Assembly: GCA_030591965.1 (NCBI GenBank)
Contig: JAUVAA010000002.1
Span: forward strand, 1 to 52,573
Direction of reading: 5' to 3'
Source: a bacterium
GTDB taxonomy: Bacteria > Pseudomonadota > Gammaproteobacteria > Methylococcales > Methylomonadaceae
Length of the DNA stretch: 52,573 nucleotides
The notes beneath the pieces were generated by a model, which searched no databases, had not been told where the DNA came from, and saw only the letters and a list, made by a program, of their open reading frames with translations. How positions within the stretch are numbered: the first letter of the stretch is position 1; the number at the start of each line of letters is the position of its first letter. Positions 1-52,573 of this stretch are shown in pieces. The translations under genes were made by a program, and so were the position numbers.

Positions 1-11
1 ATTTTTTTCAT
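1..11 (-). CDS. Start of the next pet gene, probably cytochrome c1 (5' end only)
   Basis: Only the first three codons and part of a fourth lie in the window. The petB stop codon TAA overlaps an ATG on the minus strand (TAATG), followed by AAA AAA. Translational coupling at this position is what a petABC operon would show, so the gene is most likely petC (cytochrome c1). That identity is inferred from gene order alone, since no diagnostic residue is visible. Confidence 0.45.
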
Positions 12-1408
12 TAGTCTAGACTCGCTTTTAGGTTTTTAGCAGTACGAATCAACACATTAATGATGCCAGATGTATCAGGTCGTTTACGCATAACAGTTGC
101 TCCATCTTTTTCGACAGGCACTTCTTTTACCATTTCACAGAACGTTGCTTTCCAACCTGGAATGCGGTCTTCGATGGTTGGTTGATCTGTTAATTGCTTA
201 GGTACAGGTTTGGTTTTTTCCCAGCGCGTATAAATAGGCATGAGTAAGAAGAAACCAAAGTACATAGCAGTAAAAATACGTGCCATGATAGTTGCACCTG
301 CGGTAGGTGCTTGCATACCTAGATAACCTAAACCTAAAAAGCTAATAACAAACATTAGAATAGCTTTTTTATAGATGCCGCCGCGGTAACGAATTGATTT
401 CACCGGACTACGATCTAACCAAGGTAATAAGAATAAAACTACAATTGCGCCACCCATGGCGATAACACCTGCAAACTTATCAGGGATCGCTCTTAAAATT
501 GCATAAAACGGTGTGAAATACCAAACCGGTGCAATGTGCTCAGGTGTCGCTAATGGATCTGCCGGAATAAAGTTGGCATGCTCTAGGAAGTAGCCGCCCA
601 TTTCAGGCATATAAAACAGCACCGTGGCAAAAAAGAATATAAATACGGCAACGCCGACAATATCTTTTACCGTGTAATACGGATGAAAGGGAATGCCGTC
701 AACAGGGTGTCCCCAAGGATCTTTCGATGCTTTGATTTCAATGCCATCAGGGTTATTTGATCCGACTTCATGCAGGGCAACAATATGCAAGAAAACTAGC
801 ATGATCAAAATAAGTGGAATAGAAATTACGTGGAAAGCAAAGAAGCGGTTTAGCGTTGCATCGGAAATAACATAATCTCCGCGTACCCATAAGGATAAAT
901 CATCACCAATCACAGGGATCGCGCTAAATAGCGAGATAATAACCTGTGCGCCCCAGTAAGACATTTGTCCCCAAGGTAGTAAATAACCCATAAATGCTTC
1001 TGCCATTAAGGCAACAAATAAGAGCATACCGAAGATCCAGACGAGTTCTCTAGGCTGTTTGAATGAGCCGTAGATAAGACCACGGAACATATGTAAGTAA
1101 ACCACCAGAAAAAATGCCGAAGCACCGGTGGAATGCATATAGCGCACCAGCCAGCCCCAGGGAACTTCACGCATAATGTACTCGACTGAATCGAAAGCTA
1201 AGCCTGCATCAGGCTTGTAGTTCATAGTCAGTAAAATACCGGTAACTATTTGGTTAACTAAAACAAGCAGTGCTAGAGAGCCAAAAAAGTACCAGAAGTT
1301 AAAGTTTTTCGGCGCATAATATTGCGCCATGTGGTCATTCCACAGTTTAGTGAGTGGGAAGCGGTCAAGAAACCAATTGCCACAGCTTGCTAAATAATTT
1401 TTCTTCAT
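11..1408 (-). CDS. petB: Cytochrome b of the ubiquinol-cytochrome c reductase (bc1) complex
   Basis: This is the membrane core of complex III. It oxidises ubiquinol at the Qo site and sends one electron through two b hemes to the Qi site. The 465 residues give at least eight hydrophobic segments. Heme-ligand histidine pairs are visible at H92/H106 and H193/H208, and the LPWGQMS stretch lies near residue 145. The Qo motif at residues 294-297 reads PVWY where mitochondria have PEWY. Length fits bacterial cytochrome b. The start overlaps the end of petA by 4 bp (ATGA), so the two are coupled, and the stop overlaps the next gene. Identification is secure from motifs and context. Confidence 0.97.
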   Translation of the reverse strand: MKKNYLASCGNWFLDRFPLTKLWNDHMAQYYAPKNFNFWYFFGSLALLVLVNQIVTGILLTMNYKPDAGLAFDSVEYIMREVPWGWLVRYMHSTGASAFFLVVYLHMFRGLIYGSFKQPRELVWIFGMLLFVALMAEAFMGYLLPWGQMSYWGAQVIISLFSAIPVIGDDLSLWVRGDYVISDATLNRFFAFHVISIPLILIMLVFLHIVALHEVGSNNPDGIEIKASKDPWGHPVDGIPFHPYYTVKDIVGVAVFIFFFATVLFYMPEMGGYFLEHANFIPADPLATPEHIAPVWYFTPFYAILRAIPDKFAGVIAMGGAIVVLFLLPWLDRSPVKSIRYRGGIYKKAILMFVISFLGLGYLGMQAPTAGATIMARIFTAMYFGFFLLMPIYTRWEKTKPVPKQLTDQPTIEDRIPGWKATFCEMVKEVPVEKDGATVMRKRPDTSGIINVLIRTAKNLKASLD

Positions 1409-2001
1409 GCGTCAGCTCCCGATTCGTCACCAATAATAATTCGTGTTTCCGACATATAGCGGTGGGGTGGTACATCTAAGTTGGTAGGAGCAGGAACGCC
1501 TCGGAATACACGGCCAGCTAAATCGAAGCCAGAACCATGACAAGGGCAGAAGAAGCCGCCTTTCCAGTCTTCGCCTAAATCATTCGGTGCGATTTCTGGA
1601 CGGAAGGTAGGTGAGCAGCCAAGGTGCGTGCATAAACCAACGGCAATAAAAATCTCGGGCTTAATTGAGCGAAATTCATTATTGCTGGATTCTGGTTGAT
1701 TGGATTCTAATGACAGAGGGTCAGCAAGTTTATCCGTTTGTTCCGCTAGTATTTCTAATACTTCGGGTGTTCGGTTTAGCACCCAGACAGGTTTACCACG
1801 CCATGCGGCACGGATAAGTTGTCCAGTTTCCATTTTACTAATATCAATTTCTACAGGGGCACCAGCTGCTTTTGCTTTGGTGCTGGGTTGCATTTGTGAC
1901 AGAAAAGGCACTGCAATGTAACCTGTACCAACAGCACCGACGACGGTTAAAGCTGTTGTTAGAAATTGGCGTTTGGATCTATCGACGCCTTGATCACTCA
2001 T
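1405..2001 (-). CDS. petA: Rieske iron-sulfur subunit of the bc1 complex
   Basis: The protein transfers the high-potential electron from ubiquinol to cytochrome c1. Its 198 residues begin with a SKRQFLT stretch and a hydrophobic segment (about 12-37), a twin-arginine-like membrane anchor in which the usual RR is KR. The 2Fe-2S site is complete: CTHLGC (ligands C124, H126; disulfide C129) and CPCHGS (ligands C152, H155; disulfide C154). An insertion of about 20 residues rich in Asp, Pro and Glu separates the two boxes, as is common in bacterial Rieske proteins. It heads petABC. The 106 bp back to the hisC stop is enough for its own promoter, but I could not pick a convincing one. Confidence 0.97.
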   Translation of the reverse strand: MSDQGVDRSKRQFLTTALTVVGAVGTGYIAVPFLSQMQPSTKAKAAGAPVEIDISKMETGQLIRAAWRGKPVWVLNRTPEVLEILAEQTDKLADPLSLESNQPESSNNEFRSIKPEIFIAVGLCTHLGCSPTFRPEIAPNDLGEDWKGGFFCPCHGSGFDLAGRVFRGVPAPTNLDVPPHRYMSETRIIIGDESGADA

Positions 2002-2107
2002 ATATCACGCTCCTCGTTGTGTGTTGTACACACTTTTATCATTGTTATATGTTTAATAGTACATTAGAGGCACTTGCTTTTGAAGCCTGTTTTATTAAAC
2101 TTTATTA

Positions 2108-3196
2108 TTAGCAGGCTTGTAATGCAGATTTTAGTGCCTTTATAAAGGCATTATTTTCTTCAGGTTTACCAATAGTGACACGTAAACAATCACTCAGTAA
2201 GCCTTTTTGCGGGGATAAATTTTTAATTAAAACCCCTTGTTCTTTCAATCTATTGAAAATCTCTGTCGCACTACCTTTAGGTGTGCGGAAAAGAATAAAG
2301 TTTGCTGCGCTCGGGCAAGGTGTGACTTCTTGTATAACACTTAACTGGAGAAACATTCGTGCGCGTTCATGGCAAATGGTCTCAGTTTGCTCGGCAAACA
2401 TATCCGGGTGGCTTAAAGCAAATTCTACACTCGCTTGGGTTAGTACATTAATGTTGTAAGGTAACCTTGCCTTGTTTAGTTCGCTAATAATAGCGGGATT
2501 TCCAGCAATAAAACCTAAACGTAAGCCGGCTAAACCGAGTTTAGAAACGGTACGCATAACAAGTAAGTTGTTATATTTTCCGAGCTGTTGGATAAAGCTA
2601 AAATCGGTAAAAGGCGCGTAAGCCTCATCAATAATAACTAAGCCTTTGCTCTGCTGAATAATTTGCTCAATGGCTTCGCTATCAAATAAATTACCGGTAG
2701 GATTATTTGGGTAAGCGAGAAAGATGATTTCCGGTTGCTGCTCTTTAACCGTCGCTAAGGTAGCTTCTAAATCCAGTTCAAAATTATCTGCGAGTAAAGG
2801 CACGCCTTGATAATTTAAGCCTAAACATTGCGCAATTTGCTTGTACATGACAAAGCTAGGCTCTGGTGCTATTACCGTCGAATTGGCAGGTAATGCCATA
2901 AGTAATAGCTGGATGATTTCATCCGACCCATTACCTAATAAAACATCACTTTCTGCTGGAATTTGATTGTATTCTTTGAGAATACGGCACAAAGATTTTG
3001 CTTCTGGGTCAGGGTAACGGTTAATTTCAGCTTCATGCAGTACCTTGAGCCATTCGGCTTTAATTTCTTCAGGCCATGTGTAAGGGTTTTCCATTGCATC
3101 TAATTTAATAAAGCCTGAGGCATCAGCGACTTTATAAGCCGTTAAAGCTCTTATTTCAGGACGAATAACAGAAGTAATGAGTTCTTGCTCGGTCAT
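2108..3196 (-). CDS. hisC: Histidinol-phosphate aminotransferase
   Basis: A PLP-dependent fold-type I aminotransferase that converts imidazole-acetol phosphate and glutamate to L-histidinol phosphate, a late step of histidine synthesis. The 362 residues contain YPNNPTG (around 162), the PLP-binding Asp in LVIIDEAYAP (D190) and the Schiff-base lysine in MRTVSKLGLAGLRLGF (K219), plus the arginine-rich end of that motif. It lies downstream of hisG, hisD and the ASCH gene on the same strand, 20 bp after the ASCH stop, so it probably belongs to one murA-his transcription unit. Sister aminotransferases share the fold, but the his context makes HisC the natural call. Confidence 0.95.
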   Translation of the reverse strand: MTEQELITSVIRPEIRALTAYKVADASGFIKLDAMENPYTWPEEIKAEWLKVLHEAEINRYPDPEAKSLCRILKEYNQIPAESDVLLGNGSDEIIQLLLMALPANSTVIAPEPSFVMYKQIAQCLGLNYQGVPLLADNFELDLEATLATVKEQQPEIIFLAYPNNPTGNLFDSEAIEQIIQQSKGLVIIDEAYAPFTDFSFIQQLGKYNNLLVMRTVSKLGLAGLRLGFIAGNPAIISELNKARLPYNINVLTQASVEFALSHPDMFAEQTETICHERARMFLQLSVIQEVTPCPSAANFILFRTPKGSATEIFNRLKEQGVLIKNLSPQKGLLSDCLRVTIGKPEENNAFIKALKSALQAC

Positions 3197-3216
3197 GTAT
3201 ATGCTTATTATCTAGA

Positions 3217-3546
3217 TTAATCGACGCGTTTGAAGTGGTGTACCCAAACTGGAGCGGCTTCATCCCATTCCATGCCGGCATGCATTCTTAATATTAAATC
3301 ACGATACATGGCTAGACTTGGGTAGCCTTCAGCTTGTGCTTCGGCATCAGTCATATCGCCAATCGTTTCACGCGTTAGATCGGTAACAATAAATTCTTGT
3401 CCTTCTAAAGTGAAAGTTTCATTCGGGTAAGCATAAACACCGTCGCGACGTTGTTGAGTTTTTCTGCCGCTTAATGCTGCTTCGACTAATTTAGGGTGAG
3501 TGACTAGGCGGTCTATGCTACAGGTTCTTTCTGGTAGGTCGGTCAT
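3217..3546 (-). CDS. Small ASCH-domain (PUA-like) protein
   Basis: The 109 residues resemble the ASCH family, a PUA-like fold proposed to bind RNA or nucleotides. Supporting stretches are VEAALSGRKTQQRRDG near the N-terminus (the family's K-T-x-x-R-type box), a central beta-rich part with EFIVTDLTRETIGDMTDAEA, and a C-terminal WVHHFKRV strand. It sits between hisD and hisC on the same strand. Such proteins occur next to his genes in other gammaproteobacteria, yet no role in histidine synthesis is established. Function is therefore unknown beyond a likely nucleic-acid or nucleotide-binding fold. Confidence 0.72.
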   Translation of the reverse strand: MTDLPERTCSIDRLVTHPKLVEAALSGRKTQQRRDGVYAYPNETFTLEGQEFIVTDLTRETIGDMTDAEAQAEGYPSLAMYRDLILRMHAGMEWDEAAPVWVHHFKRVD

Positions 3547-3564
3547 GTTATTCTCTCTTGATTA

Positions 3565-3619
3565 GTAGGGCGGACTTCAGTCCGTTTTTTTAGCAATGGC
3601 GGACTAAAGTCCGCCCTAC
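3565..3619. repeat. REP-like palindromic element, copy 1
   Basis: A 55-bp imperfect inverted repeat lies between the ASCH gene and hisD. Its outer arms are GTAGGGCGGACT and AGTCCGCCCTAC, each carrying a nested small hairpin (GACTTCAGTC on the left, GACTAAAGTC on the right). The spacer is T-rich. A second copy lies in the opposite orientation at 41110-41164, and similarity seems to continue for about 25 bp beyond the arms on one side. It could act as a terminator or mRNA stabiliser, but mainly looks like a dispersed intergenic repeat. Confidence 0.85.
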
Positions 3620-3690
3620 CTATTTTTTAGGTGTCCTGTCTTAAGTTTGTGGTCGATTATTCTTGAGTTTAATCCAAACTATGTGCTTTG

Positions 3691-4992
3691 TTATTTTAAA
3701 CGATATTCCGCAGAGCGAGCGTGTGCGGTTAAACTCTCGCCACGCGCTAGAATTGAGGCTGTCTTACCTAAAGTGTTGGCGCCTTTCGCTGAACAGAAAA
3801 TCAAACTAGAGCGCTTCTGGAAATCATACACACCTAAAGGTGATGAGAAACGCGCAGTTCCTGATGTAGGAAGAACGTGATTAGGTCCAGCACAATAATC
3901 GCCTAATGCTTCGGCAGTATAACGCCCCATGAAAATAGCGCCAGCATTATTAATGTGTTCACATAGGGTTTCAGGATCTTCTACAGAAAGCTCTAAATGC
4001 TCAGGTGCAATAGTATTGGAAACTTGAGCGGCTTCTTCTAATGATGCTACTTTAATTAATGCGCCACGACCTGATAGCGAAGCTTTAATGATTTCAGCGC
4101 GCTCCATTTCTGGAAGTAGTCTGTCTATGCTTTGTGCAACAGCATCAAGAAAATCAGAATCGTCTGAAAGCAAAATAGCTTGAGCATCTTCATCGTGTTC
4201 TGCTTGGGAGAATAAATCCATAGCAATCCAGTCAGGGGCAGTTTTGCCATCACAGATAATGAGGATTTCCGACGGGCCTGCAATCATATCGATACCGACT
4301 TGACCAAAAACCAATTTTTTTGCAGTCGCAACGTAGATATTACCTGGTCCCACGATTTTTTCTACTGCTGGAATTGTTTCTGTGCCATAAGCTAATGCAG
4401 CAACAGCTTGCGCGCCACCAATAGCAAACGCACGATCTACTCCCGCTAAATAAGCCGCGGCTAAAACAAGTTCATTGGTAAGGCCTTGCGGGGTAGGGAC
4501 TACCATAATTAACTCACGCACGCCGGCAACTTTAGCAGGAATTGCATTCATCAATACCGATGAAGGATAAGCCGCTTTACCGCCCGGAACATAAAGCCCG
4601 GCGCGGTCTAGTGGTGTTACTTTTTGACCTAAAACCGTGCCATCTGCTTCAGTATATTGCCAAGATTCCATTTTTTGTTTTTCAGCATAAGCGCGCACGC
4701 GTGCTGCGGCAGTTTGCAGTGCTTCTGCTTTATCGGCTGGTAAATTATCCCAGGCCGCTTTTAATTGTGCTTGAGAAATTTCGAGCTGTGCAGCATCAGT
4801 CACTGAGCAATGATCAAACTGATTAGTGTAATCAATCACGGCTTGGTCGCCATTTTTGCGTACATTATCAATAATATCTAAAACTCGCTGATGAATGTCA
4901 TTGTCTGAGCTTTCTTCCCAAGCCAAGAGATTTTTTAGTTGTGCTTGAAAGTCTGAGTCAGTGCTATTTAGGCGTGTGATGGATTTAGTCAT
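3691..4992 (-). CDS. hisD: Histidinol dehydrogenase
   Basis: A zinc- and NAD-dependent enzyme that oxidises L-histidinol in two steps to L-histidine. The 433 residues match the family length. Recognisable blocks are [12 protein letters not shown], the [12 protein letters not shown] zinc-binding region, APEHLELS and [19 protein letters not shown] near the C-terminus, where catalytic and metal-binding histidines lie. It follows hisG by only 6 bp, so the two are almost certainly co-transcribed. The downstream 144 bp before the ASCH gene holds the REP-like repeat. Confidence 0.97.
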
Positions 4993-4998
4993 ATACTT

Positions 4999-5625
4999 TT
5001 ATCGTTCAGCTAATGTTTTTTCAAATTGATCAAGTAAAGGCTGAATTACTTGATGTTTCATTTTCATCGAGGCTTTATTAACCACTAAGCGCGAGCTGAT
5101 ATTCATAATCAGTTCGCGTGGCTCTAAGCCATTTGCTCTGAGAGTGTTGCCGGTATCGACGACATCGACAATGCAGTCGGCTAAGCCAACAATCGGGGCA
5201 AGCTCCATTGCTCCATAAAGCTTGATAATTTCTGCCTGTATGCCTTTGCTAGCAAAATAGCGCTCTGCGGTTTTAATGTATTTTGTTGCAACACGAACAC
5301 GGCCAGAAATTTCGGGTGCATCCTTGGGGGCTGCTGTCATTAATTTACAGCAAGCAATATTTAAATCTAGTGGCTCATATAAATTATCTGAGTCATGCTC
5401 GATTAAGACATCCTTACCGGCAATACCTAAATCAGCAGCGCCATATTCTACAAAAGTAGGCACGTCTGTGGCGCGAATAATCACCAGTTGTACATCTGGG
5501 TGATTGGTTCTCAAAATGAGTTTACGGCTGGTCTTTGGGTCATCTATGGGGATGATATTTGCATCTGCCAGTAAGGGTAATGCTTCGTCGTATATTCTGC
5601 CTTTAGAAACAGCGATAGTTAACAT
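4999..5625 (-). CDS. hisG: ATP phosphoribosyltransferase, short (catalytic) form
   Basis: Catalyses the first step of histidine synthesis: ATP plus PRPP gives phosphoribosyl-ATP. At 208 residues it is the short form, lacking the C-terminal regulatory ACT-like domain. Short HisG enzymes of this family work with the regulatory subunit HisZ, which is not in this window. The N-terminal [10 protein letters not shown] and the PRPP-binding loop [15 protein letters not shown] are clear. It lies 14 bp after murA and 6 bp before hisD, the murA-hisG-hisD arrangement known from pseudomonads and relatives. Confidence 0.96.
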
Positions 5626-5639
5626 GAATAAAGTCCCGT

Positions 5640-7222
<1,583 letters not shown>

Positions 7223-7226
7223 GGTT

Positions 7227-7691
7227 TTATTCAGACTTATCCGATGAATTGAATAGGAATTGGCTGATAAGTCGTTCCAGTACTAACGCTGACTGGGTTA
7301 ACTCGATGGTGCTGCCTTCTTGTAAAGTTTCATCTAGTCCACCTGGCGTTAAGCCTACATATTTATCACCTAGTAAACCAGAGGTTAATATGCTTGCTGA
7401 GGTGTCGCTAGGTAGTGTGTTGTAACGCGAGTCTATGCGCATGATGACCTCGGCGTCAAAATTGCGAGCATCGAAATTAATTTCAGTTACACGTCCAATA
7501 GGCACGCCCGCCATAGAGACGAGCGCTTTTGCTTTTAGTCCGCCAGCATCATCAAAATGTGCGCTTACGGTGTAGCTACCATTGTCCTTTAGGGCGTTAA
7601 AATTGCTGACTTGCAGGGCAAGAAAGAAAAGGGCAGCAATGGCGATACTGACAAAAAAGCCGACTAAAATCTCTAGGGATTTGTACTGCAT
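7227..7691 (-). CDS. mlaD: MlaD, MCE-domain substrate-binding protein
   Basis: A 154-residue inner-membrane protein with one N-terminal transmembrane helix (about 7-26) and a periplasmic MCE domain. MlaD hexamers form the lipid channel on top of MlaFE and pass phospholipid to or from the periplasmic carrier MlaC. The MCE signature is visible as HFDDAGGLKAKALVSMAGV and LTSGLLGDKYVGL. The C-terminus is short, with the hydrophobic helix LVLERLISQFLF. Directly downstream comes mlaB and not mlaC, which is unusual (see findings). Confidence 0.95.
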   Translation of the reverse strand: MQYKSLEILVGFFVSIAIAALFFLALQVSNFNALKDNGSYTVSAHFDDAGGLKAKALVSMAGVPIGRVTEINFDARNFDAEVIMRIDSRYNTLPSDTSASILTSGLLGDKYVGLTPGGLDETLQEGSTIELTQSALVLERLISQFLFNSSDKSE

Positions 7692-7693
7692 GA

Positions 7694-8473
7694 TTAATTT
7701 GCTCCAAACATAAGGGCGGTTAATAAAAAGTCAAATAAAAGAATAGCGAACGCTGAATTAACAACTGTGCGTGTTGTCGCGCGACTAATGCCGGCTGATG
7801 TAGGGAGTGCATCGTAGCCTTCAAATAAGGCAATCCAAGAAATTAGCCAAGCAAAAATAATGCTTTTTATGACTCCGTTGATAATATCATCATAAAAATC
7901 GATTGAACTTTGCATTTGCGACCAGTAAGCGCCAGCATCCACGTTTAATAATTCTACGCCCGCTAAATGCCCGCCTATAATACCAATGGCGCTAAATAAA
8001 GCAGCCAGTAATGGAAGCGAAATGAGTCCGGCAAAAAAGCGTGGGGCAATAATGTATTTAAGCGGGTCAATAGCCATCATTTCCATGCCTGAAAGTTGCT
8101 CGGTCGCCTTCATTAAGCCAATCTCAGCGGTCAAGGCAGAGCCTGCACGCCCAGCAAAGAGTAAGGCGCTAACCACGGGGCCAAGTTCTCTGACCAATGA
8201 AGCGGCAACCATAATACCTAATGATGATTCGGCACCAAAGGTAGATAGAGTGTATACGCCTTGTAGCCCAAGCACCATGCCAACAAAAAGGCCGGAGATA
8301 CAAATTAGCCAAAATGTTAGTACACCGACACTATAGAGTTGTTTGATCAGTAAATTGGGGCGTTTTAAGACATAGCCCAATGCCATTAATAGGGATATAA
8401 AAAAAAGACTGCTGCGGCCTAATTTTGCTAGCGCTTTTAAGGTAGATTGGCCTAGTGATTGGAATATATTCAT
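7694..8473 (-). CDS. mlaE: MlaE, lipid ABC transporter permease
   Basis: The integral-membrane subunit of the phospholipid transporter that keeps the outer leaflet of the outer membrane free of glycerophospholipids. The 259 residues show five or six hydrophobic segments and the family blocks VRELGPVVSALLFAGRAGSALTAE-like (near residue 90-115), TEQLSGMEMMAIDPLKYIIAPR and a C-terminal GYDALPTSAGISRATTRTVV stretch. It starts 3 bp after mlaF and ends 2 bp before mlaD, indicating tight operon coupling. Confidence 0.97.
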   Translation of the reverse strand: MNIFQSLGQSTLKALAKLGRSSLFFISLLMALGYVLKRPNLLIKQLYSVGVLTFWLICISGLFVGMVLGLQGVYTLSTFGAESSLGIMVAASLVRELGPVVSALLFAGRAGSALTAEIGLMKATEQLSGMEMMAIDPLKYIIAPRFFAGLISLPLLAALFSAIGIIGGHLAGVELLNVDAGAYWSQMQSSIDFYDDIINGVIKSIIFAWLISWIALFEGYDALPTSAGISRATTRTVVNSAFAILLFDFLLTALMFGAN

Positions 8474-8476
8474 TGC

Positions 8477-9265
8477 TTAATTATTAGCGAGTAGGTCGGT
8501 GGTAAAGTCATTTGCTGGATAATGAAAAGGCACGGGGCCATCCGCTTTGGCTTGCATAAATTGCTGAACCCAAGCGGATTCTGAATGGCTGAGTTCTTCG
8601 GGCGTGCCTTGGCCGGCAATTTTTCCTTCGGATAATAAGTAAATATAATCAGCAATTTCGGCAGTTTCTTGTACGTCGTGAGAGACAACAATACTGGTTA
8701 AGCCTAATGTTTGGTTGAGTGTTTGAATGAGTTTTACTAAAACACCCAGTGAAATCGGATCCTGTCCGGTAAACGGCTCGTCATACATGATCATATTGGG
8801 GTCAAGCGCTAAAGCTCTTGCCATGGCGACACGTCTAGCCATGCCGCCGGATAATTCGCTGGGCATTAAGTTGCGTGCACCGCGCAAGCCGACAGCATTC
8901 AGTTTCATTAATACCAGCGTGCGAATCATGGACTCAGGTAGTTTGGTGTGCTCTCTAATAGGGAAGGCAATATTATCGTAAACAGACATATCGGTGAGTA
9001 GTGCGCCACTTTGAAAGAGCATGCCCATCTTTTTGCGCAAGGTGAATAGTTTGCTGCGAGAAAGTGCGTGTACGTTTTCTTGGTCGATTAATATAGTGCC
9101 GCTATCAGGTTTTATTTGCCCGCCTATGAGCTTTAATAGGGTAGTTTTCCCCGTGCCACTAGGACCCATGATGGCCGTAATTTTGTGCGGCATAATATCG
9201 AGTGATATATTGTCAAAAATTTTTCTGTTGCCATGCGAGAAAGTTAAGTTACGTATGGAAATCAT
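8477..9265 (-). CDS. mlaF: MlaF, lipid ABC transporter ATPase
   Basis: The ATPase that powers the Mla lipid transporter. The 262 residues contain Walker A GPSGTGKTTLL (about 34-44), a Q-loop MGMLFQSGALLTD, the ABC signature LSGGMARRVAMARAL, Walker B MIMYDEPFTGQDP and the switch histidine in VVSHDVQE. It is the first gene of the minus-strand mla-murA-his unit and is transcribed divergently from the phosphoketolase gene, with 160 bp between the two start codons. In many gammaproteobacteria the divergent neighbour is yrbG. Confidence 0.97.
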   Translation of the reverse strand: MISIRNLTFSHGNRKIFDNISLDIMPHKITAIMGPSGTGKTTLLKLIGGQIKPDSGTILIDQENVHALSRSKLFTLRKKMGMLFQSGALLTDMSVYDNIAFPIREHTKLPESMIRTLVLMKLNAVGLRGARNLMPSELSGGMARRVAMARALALDPNMIMYDEPFTGQDPISLGVLVKLIQTLNQTLGLTSIVVSHDVQETAEIADYIYLLSEGKIAGQGTPEELSHSESAWVQQFMQAKADGPVPFHYPANDFTTDLLANN

Positions 9266-9425
9266 AAGAAAAAATTTTACCTGTTGCGCAAAAAAGTAAG
9301 CATTATAGTTGAAAGCTCGTTTCTACAGGTATTTTTTCAGTGGCAAGGTAGCTTTATTGAAATCTGCACACTATAATTTGAACTTATCTTTTGTGTGTGT
9401 TTACCTACTATTAGGAAATTTAAGT

Positions 9426-11798
9426 ATGAACATTGAAGAACAGCCTTTATCGAGTGATGAGTTGGCTAAAATACATGCTTATTGGCGTGCGGCTAACTAC
9501 TTGTCTGTTGGGCAAATTTACTTAATGAGTAATCCGTTATTGCGGGAGCCATTAACTTTAGAGCATGTGAAGCCTCGTCTATTAGGTCATTGGGGGACAA
9601 CTCCAGGGTTGAACTTCATTTATGCGCATATGAATAGAGTGATTAAGTCTCAAGACTTAAATGCACTTTATATTGCAGGGCCTGGGCATGGTGGCCCCGG
9701 CATTGTGGCGAATACTTGGCTGGAAGGCACTTATAGTGAGTATTACCCTGATATTTCTGAAGATGCAGTGGGTATGCGTCGTTTATTTAAACAATTTAGT
9801 TTTCCTGGTGGTATTCCCAGTCATGTTGCTCCTGAAACGCCAGGATCTATGCATGAAGGTGGCGAGTTAGGTTATTCGGTTTCTCATGCTTATGGTGCGG
9901 TTTTCGATAACCCAGACTTGATCGCTTGTTGCGTGGTTGGTGATGGTGAGGCGGAGACGGGTCCATTGGCGACTTCATGGCACTCGAATAAATTCCTAAA
10001 CCCAATTCGTGACGGCGCAGTACTGCCAATTTTGCATTTGAATGGCTATAAAATTGCTAACCCAACGCTTTTGGCGCGTATGCCGAAAGAAGAATTAGAA
10101 AGTTTATTTGTTGGTTATGGTTATAAACCTTATTTTGTTGAAGGCTCTGATCCTGATGTAATGCATCAGAAAATGGCGGCCACAATGGATGCTGTCATTG
10201 CTGAAATCAAAGCCATTCAAAAACAAGCACGTGATTCAGGTGTGCCAGCTCGCCCAACTTGGCCGCTGATTATTTTGCGTTCACCTAAAGGCTGGACGGG
10301 GCCTAAAGAAGTTGATGGCAAGAAGACAGAAGATTTCTGGCGCTCGCATCAGGTGCCTTTTGCGGCAGTACGTGAAGACCCTGAGCACTTAAAGTTATTA
10401 GAAACCTGGTTGAAAAGCTATAAAGCAGAAGAATTATTTGATGAAAATGGTACTTTTTTAGCTGAGTTAAAAGAATTAGCGCCGAACTATCAAAAGCGGA
10501 TGAGTGATAATCCGCATACCAATGGTGGTTTGCTGCTGAGAAAATTACATATGCCTTGGTTTGGTGATTATGCTGTCGATGTACCGCAACCTGGAGCGGT
10601 AAAAGCGGAAGCCACGCGTGTACAAGGTACTTTTTTACGCGATGTAATGAACGCCAATGCTAAAGAACAAAATTTTCGTTTGTTTGGCCCAGATGAAACA
10701 GCTTCAAATCGTTGGGGAGCTGCTATTGAAGGAACGGGCAGAACTTGGTTGGATGCGACAATTCCTGAAGATGATCATTTGGCGGCGGATGGTCGGGTTA
10801 TGGAGATCTTATCTGAGCATACCTGCCAAGGTTGGTTGGAAGGGTATTTATTGACTGGCCGCCATGGCTTTTTTAATTGCTATGAAGCCTTTATTCATAT
10901 TATTGACTCAATGTTTAATCAGCATGCGAAATGGCTGAAGACTACTAGTGAAATTGAATGGCGTCGCCCTGTTGCTTCCTTGAACTATTTATTGTCATCG
11001 CATGTATGGCGTCAAGACCATAATGGTTTCTCGCATCAAGATCCAGGTTTTATCGATCATGTAGTGAATAAAAAATCTTCGGTTATTCGTGTCTATCTGC
11101 CGCCTGATGCTAACACCTTGTTATCGGTGACGGATCATTGTTTGCGTAGTCGAAATTATATTAATGTTGTTGTTTGTGGTAAGCAAAATGCCGAGCAATG
11201 GCTGGATATGGATGCGGCGATCAAGCATTGTACTGCTGGGCTTGGTGTTTGGGATTGGGCGAGCAATGATCAAGAAACGGGTGAGCCTGATGTCGTTATG
11301 GCTTGTGCTGGTGATGTGCCTACGTTAGAAACTTTGGCGGCAGTTAAGATTTTGCGTGAATTACTGCCTGAGCTAAAAATCAGAGTAGTCAATGTGGTCA
11401 ATTTAATGAAGTTGATGCCACAAGAAGAGCACCCGCATGGCTTGTCTGATCGTGAATTTGAAGATATTTTTACTCCAGATAAGCCGGTGATTTTCGCTTA
11501 TCATGGATACCCTTGGTTGATTCATCGATTGACCTATCGACGTCCAAATCATAGCAATATCCATGCTCGTGGTTATAAGGAAGAAGGTACAACTTCAACG
11601 CCGTTTGATATGGTGGTGATGAATGATTTAGATCGCTTTCATTTAGTCATGGATGTCGTTAAGCGCGTGCCTTCGCTACGTCATCGCGCGGTGTATGTGC
11701 AGCAAATGATGCGTGATAAGTTGATTGATCATCAGCAATACGTGCGTCAGCATGGCGATGACATGCCTGAAATTCGTGACTGGAAGTGGAGTGATTAA
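9426..11798 (+). CDS. xfp: Phosphoketolase (xylulose 5-phosphate / fructose 6-phosphate type)
   Basis: A thiamine-diphosphate enzyme that splits xylulose 5-phosphate or fructose 6-phosphate with phosphate to acetyl phosphate plus glyceraldehyde 3-phosphate or erythrose 4-phosphate. The start at 9426 gives 790 residues, the normal length, and has an AGGAAA ribosome site; the frame is open 39 codons further upstream, but that part looks non-coding. Typical blocks are GPGHGGPGI near the N-terminus, [19 protein letters not shown] for ThDP/Mg binding, and the phosphoketolase-like [19 protein letters not shown] in the second half. A TATAAT at 9372-9377 may be its -10 box. Such enzymes are frequent in methanotrophs. 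It is followed by a terminator and stands alone as a transcription unit. Confidence 0.96.
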
Positions 11799-11840
11799 TT
11801 CTTGATTGCATTATTTGACTCGCTGCTCCTATAAAAAGTC

Positions 11841-11885
11841 AGGCGGTTATAGTTAGTTTTTTGGCTATAATCGCCTCTTTTTTGT
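11841..11885 (+). terminator. Rho-independent terminator after xfp
   Basis: A 12-bp stem pairs AGGCGGTTATAG with CTATAATCGCCT (one G-T wobble) around a 12-nt loop and is followed by a run of T (CTTTTTTG). It lies about 40 bp after the phosphoketolase stop and isolates that gene from yrbG. Confidence 0.85.
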
Positions 11886-11967
11886 GCTGGTCTTTTGATT
11901 TATGATGATAGCTTAGGGGCTGGTTTGTTTTTATGGCACAATATGCAATTTTTGCACCAAAAGAATT

Positions 11968-12933
11968 ATGTTAATTGATTTTATTGCCTTGGCTCTAGGT
12001 TTAGTAGTCTTGGTTTTTGCGGCTGACTGGTTTGTTGATGGAACTTCGTCGATCGCGCGCAATTTAGGTGTTTCACCTTTATTGGTTGGTTTGACTATTG
12101 TTGGTTTGGGGACTTCGGCTCCTGAAATTCTAGTGGCATTCTTGGCTTCAGTGCAAGGTAATTCAGGCTTGGCGATTGGTAATGCCATTGGCTCTAATAT
12201 TGCAAATATTGGCTTAATCTTGGGGTGTACGGCACTAATATCGCCGTTGGCTTTTCATTCAGGCTTATTGAAACGTGAGTTGCCCGTTTTAATGCTTATT
12301 AGTGTTTTTTGTTATGTGTTGGCTTTAGATGGCTTAAGTGTTGTTGACGGCGTAATGATGTTGGTTGCGTTGGCTTTATTTTTACTTTGGTTGATTAGAA
12401 CTGCTCTGGCTGATCGAAAAAATGATGTTTTAGCTCAAGAAATGGAAGCTGAAATTCCTGAAACAATGCCTAATAATAAGGCTTGGATATATTTCGCTGT
12501 AGGTTTGGTTGGCTTGTTAGTCAGTTCAAAAGTTTTAGTTTGGGCGGCGGTGAATATTGCTCAAACTATGGGTGTGAGTGATTTGGTGATCGGATTGACT
12601 ATTGTCGCGCTGGGAACTAGTTTACCTGAACTAGCGGCATCCATTAGTAGTGTTTTAAAAGGTGAAGATGATTTAGCGGTTGGTAATGTCATTGGGTCTA
12701 ATGTTTATAATTTATTAGCAGTGTATTCTTTGCCTGCTTTGATAGCGCCAGGGCCTGTGGATGCGACGGTGATTAGTCGTGACTTCCCTGTTTTGCTTGG
12801 GATGACCGGAATATTATTTATTTTAGGCATAGGACTTTCTAATGCGGGTAATATTAATCGCTGGGAAGGTTCGGCTTTATTATCAGCTTACTTATTTTAT
12901 CAGTGGACTATTTTTCAAAGTGTCGCTTTATAA
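11968..12933 (+). CDS. yrbG: Calcium/sodium antiporter family protein (YrbG-like)
   Basis: A CaCA-superfamily cation exchanger of 321 residues with about ten hydrophobic segments. The two alpha repeats that form the ion path are visible: GLGTSAPEILVAFLASVQG with AIGNAIGSNIANIGL in the first half, and ALGTSLPELAASISSVLKG with AVGNVIGSNVYNLLA in the second. E. coli yrbG also stands just before kdsD, and the same order is seen here. The true ion is unproven, with Ca2+ or Na+ expected from the family. The start has only a weak AAAAGA ribosome site. Confidence 0.93.
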   Translation: MLIDFIALALGLVVLVFAADWFVDGTSSIARNLGVSPLLVGLTIVGLGTSAPEILVAFLASVQGNSGLAIGNAIGSNIANIGLILGCTALISPLAFHSGLLKRELPVLMLISVFCYVLALDGLSVVDGVMMLVALALFLLWLIRTALADRKNDVLAQEMEAEIPETMPNNKAWIYFAVGLVGLLVSSKVLVWAAVNIAQTMGVSDLVIGLTIVALGTSLPELAASISSVLKGEDDLAVGNVIGSNVYNLLAVYSLPALIAPGPVDATVISRDFPVLLGMTGILFILGIGLSNAGNINRWEGSALLSAYLFYQWTIFQSVAL

Positions 12934-12944
12934 GGTTAGTAGAT

Positions 12945-13916
12945 ATGGATGATAAACAGTTAATGGCCACGGCTTGCGAGGTTATTAATATAGAAGCGCA
13001 GGCTGTTAATGTGCTAAGCGCAAAAATTGATGAGAATTTTATTCAAGCTTGTCATTTGATTGCGGCTTGTAAAGGTAGGGTTGTCGTCACGGGGATGGGC
13101 AAGTCGGGACATATTGCAGGGAAGATTGCGGCAACGTTAGCGAGTACTGGAACGCCTGCTTTCTTTGTGCATCCTGGCGAAGCAAGTCATGGCGATTTAG
13201 GTATGATTACTCGGCAGGATGTCGTACTGGCCTTATCTAATTCGGGTGAAACGGCTGAAATTGTAACGCTATTACCCTTGATTAAGCGTCTCGCAGTGCC
13301 GATGATAGCAATGACGGGCAGGTCTGAATCTACTTTAGCAAAATTTTCTTCTGCGCATATTAGTAACGCCGTAGAAAAAGAAGCCTGCTCTTTAGGTTTA
13401 GCGCCGACAGCTAGCACCACAGCAGCACTTGTTATGGGTGATGCGCTCGCTGTAACTTTAATGACACTGCAGGGGTTTACACGCGATGAATTTGCTTTGT
13501 CGCACCCAGGTGGGAGTTTAGGAAGACGCTTGCTGGTTTTAGTTAGTGATATTATGCATGCGGGAGATCAATTGCCGGTTGTTACAGGTGATGTGGACGT
13601 TATGGGTGCATTAGTAGAGATGACGGCTAAAAAGTTAGGTATGACGGCTGTTGTAGATGCGCAAGGCTATTTATTGGGTATTTTTACAGATGGCGATTTA
13701 CGTCGTATATTGGCAAAATCGATCGATATTAATACTGCGCTGGTGGCTGATGTAATGACTGCAGATTGTCAGGTGATACGCTCGGATATTTTAGCAGCTG
13801 AGGCAATGCAGGTAATGGAAGAAAAGAAAATTAACGCTTTAATCGTTGTGAATGACGGAAATAAAGTCGTTGGCGCGCTTAATATGCACGACTTAATTCA
13901 CGCAGGAATCGTCTGA
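12945..13916 (+). CDS. kdsD: Arabinose-5-phosphate isomerase
   Basis: Converts ribulose 5-phosphate to arabinose 5-phosphate, the entry to Kdo synthesis for LPS. An N-terminal SIS domain has VVVTGMGKSGHIAGKIAAT and the serine loop ALSNSGETAEIV. A pair of CBS domains occupies the C-terminal third. The start chosen at 12945 gives 323 residues, close to E. coli KdsD at 328, and falls 11 bp after the yrbG stop. An in-frame start at 12903 would overlap yrbG by 31 bp and adds residues the family lacks. It is followed 1 bp later by kdsC. Confidence 0.96.
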   Translation: MDDKQLMATACEVINIEAQAVNVLSAKIDENFIQACHLIAACKGRVVVTGMGKSGHIAGKIAATLASTGTPAFFVHPGEASHGDLGMITRQDVVLALSNSGETAEIVTLLPLIKRLAVPMIAMTGRSESTLAKFSSAHISNAVEKEACSLGLAPTASTTAALVMGDALAVTLMTLQGFTRDEFALSHPGGSLGRRLLVLVSDIMHAGDQLPVVTGDVDVMGALVEMTAKKLGMTAVVDAQGYLLGIFTDGDLRRILAKSIDINTALVADVMTADCQVIRSDILAAEAMQVMEEKKINALIVVNDGNKVVGALNMHDLIHAGIV

Positions 13917-13917
13917 T

Positions 13918-14445
13918 ATGCAAGATAGAACGGAAAAAGCCAAAAAGATCAAAGTATTGATTTTGGATGTTGATGGCGTTTTAACGGATGGGAAGCTTTA
14001 TTTTGATCAGCAAGGCGAAGAGTATAAATCCTTTAATGTGCGTGATGGTTTAGGTATTAAGTTGCTGCAAAAATCGGGAATTAAGGTTGCGATAATTTCA
14101 GGTCGAGGCTCTAAACCCGTTGCTTTGCGTATGGAAATGTTAGGTATCGATTTGGTTTATCTTGAGCAATTAGATAAGGGGGTTGCGCTGCAAGATATTA
14201 TGCTAAAAACGGGCTGTGCTCTTGAACAAATGGCGCATGTGGGCGATGATTTAATTGATTTGCCCGTGCTAACTCAGGTCGGTTTAGCGATTGCAGTGCA
14301 AGATGCTAATGAACAAATTTTGCCTTATGTAGATTGGCAGACGAGGCAAGTTGGTGGGTTAGGTGCTGTGCGTGAGGTGTGTGATTTTATCTTGCAAGCG
14401 CAAGGCAAAATGTCCGCGCTAGTTGAGTCGTATAAAGCTGGCTAA
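13918..14445 (+). CDS. kdsC: 3-deoxy-D-manno-octulosonate 8-phosphate phosphatase
   Basis: A HAD-superfamily phosphatase without a cap domain that removes phosphate from Kdo 8-phosphate. The 175 residues begin with the HAD motif ILDVDGVLTDG (nucleophile D17, general acid D19), continue with VAIISGRGSKPV (motif II/III region) and end with the VGDDLIDLPVL motif IV. The stop TAA overlaps the lptC start ATG (TAATG), which suggests translational coupling within the kds-lpt operon. Confidence 0.96.
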   Translation: MQDRTEKAKKIKVLILDVDGVLTDGKLYFDQQGEEYKSFNVRDGLGIKLLQKSGIKVAIISGRGSKPVALRMEMLGIDLVYLEQLDKGVALQDIMLKTGCALEQMAHVGDDLIDLPVLTQVGLAIAVQDANEQILPYVDWQTRQVGGLGAVREVCDFILQAQGKMSALVESYKAG

Positions 14446-15014
14446 TGATGTTGCAGCAATATAAAAGTGCTATTTTTTTGTTCTTTATTTTCTTAGTTTC
14501 GATGTGGGCGGCTAACCGTGGCGATGATAAAGGTGCTCAGAAGCAATTAAAGAAGGTAGAGCATAGTGCAGATCATTTTGCGGTAAATTATAGTAAAACA
14601 CAGATGAGTGAATTGGGCGTTGCCAAAGAAAAAATAGATGCTGATTACGCGGCGCATTATAGTGATAATGATGAAACGGAGCTGACTAAGCCGGTAATGA
14701 CCTTATATCAAGGCCTCTTGCCGCCTTGGATTATTCGTGCGCAGACAGGTGTGATTAGTGCGGGTGGCGAGAAGATATTTTTGCAAGGACAAGTATTTAT
14801 TGATCGTGCTGCAGCAGAATCGGTGCGCGAAGTTAATATTAAAACAACGAACTTACGTGTAGAGCCGAAACGAAATTATGCAGAAACAGATGACTGGGCT
14901 GAATTGGTGAGTGAAACCGATAAGATGTCGGGTACGGGAATGAGATTGGTTTATCAGGACCCTTTGTATATCGAGTTATTAGCAAATGTTAAAGGCAGGC
15001 ATGTATATGAATAA
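14445..15014 (+). CDS. lptC: LPS export system protein LptC
   Basis: A bitopic inner-membrane protein that receives LPS from the LptBFG transporter and passes it to LptA. The 189 residues have an N-terminal transmembrane helix (about 8-22) followed by a periplasmic beta-jellyroll domain. Sequence conservation is weak, as usual for LptC, so the call leans on position between kdsC and lptA. An alternative ATG is one codon downstream. The end overlaps lptA by 8 bp with the start chosen here. Confidence 0.9.
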   Translation: MMLQQYKSAIFLFFIFLVSMWAANRGDDKGAQKQLKKVEHSADHFAVNYSKTQMSELGVAKEKIDADYAAHYSDNDETELTKPVMTLYQGLLPPWIIRAQTGVISAGGEKIFLQGQVFIDRAAAESVREVNIKTTNLRVEPKRNYAETDDWAELVSETDKMSGTGMRLVYQDPLYIELLANVKGRHVYE

Positions 15015-15513
15015 ATGGTTATTGAAAATACTTTTTGCATTGATGATGACTTTTTGTATAAGTGCGTATGCGTTAGAAAGTGATAGCAAGCAACCTATTA
15101 CCATCGAGTCTGATTCAGGATTTTATGATGATAAAAAAGGTCTGAGTACTTATGCTGGAAAAGTCATTATTATTCAGGGAACTATGCGCTTAGATGCGGA
15201 TAAAGTTGTAGTTTATTTGGAGAATAGAGAAATAAAAAAAATGGTCGCGACTGGCGCGCCGGTAAAGTTTCAGCAAACACCTGAAGCGGGTAAGGAGGAT
15301 GTGCATGGCAACTCTTTAATTGCTGAGTATTACCCAGAAACTGCAGTGCTTGTTATGATACAAAAAGCTGTGGTCTGGCAGGGGGGGAATAGTACTGCTA
15401 GTGAAAGAATAGAATATGATCGTGTTAGTGAAGTCGTTAAGGCTGGGCAGGAAGGTTCCTCAAGTAAGCGTGTGCATGTAATTTTGCAGCCTAAAAGCGA
15501 GTCTAAAAAGTAA
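15007..15513 (+). CDS. lptA: LPS transport periplasmic protein LptA
   Basis: A periplasmic bridge protein that carries LPS from LptC to LptD. A signal peptide is clear: MNKWLLKI, then a hydrophobic core ending in AYA before LESDSKQP. The mature part starts with the OstA-like [20 protein letters not shown] and [19 protein letters not shown]. The start at 15007 gives 168 residues with an AGG seven bases upstream. ATGs at 14986 and 15001 are also in frame. It overlaps lptC and lies 2 bp before lptB. Confidence 0.94.
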
Positions 15514-15515
15514 TT

Positions 15516-16241
15516 ATGGCGATTTTGTCAGCAAAAAATATTGGCAAGACTTATGGCAAGCGTGCTGTGGTGCAGAATGTATCTTTGCATGTGGGTAGTA
15601 ATGAGATTGTTGGTTTGTTGGGGCCGAATGGTGCAGGTAAAACTACGAGTTTTTATATGGTGGTCGGTTTGGTGCGTGCAGATTCGGGGCATATCTTTTA
15701 TGATGATAAAGATATTACTCAATACCCAATGCATATACGCGCTAAGATGGGGGTAGGGTACTTACCTCAGGAAGCTTCTGTATTTCGTAAGTTAAGTGTT
15801 GAAGATAATCTGCGTGCAGTATTGGAATTAAGAAAAGGGCTGAACAAGGAAAAAATAGAGTTAATTATTGATGAATTATTAGCTGAGTTTAGCATTACGC
15901 ATATTCGCCATAATATAGGGATGAGTTTGTCAGGTGGCGAGCGGCGGAGGGTTGAAATTGCCAGAGCATTGGCAACAGATCCTGAATTTATTCTGCTGGA
16001 TGAGCCTTTTGCGGGTGTCGACCCTATTTCGGTTATTGAAATTCAGAAAATCATTGCTCACTTAAAAAATAGAAATATTGGTGTTTTAATTACCGAGCAT
16101 AATGTCCGAGAAACGCTAGGGATTTGTGATCGGGCTTATATTTTAAATGCAGGAGAGGTAATTGCTGAAGGATCTTCTGCTGATATTGTCGCTAATGAAG
16201 AAGTGCGACGAGTTTATCTGGGTGAAAATTTTAGTCTTTAA
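15516..16241 (+). CDS. lptB: LPS export ABC transporter ATPase LptB
   Basis: The cytoplasmic ATPase of LptB2FG that extracts LPS from the inner membrane. The 241 residues show Walker [14 protein letters not shown]-loop [13 protein letters not shown] (a family hallmark), signature [15 protein letters not shown], Walker [16 protein letters not shown] and switch histidine [10 protein letters not shown]. It lies 2 bp after lptA and 50 bp before rpoN, the standard gammaproteobacterial order. lptF and lptG are not in the window. Confidence 0.98.
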
Positions 16242-16291
16242 GGGATATTTTATGGTATTTACTTCGTTTGATCTTAAGGTAAGCTAGCTGA

Positions 16292-17743
16292 ATGAAACAG
16301 TCTTTGCAACTCCGCATGGGGCAGCAGTTATCTATGACGCCTCAGTTACAGCAGGCGATCAAGTTACTGCAACTATCAACACTCGACTTACAGCAAGAAA
16401 TTCAGCAAGCATTAGATTCAAATATGATGCTTGAAGTTGTTGAGGATGAAGGAGGCTCTTTAAATGAACAAAAAGTTGTTGAAAATACGGTAGATAAAAC
16501 AGATCAGACTAGTAGTGAAGGCTCGCAAACAGATGTGCCTGATGAGCTGCCTACGGATAGTTCTTGGGAGGACGTATTCGAATCTGTGCAAATGGGTACG
16601 GCTGCTGAGCCAGCTGGAGATATGCCTGATTTTGAAGTGCAGCGAAGTAAAGCAGATAGCTTGCAGGATCATTTGTTATGGCAAATGGAAATGGTGCCTT
16701 TTACCGACAGGGATAAAGCAATAGCTATGGCGGTTATTGATTCAGTTAATGGTGATGGCTATTTAAATGGTACTCCAGATGATATATATCAGGGCTTGGC
16801 TGAGCAGTTGGAAGACCTAGAGATGGATGAGCTGTATGCAGTTTTGCATCGTATACAGCGATTTGACCCCGCGGGGGTAGCGGCAGAGAATTTGCAAGAT
16901 TGTTTGCGCTTACAGTTAGTGCAGTTACCAGACACTACGCCTTTTAAAGAACCGGCTTTAGAGTTGGTAGAGCGGTTTTTGGATATATTGGCAGCACAAG
17001 ATCAAGTTAAGTTGATGCGCAAGTTGGCAGTTTCAGAAACTAAATTGGCGGACATTATTGCTTTAGTGCGCTCGCTAGACCCGCAGCCTGGGCGATCTAT
17101 TGAAGAGAGTGAGTCTGAATATATTGTGCCTGATTTGTTTGTTTTTAAGGTTGACGGAGAATGGCGAGTCGAATTAAATCCCGATATTGCGCCTAAGTTA
17201 CGGGTTAATCCCTTTTATTCGAGCATGATTAAGCGTGCAGATAATAGTAAAGATAATGTCAGTATGAAAGAGCATTTGCAGGAAGCAAGGTGGTTTATTA
17301 AGAGCTTACATAGTCGAAACGATACTTTATTGCGTGTTGGACGTAGTATTATTGCTAAGCAAATAGAGTTTCTTGAGCATGGGGAAATTGCCATGAAGCC
17401 CATGGTATTAAGGGATATTGCAGAAGAATTGGAGTTGCATGAGTCAACTATTTCCCGGGTAACTACGCAGAAATATATGCATTTACCCAATGGGGTTATT
17501 GAATTTAAGTATTTTTTTTCCAGTCATGTTTCGACATCTGCGGGAGGAGAATGTTCGGCCACGGCCATTAGGGCGTTTATCAAAGAGTTAGTTAGTACGG
17601 AAAACCCCGCAAAGCCATTAAGCGATAGTAAAATTGCGGGTTTATTGGAAGAAAAGGGAATTAATGTTGCGAGGCGCACTATCGCTAAGTACCGCGAAGC
17701 AATATCTATTCCATCATCTAGTCAAAGAAAGCGACTTTTGTAA
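16292..17743 (+). CDS. rpoN: RNA polymerase sigma-54 factor
   Basis: The alternative sigma factor that recognises -24/-12 promoters and needs an AAA+ activator. The 483 residues carry the Gln-rich activator-interacting N-terminus (LRMGQQLSMTPQLQQAIKLLQLS), an acidic low-complexity linker, the core-binding domain, a helix-turn-helix near HESTISRVTTQKY, and the RpoN box ARRTIAKYREA (about 460-470). A -24/-12 type promoter candidate occurs in this same window at 45872-45887. Confidence 0.98.
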   Translation: MKQSLQLRMGQQLSMTPQLQQAIKLLQLSTLDLQQEIQQALDSNMMLEVVEDEGGSLNEQKVVENTVDKTDQTSSEGSQTDVPDELPTDSSWEDVFESVQMGTAAEPAGDMPDFEVQRSKADSLQDHLLWQMEMVPFTDRDKAIAMAVIDSVNGDGYLNGTPDDIYQGLAEQLEDLEMDELYAVLHRIQRFDPAGVAAENLQDCLRLQLVQLPDTTPFKEPALELVERFLDILAAQDQVKLMRKLAVSETKLADIIALVRSLDPQPGRSIEESESEYIVPDLFVFKVDGEWRVELNPDIAPKLRVNPFYSSMIKRADNSKDNVSMKEHLQEARWFIKSLHSRNDTLLRVGRSIIAKQIEFLEHGEIAMKPMVLRDIAEELELHESTISRVTTQKYMHLPNGVIEFKYFFSSHVSTSAGGECSATAIRAFIKELVSTENPAKPLSDSKIAGLLEEKGINVARRTIAKYREAISIPSSSQRKRLL

Positions 17744-17794
17744 GAAAGTAGTATAATGACTGTTTTTTTTTGAGCACTATTAGGAGTTAAAAAT

Positions 17795-18088
17795 ATGCAA
17801 GTTAGCATAACTGGTCATCACGTTGAAGTAACAGAAGCAATGAAGCAGCACGTAGAAGAGAAAATTGGTAAATTGAAGCGTCATTTTGATAATGTAACTG
17901 ATGTGCATGTTATTTTGACAGTAGAAAAACTAGAGCAAAAAGCAGAAGCGACAGTGCAAATTAGTGGTGCAACATTATTTGCTGATGATGTTCAAGAGAA
18001 TATGTATACGGCTATTGATAGTATGGTTGATAAATTAGATCGTCAAATTATTAAACATAAAGAAAAAACTCAAGCACGCCGCAGTTAA
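17795..18088 (+). CDS. hpf: Ribosome hibernation promoting factor (short HPF)
   Basis: Binds the 30S subunit in the mRNA/tRNA channel and helps form inactive 100S ribosomes. The 97 residues are the short-form length. Typical stretches are MQVSITGHHVEVTEAMKQHV, KIGKLKRHFDNVTDVHVIL and the C-terminal DKLDRQIIKHKEKTQ. A strong TAGGAG ribosome site precedes it. It follows rpoN by 51 bp as in E. coli, but the next gene is rapZ, because ptsN is missing. Confidence 0.97.
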   Translation: MQVSITGHHVEVTEAMKQHVEEKIGKLKRHFDNVTDVHVILTVEKLEQKAEATVQISGATLFADDVQENMYTAIDSMVDKLDRQIIKHKEKTQARRS

Positions 18089-18094
18089 TTTATG

Positions 18095-18141
18095 CTGTAT
18101 GCATGGCTTATATATTATAAATAGCAAAGCCATGCATACAG
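18095..18141. repeat. Perfect 15-bp inverted repeat between hpf and rapZ
   Basis: The arms CTGTATGCATGGCTT (18095-18109) and AAGCCATGCATACAG (18127-18141) pair perfectly around a 17-nt AT-rich loop, starting 6 bp after the hpf stop. There is no T-run behind the right arm, so a simple intrinsic terminator is not indicated on the plus strand. It could be an RNase processing or mRNA-stabilising hairpin. Confidence 0.85.
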
Positions 18142-18222
18142 AAATGAGCTTATCAAGAGTATAGAGGGTTATATTCTTCGTTTAGGCTTCATTCCTGAAG
18201 GATGGTATCCCCTACTGAGACT

Positions 18223-19080
18223 ATGAAATTATTGATTTTGACTGGATTATCCGGATCAGGAAAAAGTATTGCTTTAGCTACCCTTGAGGATTGCGGATTT
18301 TACTGCATAGATAATTTGCCGATTACTTTACTAGATGATTTTGTTACTAATGTGATGCAGCAAGATCCCAAGACTTATGAGAAAACAGCAATTGGGATTG
18401 ATGCTAGAAATCACGGTGAAAGTTTGTATGCTTTTGCGGATAAGTTGGCTTTAATTAGAGCGCAAGGTATTCATTGTGATGTGGTTTATATGCAAGCAGA
18501 AGCTGAAGTATTACTGAAACGTTATAGTGAAACAAGACGACGACACCCGCTAACTGACTTGAATTTGCCATTAAAAGAGGCGATTAAAGTTGAGAAAGAA
18601 ATGCTCACGTCTGTTGCAAAATGTGCGGATTTAGTCGTTGATACGAGTCGTACTCACTATCATCAATTAAGAGAGCTGATTAGAGGGTATGTTCAAGAAG
18701 GTTCGCAGCAAAAAATTTCTATACAAACACAATCTTTTGGATTTAAGCATGGCTTACCTTTAGATGCTGATTTTGTATTTGATGCGCGTTGTTTGCCAAA
18801 CCCGTATTGGAGTCCAGAGCTTCGAGGATTTACTGGTAAAGATCAGCCGGTAATAGATTTCTTAAGCTCAGAATCAATAGTTACAGAGTTTTTTCAAGAT
18901 ATTTCAGGTCTTTTAGATCGCTGGATTCCGCGATTTGAAAAGGAAAATCGTAGTTATTTAACCGTTGCTGTCGGTTGTACCGGAGGGCAGCATCGTTCGG
19001 TATTTTTAGTGGATAGTCTTGCGCGACACTTTCAGAGCAAGGCATTCAATGTCATTATCAGGCACCGAGAGTTACAGTGA
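18223..19080 (+). CDS. rapZ: RNase adapter protein RapZ
   Basis: In enterobacteria RapZ binds the small RNA GlmZ and recruits RNase E, coupling glucosamine 6-phosphate levels to glmS expression. The protein has Walker A GLSGSGKSIAL at its N-terminus, the GFYCIDNLP block, the SETRRRHPL block and C-terminal VGCTGGQHRSVFL. The start at 18223 gives 285 residues, matching the family (284 in E. coli). An in-frame ATG at 18202 would add seven residues and has a GAAGG directly against it, so it cannot be ruled out. Confidence 0.93.
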   Translation: MKLLILTGLSGSGKSIALATLEDCGFYCIDNLPITLLDDFVTNVMQQDPKTYEKTAIGIDARNHGESLYAFADKLALIRAQGIHCDVVYMQAEAEVLLKRYSETRRRHPLTDLNLPLKEAIKVEKEMLTSVAKCADLVVDTSRTHYHQLRELIRGYVQEGSQQKISIQTQSFGFKHGLPLDADFVFDARCLPNPYWSPELRGFTGKDQPVIDFLSSESIVTEFFQDISGLLDRWIPRFEKENRSYLTVAVGCTGGQHRSVFLVDSLARHFQSKAFNVIIRHRELQ

Positions 19081-19132
19081 AAAAGGTGGTTTGCCTGCTT
19101 AGTCGGTTGCTAGGAAATAAAAAAGGATAGAT

Positions 19133-20485
19133 ATGCAAGTAAATAGACCACAAGATCACTCTGATATACACTTAGAGCGGATTATGAAGGACTTAGATGA
19201 TGGTGCACTTTATGAGGCGCGTAGTCATCTGCTGAGTTTGTATCCGGCTGAAATTGCTTTATTGCTCAGGTCGTTGCCTATCGATTATAGGTATCAGTTA
19301 TGGGCTATTGTTGCTCCTGAAGTCATGGGGCAGATACTCGTGCCCCTTCAAGGCGAGGTGCGCATTGGCCTTATTGAGCACACTTCTGCACAGGATTTAG
19401 TGATTGGTGCAAATGAATTGGCACCGAGAGATTTAGCTGATTTAGTCGGTGATTTTTCTGCTGAAATCAGAGATAAAATCCTGAAGAAAAAGAAGGATAG
19501 TCGGCTTGAAGCTGCACTTGCTTATGATGGGCATACAGCGGGTGGCTTAATGACGATGGATGTTTTGACTATAAGGGCGGATGTTACTATAGATACCGTT
19601 TTGCGCTTATTGCGAGTGCAAAAAAAAATGACAGGAAATATGGATAGCCTGTTTGTTGTGGATCGTGAGAATCATTATCAAGGCATGCTGCCTGCGGCTA
19701 CGATTTTGACTAGTGACCCACTTATGGTTGTGTCTAAATTAATGGATGTTTCTATCGCGGAAATTCCTTTGAATATGCCGGTGTCCGAAGTTGCCACTAT
19801 TTTCGAGCATAGAGATATTTTATCGGCTGGTGTTGTCGATGAGAATGGCTTGCTAGTAGGGCGAATTACCGTCGATGATGTGGTTGATGTTATTAGAGAG
19901 GAAGCAGATCACGCTATTTTGAGTTCAGCAGGTTTGGATGAAGAGCATGATTTGTTCTCGCCTGTTTTGGTTAGTGCCAAGCGACGAGCTGTATGGTTGG
20001 GTGTGAATTTATTTACCGCATTCTTAGCGTCATGGGTCATTGGTCTGTTTGAAGCAACGATTGATGAAATTGTTGCTTTGGCAGTATTAATGCCGGTGGT
20101 TGCTAGTATGGGGGGGATTGCTGGTAGTCAAACCTTGACTCTAGTGATTCGTGGTTTGGCATTACATCAGATTAGTTCAGCGAACGCTATGTCCTTTTTG
20201 TTTAAGGAATTAGCTGTTGGTGCGTTAAATGGTATTGTTTGGTCTGTCGTTGTGGCTTTGATTGCTGCGGCTTGGTTCTCAGATATGCCATTAGGTATGA
20301 TGCTTGGTGGAGCCATGATTATTAATTTAACCTGCGCGGCTTTTGCTGGGGTTATGATTCCACTCTTTTTACAAAAAAGAGGGATCGATCCTGCGTTAGC
20401 GGGTGGTGTGTTGTTAACTACCGTGACTGATGTGATTGGATTTATGTCCTTTTTAGGATTAGCGACAATTTTCCTATTGGCTTAA
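19133..20485 (+). CDS. mgtE: Magnesium transporter MgtE
   Basis: A Mg2+ channel/transporter of 450 residues. An acidic cytoplasmic N-domain (residues about 10-125, including HTAGGLMTMDVLTI at its end) is followed by a CBS pair, with VGRITVDDVVDVI in the second CBS, and then by five hydrophobic helices from about residue 285. The selectivity region PVVASMGGIAGSQTLTLVIRG is well conserved. It is preceded by AAAGGA and lies 52 bp after rapZ. No M-box-like leader fits in that gap. Confidence 0.96.
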   Translation: MQVNRPQDHSDIHLERIMKDLDDGALYEARSHLLSLYPAEIALLLRSLPIDYRYQLWAIVAPEVMGQILVPLQGEVRIGLIEHTSAQDLVIGANELAPRDLADLVGDFSAEIRDKILKKKKDSRLEAALAYDGHTAGGLMTMDVLTIRADVTIDTVLRLLRVQKKMTGNMDSLFVVDRENHYQGMLPAATILTSDPLMVVSKLMDVSIAEIPLNMPVSEVATIFEHRDILSAGVVDENGLLVGRITVDDVVDVIREEADHAILSSAGLDEEHDLFSPVLVSAKRRAVWLGVNLFTAFLASWVIGLFEATIDEIVALAVLMPVVASMGGIAGSQTLTLVIRGLALHQISSANAMSFLFKELAVGALNGIVWSVVVALIAAAWFSDMPLGMMLGGAMIINLTCAAFAGVMIPLFLQKRGIDPALAGGVLLTTVTDVIGFMSFLGLATIFLLA

Positions 20486-20521
20486 AACTGACTTTAAAAA
20501 ATTATATTGAGGAAATAAAAA

Positions 20522-20890
20522 ATGAGTATAAAAAAATCACCTTTAGCAATGGTAGTAGGAACGACACTGTTTTCAGGTTTGGCTGTAACAACAGCTCAAG
20601 CGGAAGAGTTTGTTGGTGTTGAGAGTAACCCATTTGCGCTAACTGAATTAGCAAATGGTTATATGCATGTTGCGGAAGCTGATAAGTCTAAGCAAGGCGA
20701 TATGAAAATGAAAGCGGGTGCTTGTGGTGAGGGAAAATGCGGAGCCAGCATGACAGCTCCAGGTGCTTTAGAAAAAACAGCGGAAGGTAAATGTGCAGGC
20801 AATAAGCCTATGCCTGGAGCTAAAAAAGCTAATGCGAAAGCTATGGAAGGAAAATGTGGTGAAGGGAAATGCGGCAGTAGTATGCAATAA
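20522..20890 (+). CDS. Secreted EGKCG-repeat peptide, HvfA-like putative RiPP precursor
   Basis: A 122-residue protein with a clear Sec signal peptide ending in AQA around residue 27. The mature part contains NPFALTELANGYMHVAEAD, then four EGKC motifs with cysteines at C73, C91, C112 and C117, plus C68. This matches low-complexity HvfA-type precursors, whose EGKCG cysteines are modified by DUF692/MNIO enzymes (HvfB) with a DUF2063 partner (HvfC). Neither partner nor a DoxX-like gene is nearby; the neighbours are mgtE (36 bp upstream) and, past a terminator, mraZ. A GAGGAA ribosome site precedes the start. The role, probably metal binding or stress related, is inferred from the family. Confidence 0.85.
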   Translation: MSIKKSPLAMVVGTTLFSGLAVTTAQAEEFVGVESNPFALTELANGYMHVAEADKSKQGDMKMKAGACGEGKCGASMTAPGALEKTAEGKCAGNKPMPGAKKANAKAMEGKCGEGKCGSSMQ

Positions 20891-20933
20891 GATGTAAATG
20901 TTGCCGGAATATACTCTCCGGCGATGTGATTTT

Positions 20934-20977
20934 AAGCTCATAAAGTGCGCTTGTGTGACATTTTATGAGCTTTTTTA
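20934..20977 (+). terminator. Rho-independent terminator after the EGKCG-peptide gene
   Basis: AAGCTCATAAA pairs with TTTATGAGCTT around a 17-nt loop and is followed by TTTTA. A smaller hairpin, GCCGG/CCGGC, sits just upstream at 20903-20922. Together they close the kds-lpt-rpoN-mgtE side and separate it from the dcw cluster. Confidence 0.85.
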
Positions 20978-21190
20978 TTGCCTGTAAGTTTTGTAATTAC
21001 TGTGAGGCAGGGGGGGAGGTTTTAGTTCAGTTAATTATAAGGAAATGATTATATTTTGGATTCCGATATATCACATTAACAACATTTTTTAAATACTTGA
21101 TAGCTATTGTTATTTTGGGTAATTTTAAATGCAAAATTAGTGGGTAAGATAGTGATTTTTAAGAAAGATTGGCTTTATTTTTAAACAACC

Positions 21191-21219
21191 TTGACTAACG
21201 AATGCTAGAAAACTATAGT
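21191..21219 (+). promoter_or_regulatory. Sigma-70 promoter of the dcw cluster (Pmra)
   Basis: TTGACT at 21191-21196 and TATAGT at 21214-21219 are separated by exactly 17 bp. The transcription start would fall near 21226, just before the GTGG boxes and about 60 bp before mraZ. The 210 bp upstream of it (20978-21190) are AT-rich and contain no gene that I can see. Confidence 0.7.
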
Positions 21220-21227
21220 TATCCGCA

Positions 21228-21271
21228 GTGGTGAAAAGTGGTGGAAAGTAGTTTTTTTAGGAAAACAGTGG
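21228..21271 (+). promoter_or_regulatory. Phased GTGG boxes, probable MraZ operator
   Basis: GTGG occurs at 21228, 21238 and 21268, with GTAG at 21248, all on a 10-bp lattice and followed by A-rich bases. MraZ is known to bind tandem GTGG/TGGG-type direct repeats with about this period at its own promoter. The boxes lie directly downstream of the predicted -10, where binding would block transcription. Confidence 0.6.
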
Positions 21272-21288
21272 TTATTTCAGGGGGTTGG

Positions 21289-21756
21289 GTGTTTCGAGGT
21301 GTCACGGCAATTAATTTAGATGCAAAAGGCCGTTGTGCAATTCCCACTCGGTACCGAGAGGAGTTACACGACTGTTGTGAGTGTCAATTAGTTGTAACTG
21401 TTGCTGTGAATGAGCGCTGTGTTGGTGAGCCTGGGTGTTTATGGGTTTATCCTCTGCCTGAATGGAATAAATTAGAGTTAACTATTAGTAAGTTACCTAC
21501 CTTGGATAAAATGGCTGGAAAATTGCGTCGTTTTGTTATTGGTTATGCAATTGAAGCAGAAATGGATGCGCAAGGGCGTATATTATTGTCAGAAAAATTA
21601 AGAAAATTTGCTGGAATGGAAAAAAAACTGATTTTAGTTGGTCAGTTGAATAAGTTTGAAATATGGAATGAAGCATCCTGGAACGCCAAAGAAGATGAGT
21701 GGATGAGTGGCGACCAAGATGACGATTTGAGTGGAGTAAGTAATTTATCTTTTTAA
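21289..21756 (+). CDS. mraZ: Transcriptional regulator MraZ
   Basis: An AbrB-like DNA-binding protein with two MraZ domains that regulates the dcw cluster. The family start MFRG corresponds to GTG TTT CGA GGT at 21289, with AGGGGG a few bases upstream, giving 155 residues. An upstream in-frame GTG at 21238 would run through the operator. Domain 1 has INLDAKGRCAIPTRYREEL and domain 2 has EMDAQGRILLSEKLRKFAG, each with the DAxGR signature. The region between carries five cysteines (HDCCECQ, then RC and GC), which is unusual for MraZ. It is followed 11 bp later by rsmH. Confidence 0.93.
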   Translation: MFRGVTAINLDAKGRCAIPTRYREELHDCCECQLVVTVAVNERCVGEPGCLWVYPLPEWNKLELTISKLPTLDKMAGKLRRFVIGYAIEAEMDAQGRILLSEKLRKFAGMEKKLILVGQLNKFEIWNEASWNAKEDEWMSGDQDDDLSGVSNLSF

Positions 21757-21767
21757 TTGGGAAAATC

Positions 21768-22691
21768 ATGCATTTACCGGTGTTATATAGCGAAGCTTTG
21801 CGTGAATTAACCATTAAACCAGATGGGATTTATATCGATTGTACTTTTGGTCGGGGCGGACATAGTAAAGGTTTGTTGCAGCAATTAGGTTCCGATGGGA
21901 AATTGCTGGCATTAGATAGAGACTTGGATGCGATCAACTCTGATATTGCGCAGGAGCTATCTAAAGACCCGCGGTTTGAGTTAGAGCATTGTTGTTTTTC
22001 GCAGTTACTAAATGTAGTAGAAAAGCGCGGATGGATAGGTAAGGTTGATGGGATTCTCATGGACTTTGGGGTTTCTTCGCCGCAGTTAGATAATGCCGAG
22101 CGTGGCTTTAGTTTTATGCAGGATGGTCCGTTAGATATGCGTATGGACTGCAGTTCGGGGTTATCGGCGGCCGAATGGTTGGCTAGTGTCTCGGAACAAG
22201 ATTTAGTGCGTGTGCTTTATGATTATGGTGAAGAGCGCTTTGCACGGCGAATTGCTGCTGCTGTTGTCGCGCAGAGGTTAGAAGCACCTTTAGAGACAAC
22301 TAAGCAGTTTGTTGACTTATTGGTAGAGGCAATCCCGTTTAGAGAAAAACATAAGCACCCCGCTACACGTAGTTTTCAGGCGGTAAGAATAGCAGTAAAT
22401 CACGAGTTAGATGAAATAATCGCCGTCTTAGAGCAGGCGGTTAATGTTTTAGCGAGTGGTGGTAAGCTCGCGGTGATTTCTTTTCATTCTTTAGAAGATA
22501 GAATTGTTAAGCGCTTTATTAGGGATGAGTCGCGGGGCAAGTACAATCCAGTTAAGTTACCTATGCGGGCTGATGAGTTGGCTGCGATAAGGCTAATAAA
22601 ATGTGGTAAGGCAATTAAGGCTGGGGCAGAAGAGTTGACACAGAATACTAGAGCGCGCAGTGCTGTTATGCGTGTTGCAGAGCGTAAGTAA
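21768..22691 (+). CDS. rsmH: 16S rRNA m4C1402 methyltransferase RsmH
   Basis: A SAM-dependent methyltransferase that methylates N4 of C1402 in 16S rRNA, formerly MraW. The 307 residues have the SAM motif IDCTFGRGGHSKGLL at about 23-37, LMDFGVSSPQLDNAERGFSF in the centre, GPLDMRMD, and HPATRSFQAVRIAVNHEL. The order mraZ-rsmH-ftsL is the standard head of a dcw cluster. Confidence 0.98.
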   Translation: MHLPVLYSEALRELTIKPDGIYIDCTFGRGGHSKGLLQQLGSDGKLLALDRDLDAINSDIAQELSKDPRFELEHCCFSQLLNVVEKRGWIGKVDGILMDFGVSSPQLDNAERGFSFMQDGPLDMRMDCSSGLSAAEWLASVSEQDLVRVLYDYGEERFARRIAAAVVAQRLEAPLETTKQFVDLLVEAIPFREKHKHPATRSFQAVRIAVNHELDEIIAVLEQAVNVLASGGKLAVISFHSLEDRIVKRFIRDESRGKYNPVKLPMRADELAAIRLIKCGKAIKAGAEELTQNTRARSAVMRVAERK

Positions 22692-22700
22692 TACTGAATT

Positions 22701-22964
22701 ATGGAGCGTATGTTTGTCGTAATTTTGCTGATAATGCTGGTAGGTTCGGGCTTGGCGGTTATTTATGCTAAGTATAATTCTCGATTGGTTTTTATTGAAA
22801 TACAAAAAGCTGAGCAAGAGTTGGATCGATTGGAAGTGTTGTGGGGCAGGTTAACACTCGAAGAGCGTATGTTGGCAGATCATAATAGGGTCGAAGAAAC
22901 CGCTAGAAAAACAATGGGTTTAGTAGAGTTAGAGCGGAAATCTATCGTTTATATAAAGCTTTAG
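22701..22964 (+). CDS. ftsL: Cell division protein FtsL
   Basis: A small bitopic division protein that forms the FtsQLB complex and activates FtsWI. Of 87 residues, 4-22 form the transmembrane helix and the rest is a periplasmic coiled coil (about 30-65, with RLVFIEIQKAEQELDRLEVL). Sequence conservation is low, so size, topology and position between rsmH and ftsI carry the call. It lies 9 bp after rsmH and 2 bp before ftsI. Confidence 0.93.
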   Translation: MERMFVVILLIMLVGSGLAVIYAKYNSRLVFIEIQKAEQELDRLEVLWGRLTLEERMLADHNRVEETARKTMGLVELERKSIVYIKL

Positions 22965-22966
22965 CT

Positions 22967-24721
22967 ATGTCGGTTGCTGAAAAGAAAAAAAACAGTAAAA
23001 AGGCCAGCGATTTTTCGGGAAGAAGAAAGTTGGTGTTAGTTTTTATGCTACTTGGAGTCTGTGTGCTGATTTTGAAAGCAATACAGTTGCAAGTTATGGA
23101 TACACAGTTTTTGCAGAAGCAAGGACGAAGTCGGCAGGTTGGTACGGTCAAGATTGCGGCTTATAGGGGGCAAATTAAGGATCGTAATGGTGAAAGCCTT
23201 GCTGTTAGTGCGCCAGTGGAATCAGTTTGGGTTAACCCTCAGTATTGTAAAGAGACAGAAATCGAAGAGTCCAAATTAATTTGTAGTGATTTAGGTGGTA
23301 TTCGGTTTAAGCAGGCGGCGAAACTTTTGGGAATGTCTTTAACTAGGTTGCTAAAAGCTTTTGATGCTTCAACACATAAGCAATTTGTCTATTTAAAAAG
23401 ACATATTGAGCCTAGCGTAGCGGTAGAAGTTAAGGCTTTAGGCTTGCCAGGTATAGGTTTTATTCGAGAGTTTAAACGCTTCTATCCTGCTGGGGAGGTT
23501 GCGGCTCATCTGTTAGGGTTTACTAATATAGATGATAAGGGTCAAGAGGGCTTGGAGTTAATGTATAACTCAAGCTTGAAAGGGGTTGCCGGTAGTAAGC
23601 GTGTTATTCGAGATGGTAAGAGACGCATTATCGAAGAGCAAAACCTGGAAAGCATTAAAGAGCCAGTGGATGGGCAGGATTTACAATTAAGTATTGATGA
23701 GCGTTTGCAGTATTTAGCTTATAAAGAATTAAAGGCTGGCGTAGTAAAGCATAGGGCAAAGTCTGCTTCTTTGGTGATATTAGAGGCCGAAACGGGAAAT
23801 ATTTTAGCGGTAGTTAATCAGCCGTCTTTTAACCCGAATATGCGTAAAAACTTAAAGATATCTCGTTATCGGAATAGAGCAATAACTGATGTTTATGAGC
23901 CTGGCTCAACAATGAAACCTTTAGTTGTTGCTGCTGCTTTAGAGGGCGGGTTTATTAAAGATACGCAGATGTTTGATACTAAAGATTTTAAGATTAAAGG
24001 TAGAAAGGTTAAGGACGATCATAAATACGGCACTTTAAACTTAACGGATGTCTTGAAAAAATCAAGCAATGTTGCGGCCAGTAAAATTGCCTTATCCATG
24101 CCGTCTGATTATTTCTGGCGTTTTTATCATGACTTAGGGTTTGGTGTCGCTCCTAGGGTTAATTTTCCTGGAGAAGCGAGTGGCATTTTGCCCGAGTATT
24201 TTGGTTGGAGTAAGTTTGAGCAGGCAACTTTATCATTTGGTTATAGAGTCTCAATGTCCACTTTACAGTTGGCTCGGGCATACACGGTTTTAGCTGATGA
24301 TGGCGTGTTACATACAGTGAGTTTGTTGAAACGTGAAAAAGATGAATATGCTATGCAGGTTTTATCGCCTAAAACAGCAATAAAAGTAAGAACAATGATT
24401 GAACAGGTTGTGCAAAAAGGTGGTACTGCGACTCGAGCGCGAGTAGATGGTTATCGAGTGGCGGGTAAAACGGGCACGGCTAAAAAAGCCAGTAGAAAGG
24501 GAGGTTATGGCGATGATCATTTGTCCGTATTTGTTGGTATGGCACCTGCTAGCGATCCAAAATTAGTCATTGCTGTGATGGTTGATTCACCGCAAGGTGA
24601 TTATTATGGTGGTTTAGTGGCTGCGCCAATTTTTGCTAAAGTCATGGGTGGCGCGCTAAGAGTTTTAGGTATTGCTCCTGATGAAGAGCAAACCATGTCG
24701 GTATTATTAAGCAAACAGTGA
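22967..24721 (+). CDS. ftsI: Peptidoglycan D,D-transpeptidase FtsI (PBP3)
   Basis: The septal transpeptidase that cross-links peptidoglycan during division and a beta-lactam target. Of 584 residues, 21-40 are the membrane anchor, followed by a dimerisation domain and the transpeptidase domain. The active-site triad of motifs is intact: S314-T-M-K317, S366-S-N368 and K501-T-G-T. The basic N-terminus (EKKKNSKKASDFSGRRK) is typical for interaction with the divisome. It overlaps nothing but lies 1-2 bp from both neighbours. Confidence 0.98.
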   Translation: MSVAEKKKNSKKASDFSGRRKLVLVFMLLGVCVLILKAIQLQVMDTQFLQKQGRSRQVGTVKIAAYRGQIKDRNGESLAVSAPVESVWVNPQYCKETEIEESKLICSDLGGIRFKQAAKLLGMSLTRLLKAFDASTHKQFVYLKRHIEPSVAVEVKALGLPGIGFIREFKRFYPAGEVAAHLLGFTNIDDKGQEGLELMYNSSLKGVAGSKRVIRDGKRRIIEEQNLESIKEPVDGQDLQLSIDERLQYLAYKELKAGVVKHRAKSASLVILEAETGNILAVVNQPSFNPNMRKNLKISRYRNRAITDVYEPGSTMKPLVVAAALEGGFIKDTQMFDTKDFKIKGRKVKDDHKYGTLNLTDVLKKSSNVAASKIALSMPSDYFWRFYHDLGFGVAPRVNFPGEASGILPEYFGWSKFEQATLSFGYRVSMSTLQLARAYTVLADDGVLHTVSLLKREKDEYAMQVLSPKTAIKVRTMIEQVVQKGGTATRARVDGYRVAGKTGTAKKASRKGGYGDDHLSVFVGMAPASDPKLVIAVMVDSPQGDYYGGLVAAPIFAKVMGGALRVLGIAPDEEQTMSVLLSKQ

Positions 24722-24722
24722 T

Positions 24723-26183
24723 ATGCAGTTAGTAGAATTATTAGCAGGTGTTGCTGATGTGCAGCAGGATGTAGAGCTCACACATATTGCTTTAGATAGT
24801 CGAGCTGTGGGTGCTGGCGGTGTTTTTTTTGCTTTAGCTGGGGCTAAGCAGCATGGGATGAAGTTTGCGCATCAAGTTCAGCAGCAGGGCGCTGTCGCTA
24901 TTATTTATGATCCGGCGAATGGTGGGAAGTTATTGGCTGAGCCTGTCATTGGTTTAAGTTTAATTGCAGTTGAGCAGTTAGCCGATAAATTGGGTGATTT
25001 GGCCGCTAAATATTATGGCTGGCCTACTAGGCAGTTGCATGTTGTGGGTATTACTGGGACGAATGGTAAAACCTCCTGTAGTCAGTTTTTGGCACAAGTA
25101 CTTGATGACTGCGGTGTTATTGGCACACTCGGTTGGGGTATTTGTCCAAATTTACAAAGAACCTGTAACACGACGCCTGATGCGTTAATGCTACAAAAAA
25201 TATACGCTGAGTTTGTCGCGGAAAATATAAAAAATGTTGCGATGGAGGTTTCATCGCATGGATTAGAGCAAGGTCGCGTCAATGCTATTAACTTTAGCGG
25301 CGCGGTGTTTAATAATTTGAGTCGTGATCATTTAGATTATCACGGCAGCTTGGAAGCTTATTTTCAAACTAAATTACGTTTAGTTCAATGGCCTGATCTG
25401 CAGTATGTCGTGGTCAATTTAGATGATGCTTATGCTGAGCGTGTTTTATCGGCAATTTCTGCACAAGTGCCTGTATTTACTTATAGCATGCAAGATAAAG
25501 TGCATAACAAAGATACGAGCATTCAAGTAAGAAATGTTAAATATTCGCTATTAGGTATTGAATGTGACGTATTTTGGCAGGCTGAGCAGCATAAACTTAA
25601 GGTTGCTTTATTGGGTGATTTTAATTTGCAGAATTGTTTGTCAGTATTGGCTGTATTGTTGGCGATGGGCAAGCCATTAGGTGAGTGTTTGCAGGCTATA
25701 CAAGCTATTAAACCGATTATTGGCCGTATGGAATGTTTTACTGCGGATATTGGTAAGCTTATGGTGGTTGTTGATTATGCGCATACGCCAGATGCATTGG
25801 AAAAAGTATTAACAACCTTAAGGCGGCATTGCGCAGCTAAGTTAACCGTAGTTTTTGGTTGTGGTGGTGACCGAGATAAGGGTAAACGTGCACAAATGGG
25901 GCGTATTGCTGAAGCTCTTGCTGACCGTGTAATTGTTACTGATGATAACCCGCGATTTGAAGCAGGGCAGGCAATTATTGATGAGATTATTGCAGGTATT
26001 CCGACGGAAAAGATTTGTGTGATTAATGATAGAAAAAGGGCCATACAGCAAAGTATTTTAATGAGTTCAGATAAAGATATAGTTTTAATTGCTGGCAAAG
26101 GCCATGAAGATTATCAAGAGATAAAAGGCGTGCAACTCCCCTTTAGTGATCGTGAAATTGTTCAGGAATTATTGGCCTTATGA
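24723..26183 (+). CDS. murE: UDP-MurNAc-L-Ala-D-Glu:meso-diaminopimelate ligase
   Basis: Adds the third residue of the peptidoglycan stem peptide. The 486 residues contain the P-loop GITGTNGKTS, MEVSSHGLEQGRV, DYAHTPDALEKVL and the substrate-specificity motif DDNPR near residue 405, which marks enzymes that use meso-diaminopimelate and not lysine. The end overlaps murF by 4 bp. Confidence 0.98.
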   Translation: MQLVELLAGVADVQQDVELTHIALDSRAVGAGGVFFALAGAKQHGMKFAHQVQQQGAVAIIYDPANGGKLLAEPVIGLSLIAVEQLADKLGDLAAKYYGWPTRQLHVVGITGTNGKTSCSQFLAQVLDDCGVIGTLGWGICPNLQRTCNTTPDALMLQKIYAEFVAENIKNVAMEVSSHGLEQGRVNAINFSGAVFNNLSRDHLDYHGSLEAYFQTKLRLVQWPDLQYVVVNLDDAYAERVLSAISAQVPVFTYSMQDKVHNKDTSIQVRNVKYSLLGIECDVFWQAEQHKLKVALLGDFNLQNCLSVLAVLLAMGKPLGECLQAIQAIKPIIGRMECFTADIGKLMVVVDYAHTPDALEKVLTTLRRHCAAKLTVVFGCGGDRDKGKRAQMGRIAEALADRVIVTDDNPRFEAGQAIIDEIIAGIPTEKICVINDRKRAIQQSILMSSDKDIVLIAGKGHEDYQEIKGVQLPFSDREIVQELLAL

Positions 26184-27544
26184 TTTTAATGACTTTGCAA
26201 GAAATAGCTGAAACGGTACAAGGGCAATTAATCGGTGCTGATGCAACGGTTTCGGGTGTTTGTATTGATACGCGTATTTTACTGTCAGGTGATTTGTATG
26301 TTGCTGTTAAAGGCGAGCAATTTGATGGCCATGACTTTATTGCTCAAGCTGAAGAGAAGGGTGCATTAGCATTATTAGTTACCAAACAAGTTGTTAGTAA
26401 TAAATCACAAATTATTGTACGAGATACGCGTTTAGCCTTAGCTGAATTAGCAGGAGCAGTTAGAGATAAAGCACAACTAAAAGTATGCGGCATTACAGGG
26501 AGTAATGGCAAAACTACCGTAAAAGAGATGATTGCCGCTATTTTGGCTGTTAAGTATCGGGTTTTGTTTACCCAGGGCAATTTTAATAATGATATAGGCG
26601 TGCCTTTAACTTTATTACGTTTACAAGCGGAGGATGAATTTGCCGTGATAGAAATGGGGGCAAATCACGCAGGTGAGATTGCTTATACCAGTACTTATGC
26701 GAGACCTGACGTAGCCGTCATTACTAATGTTGGTGCGGCACATATTGAAGGCTTTGGTAGTGTTGCTGGCGTAGCGCAGGCTAAAGCAGAAATTATTGAG
26801 TCATTAACTGAGCAGGGTGTTGCGGTTTTAAATGCAGATGATGCTTTTTTTACACAGTGGCTCACGATTGCTGGGCAGCGGAAAGTGCTTTCATTTGGCT
26901 TGAATGCAAATGCCGATGTGACGGCAGAAAATATTGTAACGGGTTTTGCTGGTGAACAGTTTTGTACGCAATTTGATTTACTTAGTGAAAATAAGCGAGT
27001 GCCAATGCGTTTATCTTTAGCTGGCGCGCACAATGTTAAAAATGCTTTGGCCGCTAGTGCCGCATGCTTGGCATTAGGTATTGATATAAAACAGATACAA
27101 GCAGGCTTAGAGCAGGTTAAATCAGTAAAAGGCCGCTTACAGTTAAGTGTAACGGAGCTTGGGTATAGGGTTATTAATGATACTTATAATGCTAATCCTG
27201 ATTCATTAGCTGCTGCTTTGGCAGTGCTCAAAAGCTGTGAAGGTGAGTTATGGCTGGCTTTAGGTGCATTTGGTGAGCTAGGTGTAGATAGCGGACAATT
27301 GCATAGCGAAATGGGCGAACAAATTAAACAGGCAGGTGTAACGCGTTTATTTGCGACTGGGGCATTGGCTGAAAGCACAGTAATAGCTTTTGGTGCAGGT
27401 GCAGAGTTTTTTGCGCAGCAAGAAGATTTGATAACAGCAGTACAACAAGCAATCAGCCCTAAGGTTGTGTTATTAGTGAAAGGGTCAAGGGCACAAAGAA
27501 TGGAAAACGTGGTTAATGCATTGGTTAATAAGGTGGAAAAGTAA
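26180..27544 (+). CDS. murF: UDP-MurNAc-tripeptide:D-Ala-D-Ala ligase
   Basis: Adds the D-Ala-D-Ala dipeptide, completing the UDP-MurNAc-pentapeptide. The 454 residues show the P-loop [41 protein letters not shown] and the C-terminal [16 protein letters not shown] block typical of MurF. It starts inside the last codons of murE (ATGA-type overlap) and ends 2 bp before mraY. Confidence 0.98.
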
Positions 27545-27546
27545 GC

Positions 27547-28629
27547 ATGTTACTGTATTTATTTGAGTATTTAGCTCAGTTTGACCCTAGTTTTAAGGTG
27601 TTTCAATATCTGACTTTGCGCGGTATTTTGAGCGCGCTAACGGCTTTAATGATTTCCTTCTTAGTTGGCCCAACGATGATTCGCAGCTTAAGCAATAAAA
27701 ATATTGGTCAAAGCATTCGTCAAAGTGGGCCTGAAAGTCATTACGAGAAAGCAGGTACACCGACGATGGGTGGTACTTTGATTTTAGTGAGTATTGCTGT
27801 CAGTACTTTGCTTTGGGGTGATTTAGAGAATAGTTATGTTTGGGTGGCGTTATTGGTCACGATGGCTTATGGCGTGGTCGGTTTTATTGATGATTATAAG
27901 AAAGTTAAATTAGGTAATAGTGATGGCTTATCGGCACGAGCAAAGTATTTGTGGCAGTCGATTATTGCGTTAACTGCGGCCATATTTTTATATAAAAGTG
28001 CGCTAGTTCCCGCTGAAACGCAATTTATCGTGCCTTTCTTTAAAGAAGTAGTCATAGATATGGGCTGGACTTATGTGGTTTTGACCTATTTTGTTATTGT
28101 TGGCACCAGTAATGCGGTGAATTTAACGGATGGTTTAGATGGTTTGGCGATTATGCCAACCGTTATGGTCGCCGGGGCATTAGCTATTTTTGCTTATTTA
28201 ACCGGACATGTTATGTTCGCTGAATATTTGGTGATTCCTTATATTCCTAAAGCCGGTGAGCTAGTTATCTTTTGTGCGGCATTAGTGGGCGCAGGTTTAG
28301 GTTTTTTATGGTTTAACGCTTATCCTGCCATGGTTTTTATGGGCGATGTTGGTGCGTTAGCCTTAGGTGCTGCTTTGGGTATTGTGGCTGTTTTAGTGCG
28401 CCAAGAAATTGTTTTACTAATTATGGGAGGAGTGTTTGTTATGGAAACAGTTTCCGTGATTATGCAAGTTGCTTCGTTTAAGTTGACGGGTAAACGAGTT
28501 TTTAGAATGGCACCTATACATCACCATTTCGAGTTAAAGGGTTGGCCAGAGCCACATATCATTGTCAGATTTTGGATTATTACCGTGATTTTAGTTCTGG
28601 TCGGATTATCAACCTTAAAGTTGAGATAA
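27547..28629 (+). CDS. mraY: Phospho-N-acetylmuramoyl-pentapeptide transferase MraY
   Basis: Makes lipid I by transferring phospho-MurNAc-pentapeptide to undecaprenyl phosphate in the inner membrane. The 360 residues form about ten transmembrane helices. Catalytic and Mg2+-binding blocks are [47 protein letters not shown] and the MraY-specific [14 protein letters not shown]. The start has no strong ribosome site, which fits translational coupling to murF 2 bp upstream. Confidence 0.98.
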
Positions 28630-28631
28630 AA

Positions 28632-30005
28632 ATGAATAATGATGTGATTTTACAAACATTAGATAAACAGTTTTCTCTGAATAAGGAAACGGCTAAAGTT
28701 TTAGTCGTTGGCTTGGGTAAGACGGGTTTATCAGTGGCTTATTATTTACGTCAATTAGGTATTCAGTTTGCGATTGTTGATAGTCGAGATAAACCGCCTT
28801 TTAATGATGCCTTATTAGCTGAAATGCCAGATATTCCGGTGTTTACAGGTGGGTTTGATGCGGCCATATTTGGTTTGGCAACGCATATTATTGTTAGCCC
28901 TGGCGTTTCTATGGACGAACCTTTAATTAAACAAGCTCTAGCAAGCGGTGTTGGTTCTTTAAGTGATATAGATTTGTTCGCCTGTTCTGTAGATAAACCG
29001 GTTGTCGCAATTACAGGGTCTAATGGTAAAAGCACGGTAACTACCATGCTTGGTGCGATGGCTAAAGCTGCTGGGAAGTGTACGGCGGTAGGCGGTAATT
29101 TAGGTACGCCAGCACTTGATTTGCTGGCTGATGAGGTAGAGATTTATGTGCTGGAGTTGTCGAGTTTTCAGCTAGAGCGAACTAGCGAATTAAATGCGGT
29201 TGTGGCAACGATACTAAATGTCTCGGCTGATCATCTAGATAGATATACAAGCATAGCGGCTTATACAGAGCAAAAACGTAAAGTGTATGCTGGCAATGGC
29301 GTCATGCTTTTAAATGCAGATGATCCCGCAGTCATTGCAATGCGTGATGCTGGTAGAGATGCCTTAACTTTTGGTCTACAGCAAGAGGCTGATTATTCAG
29401 TTATTAATACCTCTGAAGGTGAGTTTTTAGCGTTGCATGGCCGACCTATATTGGCGGTCAATGAGTTATTGATAGCAGGTATACATAATCAAGCCAATGC
29501 TTTGGCTGCATTAGCATTAGGTGGTGTATTAGGGTTACCAGAAGAGGCGATGTGTGAAGCTTTACGTCACTATAAAGGCTTAAAACATCGAATGCAGTTT
29601 GTGGCTAATACTGATGGTGTTAGCTGGGTTAATGACTCTAAAGCGACTAATGTTGGTGCGTGTGTAGCGGCTTTGCAAGGCTTTAAAAATGCGGGTGTTA
29701 TTCTCATTGCTGGTGGTGATGCAAAGGGCGCAGATATGGGCGAATTAGTACCTATTTTAAAAGATAAAGTTAAGGCTTTGTTGTTAATAGGTAAAGATGG
29801 TGAGCTGATTAAGCAAACGGTGAATGATAGTGTGCCTGTATTTGAAGTTGGTACATTGAAAAACGCCGTGAAGAAAGCAGCAAAAATTGCACAAGCAGGT
29901 GATACCGTATTGCTATCACCTGCTTGTGCGAGTTTAGATCAATTTTCTAATTACCAAGAAAGAGGGGCTGTCTTTATCTCTGAGGTAAAGGCTTTAGACA
30001 AATGA
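28632..30005 (+). CDS. murD: UDP-MurNAc-L-alanine:D-glutamate ligase
   Basis: Adds D-glutamate to UDP-MurNAc-L-Ala. The start at 28632, 2 bp after the mraY stop, gives 457 residues, and the frame is open further up inside mraY, so the longer version is unlikely. The N-terminal Rossmann part has VLVVGLGKTGLSVAYYLRQ, the P-loop is ITGSNGKSTVTTM, and the C-terminal domain shows WVNDSKATN and VLLSPACASLDQFSNYQERG. It overlaps ftsW by 4 bp. Confidence 0.97.
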   Translation: MNNDVILQTLDKQFSLNKETAKVLVVGLGKTGLSVAYYLRQLGIQFAIVDSRDKPPFNDALLAEMPDIPVFTGGFDAAIFGLATHIIVSPGVSMDEPLIKQALASGVGSLSDIDLFACSVDKPVVAITGSNGKSTVTTMLGAMAKAAGKCTAVGGNLGTPALDLLADEVEIYVLELSSFQLERTSELNAVVATILNVSADHLDRYTSIAAYTEQKRKVYAGNGVMLLNADDPAVIAMRDAGRDALTFGLQQEADYSVINTSEGEFLALHGRPILAVNELLIAGIHNQANALAALALGGVLGLPEEAMCEALRHYKGLKHRMQFVANTDGVSWVNDSKATNVGACVAALQGFKNAGVILIAGGDAKGADMGELVPILKDKVKALLLIGKDGELIKQTVNDSVPVFEVGTLKNAVKKAAKIAQAGDTVLLSPACASLDQFSNYQERGAVFISEVKALDK

Positions 30006-31168
30006 TTATTAGCAAGCAGTTAGCAAAACTAACGGACACCAATATTTACTTTGATAAAACATTGGTCTTTGTTTGTGTGTCGTTAATTGTTTTTGGCTAC
30101 CTTATGGTGTCTTCTGCTTCTTTGCATTTGGGCGCGAAGTTAACGGGAAATTTATTGCATTACCCTATGCGGCAATTATTGCACATTGTTTTGGGCTTAG
30201 CAGTCGGTTTTTGTGTTTGCTTGGTGCCTATGAGTTTTTGGGAAAGAACAGGGCCGCTCTTGTTTTTTGTCGGTTTAGTTTTATTGGCCGTAGTACTGAT
30301 ACCTGGTGTCGGAGTTAAAGTGAATGGCAGTATGCGCTGGTTATCATTGGCAGGGATAAGGGTGCAAGTCTCAGAAATTATGAAACTTATTGTTGTTATT
30401 TATATGGCTGGATTTGTGACGCGACATCATGATTTTGTGCGTGAATCAGTTTATGGCTTAATTCGACCATTGTTGCTGCTGTCTAGCGCTTGTGTTTTAT
30501 TGTTATTAGAACCAGATATGGGCTCGGCTGTGGTGATTGTCACTATTGCCATGGGGGTTATGTTTTTGAGTGGCGCGCGTTTGCAACAATTTGTTGTCTT
30601 GATTTTAGGCATTATTGGCGTAGGTGTTTTAGCTATTGTTTATTCGGATTATCGTTCGGCAAGGGTGACTAGCTTTTTGCACCCATGGGAAGATCCTTTT
30701 GGTAAGAGCTTTCAATTAGTGCAGGCTTTAATTTCCTTTGGTCGTGGCGAATGGACAGGTGTAGGGTTGGGGAGCGGCGTACAAAAACTATTCTATTTAC
30801 CCGAAGCACATACGGATTTTTTATTTTCAGTGATTGCTGAGGAAATGGGGTTGCTAGGGGTTGTTAGTGTCATTATCTTGTTTGCTCTACTCGTGTGGCG
30901 CGCCTTTGTGATTGCTGAAATGGCGGAGCAATTAAATGAAAAATTTTCCGCGTTTATTGCTTATGGCTTAGGTATTTGGTTTGCTTTTCAGTCTTTTGTG
31001 AATATGGGTGTGAATATGGGCGTATTGCCTACTAAAGGTCTGACTTTACCTTTTATGAGTTATGGCGGCGGCAGTATGATTGTTATGTGTGCTGCAATGG
31101 CTCTGCTGTATAGGGTAAATAGCGACATGGTTACTTTACAGAAAAATAAGGTGCCTAGTTATGAGTAA
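30002..31168 (+). CDS. ftsW: SEDS peptidoglycan glycosyltransferase FtsW
   Basis: Polymerises septal peptidoglycan from lipid II together with FtsI. The 388 residues have about ten transmembrane helices and the SEDS blocks NGSMRWLSLAGIRVQVSE, EPDMGSAVVI, the catalytic-loop PEAHTDFLFSVIAEEMG and the terminal signature GLTLPFMSYGGGSM. Gene order beside murD and murG separates it from the paralogue RodA. It overlaps both neighbours by a few bases. Confidence 0.97.
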   Translation: MIISKQLAKLTDTNIYFDKTLVFVCVSLIVFGYLMVSSASLHLGAKLTGNLLHYPMRQLLHIVLGLAVGFCVCLVPMSFWERTGPLLFFVGLVLLAVVLIPGVGVKVNGSMRWLSLAGIRVQVSEIMKLIVVIYMAGFVTRHHDFVRESVYGLIRPLLLLSSACVLLLLEPDMGSAVVIVTIAMGVMFLSGARLQQFVVLILGIIGVGVLAIVYSDYRSARVTSFLHPWEDPFGKSFQLVQALISFGRGEWTGVGLGSGVQKLFYLPEAHTDFLFSVIAEEMGLLGVVSVIILFALLVWRAFVIAEMAEQLNEKFSAFIAYGLGIWFAFQSFVNMGVNMGVLPTKGLTLPFMSYGGGSMIVMCAAMALLYRVNSDMVTLQKNKVPSYE

Positions 31169-32216
31169 GTGTATCGTTATTATGGCAGGCGGAACTGGCG
31201 GGCATGTATTCCCCGCTCTCGCAGTGGCGCAATATTTAGCTGAGAAAGAATGGCAAGTGAGCTGGATTGGTACGCATAAAGGCATGGAAAGTCGTGTTGT
31301 GCCTGAAAATAATATTGAAATTGATTGGTTAACGGTTAATGGTTTGCGCGGTAAAGGCTTTTTGACCTTGTTTAAGATACCGCTAATGCTTATAAAATCT
31401 TGTTTGGAAGCGAGAAAGATTTTACAAGCAAGAAAGCCAGATGTTGTTTTAGGTATGGGGGGGTTTGTTGCTGGGCCAGGCGGTTTAATGGCTAAATTGA
31501 TGGGTATTCCTTTGGTGATTCATGAGCAAAATAGAGTGCCGGGCACTACGAACCGCTTATTGTCTGGGATGGCTAATAAGGTGCTACAAGCCTTCCCTGA
31601 TAGTTTCGTAACGGCGAAATCGGCTATTTTTACGGGTAACCCCTTGCGCCAGGCATTAACTCAGCAGCGCAGTGAAAAGAAACGTCATTCTGATGTATTA
31701 CATGTTTTGGTCATGGGCGGTAGTCTGGGAGCGCAGCGTTTAAATGAAGTCGTCCCTGAGGCGCTGGCATTGTTGGATAAGTCAGTAGAAGTTAGGCACC
31801 AAACAGGCACAGCAATGCGTCAGTCAGTAGAGTTGGCATATCAAGATAAATCGCTACAGGCACAAGTTACGGGATTTATTGAAGATGTGGTTGGTGCGTA
31901 TACATGGGCTGATCTTGTGATTTGTCGTGCTGGAGCCATGACGGTAAGCGAAGTGGCGGCGTTAGGTGTGCCTAGTATTTTAGTGCCTTACCCGTATGCG
32001 ATAGATGACCATCAAACAGCTAATGCGCAGTATTTAGTGGATTCAGGTGCAGGCATTATGATTGCACAACAACAGTTAACGGGGCCATTTTTGGCAGAAC
32101 AAATTACACATTGCTCGACACGGTTAGAAGAAATGGCAACAGCAGCAAGACAAAGCGCAAAGATGGATGCAACCGAGTTAGTGGCTAAGCAGTGCATGAT
32201 AGAGGCAGTAGTATGA
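31161..32216 (+). CDS. murG: Lipid II synthase MurG
   Basis: A peripheral inner-membrane GT-B glycosyltransferase that adds GlcNAc to lipid I. The 351 residues begin with the G-loop [16 protein letters not shown], followed by [45 protein letters not shown] and the C-terminal donor-binding [16 protein letters not shown] and [19 protein letters not shown]. The stop overlaps the murC start (ATGA). Confidence 0.98.
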
Positions 32217-33649
32217 ACAATTCAATTAATCAGATTATTCGGGAACGCCTAAAAAATATGCGTAAAGTCCATTTTGTTGGTGTCGGTGGCACGGGCATGA
32301 GTGGTATTGCTGAAGTCTTATCTAATTTAGGCTGTGAAGTTTCTGGTTCGGATATTAAAGAAAGTCCTGTGACTGATCGTTTAAGAGCGGCAGGTGTTAC
32401 TGTTTTTATTGGCCACAATACGGGAAATGTTGCTGGTGTTGATGTACTGGTGACTTCAACGGCAGTGGATAAGAAAAACGTAGAAGTGAAGTATGCTTAC
32501 GAAAATCGTATTCCGGTGATTCCGCGTGCGGAGATGCTTGCTGAATTGATGCGCTTTCGTTTTGGTATTGCTGTGGCGGGTACGCATGGTAAAACGACGA
32601 CGACCAGTTTGGTTGCAAGTATTTTGGCAGAGGCTGATTTAGACCCTACTTTTGTTATCGGCGGTCGATTAAATAGTGCGGGAACGAATGCTCAGTTAGG
32701 GCAAGGTCAATATTTAGTTGCTGAAGCAGACGAAAGTGATGCGTCTTTTTTACATCTACAGCCGATAATTGCAGTGATCACTAATATTGATCGAGATCAT
32801 ATGGAGACGTATGAGGGTAGCTTTAAGCGATTAAAAGATACTTTCATCGAGTTTTTATATCATATTCCTTTTTATGGTTTGGCGGTTCTGTGTATAGATG
32901 ATGAAGGCGTGCGTGAGATTTTACCGCAGCTATCTAAGCCTATCCGAACTTATGGTGTTTGTCCTGATGCTGATGCGCATATCTTTGATGTTAAACAGCA
33001 AGGGATGTGTACAACGTTTACTGTTAGACGTTGGGCGGAGCATAAAGATTTAACTGTAACTCTAAATATGCCCGGATGGCACAATATGTTAAATGCTGTT
33101 GCTGCGATTGCTGTGGCAACTGAGTTAAATGTGAGTGATGCTGCAATTATTGAAAGTTTGGCCAATTTTAAAGGGGTTGGTCGACGTTTTCAGTTGAATG
33201 GTGAGTTAGCGCTCGCGGAAGGTTCTGTTACTTTAGTTGATGATTATGGACATCACCCTAGAGAAGTTGCGGCAACCTTAGAAGCATTAAAGCAAGCGTG
33301 GCCTGATAGGCGTTCGGTCGTTGTGTTTCAGGCGCACCGTTATTCTCGGACTAGAGATTTATTTGAGGATTTTGTCAATACCCTATCGAGTGCAGATGTA
33401 CTGATTTTATTGGAAGTTTATTCGGCAGGTGAAGAGCCAATAACGGGTGCCGACGGTCGGGCATTAACTCGAGCTATTCGTATCAGGGGACAAGTTGATC
33501 CTGTATTTGTGGGAAATATTGAAGATTTAGCGAGTATTTTGACGGGAATTATTCAGCCTAATGATGTCTTACTGACTATGGGGGCTGGGAATGTTGGGCA
33601 TATTGCCACTGAACTGCCACAGCAATTGGCTGAGCTGTTAGTGCAATGA
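32213..33649 (+). CDS. murC: UDP-N-acetylmuramate:L-alanine ligase
   Basis: Adds L-alanine to UDP-MurNAc. The start at 32213 overlaps the murG stop as ATGA, has GAGG upstream and gives 478 residues; an in-frame ATG at 32192 would extend into murG. The N-terminal stretch [18 protein letters not shown], the P-loop [27 protein letters not shown] and [17 protein letters not shown] are all typical of MurC. It overlaps murB by 4 bp. Confidence 0.98.
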
Positions 33650-34542
33650 TTCCGCTAAGCCAGTCATTTCACGGGCAACTATTGCAGCATGAGCCGTTGG
33701 CGAAATATACCAGCTGGCGTGTGGGTGGCGAGGCAGAAAGGTTATATATGCCGGTTGATAAGCAAGATTTGCAATTGTTTTTAGCCAGTTTAGCGGACAA
33801 TGAGCCTGTACTTTGGTTGGGCTTGGGAAGTAACGTACTGATTCGTGATGGTGGTGTCAAGGGCACGGTAATTAATACTAAAGGCAAGGTAAAGAAAATG
33901 CACTTGCTGGATGATGAGCGTATTTATGTGGAATGCGGCGTACCTTGTGCGCATGTGGCGCGATTTTGTTCCGAGCATGGCTTATCAGGTGCTGAATTTT
34001 TAGCTGGCATACCAGGTACGGTGGGTGGTGCGCTGAAAATGAATGCGGGTGCTTTTGGTGCAGAAACATGGGATTTAGTTGAAAGTGCTGAAATGATGTC
34101 TCAGGGCGGCGCAATAAGTTCGCGTAATGCTAATGAATTTGAGGTCAGTTATCGTGCGGTAAAAGGAGTGAATAAGGCTTGTTTTTTATCCGCTATTTTA
34201 AAGCTAAGTGCTGATATTGATTTGGCTGGACAAGATAAGATCAAGAAATTATTGGCGCAACGAGCCGCAACTCAGCCAACAAATCTACCTACCTGTGGTT
34301 CTGTATTTAAAAACCCTGAACATGATTTTGCGGCACGATTGATAGAGGCGAGTGGCTTAAAGTTATATGCTATTGGCGGTGCAGTTGTTTCGGAAAAGCA
34401 TGCTAATTTTATTGTTAATACAGGAACTGCGACAGCGTTAGATATAGAGCAGTTAATTAACCATGTAAAAAGTGAAGTTTCTAGGCAACAAGGGGTCGAG
34501 TTACAGACAGAAGTTTGTATAATAGGAGATAAATTGGCATGA
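33646..34542 (+). CDS. murB: UDP-N-acetylenolpyruvoylglucosamine reductase
   Basis: A FAD- and NADPH-dependent enzyme that reduces the enolpyruvyl group to make UDP-MurNAc. The 298 residues match the shorter (type II-like) MurB. FAD-binding blocks are [30 protein letters not shown] and [21 protein letters not shown]. The catalytic-proton-donor region reads [11 protein letters not shown]. It overlaps murC and ddl by 4 bp each. The order murC-murB-ddl-ftsQ is conventional. Confidence 0.97.
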
Positions 34543-35471
34543 AATCTGTTTTGTTAAAAGATGCCAAAGATTTTGGGCGTGTTGCGCTATTAATGGGCGG
34601 AACAGCCGCAGAGAGAGAAATTTCTTTAAGCAGTGGTAATGCTGTGTACCAAGCTTTATTAAACAATAAAGTAGATGTTCATGCCATTGATGTCAAAACC
34701 AATGTATTAGAGGCTTTGAGAGGCACTTCATTTGACCGAGTGTTTAATGTTATACACGGGCGAGGTGGTGAAGATGGGGTATTACAGGCAGTATTAGAGA
34801 CTTTATCTTTACCCTATACAGGTAGTGGCGTTTTGGCTTCTGCTTTAAGTATGGATAAATTACGTACTAAGCTGTGTTGGCAGGGGGCAGGGTTGCCGAC
34901 ACCAAAATGGATTTTATTGCAAAATGAAAGTGATATAGAGCGTTGTATAGCTGAGTTAGGTTTTCCTGTTATTGTTAAGCCTGCTCAAGAAGGTTCTAGT
35001 TTAGGCATGAGCCGAGCTGAAACCAAACCAGAATTGCTTGATGCTTGGAAAGCTGCAGCAGAATATCGGTGTGATGTTTATGCCGAAGCCTGGGTGAAGG
35101 GTAAAGAGTATACGGTTGGTGTTTTAAATGGCGAAGGTTTACCTGTTATACGCTTGGAAACGCCTAATACTTTTTATGATTTTGATGCCAAGTATCGTGC
35201 TAATACAACGCTATATCATTGTCCTGCAGGGCTGAACGATGAGCTTGAAGCTGAATTGATTCGTTTGTCCATAGAAGCTTGTACTGTACTAGGGGTGACG
35301 GGCTGGGGACGTGTCGATGTGTTTATTGATGAACAGGGAGGGGCGCAGTTAATTGAAGTGAATACTGTCCCGGGTATGACTGATCATAGTTTGGTGCCTA
35401 TGGCTGGAAAAGCAGCGGGGTTAAGTTTTGAGCAGTTGGTGTGGCGAATTTTAGAAACGAGTTTTAAATGA
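34539..35471 (+). CDS. ddl: D-alanine-D-alanine ligase
   Basis: An ATP-grasp ligase that makes D-Ala-D-Ala for MurF. The 310 residues contain the N-terminal VALLMGGTAAEREISLSSG, VFNVIHGRGGEDG, PVIVKPAQEGSSLGMS for ATP binding, and the C-terminal QLIEVNTVPGMTDHSLVPMA with the metal-binding Glu/Asn pair. Its dcw position corresponds to ddlB of E. coli. It overlaps ftsQ by 4 bp. Confidence 0.98.
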   Translation: MKSVLLKDAKDFGRVALLMGGTAAEREISLSSGNAVYQALLNNKVDVHAIDVKTNVLEALRGTSFDRVFNVIHGRGGEDGVLQAVLETLSLPYTGSGVLASALSMDKLRTKLCWQGAGLPTPKWILLQNESDIERCIAELGFPVIVKPAQEGSSLGMSRAETKPELLDAWKAAAEYRCDVYAEAWVKGKEYTVGVLNGEGLPVIRLETPNTFYDFDAKYRANTTLYHCPAGLNDELEAELIRLSIEACTVLGVTGWGRVDVFIDEQGGAQLIEVNTVPGMTDHSLVPMAGKAAGLSFEQLVWRILETSFK

Positions 35472-36184
35472 TCGTTTGGCGAGCTCAGATAAGAATCGCT
35501 GTGAGCGCATTAATAGTGGTCGTCAGCATGCTAATCTGGCCTCTATTGCAAAACATGATAAAAGAAGTGAGGCCGATAAGGCATGTCGGTGTTGAGGGTG
35601 AGTTTCAGTATATTAGTAAAGAGGATATACAAAGCAAAATAATGCCCTTGATTCATGGTGGCTATTTTGCAATTGATTTACAAGAAATACAGCAAGCAGT
35701 GATGAGTTTGCCATGGGCGGAAAAGGTTCAGGTGCAACGCATTTGGCCTGATGGTGTCAATTTAAGATTGTACGAGCAAAAACCAGTAGTACGCTGGCAA
35801 GATAACAGTTTATTGAATATTCGTGGTGAGATTTTTAAGCCTTTAAATATAGAGCAATTTAAGTTTCTACCTGCACTATATGGCCCAGCTGAACAGCGTC
35901 AGCGATTATTGGAAGTTATGTATGGCTTAAGTATTGGTCTCATGGATCAAGGTTTGCGCTTAACAGAGTTTAGAGTGAGCAATCGGCAGTCCTGGTTGTT
36001 GACAATGGAAAATGGTATGACTGTGCAATTGGGACGGTTTGAGCCATTAAGTAAGCTTACATTGTTGCTTAAAGCCTTTGTTGTATCGGGGAATGAATTA
36101 GTGAATAAGATTGCTTATGTCGATATGCGTTACCCAAATGGCTATGCCGTGCGGTGGCGAGAAAATGAACAAATGAGTTGGTAG
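35468..36184 (+). CDS. ftsQ: Cell division protein FtsQ
   Basis: A bitopic divisome protein that recruits FtsL and FtsB. The 238 residues have one transmembrane helix (about 11-30), a POTRA domain beginning at IRHVGVEGEFQYISKEDIQ with LPWAEKVQVQRIWPDGVNL, and a beta-rich FtsQ domain with a C-terminal YVDMRYPNGYAVRWRE strand. The gene overlaps ddl and is separated from ftsA by 68 bp. Confidence 0.96.
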   Translation: MIVWRAQIRIAVSALIVVVSMLIWPLLQNMIKEVRPIRHVGVEGEFQYISKEDIQSKIMPLIHGGYFAIDLQEIQQAVMSLPWAEKVQVQRIWPDGVNLRLYEQKPVVRWQDNSLLNIRGEIFKPLNIEQFKFLPALYGPAEQRQRLLEVMYGLSIGLMDQGLRLTEFRVSNRQSWLLTMENGMTVQLGRFEPLSKLTLLLKAFVVSGNELVNKIAYVDMRYPNGYAVRWRENEQMSW

Positions 36185-36252
36185 TTACTGATAGTTAAGG
36201 TTAAAGGGTAGGGGCAATCTGGCTCTTAAAAGCAGCATGAAAGGCAAAAGTA

Positions 36253-37479
36253 ATGGCAAAAAAAACAGATCGTAATTTAATTGTAGGCTTAGATATAGGC
36301 ACATCTAAAGTCGCGGCTATCGTTGGTGAAATAAATGATAGCGGTGAGGTTGAAGTAATCGGTATTGGCTCAACGCCTTCGCGTGGATTAAAAAAAGGTG
36401 TAGTGATTAATCTAGAGTCGACTGTTAATTCTATTCAGCGAGCGGTAGAGGAAGCTGAATTAATGGCTGGCTGTGAGATTACGTCTGTTTATGCGGGGAT
36501 TGCAGGAAGTCATATCAAAAGTTTAAATTCCCACGGAATTGTAGCGATTAGAGATAAGGAGGTGTCACAATATGATATTAACCGTGTTATTGACTCGGCG
36601 CGTGCTGTTGCTATTCCTGCCGATCAGAAAATACTGCATATATTACCGCAAGAATTTATTATCGATATGCAGGAAGGGATTAAAGAGCCTATCGGTATGT
36701 CAGGTATACGGCTAGAAGCAAAAGTACATATGGTGACTGGCAGTGTTAGTGCTGCGCAGAATATTATTAAATGCATCCGTCGTTGCGAATTAGATGTTGA
36801 TGATATTGTTTTAGAGCAACTAGCTTCTTGTTCTTCAGTCTTAACTGAAGATGAAAAAGAGTTAGGTGTGTGTCTTATTGATATAGGTGGCGGCACAACA
36901 GATATTGCTATTTTTTCGCATGGTGCGATTAAGCACACGGCGGTGATTCCTATTGCGGGGGATCAGGTCACTAATGATGTTGCTGTCGCTTTACGCACGC
37001 CTACGCAGAATGCTGAAGAAATTAAGAAGTTGCATGCTTGTGCTTTAACGCAATTAGCAGATGTTAATGAAATGATTGATGTGCCCAGTATTGGTGACCG
37101 GCCATCACGTCAAATTTCAAAACAGAATTTAGCGGAAATTATCGAGCCTCGCTACGAAGAGTTAATGCTTTTAGTGCAGGCTGAATTACGCCGTAGTGGT
37201 TATGAAGGTTTAATTGCGGCGGGTATGGTTTTAACTGGTGGTAGCTCTAAGGTCACTGGGCTTGTTGAGCTGGCTGAAGAGATTTTTCATATGCCAGTGC
37301 GCTTAGGTTTTCCACAGCATGTCTCGGGTTTGACCGATGTTGTGCAAAATCCAATTTATTCAACAGGTGTTGGGTTGTTGATCTATGGGAGGGATCACTT
37401 TCTAAGTAACGAGCAGTTGTTAGAGACGAATGAGGGTATCTTTTCAAGAATGAAAAGTTGGTTTCAAAATAATTTTTAA
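36253..37479 (+). CDS. ftsA: Cell division protein FtsA
   Basis: An actin-like ATPase that tethers FtsZ to the membrane and activates the divisome. The 408 residues show the phosphate-1 motif GLDIGTSKVAAIVGE, phosphate-2 LIDIGGGTTDIAIF, the 1C subdomain typical of FtsA, and a C-terminal amphipathic membrane-targeting helix (FSRMKSWFQNNF). A ribosome site AAAGG precedes it. ftsZ follows 34 bp later. Confidence 0.98.
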   Translation: MAKKTDRNLIVGLDIGTSKVAAIVGEINDSGEVEVIGIGSTPSRGLKKGVVINLESTVNSIQRAVEEAELMAGCEITSVYAGIAGSHIKSLNSHGIVAIRDKEVSQYDINRVIDSARAVAIPADQKILHILPQEFIIDMQEGIKEPIGMSGIRLEAKVHMVTGSVSAAQNIIKCIRRCELDVDDIVLEQLASCSSVLTEDEKELGVCLIDIGGGTTDIAIFSHGAIKHTAVIPIAGDQVTNDVAVALRTPTQNAEEIKKLHACALTQLADVNEMIDVPSIGDRPSRQISKQNLAEIIEPRYEELMLLVQAELRRSGYEGLIAAGMVLTGGSSKVTGLVELAEEIFHMPVRLGFPQHVSGLTDVVQNPIYSTGVGLLIYGRDHFLSNEQLLETNEGIFSRMKSWFQNNF

Positions 37480-37513
37480 ATAATGTTTATTGAGCAGGAA
37501 TGAGGCAGGCGTC

Positions 37514-38671
37514 ATGAAATATGAATTAATGGATTTAGGGTTAGAGAATGCGGTCATTAAGGTGATTGGTGTCGGTGGCGGTGGTGGTAATGCTGTTAAT
37601 CATATGGTGAATAGCCATTTTGATGGGGTTGAATTTATTTGTGCAAATACAGATGCACAAGCACTACGCCGCTTAGAAGTGGACAGTGTTATTCAGTTAG
37701 GTGCTGAATTAACCAGAGGTTTAGGGGCTGGGACAAACCCAGAAATCGGTAGAGAAGCAGCTGAAGAGAATAAGGATGTCATTCGCGATGTGTTGGAAGG
37801 TGCGAATATGCTGTTTTTGACGGCAGGAATGGGTGGAGGCACAGGTACTGGTGCTATCCCCGTTATTGCTGAAGTTGCTAAAGAAATGAATATTTTAACG
37901 GTTGCTGTTGTAACTAAGCCATTTGATTTTGAAGGAAAAAAGAAAAAATCGGTGGCTGAGCTAGGCATCGTTGAATTAGAGAAATATGTTGATTCGTTAA
38001 TTATTATTCCTAATCAAAAGTTATTACCAGTTTTGGGCGCAAATGTTTCTATGATGAAAGCATTTTCTGCTGCCAATGATGTCTTACTCGATGCTGTACA
38101 AGGCATTACTGAGCTTATTACTCACCCCGGTATGATTAATGTTGATTTTGCTGATGTTAAAACAGTCATGTCAGGTATGGGGGCGGCGATTATGGGAACC
38201 GGTGTTGCTAGCGGAGAAAATAGAGCAAGAGTGGCGGCTGAAAAGGCGATTTCTTGTCCTTTATTGGAAGATATTAACCTGCAAGGTGCGCGCGGTATCT
38301 TAGTGAATATTACTGCCTCTGATATGGGTATTGCAGAATTTGATGAGGTGGGAAATATTGTCCATGACTTTGCATCAGATGAGGCCATCATTAAGATTGG
38401 TACGGCTATTGATGAGAGCTTAGGTGATGAAATTAAAGTAACAGTGGTTGCAACCGGTATGGGCGGCCAAAAGGTAGCGAGTGCTCCTGTGAAATTAGTC
38501 TCTCCAAGTATTGCTACTGCAGGTAATGATTATTCTAGTTTAGATACGCCATCTGTTGGTCGTAAACAGGCGGCTGATGGTAGAGAAACGCGTTTCGGTG
38601 TGCAGCCTAAAAATAGCTCGGATATGGATTATTTAGATATCCCCGCTTTTTTAAGACGTCAAGCTGATTAA
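37514..38671 (+). CDS. ftsZ: Cell division protein FtsZ
   Basis: The tubulin-like GTPase that forms the Z ring. The start at 37514 (385 residues) has GAGG upstream and matches the family, whereas an in-frame TTG at 37490 would add eight residues. The N-terminal VIKVIGVGGGGGNAVNHMV and the tubulin signature GGGTGTGAIPV are present; the usual A before P is I here. The NFADV-like region and the T7 loop follow, then a variable linker and the conserved tail DYLDIPAFLRRQAD for FtsA/ZipA binding. It ends the dcw cluster at a terminator-like hairpin. Confidence 0.98.
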   Translation: MKYELMDLGLENAVIKVIGVGGGGGNAVNHMVNSHFDGVEFICANTDAQALRRLEVDSVIQLGAELTRGLGAGTNPEIGREAAEENKDVIRDVLEGANMLFLTAGMGGGTGTGAIPVIAEVAKEMNILTVAVVTKPFDFEGKKKKSVAELGIVELEKYVDSLIIIPNQKLLPVLGANVSMMKAFSAANDVLLDAVQGITELITHPGMINVDFADVKTVMSGMGAAIMGTGVASGENRARVAAEKAISCPLLEDINLQGARGILVNITASDMGIAEFDEVGNIVHDFASDEAIIKIGTAIDESLGDEIKVTVVATGMGGQKVASAPVKLVSPSIATAGNDYSSLDTPSVGRKQAADGRETRFGVQPKNSSDMDYLDIPAFLRRQAD

Positions 38672-38686
38672 GTTTCAGTAAAGTTA

Positions 38687-38736
38687 TCTAACGTATTGCT
38701 AGTACCTGCCTCAAAGCATGCGTTAGAACTTTTTTA
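38687..38736 (+). terminator. Terminator-like hairpin after ftsZ
   Basis: TCTAACGTATTGCT can pair with AGCATGCGTTAGA (one bulged base and one G-T pair) around a 14-nt loop. It is followed by ACTTTTTTAT, 15 bp after the ftsZ stop. This would reduce read-through into lpxC. Confidence 0.7.
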
Positions 38737-38966
38737 TACCTAAAAGTGCATTATTGTTTAAAATAGTCAATCGTGTGTTTTTAGGTGTAAATAAAACATT
38801 CAAAAGAAACAAGTCTAAAAATACACGAAAACAGATCCATTATTTCGCGCCTCTTATTTTTTTCTTATGGAACGAGAATGAAATACTATCTGCATAGAGC
38901 AGTCTCGGTGTGATTTCTTTTATTATGTTTCTCGCGCTCCCAATAGGCCATAGAGAAACGTAAGCT

Positions 38967-38984
38967 AAGCTTATTTATAAGCTT
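38967..38984. promoter_or_regulatory. 18-bp palindrome in the lpxC leader
   Basis: AAGCTTA-TTTA-TAAGCTT is a perfect 7-bp-arm inverted repeat, ending 14 bp before the lpxC start. It could be an operator or a leader hairpin near the ribosome site (GTAAGG). The rest of the 38672-38998 gap is AT-rich. I see no gene in it and no clear promoter, although lpxC must have one here if the ftsZ hairpin terminates. Confidence 0.4.
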
Positions 38985-38998
38985 GTCAGGTAAGGTTA

Positions 38999-39919
38999 AT
39001 GATTAAACAAAGAACATTAAAAAATACGATTAGAGCGACAGGTGTTGGTTTACACACGGGTGATAAAATTTACTTAACTCTGCACCCTGCAGCGGCTAAT
39101 ACAGGTATAAAATTTAGGCGAGTAGACTTAGAAGAACCCGTGACAATTGATGCTGTGCCACATAATGTTGGTGAAACAACTTTATCGACAACGCTAGTGC
39201 AAGATGGTGTGAAAATATCAACTATTGAGCATTTTTTGTCCGCGATGGCTGGGCTTGGTATTGATAATGCATTGGTCGATGTGAGCGCAGCTGAAGTGCC
39301 AATCATGGATGGTAGTGCGGGGCCTTTTGTATTTTTAATTCAATCTGCGGGTGTGCAGGAGCAAGATGCACCTAAGCAATATATTAAAATTAAACGTGAA
39401 GTCAAAGTGTTTGATGGTGATAAGTGGGCGGCTTTTTTGCCTATGGATGGCTTCAAAGTAACCTTTACTATCGATTTTGAACACCCTGCAATTGCTGACA
39501 ATGTTAAAACGGCAACAATGGATTTTTCGTCAACGACTTTTGTCAGAGAAGTAAGCCGCGCGCGTACTTTCGGTTTTATGAAAGATATAGAGTTTTTAAG
39601 GGAAAATAACTTAGCCTTAGGCGGTAGCTTAGACAATGCTATTGTTATTGATGATGACAAAATCATTAATGAAGGTGGTTTGCGTTATGCTGATGAGTTC
39701 GTCAAGCATAAAATGTTGGATGCCATTGGTGATTTATACTTGTTAGGGCATAGTTTGATTGGTGAATATCAAGGTTATAAATCAGGTCATAGCCTGAATA
39801 ATCAGTTACTAAGAGCACTTGTTGCTGAGCCTGACGCTTGGGAAATGGTTACTTTCGAAAATGATGAGGACGCTCCCATTCCTTTTATGCGTTCCGCTGA
39901 AAGCCGAGCAGGCGAATAG
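38999..39919 (+). CDS. lpxC: UDP-3-O-acyl-N-acetylglucosamine deacetylase LpxC
   Basis: The zinc enzyme of the committed step of lipid A synthesis. The 306 residues match the family. Zinc ligands are H78 (in [10 protein letters not shown]), H237 and D241 (in [10 protein letters not shown]), with catalytic E77 and H264. The N-terminal TGVGLHTG and the MDGSAGPF block are conserved. It stands after ftsZ as in E. coli and converges with the DciA-like gene, leaving only 7 bp between stops. Confidence 0.98.
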
Positions 39920-39926
39920 TCTCTGC

Positions 39927-40361
39927 TTATTTATTTTGTTTTAGTAAGGTATTACTTAAGCTCAATAAAGCATTTTTTAGCCTTCCTTCCGAAAGTGTAT
40001 CTGCATTATTTCGGAGGGATTCTATATTTTCCGCAGAAGGAATGATTTTTTTCGATTTCTTTTCCGCTTTAAATGGGTCGGGTGCTAGTACTCGAACTCT
40101 AATCTTCTTAATTTTTTCCTTACTCTGAGTATTAACGGCTGTCTGTATTTGCGCACTGCAAAAGCGTAGCTGTGATGCCCAAACTGCAGAGTTCACATAA
40201 ATCATTAAAGTCTCTTCATTGACCACGCAGTCTTTTATATGGGGCTTTAGCTGGGCAGGGCTTACCGATAAAATAATACGTAAAATTCTCTGGTGCTTCG
40301 CTACATGCAACTGAATTGCTGTAGGTATTCTGGAAAAAGATGACGCGTTTTTAAAGCCCAT
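39927..40361 (-). CDS. DciA-like (DUF721) protein
   Basis: A 144-residue protein resembling DUF721, the family that includes DciA, the ancestral replicative-helicase loader of bacteria without DnaC. The conserved part is LKPHIKDCVVNEETLMIYVNSAVWASQLRF (in two parts here), the KH-like fold strand-helix region, followed by a basic linker with IKKIRVRVL. DUF721 genes commonly lie opposite or after lpxC in gammaproteobacteria. The family call is good, but helicase loading in this organism is inferred. Confidence 0.8.
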   Translation of the reverse strand: MGFKNASSFSRIPTAIQLHVAKHQRILRIILSVSPAQLKPHIKDCVVNEETLMIYVNSAVWASQLRFCSAQIQTAVNTQSKEKIKKIRVRVLAPDPFKAEKKSKKIIPSAENIESLRNNADTLSEGRLKNALLSLSNTLLKQNK

Positions 40362-41073
40362 AGTTAAGCCTTGAGTAAAAAGACTTCACAAAACTCAGAT
40401 AGAGAGCTGTTGATAAGCCAGAAGCACCAAAAATCATAGCCATCACCATAATTTGATAACGTGCGGCAATAAATGGCGAAATTCCCGATAAAATTTGCCC
40501 CGTCATCATGCCAGGCAAAGAAACCAAACCGACAGCGAATAAAGAATTAATGACTGGAATCATTGCTGCTTGAAAAGCAATATTGCGCGCGGGGATATAA
40601 GTTTTATTTTGTAATTCCGAGTGGAAACGCTCTGCAGCTAGGCTGACGCTGTTCATTGATCCAGCAAAAATCATTCCTGCAATAGGAATCATATAATGAG
40701 GGGCGTACCAAGGGTTTAATGATAGTACACCTTGGGTAATTAAAGCCAAAGTCAGTCCACTAGCTAAAAAGGTAGCAAAGAAAGCGTGTTTATATAATGT
40801 AGTGCGGTGTTCTTTTATCGAGCCTAATGCAATCCAACTGGATGCAATACACATAATGCACAAGATCAGTAAAATCAGCCAGCTATCCTGTGATTCAAAG
40901 ATAAAGGCCAAAGCATAGCCGACCAATAACAATTGGCTGAGCATACGAGCTAATGCATACACGGAGTTTGTGATACTCAGAGACCAACGTGTAAAAATCA
41001 GTAACACTAAAAGCGCAGGCGTTAATGACAGGGCAAGGCTGTTTAAGCTAAGGGTTGCGATGCTATGGCTCAT
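40351..41073 (-). CDS. FetB-like (UPF0014) ABC transporter permease
   Basis: A 240-residue membrane protein with about seven hydrophobic segments. The family blocks are LARMLSQLLLVGYALAFIF, YMIPIAGMIFAGSMNSVSLA with following AAERF, and the C-terminal VGLVSLPGMMTGQILSG. UPF0014 proteins include E. coli FetB, the permease of the iron exporter FetAB. The ATPase partner fetA is not adjacent, so the substrate is open. It overlaps the DciA-like gene by 11 bp, which suggests co-transcription. Confidence 0.85.
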   Translation of the reverse strand: MSHSIATLSLNSLALSLTPALLVLLIFTRWSLSITNSVYALARMLSQLLLVGYALAFIFESQDSWLILLILCIMCIASSWIALGSIKEHRTTLYKHAFFATFLASGLTLALITQGVLSLNPWYAPHYMIPIAGMIFAGSMNSVSLAAERFHSELQNKTYIPARNIAFQAAMIPVINSLFAVGLVSLPGMMTGQILSGISPFIAARYQIMVMAMIFGASGLSTALYLSFVKSFYSRLNYGL

Positions 41074-41109
41074 AAAATGTCTATAAATTTAAGGAGGACA
41101 CATAAAAAA

Positions 41110-41164
41110 GTAGGGCGGACTTTAGTCCGCTATTGCTAAAAAATCGGACTGAACTCCGCCCTAC
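41110..41164. repeat. REP-like palindromic element, copy 2 (inverted)
   Basis: A 55-bp imperfect palindrome with arms GTAGGGCGGACT and GAACTCCGCCCTAC, in the opposite orientation to the copy at 3565-3619. The two match at nearly every position when one is reverse-complemented. The flank GGAGGACACATAAAAAA on the left also matches the other copy's right flank, so the mobile or amplified unit is probably 80-90 bp. It lies between the FetB-like gene and the DUF502 gene. Confidence 0.85.
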
Positions 41165-41242
41165 CAGTAGGGTTAACGCCCCGTCTTAAGGTTTTTTTCC
41201 CGTTCGCGACATACAGTTTTCAATTAAAATGGTAGCCTAAAT

Positions 41243-41851
41243 TTACGATTGAAGTTGCTTAGGTTTAAGCTGCTGTAAATCATCACGCAGAGTAAGGTCC
41301 ACGCCGACACTAATAATAAAGCTAGTTGCTTCCTCTATATTCATTTCAGATTTAATGATTTTAGACTCGTGCACAATCACGGTAAAGCCAGACGTTGGGT
41401 TAGGTGAGGTTGGTATAAATAGCACATACATGTCGTCCTTTTTATTGGTGACATAAGCAGGAACCCAAACATCTTCTTTTGGGTACTCAGTAAATACAAC
41501 TTCACGAGCGCCTTTGTTTTCATGGCCAGAGAACATATTGACCACTTTTTTGGTTACTCGATAAACTGTATTTAATAAAGGAATACGGTTAACAATATTA
41601 TCAATTAAGCGAATAATCCAAGAACCGCCAGCCATGCTTAAACGGTAGCCGACATAAGCAAATAAATAAAAGCTTAAAGCGAAAATAGTAATAGTGATTA
41701 AATAATTATCCCAATAACCATAAACTATTTGAAACGCGCCTGAGATCAGCTCTTGCATAAACAGTACGATTTGCAAAATAACCACAATAGGAATAAAAGC
41801 TAAAATTCCGATTAGAAAATAATTGGCAGTACGTTTTAAAAATGCATTCAT
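41243..41851 (-). CDS. DUF502 family membrane protein
   Basis: A 202-residue protein with two N-terminal transmembrane helices (about 11-32 and 48-70) and a soluble C-terminal part with NRIPLLNTVYRVTKKVV, FTEYPKEDVWVPAYVTN and LFIPTSPNPTSGF, all conserved in DUF502. The biochemical role of the family is not known. A GGAG ribosome site precedes the start. The 170 bp downstream hold the REP-like element. Confidence 0.9.
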   Translation of the reverse strand: MNAFLKRTANYFLIGILAFIPIVVILQIVLFMQELISGAFQIVYGYWDNYLITITIFALSFYLFAYVGYRLSMAGGSWIIRLIDNIVNRIPLLNTVYRVTKKVVNMFSGHENKGAREVVFTEYPKEDVWVPAYVTNKKDDMYVLFIPTSPNPTSGFTVIVHESKIIKSEMNIEEATSFIISVGVDLTLRDDLQQLKPKQLQS

Positions 41852-41879
41852 AGGATTCTCCGTTTATTATTGTTTTTAG

Positions 41880-42608
41880 TTAAGAATTTAATGATTTTAA
41901 GAGTAATAAAGCGCCTGATAGAGCAAGGAATACGGCAAATAATTGCGTGTATTTTTTATTATTAATTCGCTTGTAAATAAATTCTTCAGTGAGTAAAAAT
42001 ACAACGACTGAAGTTTGCAATAGCAGCATATTGTCTGCGTAGGGCATGCCATCGTCATAGCCAATAAAATACAAAGTCAGTAGTTGGAATAGAGCAAAGG
42101 TTGCATAGCAGATAGCAATAGTCGCGCGGGTAATGTTTTTAGACTGATTCTGCTCATGTACTAATGCTGTGAGTAATGAACCACCCAAATTAGTAATACC
42201 ATGAACGATACCCATTAAGATAAGGTATAGCTTTTCATAACGAAGCATAGCTTTAAGTGCGAGTTCTACGCGTGGAGAAATACTTTTTAACGCGACCAAT
42301 ATTAGAAATGAACCAATGATTAAACCGATATTTAAGTGAATATTAGTAATAATAAACAAGAACAACACGATAAAAGGAATGCTGTATAGCAGCACATTTT
42401 TATATAGCTTCAAATCAATATAGCTGTAATGCTTTAACACTTGCAGCATATTAATCGCAATAGAGATAGGTAGGAGCACCGAGAGAGCATAGCTAAATTC
42501 ATAGCCGAGCAATAACAGCAGAGGCGTACCAAATAAGAGTATACCGACACCAAATATAGATTGGATAACAGTCGTGAGTAGTAAAGTAGCTAAAATATCA
42601 ACAGGCAT
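41880..42608 (-). CDS. TSUP (TauE/SafE) family permease
   Basis: A 242-residue membrane protein with about eight hydrophobic segments. The N-terminal SIFGVGILLFGTPLLLLLGY and the central GIVHGITNLGGSLLTALV are the two duplicated TauE/SafE signature regions. The family exports or imports sulfur compounds such as sulfite, sulfoacetate or thiosulfate, and its members cannot be assigned a substrate by sequence alone. It lies 28 bp upstream of DUF502 on the same strand. Confidence 0.86.
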   Translation of the reverse strand: MPVDILATLLLTTVIQSIFGVGILLFGTPLLLLLGYEFSYALSVLLPISIAINMLQVLKHYSYIDLKLYKNVLLYSIPFIVLFLFIITNIHLNIGLIIGSFLILVALKSISPRVELALKAMLRYEKLYLILMGIVHGITNLGGSLLTALVHEQNQSKNITRATIAICYATFALFQLLTLYFIGYDDGMPYADNMLLLQTSVVVFLLTEEFIYKRINNKKYTQLFAVFLALSGALLLLKSLNS

Positions 42609-42739
42609 AAAGAACCCATGGCGTCTTATTTAAAATAGTTTCAAGTATACCTTGCCCACTCGTTTCTGTATAAGCATTCTGCTAGGAATAAAGGGTTCTA
42701 TTTTGAAGAGGTCAGGGCAACGGGGCTCCGTCACGCTGA

Positions 42740-43402
42740 CTATTCGATTGTCTTAGTTCCGCAATGAGCACAAAATTTTTCATCCGCTGATAGTGCTTGG
42801 CCACAAGTAGTGCAACTGCTCTGTTCCCGAGCTTTATGGCCGCAATGACAACAGAATACAGCATTGCTTTGTATGTTCTGGCTGCAGTTGGTGCAAAGCA
42901 TATGTCTATTAGGGATTAAACGAGCGAAATAAGTCCCTATGTTTTGCTGAGTTTCGAATAAATAGGGCGTCGCTTGGTAAGCTTTAACTACCAGCCAAAT
43001 GCTAGCGGAAATAATAGCGAGTACCGCTAAACTAAAATAGATAGTTTCACCTGTGTCTTTAACAAAGGGAGAGAGTAATTGCCATAGTAATTCTTGGCTG
43101 ATTATAACAATGACTAACAGTGTAATAGGTTCGGCAATATTGCGTAAAAATGAGGCTATGCCTGCGCGAGCGGGGATAGCGGCAATTGTCGCGCGGGAAA
43201 AATAAAAAAAGATAATTAAAGCGGCGAATTTGGCACTAAACCAAATAATTTCCGCTGCTGTAAAGGTATCGGCCAATTGCAAATGGTTCATCACTGGAAT
43301 CCAGCTGATTAATTTAGCAACGACCAAGATGAGAATTAGGGTAAGTAAATGCTGCGCAGCTCTTTGGCCTGGGTTGTTCGATTGATACAAGGTAGTAGGC
43401 AT
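42740..43402 (-). CDS. Membrane protein with two C-terminal zinc ribbons
   Basis: A 220-residue protein I do not recognise at gene level. Four hydrophobic helices occupy about 15-155. The C-terminal 55 residues hold two treble-clef-like zinc ribbons: CTNC with CCHC, and CTTC with CAHC. Such double zinc ribbons are common protein-protein or nucleic-acid contact modules. It is followed by a 131-bp spacer to the TSUP gene and lies downstream of phoR. No function is claimed. Confidence 0.8.
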   Translation of the reverse strand: MPTTLYQSNNPGQRAAQHLLTLILILVVAKLISWIPVMNHLQLADTFTAAEIIWFSAKFAALIIFFYFSRATIAAIPARAGIASFLRNIAEPITLLVIVIISQELLWQLLSPFVKDTGETIYFSLAVLAIISASIWLVVKAYQATPYLFETQQNIGTYFARLIPNRHMLCTNCSQNIQSNAVFCCHCGHKAREQSSCTTCGQALSADEKFCAHCGTKTIE

Positions 43403-43514
43403 AACATATCTCTTATGATGTTAATAGCAAGAGACCATGATAATACGCTTGCTGGAAAATAGGTAAGAAAGCTATTTTTTCTTGATTTATTTATGGATAA
43501 ATATCCGTTATCCA

Positions 43515-44789
43515 TTAACAAAAGCGATGTTTAGGAAAGATGCACTTAAAACAACTGCCTTTACCTAGTTGGCTAGTAATGACTAATTGAGCATCGTGTC
43601 GAGCAAGGACATGTTTGACAATCGATAAACCAAGGCCTGTGCCGCTTTTTTGTTGTTTGCGCTTAGCATTGATACGATAAAAACGCTCGGTGACTTTAGA
43701 AATTTCCTGCTCTGGAATACCTTCTCCTTGATCGGTAACTTCAAGAGTTAAGGTGTCACCTGATTGATACCATTGCACGGTTACAATTGATTCTTCAGGG
43801 GAATACTTGAGAGCGTTCATGACTAAATTTGAGAAGGCACTACGTAGTTCTTGATCATTGCCTAGGATATTTATATCTGTATCTATAAATAGCTCAATAC
43901 GATTATTCAGTGGTTCTAAGGCGCTACTTTCTGAGCAGATTTGTTTTAATAAGGGCTGAATAGTAACGCAATCACGGGAAATCTTTTGCGTTTCTAGGTT
44001 GGCCAATAATAACAAATCATCGACTAAATGTTGCATGCGAAAGGTTTGATTTTGCATCTGCTCTAATGAATGTGTCAAAAGGGGCGAGTGCTGATCATCC
44101 ATATCGGTGAGGGTTTCTAAATAACCTTTTAAGACAGTCAGCGGCGTGCGTAATTCATGTGAGATATTATCGACAAAATCTTTACGCATACGCTCGATAT
44201 TTTTTAGGTAAGTGACATCATGCGCCACTAATAGATGCGCATTTTTACCGTAATTTACGACTTTAATTTGTAGGGTAATGTTTTTATTAATTGGCGAGTT
44301 AAGGCTTAAAATAGCATCACTATCTTTTTTAGTTAAAAAATCAACAAAAGCAGGAGTGCGAATTAAATTAGGAATGCGTTGACCTTTGTCTGAAGCTTGT
44401 AGTCCCAGTGTTTTTTTTGCGGCCTTATTAAACCAAGAAATTTCATCATGCTCTCCGAGTACGACTACAGCATCAGGTAATGCGGCTGTTGATTTACGGA
44501 ACTGCTCAATGATGGTGCTGAGTTGTTTTTTGCGTTTCTTATTGGCTTTTTTGATGCGAAAAATATGATAATAAACCTCCTCCCACAAGCCGTTATGAGT
44601 TGGGTTGTTTGCTTTTGCTCCAGCACTCAACCAATGTTCTAGTTGTTTAAGTAAATAGGATTGCCGAATAATAATAGCGATACAAACCGCTAATAAAAAA
44701 TACAAGAAATGACCAACAAAGAGGCTGGCGATAAACGCTAAGAAGACCGCAACTGTGTAGTGAAAAAAATCTTTATGCCAAAAACTCAT
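43515..44789 (-). CDS. phoR: Phosphate-regulon sensor histidine kinase PhoR
   Basis: The inner-membrane kinase that phosphorylates PhoB when phosphate is scarce. The 424 residues have two N-terminal transmembrane helices (about 10-43), a PAS domain (about 95-195), the H-box FVDNISHELRTPL with H211, an N-box with LVMNALKYSPEE, and G boxes DQGEGIP and GTGLGLSIVKHV. The start overlaps phoB by 4 bp (ATGA), so the pair is translationally coupled. Confidence 0.96.
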   Translation of the reverse strand: MSFWHKDFFHYTVAVFLAFIASLFVGHFLYFLLAVCIAIIIRQSYLLKQLEHWLSAGAKANNPTHNGLWEEVYYHIFRIKKANKKRKKQLSTIIEQFRKSTAALPDAVVVLGEHDEISWFNKAAKKTLGLQASDKGQRIPNLIRTPAFVDFLTKKDSDAILSLNSPINKNITLQIKVVNYGKNAHLLVAHDVTYLKNIERMRKDFVDNISHELRTPLTVLKGYLETLTDMDDQHSPLLTHSLEQMQNQTFRMQHLVDDLLLLANLETQKISRDCVTIQPLLKQICSESSALEPLNNRIELFIDTDINILGNDQELRSAFSNLVMNALKYSPEESIVTVQWYQSGDTLTLEVTDQGEGIPEQEISKVTERFYRINAKRKQQKSGTGLGLSIVKHVLARHDAQLVITSQLGKGSCFKCIFPKHRFC

Positions 44790-45484
44790 GAGCCCACTTT
44801 TTCAGAAAATCGATAACCGAAACCGCGCACTGTTTGTAGCCATTCCTCTCGCTCATAATTGGCAAGAATCTTTCTTAAGCGTCGGATATGTACATCTACT
44901 GTTCTTTCTTCTATGTATACACTGCGTCCCCAAACTTGATCTAATAATTGGGTGCGGTTATACACTTTATCGGGGTGTGTGAGAAAAAAACTCAGTAAAC
45001 GAAATTCGGTAGGACTAACTTCAATTTGTTTGTCAGCGATACTAACTCGGTGTTGTTCGGTGTCTAAAATAATGTCACGGAATTTGATTTGCGTTAAATC
45101 ATGGATTTTTCCGCTTCTGCGTAGGACGGCTTTAATTCTAGAGATCAGTTCCTTAGGCGAGAAGGGCTTAGTAATATAATCATCAGCACCTAAATCCAAA
45201 CCGCGAATTTTATCCGTTTCTTCGCCTTTAGCAGTGACTAAAATAATAGGTATGTCTCGATAACTTTCATTGGATTTTAAGCGCCGCGTCCACTCGTCGC
45301 CATTAATACTAGGTAGCATCCAGTCTAATAAAATAAGGTCGGGTAGACCGTCTTCTAAAAGTGATTGGGCCTGCATGACATCGCCCGCTTCCAGTACGTT
45401 AAAATCATATTGCCGTAATACCATAACCAGCATGCTACGAATAGCCTCTTCATCTTCAACAACTAAAATTGTAAATTGACTCAT
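44786..45484 (-). CDS. phoB: Phosphate regulon response regulator PhoB
   Basis: An OmpR-family response regulator that activates phosphate-starvation genes. The start at 45484 has AGGAAGG upstream and gives 232 residues; an in-frame ATG at 45520 would run through the predicted promoter. The receiver domain has the acidic pocket VVEDEE, phospho-acceptor D54 (LILLDWMLPS) and K106 (TKPFSP). The winged-helix output domain ends with RTVDVHIRRLRKIL and VRGFGYRF. A PhoB box lies just upstream, suggesting autoregulation. Confidence 0.97.
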   Translation of the reverse strand: MSQFTILVVEDEEAIRSMLVMVLRQYDFNVLEAGDVMQAQSLLEDGLPDLILLDWMLPSINGDEWTRRLKSNESYRDIPIILVTAKGEETDKIRGLDLGADDYITKPFSPKELISRIKAVLRRSGKIHDLTQIKFRDIILDTEQHRVSIADKQIEVSPTEFRLLSFFLTHPDKVYNRTQLLDQVWGRSVYIEERTVDVHIRRLRKILANYEREEWLQTVRGFGYRFSEKVGS

Positions 45485-45510
45485 ATTACCTTCCTGTTTA
45501 ACTGCTTTAT

Positions 45511-45543
45511 TGTATAACATTTAATATGACGGCTTTGTGACAG
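45511..45543 (-). promoter_or_regulatory. PhoB box and -10 element of phoBR
   Basis: On the minus strand, CTGTCAC-AAAG-CCGTCAT (45543-45526) matches the Pho-box layout of two 7-bp CTGTCAT repeats separated by 4 bp. A -10-like TATACA follows 9 bp later (45516-45511), where PhoB-dependent promoters have it, since the box replaces the -35 element. The phoB ATG is 26 bp further on. Confidence 0.75.
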
Positions 45544-45646
45544 TTGCTCCAGTAAGTGAGGGCTTAAGTCAATAGTATTGAGATTCACTCTTCATGCTAG
45601 CAGTAATATTTAAAGGTGTCGCTTTATTGAGACAGTAAATGAATTT

Positions 45647-45666
45647 GGGGGACGTAAGCTCCCCCC
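45647..45666. other. G5/C5 hairpin in a gene-free stretch
   Basis: GGGGGA and TCCCCC flank a 7-8-nt spacer and could fold as a short strong stem. It lies in the 636-bp gap (45485-46120) between phoB and the secreted-protein gene. Besides this hairpin, the gap holds the PhoB box, a sigma-54-type promoter and a long leader. I find no convincing gene in it on either strand. Confidence 0.4.
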
Positions 45667-45871
45667 CTTTGTTTCTATAGGGTTATGAATTATTACAAGT
45701 GTTACTGACTTAAAAAAATTGAGTTATCTAGAAACAAGATTGAGTATTGTCGGGCAATTGATACTAAAAAATACCAGAGAGCTTTGTGCAATAAAGGCTG
45801 CCTAAGCTGCTAAGTCACGTATTACGTACTTGTAAAGAAACTACAGCTACTATTTACTTGGAATATCCAGA

Positions 45872-45887
45872 TGGCACAATCATTGCT
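45872..45887 (+). promoter_or_regulatory. Sigma-54 (-24/-12) type promoter
   Basis: TGGCAC-AATCA-TTGCT matches the sigma-54 consensus TGGCAC-N5-TTGC-W exactly, with GG at 45873-45874 and GC at 45885-45886 (10 bp between them). The predicted start falls near 45898, within two overlapping palindromes: AGTGTAAATACACT (45889-45902) and CACTAA/TTAGTG arms (45899-45921). It faces the secreted-protein gene 230 bp downstream. No activator site has been identified. Confidence 0.65.
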
Positions 45888-46120
45888 TAGTGTAAATACA
45901 CTAATAAGTATATTGTTAGTGAGAAATGATGACCACGTTACCTGATGGCTTTTATTGTCGTTTTCTTTGTTGATCAAGCTGAGCTAGTTTCTCTTACAGA
46001 AAATAACTGCAACGAAAGAGATCAACAAGAAGGAGTGTTTGCGTTAAATTGACTGGATATTTTGAGTCGCTACCGTGGATTACACTTAATTAAGTATTAA
46101 CCTATGCCTAAGGAGGCAAG

Positions 46121-46828
46121 ATGATAAACAAGCTATCTCGGATCCTGTTTTCCCAGTGGTTTTTTGTACTCATTGCTAGCTTAGCATTCAATCATCTCGT
46201 TATTGCAGATGAAGATCAGGTGAGTACTTTAAGCATTAAGAGTGCAAGTTATGATGCGGAAAAACAGCAGCTCAAAGTTAAGGTGAAAGCGAGAGGAGAA
46301 AAACCCTTTAAGCTTAAATTAATAGATGCAGCAACGAGTAAGTTATTATTACAAAAAAACACAAAGAAAGACGAAGTGGCGTTGAAGCTCAATAAGATTA
46401 AAGGCTCTTCAGTGCCTTGCTCAGTTACAGTGCAATTAGATCAACTTAATCAATCTGTAGCGGTTAAAAATGCGCCGTCTGATTGTAGTGGAGAGGAAGC
46501 AAGGGAGTCGAGTAGTACTATTACCGAGCTAAAAATTAATGATGCAAAATATGAAGATGACCTGCTGATAGTCAGCGGTGAATTTAGTGGGAATTCGCTA
46601 AAATCTATTGTTTTATATGATGATTCAACAGGGCAGTTATTGGCAACACGCAACCGCAGCAGGGAATATAACCATTTAGTTTTTAAGGTTTATGATTTAG
46701 CGCGATCGCCTTGCCGTATTAGAGTTCAAGCAGATCAATCCAGTGCAACGCAAATCGTCGAGCATGCGGAAAACTGTGACACTGTACCTCCATTATTGAA
46801 AACCAAGCGCCACTCTGCTCTATCATAA
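46121..46828 (+). CDS. Secreted two-repeat beta-sandwich-like protein (probable truncated exoprotein)
   Basis: A 235-residue protein with an N-terminal signal (hydrophobic core about 14-29, then IADEDQ) and a strong AAGGAGG ribosome site. The mature part is an internal duplication. Units start near STLSIKSASYDAEKQQLKV (about 36) and TITELKINDAKYEDDLLIV (about 133); each has a central LLxD/xTGQLLxxxN-type stretch and ends PCxVxVQxDQ, then a final NAPSDC- or HAENC-like Cys. Each unit has a Cys pair, probably a disulfide. I do not recognise a named family. In-frame sequence after the stop still looks like protein (next entry), so this is probably the N-terminal part of a once larger secreted protein. 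A sigma-54-type promoter lies 230 bp upstream. Confidence 0.7.
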   Translation: MINKLSRILFSQWFFVLIASLAFNHLVIADEDQVSTLSIKSASYDAEKQQLKVKVKARGEKPFKLKLIDAATSKLLLQKNTKKDEVALKLNKIKGSSVPCSVTVQLDQLNQSVAVKNAPSDCSGEEARESSSTITELKINDAKYEDDLLIVSGEFSGNSLKSIVLYDDSTGQLLATRNRSREYNHLVFKVYDLARSPCRIRVQADQSSATQIVEHAENCDTVPPLLKTKRHSALS

Positions 46829-46933
46829 GTCCAGCTTGATGCAATGTTGAACCTAGCGTTAGGTGAATCGATCAATTTTTCAGGAACAGCAAGTGATCCT
46901 GAATTAGGGGTACTGAGATACGAAACCGATTAA
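46829..46933 (+). pseudogene. In-frame continuation past the stop: remnant of a PKD/cadherin-like domain
   Basis: Directly after the stop of the preceding gene and in the same frame, 34 codons read VQLDAMLNLALGESINFSGT, then ASDPELGVLRYETD, then a second stop. The INFSGTASDP phrase is typical of extracellular PKD- or cadherin-like domains that follow repeat units in large secreted proteins. The simplest reading is that the parent gene was longer and has been broken by a nonsense change and further decay. A suppressed stop or a sequencing error are alternatives. Confidence 0.6.
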
Positions 46934-46982
46934 AATTATCAATTTATGCTATTGATTCACTTAGCAAGTTAAATGGCCGAGT

Positions 46983-47018
46983 GTATATGACTCGCTTTTT
47001 TAAAACTAAGTCATATAC
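46983..47018. repeat. Perfect 10-bp inverted repeat upstream of queF
   Basis: GTATATGACT (46983-46992) and AGTCATATAC (47009-47018) flank 16 bp that include CTTTTTT. Within the left side, CGAGT/ACTCG with the T-run can also form a short terminator for the upstream gene. It ends 42 bp before the queF start, so it could serve as terminator, operator or both. Confidence 0.6.
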
Positions 47019-47060
47019 AATAATCGAATCTAAGTGCTACTGATCATAAAAGGCTAATGA

Positions 47061-47528
47061 ATGAGCGAAACAAATATTTATCAAAATTTACAACAACTCG
47101 GTGGCAAAACCAAGCTGCCAGATACACCCGAACAGGCCATCCTAGAAAGTGTGCAAAACCCGCAAGCCGATGTTGATTATATGGTGCGCTTTGTTTCACC
47201 AGAATTTACCTCATTATGCCCTCTAACCGGACAGCCTGATTTTGCCCATTTAGTTATTGATTACATCCCATCAGAAAGGTTAGTGGAAAGTAAATCACTA
47301 AAATTATTTCTCGGTTCGTACAGAAACCACGGCGCATTCCATGAGGACTGCACCATCAGTATAGCGCGTCGCATAATAAAAGAAATTGATCCTAAATGGT
47401 TACGTATAGGCGGGTACTGGTATCCTCGCGGCGGAATTCCCATTGACGTATTTTTTGCTCAAGGTGTAATCCCTCAAGGCGTTTGGGTGCCCGATCAAGG
47501 TGTTTCCCCTTATCGCGGGCGTGGTTAA
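47061..47528 (+). CDS. queF: NADPH-dependent 7-cyano-7-deazaguanine reductase QueF
   Basis: Reduces preQ0 to preQ1 in queuosine synthesis. At 155 residues it is the short unimodular type. Catalytic cysteine lies in [16 protein letters not shown] (about C56), the NADPH-binding and QueF motif [20 protein letters not shown] is complete, and the C-terminal [12 protein letters not shown] is conserved. An AAAGG ribosome site precedes the start. It stands alone between accessory genes. Confidence 0.97.
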
Positions 47529-47574
47529 TTTTAGCTTAAACTGACGGGTAGGGCACAATGTTGTTGATTTAAGT

Positions 47575-47603
47575 CCTCTCTTGCAGGAGAGGGGTGGGTG
47601 AGG
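47575..47603. repeat. CCTCTC/GAGAGG hairpin with GGGTGGGTGAGG tail
   Basis: CCTCTC-TTGCAG-GAGAGG forms a 6-bp stem followed by GGTGGGTGAGG. Sequences of this kind (a pyrimidine-rich hairpin beside GGGTGAGG) are a common dispersed intergenic palindrome in gammaproteobacteria. No other copy was seen in this window. Confidence 0.5.
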
Positions 47604-47831
47604 AGAATAAATCATGCATTTATAATTCCCCGTATTCCAGCCTTACTCAAGCTGTTATTTAAAAAAGACGAACCTGAAACAAAGACTCTCTTTATATTGC
47701 TAGATAGTGTTGGAGAATTATTTTACGACCTAGAAAAGGCGCATTTAGATAATGACAAAGTTGAGAGTATTACAGCCGAATTACAAGGTGTATTGAAAAC
47801 TGAATGGGAAGTAACCAAATCACGATCGTAG
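47598..47831 (+). CDS. Small hypothetical protein (doubtful)
   Basis: An open frame of 77 codons with GTG as the only plausible start, inside the GGGTGAGG tail of the repeat. The translated part from KKDEPETKTLFILLDSVG onward is acidic and helical and looks protein-like, whereas the first 20 residues come from repeat sequence. It may be a real small gene with a misplaced start, or the surviving C-terminus of a lost gene. No family is recognised. Confidence 0.3.
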   Translation: MRRINHAFIIPRIPALLKLLFKKDEPETKTLFILLDSVGELFYDLEKAHLDNDKVESITAELQGVLKTEWEVTKSRS

Positions 47832-47885
47832 GTAACACATAATAAATAGCTCAGCCAGACCCACACAGTGCTCAGGTTAGCAAGG

Positions 47886-47909
47886 CGTTATGTGTTGCAA
47901 CCTGTAACG
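47886..47909. promoter_or_regulatory. 24-bp inverted repeat, probable HigA operator
   Basis: CGTTATGTGTTG/CAACCTGTAACG is an inverted repeat with 9 of 12 base pairs matching, centred on GTTGCAAC. It covers the -35 box of the higBA promoter, which is where antitoxin autorepression normally acts. Confidence 0.6.
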
Positions 47910-47923
47910 TATCTAGTTATAAT
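47895..47923 (+). promoter_or_regulatory. Sigma-70 promoter of higBA
   Basis: TTGCAA (47895-47900) and TATAAT (47918-47923) are exactly 17 bp apart. The higB ATG begins only 7 bp after the -10 box, so the transcript may be leaderless or nearly so. Confidence 0.7.
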
Positions 47924-47930
47924 TTGATTT

Positions 47931-48209
47931 ATGATTATAAGTTTTAAGCATAAAGGTCTGGAGCGTTTCTATAAAAATGGGAGCAAGTCAGGCATTCAAT
48001 CAGCCCATGCAGCAAGGCTTCAACTTATTTTAGGTCGGCTTAATGCCTCTTATCAACCAAAAGACATGAATTTACCTGGTTTATCGCTACATCAGTTATC
48101 AGGAGAAAGAGAAGATATTTGGTCTGTACAAGTAAATGGGAATTGGAGAGTTACTTTTAAAATGAATGGAGAGCATGCTGAAATTGTTAACTATGAAGAT
48201 TATCACTAA
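47931..48209 (+). CDS. higB: HigB-family (RelE superfamily) mRNA interferase toxin
   Basis: A 92-residue ribosome-dependent endoribonuclease toxin of the RelE/ParE fold. The N-terminal MIISFKHKGLERFYKNGSKSGI, the centre PGLSLHQLSGEREDIWSVQVNGNWRVTF (in two blocks) and the C-terminal VNYEDYH are characteristic of HigB. Basic and histidine residues expected at the active site (R near 38, H92) are retained. The toxin comes before the antitoxin, the typical higBA order. higA follows 9 bp later. Confidence 0.93.
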   Translation: MIISFKHKGLERFYKNGSKSGIQSAHAARLQLILGRLNASYQPKDMNLPGLSLHQLSGEREDIWSVQVNGNWRVTFKMNGEHAEIVNYEDYH

Positions 48210-48218
48210 GGTATAACT

Positions 48219-48524
48219 ATGTTAATGCATAACCCACCTCACCCAGGTTTAATAATTAAAGAACTTTGTATTGAACCTCTAAATTTAACAGTTACTGATA
48301 CAGCTAAGGCTCTTGGTGTTAGTAGAAAAACATTATCAAGTATTATTAATGGTAAAGCAGGAATAAGCCCAGAAATGGCAATTCGCTTGTCCATAGCATT
48401 TAATACATCTTCTGAAAGTTGGGTAAACCAGCAATCACAGTATGATTTATGGCAGGCAGAGAAACACCGTAGTGAGTTACATGTTTCTAAGCTTGATGTG
48501 GGCGTTGGACTAAATCTACGATAG
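48219..48524 (+). CDS. higA: HigA-family antitoxin (XRE helix-turn-helix)
   Basis: A 101-residue antitoxin that neutralises HigB and represses the operon. The N-terminal [20 protein letters not shown] and the [23 protein letters not shown] are classic, followed by [27 protein letters not shown] (in two blocks). An inverted repeat over the promoter is its likely operator. TA modules of this kind are frequent integron-cassette passengers, but this one lies on the far side of intI from the array. Confidence 0.94.
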
Positions 48525-48575
48525 ACCGCCCGCTCCGACGCTTAAAATATCCCCCAAATCCGCTATACTTTAAAG

Positions 48576-48860
48576 TAGGCATGTCTGCATTAACTGTTGT
48601 TCTGGTCTATACTTATGAAGTATAAAGAAAATAATCGTGGAGGTCATGATGAAAAACGAAAATTTTCAACAGTGGTTGAATCAGTCAACAGACTTGACCC
48701 TTCATCAAAAGAAGCAAGCCTTTAATGAGCTATCAGACACATTACCTTGGGTGGCAAAGGTGGTTGGATTCACACGCAAAAGCATTGGATCCAGAGCAAT
48801 TTCTACGGGAAGCTGTGGGGATTAATTATGATTACCAACAGCTAATGCAGACATAGCCTA
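48576..48860. mobile_element. 285-bp deleted insertion sequence / MITE
   Basis: Terminal inverted repeats of about 24 bp bound the unit: TAGGCATGTCTGCATTAAC on the left and, read from the other end, TAGGCTATGTCTGCATTAG on the right, each continuing TGTTG/CTGTTG. Inside are the first ~40 codons and, in another frame, the last ~25 codons of a transposase. The element is therefore an internal-deletion derivative. The short N-terminal style and the stop codon inside the right repeat suggest the IS1595 family. I find no clear 8-bp target duplication. Confidence 0.8.
48646..48856 (+). pseudogene. Transposase remnant (N-terminus joined to C-terminus, out of frame)
   Basis: From ATG 48646, with GGAGG upstream, the frame reads MMKNENFQQWLNQSTDLTL and HQKKQAFNELSDTL, a typical IS1595-like N-terminus. 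The frame is lost soon after, and a different frame reads ALDPEQFLREAVGINYDYQQ LMQT and stops at TAG 48854-48856 within the terminal repeat. The middle, including zinc ribbon and DDE residues, is gone. It cannot make an active enzyme but could be moved in trans. Confidence 0.65.
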
Positions 48861-48884
48861 TTCTTAAGTCAGCAGCATTGCAGA

Positions 48885-48905
48885 TAGGGCGTGGCTTCAG
48901 CCCGA
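48885..48905. repeat. Half REP-like element
   Basis: TAGGGCGTGGCTTCAGCCCGA resembles the left half of the palindromic elements at 3565 and 41110 (TAGGGCG-GACTTCAGTC-CG), with compensating changes that keep the small hairpin GGCTTCAGCC. It suggests a third, diverged family member between the MITE and intI. Confidence 0.45.
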
Positions 48906-48948
48906 CTTTGTCAGGATTATGCTCATAAACTTCTGCTTTGGCAGCGCA

Positions 48949-49929
48949 TTACAAATCATCTAACGGGCTAACTACGCCTTCTCCTCCTTGTTGCAACACA
49001 TGCGTATAAATCATCGTCGTTTCTAGGTCCTTGTGTCCAAGCAAAGATTGAATCGTACGAATATCTGTACCGCGTTGTAATAAATGAGTCGCAAAGCTAT
49101 GGCGAAACGTATGCGCACTCACTTTTTTAGTGATGCCTGCTTTATGTATCGCCTGTTTAATGGCTTTATTTACTACCGATTGATCAATATGATGCCGCCG
49201 AGTAACCCCACTACGCGGATCGACAGATAAATTACGACTAGGAAAAACATACTGCCACGACCACTCTTTTTCCGCATTTGGGTATTTTCGATCCAATGCA
49301 TACGGCAAATAAACAGCGCCTAACCCCATTGCTAAATCCTGTTCATGAATCGCTTTAACCCGCTCCAAATGATTATGTAATAAGGGCGATAAACTTTCTG
49401 GAAACGGCGTAACTCGATCCTGCATACCCTTGCCATTACGTACCGTTATTTGTTTATAACCATAATCAATGTCCTGTACGCGCAAACGAATCGCCTCAGT
49501 AATCCGCAAACCACTGCCGTATAATAACTTTACCAACAATTCCGGCGTACCTTCCAAAAAAGCCAACACCAGCTTAACTTCTTCACGTGTTAAGACCACA
49601 GGAATTCGTTTCTCTTTACGCGTCCGTGCCGCCTCGACACCTTCCAGTGGGCATTCAAGTATTTGTTTATACAAGAAAACCAAAGCATTAAAAGCTTGAT
49701 TTTGAGTAGACGCCGCCACATTAGCCTGAACCGCTAAATGTGTTAAAAAACCCTCAACTTTCTTCTCAGGTTCAATAAGTAAAGCCGTTCTCTCCTGCAA
49801 ATGATGAAAACGAATATAGCGCGTAACCCAATCACAATAGGATCGCTCAGTATGAATGGAGTAATGCAGACGCTGCATAGTGTTGCGCATTTCCTCCAGA
49901 ATATTTTTCCCAGAATTTGAGGTTGACAT
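48949..49929 (-). CDS. intI: Integron integrase IntI
   Basis: A tyrosine recombinase that inserts and excises cassettes at attI x attC. All 326 residues appear intact: catalytic R142 ([14 protein letters not shown]), H273 and R276 ([14 protein letters not shown]), H299 ([10 protein letters not shown]) and nucleophile Y308 ([11 protein letters not shown]). The insertion that distinguishes IntI from XerC/D is present at about 195-230, including [17 protein letters not shown]. The C-terminus [12 protein letters not shown] is typical. It is transcribed away from the array. The 49965-49995 stretch upstream has CCTGAT/ATCAGG arms, but I see no clear LexA box. Confidence 0.97.
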
Positions 49930-50025
49930 AAATATTAAAAAGAATTATTTTAAACGTTAATTTTCCTGATTCATCGGATAATATCAATTATCAGGTCAAC
50001 TTGACAGGATAAATTGGATAGCAGG

Positions 50026-50139
50026 CAAATGTGCCTGATTTTCAGGTGAATACTGTGGAATATCAAGGCAAAAGGTCAGGATACTAATATCCTGTCAAAT
50101 ATGCCTGATTTGTCGGTGAATACTGTGGAATATCAGGGC
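50026..50139 (+). repeat. Tandem 44-bp direct repeats in the attI region
   Basis: Two copies, 50026-50069 and 50096-50139, agree at 39 of 44 positions and are spaced 70 bp apart. Both contain GTGAATACTGTGGAATATCA. A third partial copy (GAATGTGCCTG) follows at about 50141-50151, right before the attI core. Between the copies lies a perfect palindrome, CAGGATA-CTAA-TATCCTG (50077-50094). They may be integrase-binding direct repeats analogous to DR1/DR2 of attI1. Confidence 0.75.
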
Positions 50140-50167
50140 GAATGTGCCTGTTAATAATAAGTTAGGC
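50140..50167 (+). other. attI recombination core
   Basis: GTTAGGC at 50161-50167 is a canonical R-type core (cut between G and TTAGGC). It lies 231 bp upstream of the intI start and immediately before the first cassette. The same heptamer ends the first attC at 51069-51075. The left boundary of attI is uncertain. Confidence 0.75.
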
Positions 50168-50230
50168 AAAATTACAAAAACCTACCTATACTTAAGTTTT
50201 GTATTCAAAATTAAATATAGGAGATTAACT

Positions 50231-50599
50231 ATGAAAAAAATAATCGGAGTCTTTTTTTTATTCGGGCTAGTTGGTTGTGGAAACGAAGCATTAGAGAAGA
50301 ACGAAGCATCTGAGAGGGTTGAAAGAGTAGAGCCTGCTGTAAAAGAAAAAGAATGTGATCTGTCAAAATTTAAGCTTCAATATTGTCTTATGGGAGGTGG
50401 TAGCTTTGGTCCACTTATGAGTAAAGAAAACAAAGATTTATCTACATTGGTAAGAAATGGAAACTACACTTATTCAACTCATTGGGAAGGAGCGAAATGT
50501 TTCATTGATATACATGTTGATGGAATCGTAAAAGGTAATAGCTATAAAACTACTAGAAAGTGCGAAGTTGATAAGTATTCGAAAGACTATATGCAATAA
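50231..50599 (+). CDS. Cassette 1: small predicted lipoprotein
   Basis: A 122-residue protein with a type II signal: MKKIIGVFFLFGLVGCG, lipobox LVGC with the lipidated cysteine at C16. A charged linker (about 18-42) precedes a domain with four more cysteines, in which ECDLSKFKLQYCLMGGG and WEGAKCFIDIHVDG stand out. AGGAG precedes ATG 50231; the open frame extends upstream through attI, but that part has no signal. It does not match a family I know. As first gene after attI it would be the best expressed cassette gene. Confidence 0.72.
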   Translation: MKKIIGVFFLFGLVGCGNEALEKNEASERVERVEPAVKEKECDLSKFKLQYCLMGGGSFGPLMSKENKDLSTLVRNGNYTYSTHWEGAKCFIDIHVDGIVKGNSYKTTRKCEVDKYSKDYMQ

Positions 50600-50650
50600 C
50601 AAATAATTGACGCTTACAGAAAAAGAAATTTAAAAACATAAGGAACAATT

Positions 50651-50902
50651 ATGCCTGCTACAGAAATTATTACTAAGAGCATTGGTCAGTTTGCCAATAA
50701 AAATATTCATGAATTTACGGGGGATAAAGGAAATACCTATAGCACAGTTAATGACTGGGTTCTGCAAAAGAAAAATTTAGGTATTCAAGTAAAAAATGTT
50801 ACGGGGTCTGTTTTAGTTTGTAACAATAATGGATTGGGGTGGGCTGCTTTTGAAGAACAAGAGGGTAAAAATACGCTCGTAACAATCTTTGAAATAACTT
50901 AG
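50651..50902 (+). CDS. Cassette 1: unknown 83-residue protein
   Basis: A small, soluble, beta-rich protein starting MPATEIITKSIGQFANKN, with a VTGSVLVCNNNGLGWAAFEE stretch near the end. It has no signal peptide or membrane segment. It shares the first cassette with the lipoprotein gene, since no attC lies in the 51 bp between them. AAGGAAC precedes the start. No family is recognised. Confidence 0.62.
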   Translation: MPATEIITKSIGQFANKNIHEFTGDKGNTYSTVNDWVLQKKNLGIQVKNVTGSVLVCNNNGLGWAAFEEQEGKNTLVTIFEIT

Positions 50903-50945
50903 AAGCTGGAAGAGAGTCAAGTTTCTTAATTGTTGCTTATACTCA

Positions 50946-51075
50946 GCCTAACAAAAAGTTCCAGTCGACCACTGGTAGCATGGTTTGTTTTCAGTGGTTA
51001 TTTTTATATCAAAGTTCAGTGCGTTGGTGTAAATCATCGTACACCTGCCAGTGGCCACTGAACTTGGCGTTAGGC
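50946..51075 (+). other. attC site of cassette 1 (about 130 bp)
   Basis: R'' GCCTAAC (50946-50952) and R' GTTAGGC (51069-51075) are perfect complements. Inside them, AAGTTCCAGT...CCACTGG pairs with CCAGTGGCCACTGAACTT with unpaired bases, as expected for an attC hairpin, and a long variable loop lies between. Length is close to the long attC sites of Vibrio-type arrays. Confidence 0.9.
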
Positions 51076-51093
51076 TCTTACGGAATATACATT

Positions 51094-51540
51094 ATGATTC
51101 ATCATTATTCGATCCCTGTTCAGGACACAACTAATGTTTCATCTGTACTCTCTAGTCTCTTCGGTGGGACTATTACAGAGTTTGGTCCATACGAGAATTC
51201 GTCTATAGTTTGGTTTGGTGATGAGTATGGTACTGCTATAGAGCTATATCCAGTAGGAACGGAGATATTTCCTGATTCAGAGGAAGGTCAAGCAAATTTC
51301 AGGCATACTGACTCTTATTCTGGTTTTTGTGCAACCCACGCTGCTATTTCTATAGATCGTTCGAGAGAAGATATTTTTAAAGTAGCAAAGGAGCAGGACT
51401 GGAGAGCAATGGAGTTATCTCGTGGCGGTTTTAATGTTATAGAGTTTTGGATAGAGAATAGAATAATGATTGAATTACTTACACCCGATATGATGGAAGA
51501 TTATATATCCATAACTAAAAAATTTATTAAGCAGATTTAA
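51094..51540 (+). CDS. Cassette 2: VOC (glyoxalase-like) superfamily protein
   Basis: A 148-residue protein starting at ATG 51094, 18 bp after the attC. The pattern MIHHYSIPVQDT, GTAIELYPVGTE, THAAISID and RIMIELLTPDM suggests the beta-alpha-beta-beta-beta VOC fold, with His/Glu at each of the four usual metal positions (H3 or H4, E in IELYP, H in THAA, E in IELLT). Family members range from glyoxalase to drug-resistance proteins. No substrate can be named. The open frame extends upstream through the attC, which is not coding. Confidence 0.7.
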   Translation: MIHHYSIPVQDTTNVSSVLSSLFGGTITEFGPYENSSIVWFGDEYGTAIELYPVGTEIFPDSEEGQANFRHTDSYSGFCATHAAISIDRSREDIFKVAKEQDWRAMELSRGGFNVIEFWIENRIMIELLTPDMMEDYISITKKFIKQI

Positions 51541-51591
51541 TCTTATGTTCGAGATGCGGGTATTAGGCTTACAAAGTGCAGGCAATAAAAT

Positions 51592-51900
51592 ATGAGTACA
51601 AAAAAAATATGGGACATCCATTTAAAATATGATGGAGTTATTACTGATGAGTTCATGGAAGCAAATAAAAAATTAGCGGAGAGCATCGCTGAAGAACCAG
51701 GTATTATCTGGAAAATATGGACTATCGAGGAAGGCACAAACCATTTTGGCTCAACATACCTCTTCACAAACCTTGAGTATCTTGAAAAATATAGGGAAAT
51801 GCATATTAAAAGGTTAAACAAAATTGGAATAACTGATATTAAAGAACATATTTTTGACATACTTGAAGAGTTAAGCCAAATTAACAATGCACCGATATAA
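51592..51900 (+). CDS. Cassette 2: YdhR-family monooxygenase-like protein
   Basis: A 102-residue protein of the YdhR family (ferredoxin-like dimeric alpha/beta fold related to antibiotic-biosynthesis monooxygenases). Conserved blocks are the N-terminal beta strand with HLKYDGVITDEF, LAESIAEEPGIIWKIWTIEE, GSTYLFTNLEYLEKY and MHIKRLNKIGITDIK. The E. coli homologue has no firmly established reaction. It follows the VOC gene by 51 bp with no full attC between them. Confidence 0.85.
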   Translation: MSTKKIWDIHLKYDGVITDEFMEANKKLAESIAEEPGIIWKIWTIEEGTNHFGSTYLFTNLEYLEKYREMHIKRLNKIGITDIKEHIFDILEELSQINNAPI

Positions 51901-51941
51901 GATAAGTGAATTTTGAAACTACAAATCACTTCGAGGAAATA

Positions 51942-52319
51942 ATGAAAAACAATACTTTTTTAACTATTCACGGCATCATCTATGCTTTTTTTGGTTTTGC
52001 TCTTTTTTTCATTCCTGATTATCTATGGCCAATTTATGGTCTGGAAGTTAACGATCAATATGCACGATTCCTTTCACAGCACAACAGCATATTTCTCGGA
52101 GGAATTGCAGCTATTATCTATTTTTTCCGCAATGTTGAGGCACAAAGTGAGTCCGCACAAAGTTTATTCAAAGGTTTGGTGGTTACAAACATTCTCGGCG
52201 TTATAATTACTCTTTATGCATGTGTGAATGGTATTTTTGTTGGGTTTGGGTGGTCAGACCCAGCCTTTTTTGGTGTTCTTACGGGTATAAGTTTTTGGCA
52301 GCTAAAAAGAAACACTTAA
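51942..52319 (+). CDS. Cassette 2: small four-helix membrane protein
   Basis: A 125-residue protein with hydrophobic segments at about 5-24, 49-63, 75-95 and 105-121. GAGGAAA precedes ATG 51942, and the frame is open 12 codons further up without a better start. An acidic loop holds FRNVEAQSESAQSL. No family is recognised. Small membrane proteins of unknown function are common in cassette arrays. attC 2 begins 9 bp after its stop. Confidence 0.72.
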   Translation: MKNNTFLTIHGIIYAFFGFALFFIPDYLWPIYGLEVNDQYARFLSQHNSIFLGGIAAIIYFFRNVEAQSESAQSLFKGLVVTNILGVIITLYACVNGIFVGFGWSDPAFFGVLTGISFWQLKRNT

Positions 52320-52328
52320 AATAAAAAT

Positions 52329-52426
52329 GCCTAACAATCAAATCCACTTGACCGTAAAAAGCGTCACAATTTTTGCTGTCGCAAAAACTGCGCCCCTTTT
52401 TACGTCAAGTGATTTGGGCGTTAGCA
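52329..52426 (+). other. attC site of cassette 2 (about 98 bp)
   Basis: R'' GCCTAAC (52329-52335) and R' GTTAGCA (52420-52426) frame a near-perfect stem: AAATCCACTTGACCGTAAAAAG pairs, apart from two unpaired C bases, with CTTTTTACGTCAAGTGATTT. Those unpaired bases are the extrahelical bases that set strand choice in attC. R' departs from consensus at its last two bases. Confidence 0.87.
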
Positions 52427-52573
52427 TTTTAGAGAAGGATTTATATATTTTATTAGCGATAAACTGGGTTGCCAGAATTTAGTTGCTGGAGGACTATTCT
52501 GGCGTAGTAAATACTTTAACTATGGTTTAGTCAGTGAAAAGAGAGTCAACAGGAGTGCTTTTTGAAGTTATAG
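52427..52573 (+). other. Start of a third cassette (cut by the window edge)
   Basis: The 147 bp after attC 2 are AT-rich and have stops in all plus frames except a GTG-initiated frame in about the last 40 bp that is still open at the edge. No family can be named. Confidence 0.4.

Follow-up and report, generated by a model that had tools for sequence, protein, structure and literature searches.

The Precursor Gene and Its Transcription Unit

An open reading frame with an ATG start occupies exactly positions 20522-20890, on the plus strand, of the window, i.e. the whole 52,573-nucleotide stretch of DNA that was analyzed. The ORF, a profile match, an alignment of orthologues, and dN/dS values mark it as an HvfA-type (EGKCG) precursor gene, and its product has 122 amino acids. 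As judged by eye, residues 1-27 (20522-20602, plus strand) resemble a Sec signal, with KK followed by a hydrophobic stretch and then AQA, so that the region ends in TTAQA and the next residue is E. A conserved NPFALTELANGYM segment (residues 36-48; 20627-20665, plus strand) was delimited in the orthologue alignments, and the cysteine core (20717-20875, plus strand), defined from the sequence and the alignments, comprises ACGEGKCG, EGKCAGNKPMP, and EGKCGEGKCG. The five cysteines of the peptide are residues 68, 73, 91, 112, and 117; four of them lie in EGKC motifs, three being EGKCG and one EGKCA, and the fifth, Cys68, sits in AGACGEGKCG, where no Lys precedes it. The layout given in the preliminary description, a Sec-like signal (by eye), a NPFALTELANGYM-type segment, and four EGKC motifs, was thus found in this ORF. 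An Rfam scan of positions 17000-23000 returned no matches, and no match was found in the plasmid collection compared.

The gene upstream, mgtE (19133-20485, plus strand), belongs to the same apparent operon and was assigned by Pfam and by TIGR00400 (266.8 bits; cut-off 232.75) to the MgtE-type Mg2+ channels. The peptide gene starts 36 nucleotides downstream of the mgtE stop codon at 20485, behind the ribosome-binding site TTGAGGAA (20507-20514, plus strand), read from the sequence, whose letters are identical in six of eight related loci compared and are represented by AGGA in the other two. The stop codon of the peptide gene is followed by a GC hairpin without a U-run (20898-20927, plus strand; -15.6 kcal/mol) and by a terminator-like hairpin that runs into a U-run (20934-20972, plus strand; -21.3 kcal/mol, z -6.1), the latter not being among the sites returned by a consensus terminator scan. 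The 36-nucleotide gap and this second hairpin agree with the earlier statement that the gene is appended to mgtE and closed by its own terminator. Ahead of mraZ, a promoter-like site TTGACT-17-TATAGT (21191-21219, plus strand) matches the consensus at 10 of 12 positions, in a region where promoter-like sites are no commoner than in shuffled sequence, and it suggests that the dcw genes may start their own transcript there. The simplest reading of this arrangement is that mgtE and the peptide gene would form one unit ending ahead of the dcw cluster. The peptide gene has mgtE and mraZ as neighbors, with no adjacent hvfB, hvfC, or DoxX gene.

Family Assignment and Conservation of the Peptide

The peptide scored 30.8 bits against the NCBIfam HvfA-family domain NF050137 (cut-off 19.5) and 37.6 bits against the HvfA equivalog NF050188 (cut-off 95). 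Because the first score lies above and the second below its cut-off, the peptide is a member of the HvfA family rather than HvfA itself, and the earlier assignment to an HvfA-like, EGKCG-type family is supported by the NF050137 match. The mgtE-linked peptide itself therefore belongs to a known class of precursors, of which unlinked examples are already in print, and its product, to judge from the sequence, is most likely exported and of the HvfA kind that binds copper. No Pfam family matched the peptide at E<=1; the absence of DUF2282 among such matches led us to reject membership of the bufferin Buf1 family.

The relatives retrieved by peptide match are of the Methyloprofundus type, including Methyloprofundus MAGs and methanotrophic symbionts from the gills of Bathymodiolus, and the nearest peptide, 89% identical, comes from a symbiont of B. 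puteoserpentis (L002). Cys68, Cys73, and Cys91 are kept in all 29 aligned orthologues, and Cys112 and Cys117 in 23 and 25 of them, some rows being cut by contig ends. The CAGN block around Cys91 is invariant in the 29 rows and constitutes a hallmark of the short subfamily, and the residue preceding Cys91 is Asn, Ser, or His, not Lys, in several rows. The rows were picked by the N-terminal NPFALTELANGYM motif, so that conservation of that segment in this alignment is circular; G145, L044, and L056 escaped the pattern because they have DPF where it requires NPF, and by eye these three relatives keep the three invariant cysteines.

The dN/dS ratio of the peptide gene was 0.10 for the comparison with the nearest relative genome, G068, and ranged from 0.10 to 0.23 over the 11 mgtE-linked relatives that were aligned; apart from G068, these all have dS values close to 1 or higher. 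The small size and low complexity of the ORF, and nothing further, could point to a spurious frame or a decaying relic; the low ratios just given (0.10 with G068 and no higher than 0.23 in any of the 11 comparisons), together with the three invariant cysteines, refute that reading, which we regard as hardly credible.

The mgtE-Peptide Pair Is a Genus-level Arrangement

The conservation of the pair across relatives was examined as the preliminary description had proposed. The order mgtE-peptide is kept in 9 of 9 congeneric genomes in which the locus is assembled (G020, G046, G068, G086, G100, G113, G122, G131, and G145) and also in L003, L005, and L006, which are additional Methyloprofundus MAGs; in L005, mgtE is split over two frames. 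The pair is accordingly not specific to one strain. The gaps between mgtE and the peptide gene in the relatives are about 25-75 nucleotides, and mraZ follows the pair in all of these genomes except G113, where the contig ends. In the tenth congener, G139, no match was found from within rpoN onward except for an mgtE paralogue, and contig C157 breaks at that point. Outside the genus, none of 20 mgtE loci (L122-L141), drawn from the 99 non-congeneric genomes that gave an mgtE match, has an adjoining peptide gene or mraZ within flanks of up to 1.5 kb (only 131 bases past mgtE in L129). The orthologous short peptide of other genera is located elsewhere, following a one-helix protein of about 60 amino acids in 7 of 12 loci inspected; in one of the 12, that of G053 (genus g29), a longer form of the peptide directly adjoins HvfBC. 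These data show that the mgtE-peptide pair is a genus-level arrangement.

The second option of the preliminary description was a metal binder that acts unmodified and is linked to Mg2+ transport. A peptide that worked with MgtE as a periplasmic metal ligand, serving or regulating the transporter, would fit the order kept in the nine assembled congeners and in L003, L005, and L006, the gaps of about 25-75 nucleotides, and the presence of a ribosome-binding site. Nevertheless, the link is one of position, with the peptide alongside mgtE in 0 of the 20 loci outside the genus and located elsewhere in other genera; furthermore, among the loci viewed mraZ also adjoins mgtE only in this genus, so that a single rearrangement suffices to explain the pair. 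To our knowledge, no Mg2+ ligand chemistry has been described for the HvfA-type peptide family. A partnership with MgtE is therefore improbable, since a genus-level position by itself is no proof of Mg2+ function, and the association of the peptide with mgtE, including their presumed co-transcription, is most likely positional.

Unlinked HvfBC Genes in the Congeners

Among 151 genomes of the family searched, all 10 congeners had DUF692 (PF05114), in every case with DUF2063 adjoining it and away from the mgtE-peptide locus. The two products of G068 exceeded the equivalog cut-offs for HvfB (449.9 versus 360) and HvfC (283.5 versus 142). When checked against the MbnB profile, the MNIO of G068 scored 57.7, far from the cut-off of 325, and membership of the methanobactin system was rejected on the basis of its failing MbnB and passing HvfB. 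A bare HvfBC pair lies near an aroF-type gene in 8 of the 10 congeners (L064 and L067-L073). In the other two, G020 (L065:7468-10635) and G046 (L066:3323-6807), the HvfBC genes lie behind sigma, anti-sigma-like, and DoxX genes, the sigma and DoxX assignments having been confirmed for G046. The G046 locus also contains a Cys-less precursor remnant of 61 amino acids, with a GSCGG motif in another frame, and no precursor remnant was seen at the G020 locus. These two loci look like an intermediate step in the taking apart of an hvf cluster, to judge from their gene content.

All frames of the 10 congeneric HvfBC loci (10.2-19.5 kb; in L065 and L073 one flank is short, owing to a contig end) were searched for precursors, and no stretch of at least 20 amino acids with GKCG/AKCG, CGEG, or EGKC was found, a search that would miss a precursor with other cysteine contexts. 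In G086, which is assembled in two contigs, there is one DUF692 match and there are four precursor matches; the nearest to the enzyme, at a distance of about 89 kb, is the mgtE-linked one. Modification in trans, the first of the two options offered in the preliminary description, is thus supported by the unlinked DUF692-DUF2063 pair of the 10 congeners.

As to substrate choice, Arg15/Arg16 and Asp249/Phe250 of FonB are stated in PMC13097082 to govern the selection of Lys-Cys substrates. The motifs GLG.RR and ERDF, matched by eye to these residues without an alignment to the FonB sequence, are present in all 10 congeneric HvfBs, and RR and ERDF recur in 3bww, the closest solved relative. At loci of the family with MNIOs of another kind (L015-L018), RT and ERDD are found instead, and a pattern search did not find the motifs in L024 and L030.

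The HvfBC Region Is Missing from the Host Assembly

The host is a methane-oxidizing bacterium of the deep sea, and its genome is a draft of 2.93 Mb in 223 contigs (90.8% complete, 6.5% contaminated). Profile searches of the draft gave no matches for either DUF692 (PF05114) or DUF2063 (PF09836), and HvfB of G068 found no match even at E<=10, in a search run without a positive control of its own. To locate the region in which the enzymes would be expected, the draft was compared with G068. Host contig C207 (17,274 bases) matches G068 up to base 17,272, where it stops inside mpl, and contig C130 begins, at base 17, at G068 C83:30748. Between these two contig ends lie 13.9 kb of G068 (C83:30749-44653), with HvfC and HvfB mid-stretch; gnd, zwf, pgl, aroF-type, thiG, and trmB genes were also recognized there by eye from their translations. 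When the segment of G068 spanning gnd through the first half of mpl was compared with host DNA, matches were limited to short repeats and to two segments at 64-66% identity in the zwf-like gene, and no host DNA matched over G068 HvfBC among the best 40 of 104 candidates scored. ThiG (PF05690) likewise had no match anywhere in the host draft, whereas it was matched in 14 of 14 control genomes, in 13 of them over the cut-off.

Had the region truly been deleted, its two flanks would be expected on a single contig. With contig ends on both sides and thiG missing as well, the evidence is strong, though indirect, that the absence of HvfBC is most likely an assembly hole. The earlier statement that the gene is without maturation enzymes therefore holds for the window and the draft, with no DUF692 and no DUF2063, and is not supported as a claim of a true orphan, the place of the enzymes being unassembled. 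Since neither domain was found in the draft, it is from the relatives that we infer the presence of HvfBC in the host. Should the lineage instead have lost HvfBC, the unmodified peptide could act as a thiol metal binder. The lack of matches for PF05114, PF09836, and the congeneric HvfB would be in agreement with such a loss, as would PMC12452194, which counts 67 genomes lacking MNIO among 2583 with Buf_EGKCG and suggests roles for unmodified peptides. A true orphan is nonetheless unlikely in view of the syntenic hole between contig ends, which has taken thiG with it, the presence of DUF692 in 10 of 10 sampled congeners, and the conserved EGKC context of a gene under purifying selection. The finding removes the apparent puzzle of an HvfA-like gene without enzymes and advises caution in calling orphans in draft genomes.

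The draft also holds repeats. A 56-base near-palindrome at positions 3564-3619 of the window, GTAGGGCGGACTT...AGTCCGCCCTAC, has the character of a REP/MITE-like repeat, and it and other contigs of the host genome match a single G068 repeat on both strands (best 40 of 213 candidates scored in a DNA search of the host genome against G068).

Further Precursors and Spread in the Family

Precursor relatives at E<=0.001 are near-universal in the family, being present in 144 of the 151 genomes. A hand count gave 140 genomes with both precursor and MNIO, 4 with the precursor only, 4 with MNIO only, and 3 with neither; this co-occurrence (Fisher p 0.002) is confounded by genome completeness, and no weight was put on it. 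Three genomes, G006, G035, and G116 (98, 94, and 91% complete, respectively), contain precursor relatives and have no PF05114 match, so enzyme-less precursors may really exist; these cases could be either assembly gaps or true orphans.

No second precursor was found in the host genome at E<=10. Congeners carry additional HvfA-like precursors. Those beside sucCD-like genes, named by eye (L082-L087), are long, at 193-278 amino acids, and rich in Met and Cys; others are short, with a lipoprotein-like N-terminus. One of the latter, with eight cysteines (G086, L076:2947-3258), lies between a P-type ATPase gene and a P-II-like gene, which is followed by an RND-family transporter gene, and this neighborhood fits a role in metal handling. 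The sucCD place of the host likewise falls at contig edges (C212 and C65), and the first about 125 bases of C212 do not align there (best 40 of 56 candidates scored). The existence of these further precursors means that HvfBC could be kept in the congeners for them rather than for the mgtE-linked peptide.

Proposed Mechanism and Relation to Known Systems

We consider it probable that the gene encodes an HvfA-type precursor on which an unlinked HvfBC pair acts in trans, and that the modified peptide is exported and binds copper. The precursor, of the oxazolin/captophorin type, would be transcribed with mgtE up to its own terminator and in the cytoplasm would meet HvfB (DUF692/MNIO) and HvfC (DUF2063), whose paired genes would lie at another genomic site. 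HvfC would recognize the signal-peptide region, and HvfB would turn the EGKC cysteines into 5-thiooxazoles, after which the product would be exported by Sec and might bind or buffer copper in the periplasm. According to published work, the signal peptide acts as a leader for HvfA and bufferin (PMC13419390), HvfB requires HvfC, and the HvfA-type product binds copper (PMC13419390 and PMC13097082 for both).

The peptide shares with HvfA/oxazolin of Haemophilus (hvfABCX, the product of which has been revised to a 5-thiooxazole) the signal-like N-terminus, the EGKCG repeats, and the HvfA-family profile, and the HvfB and HvfC of G068, the nearest relative genome, reach equivalog level. Unlike Haemophilus HvfA, however, it falls below the equivalog cut-off, lacks adjacent hvfB, hvfC, and DoxX genes, is linked to mgtE, and has the invariant CAGN block (EGKCAGNKPMP) beside its EGKCG repeats. 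The captophorins fontiphorin and gonophorin (PMC13097082) have the same EGKCG Lys-Cys core, and the RR and DF selectivity residues are found in the congeneric HvfB; in the captophorin clusters described in that paper, precursor, MNIO, and PME1 lie together, whereas here precursor and enzymes are unlinked.

The same layout has been described in general terms in PMC12452194, which reports Buf_EGKCG precursors that stand alone, as well as genomes in which a single MNIO/PME pair accompanies several precursors, and proposes modification in trans. The main text of that paper contains no word beginning with methylo and no occurrence of mgtE, and the bare HvfBC pair maintained through a genus is an addition to it. 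The 10 congeners, with HvfBC genes beside which no intact precursor was found and with a short precursor conserved far off, hence offer a natural test of modification in trans.

A wider and more tentative possibility, somewhat short of an even chance, is that the hvf cluster of Methyloprofundus has been dispersed, so that one HvfBC pair without an adjoining precursor serves precursors scattered at mgtE, at sucCD, and at the P-type ATPase/RND genes. Such an arrangement would let a single enzyme pair make several thiooxazole peptides that differ in regulation and divide the labor among them, the mgtE-linked one being perhaps a constitutive envelope copper buffer.

Methanotrophs depend on a copper enzyme, and methanobactin (MbnA/MbnB) is an MNIO-made copper peptide known from these bacteria. 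The present system is unlike methanobactin in that the enzyme of G068 scores 57.7 against the MbnB cut-off of 325 and in that the precursor is an exported peptide with multiple EGKC motifs. No published account of this peptide in methanotrophs was found among the literature matches listed, in which subscription papers are thinly covered. A second putative MNIO-made copper peptide, near-universal in the family, would be worth testing beside methanobactin.
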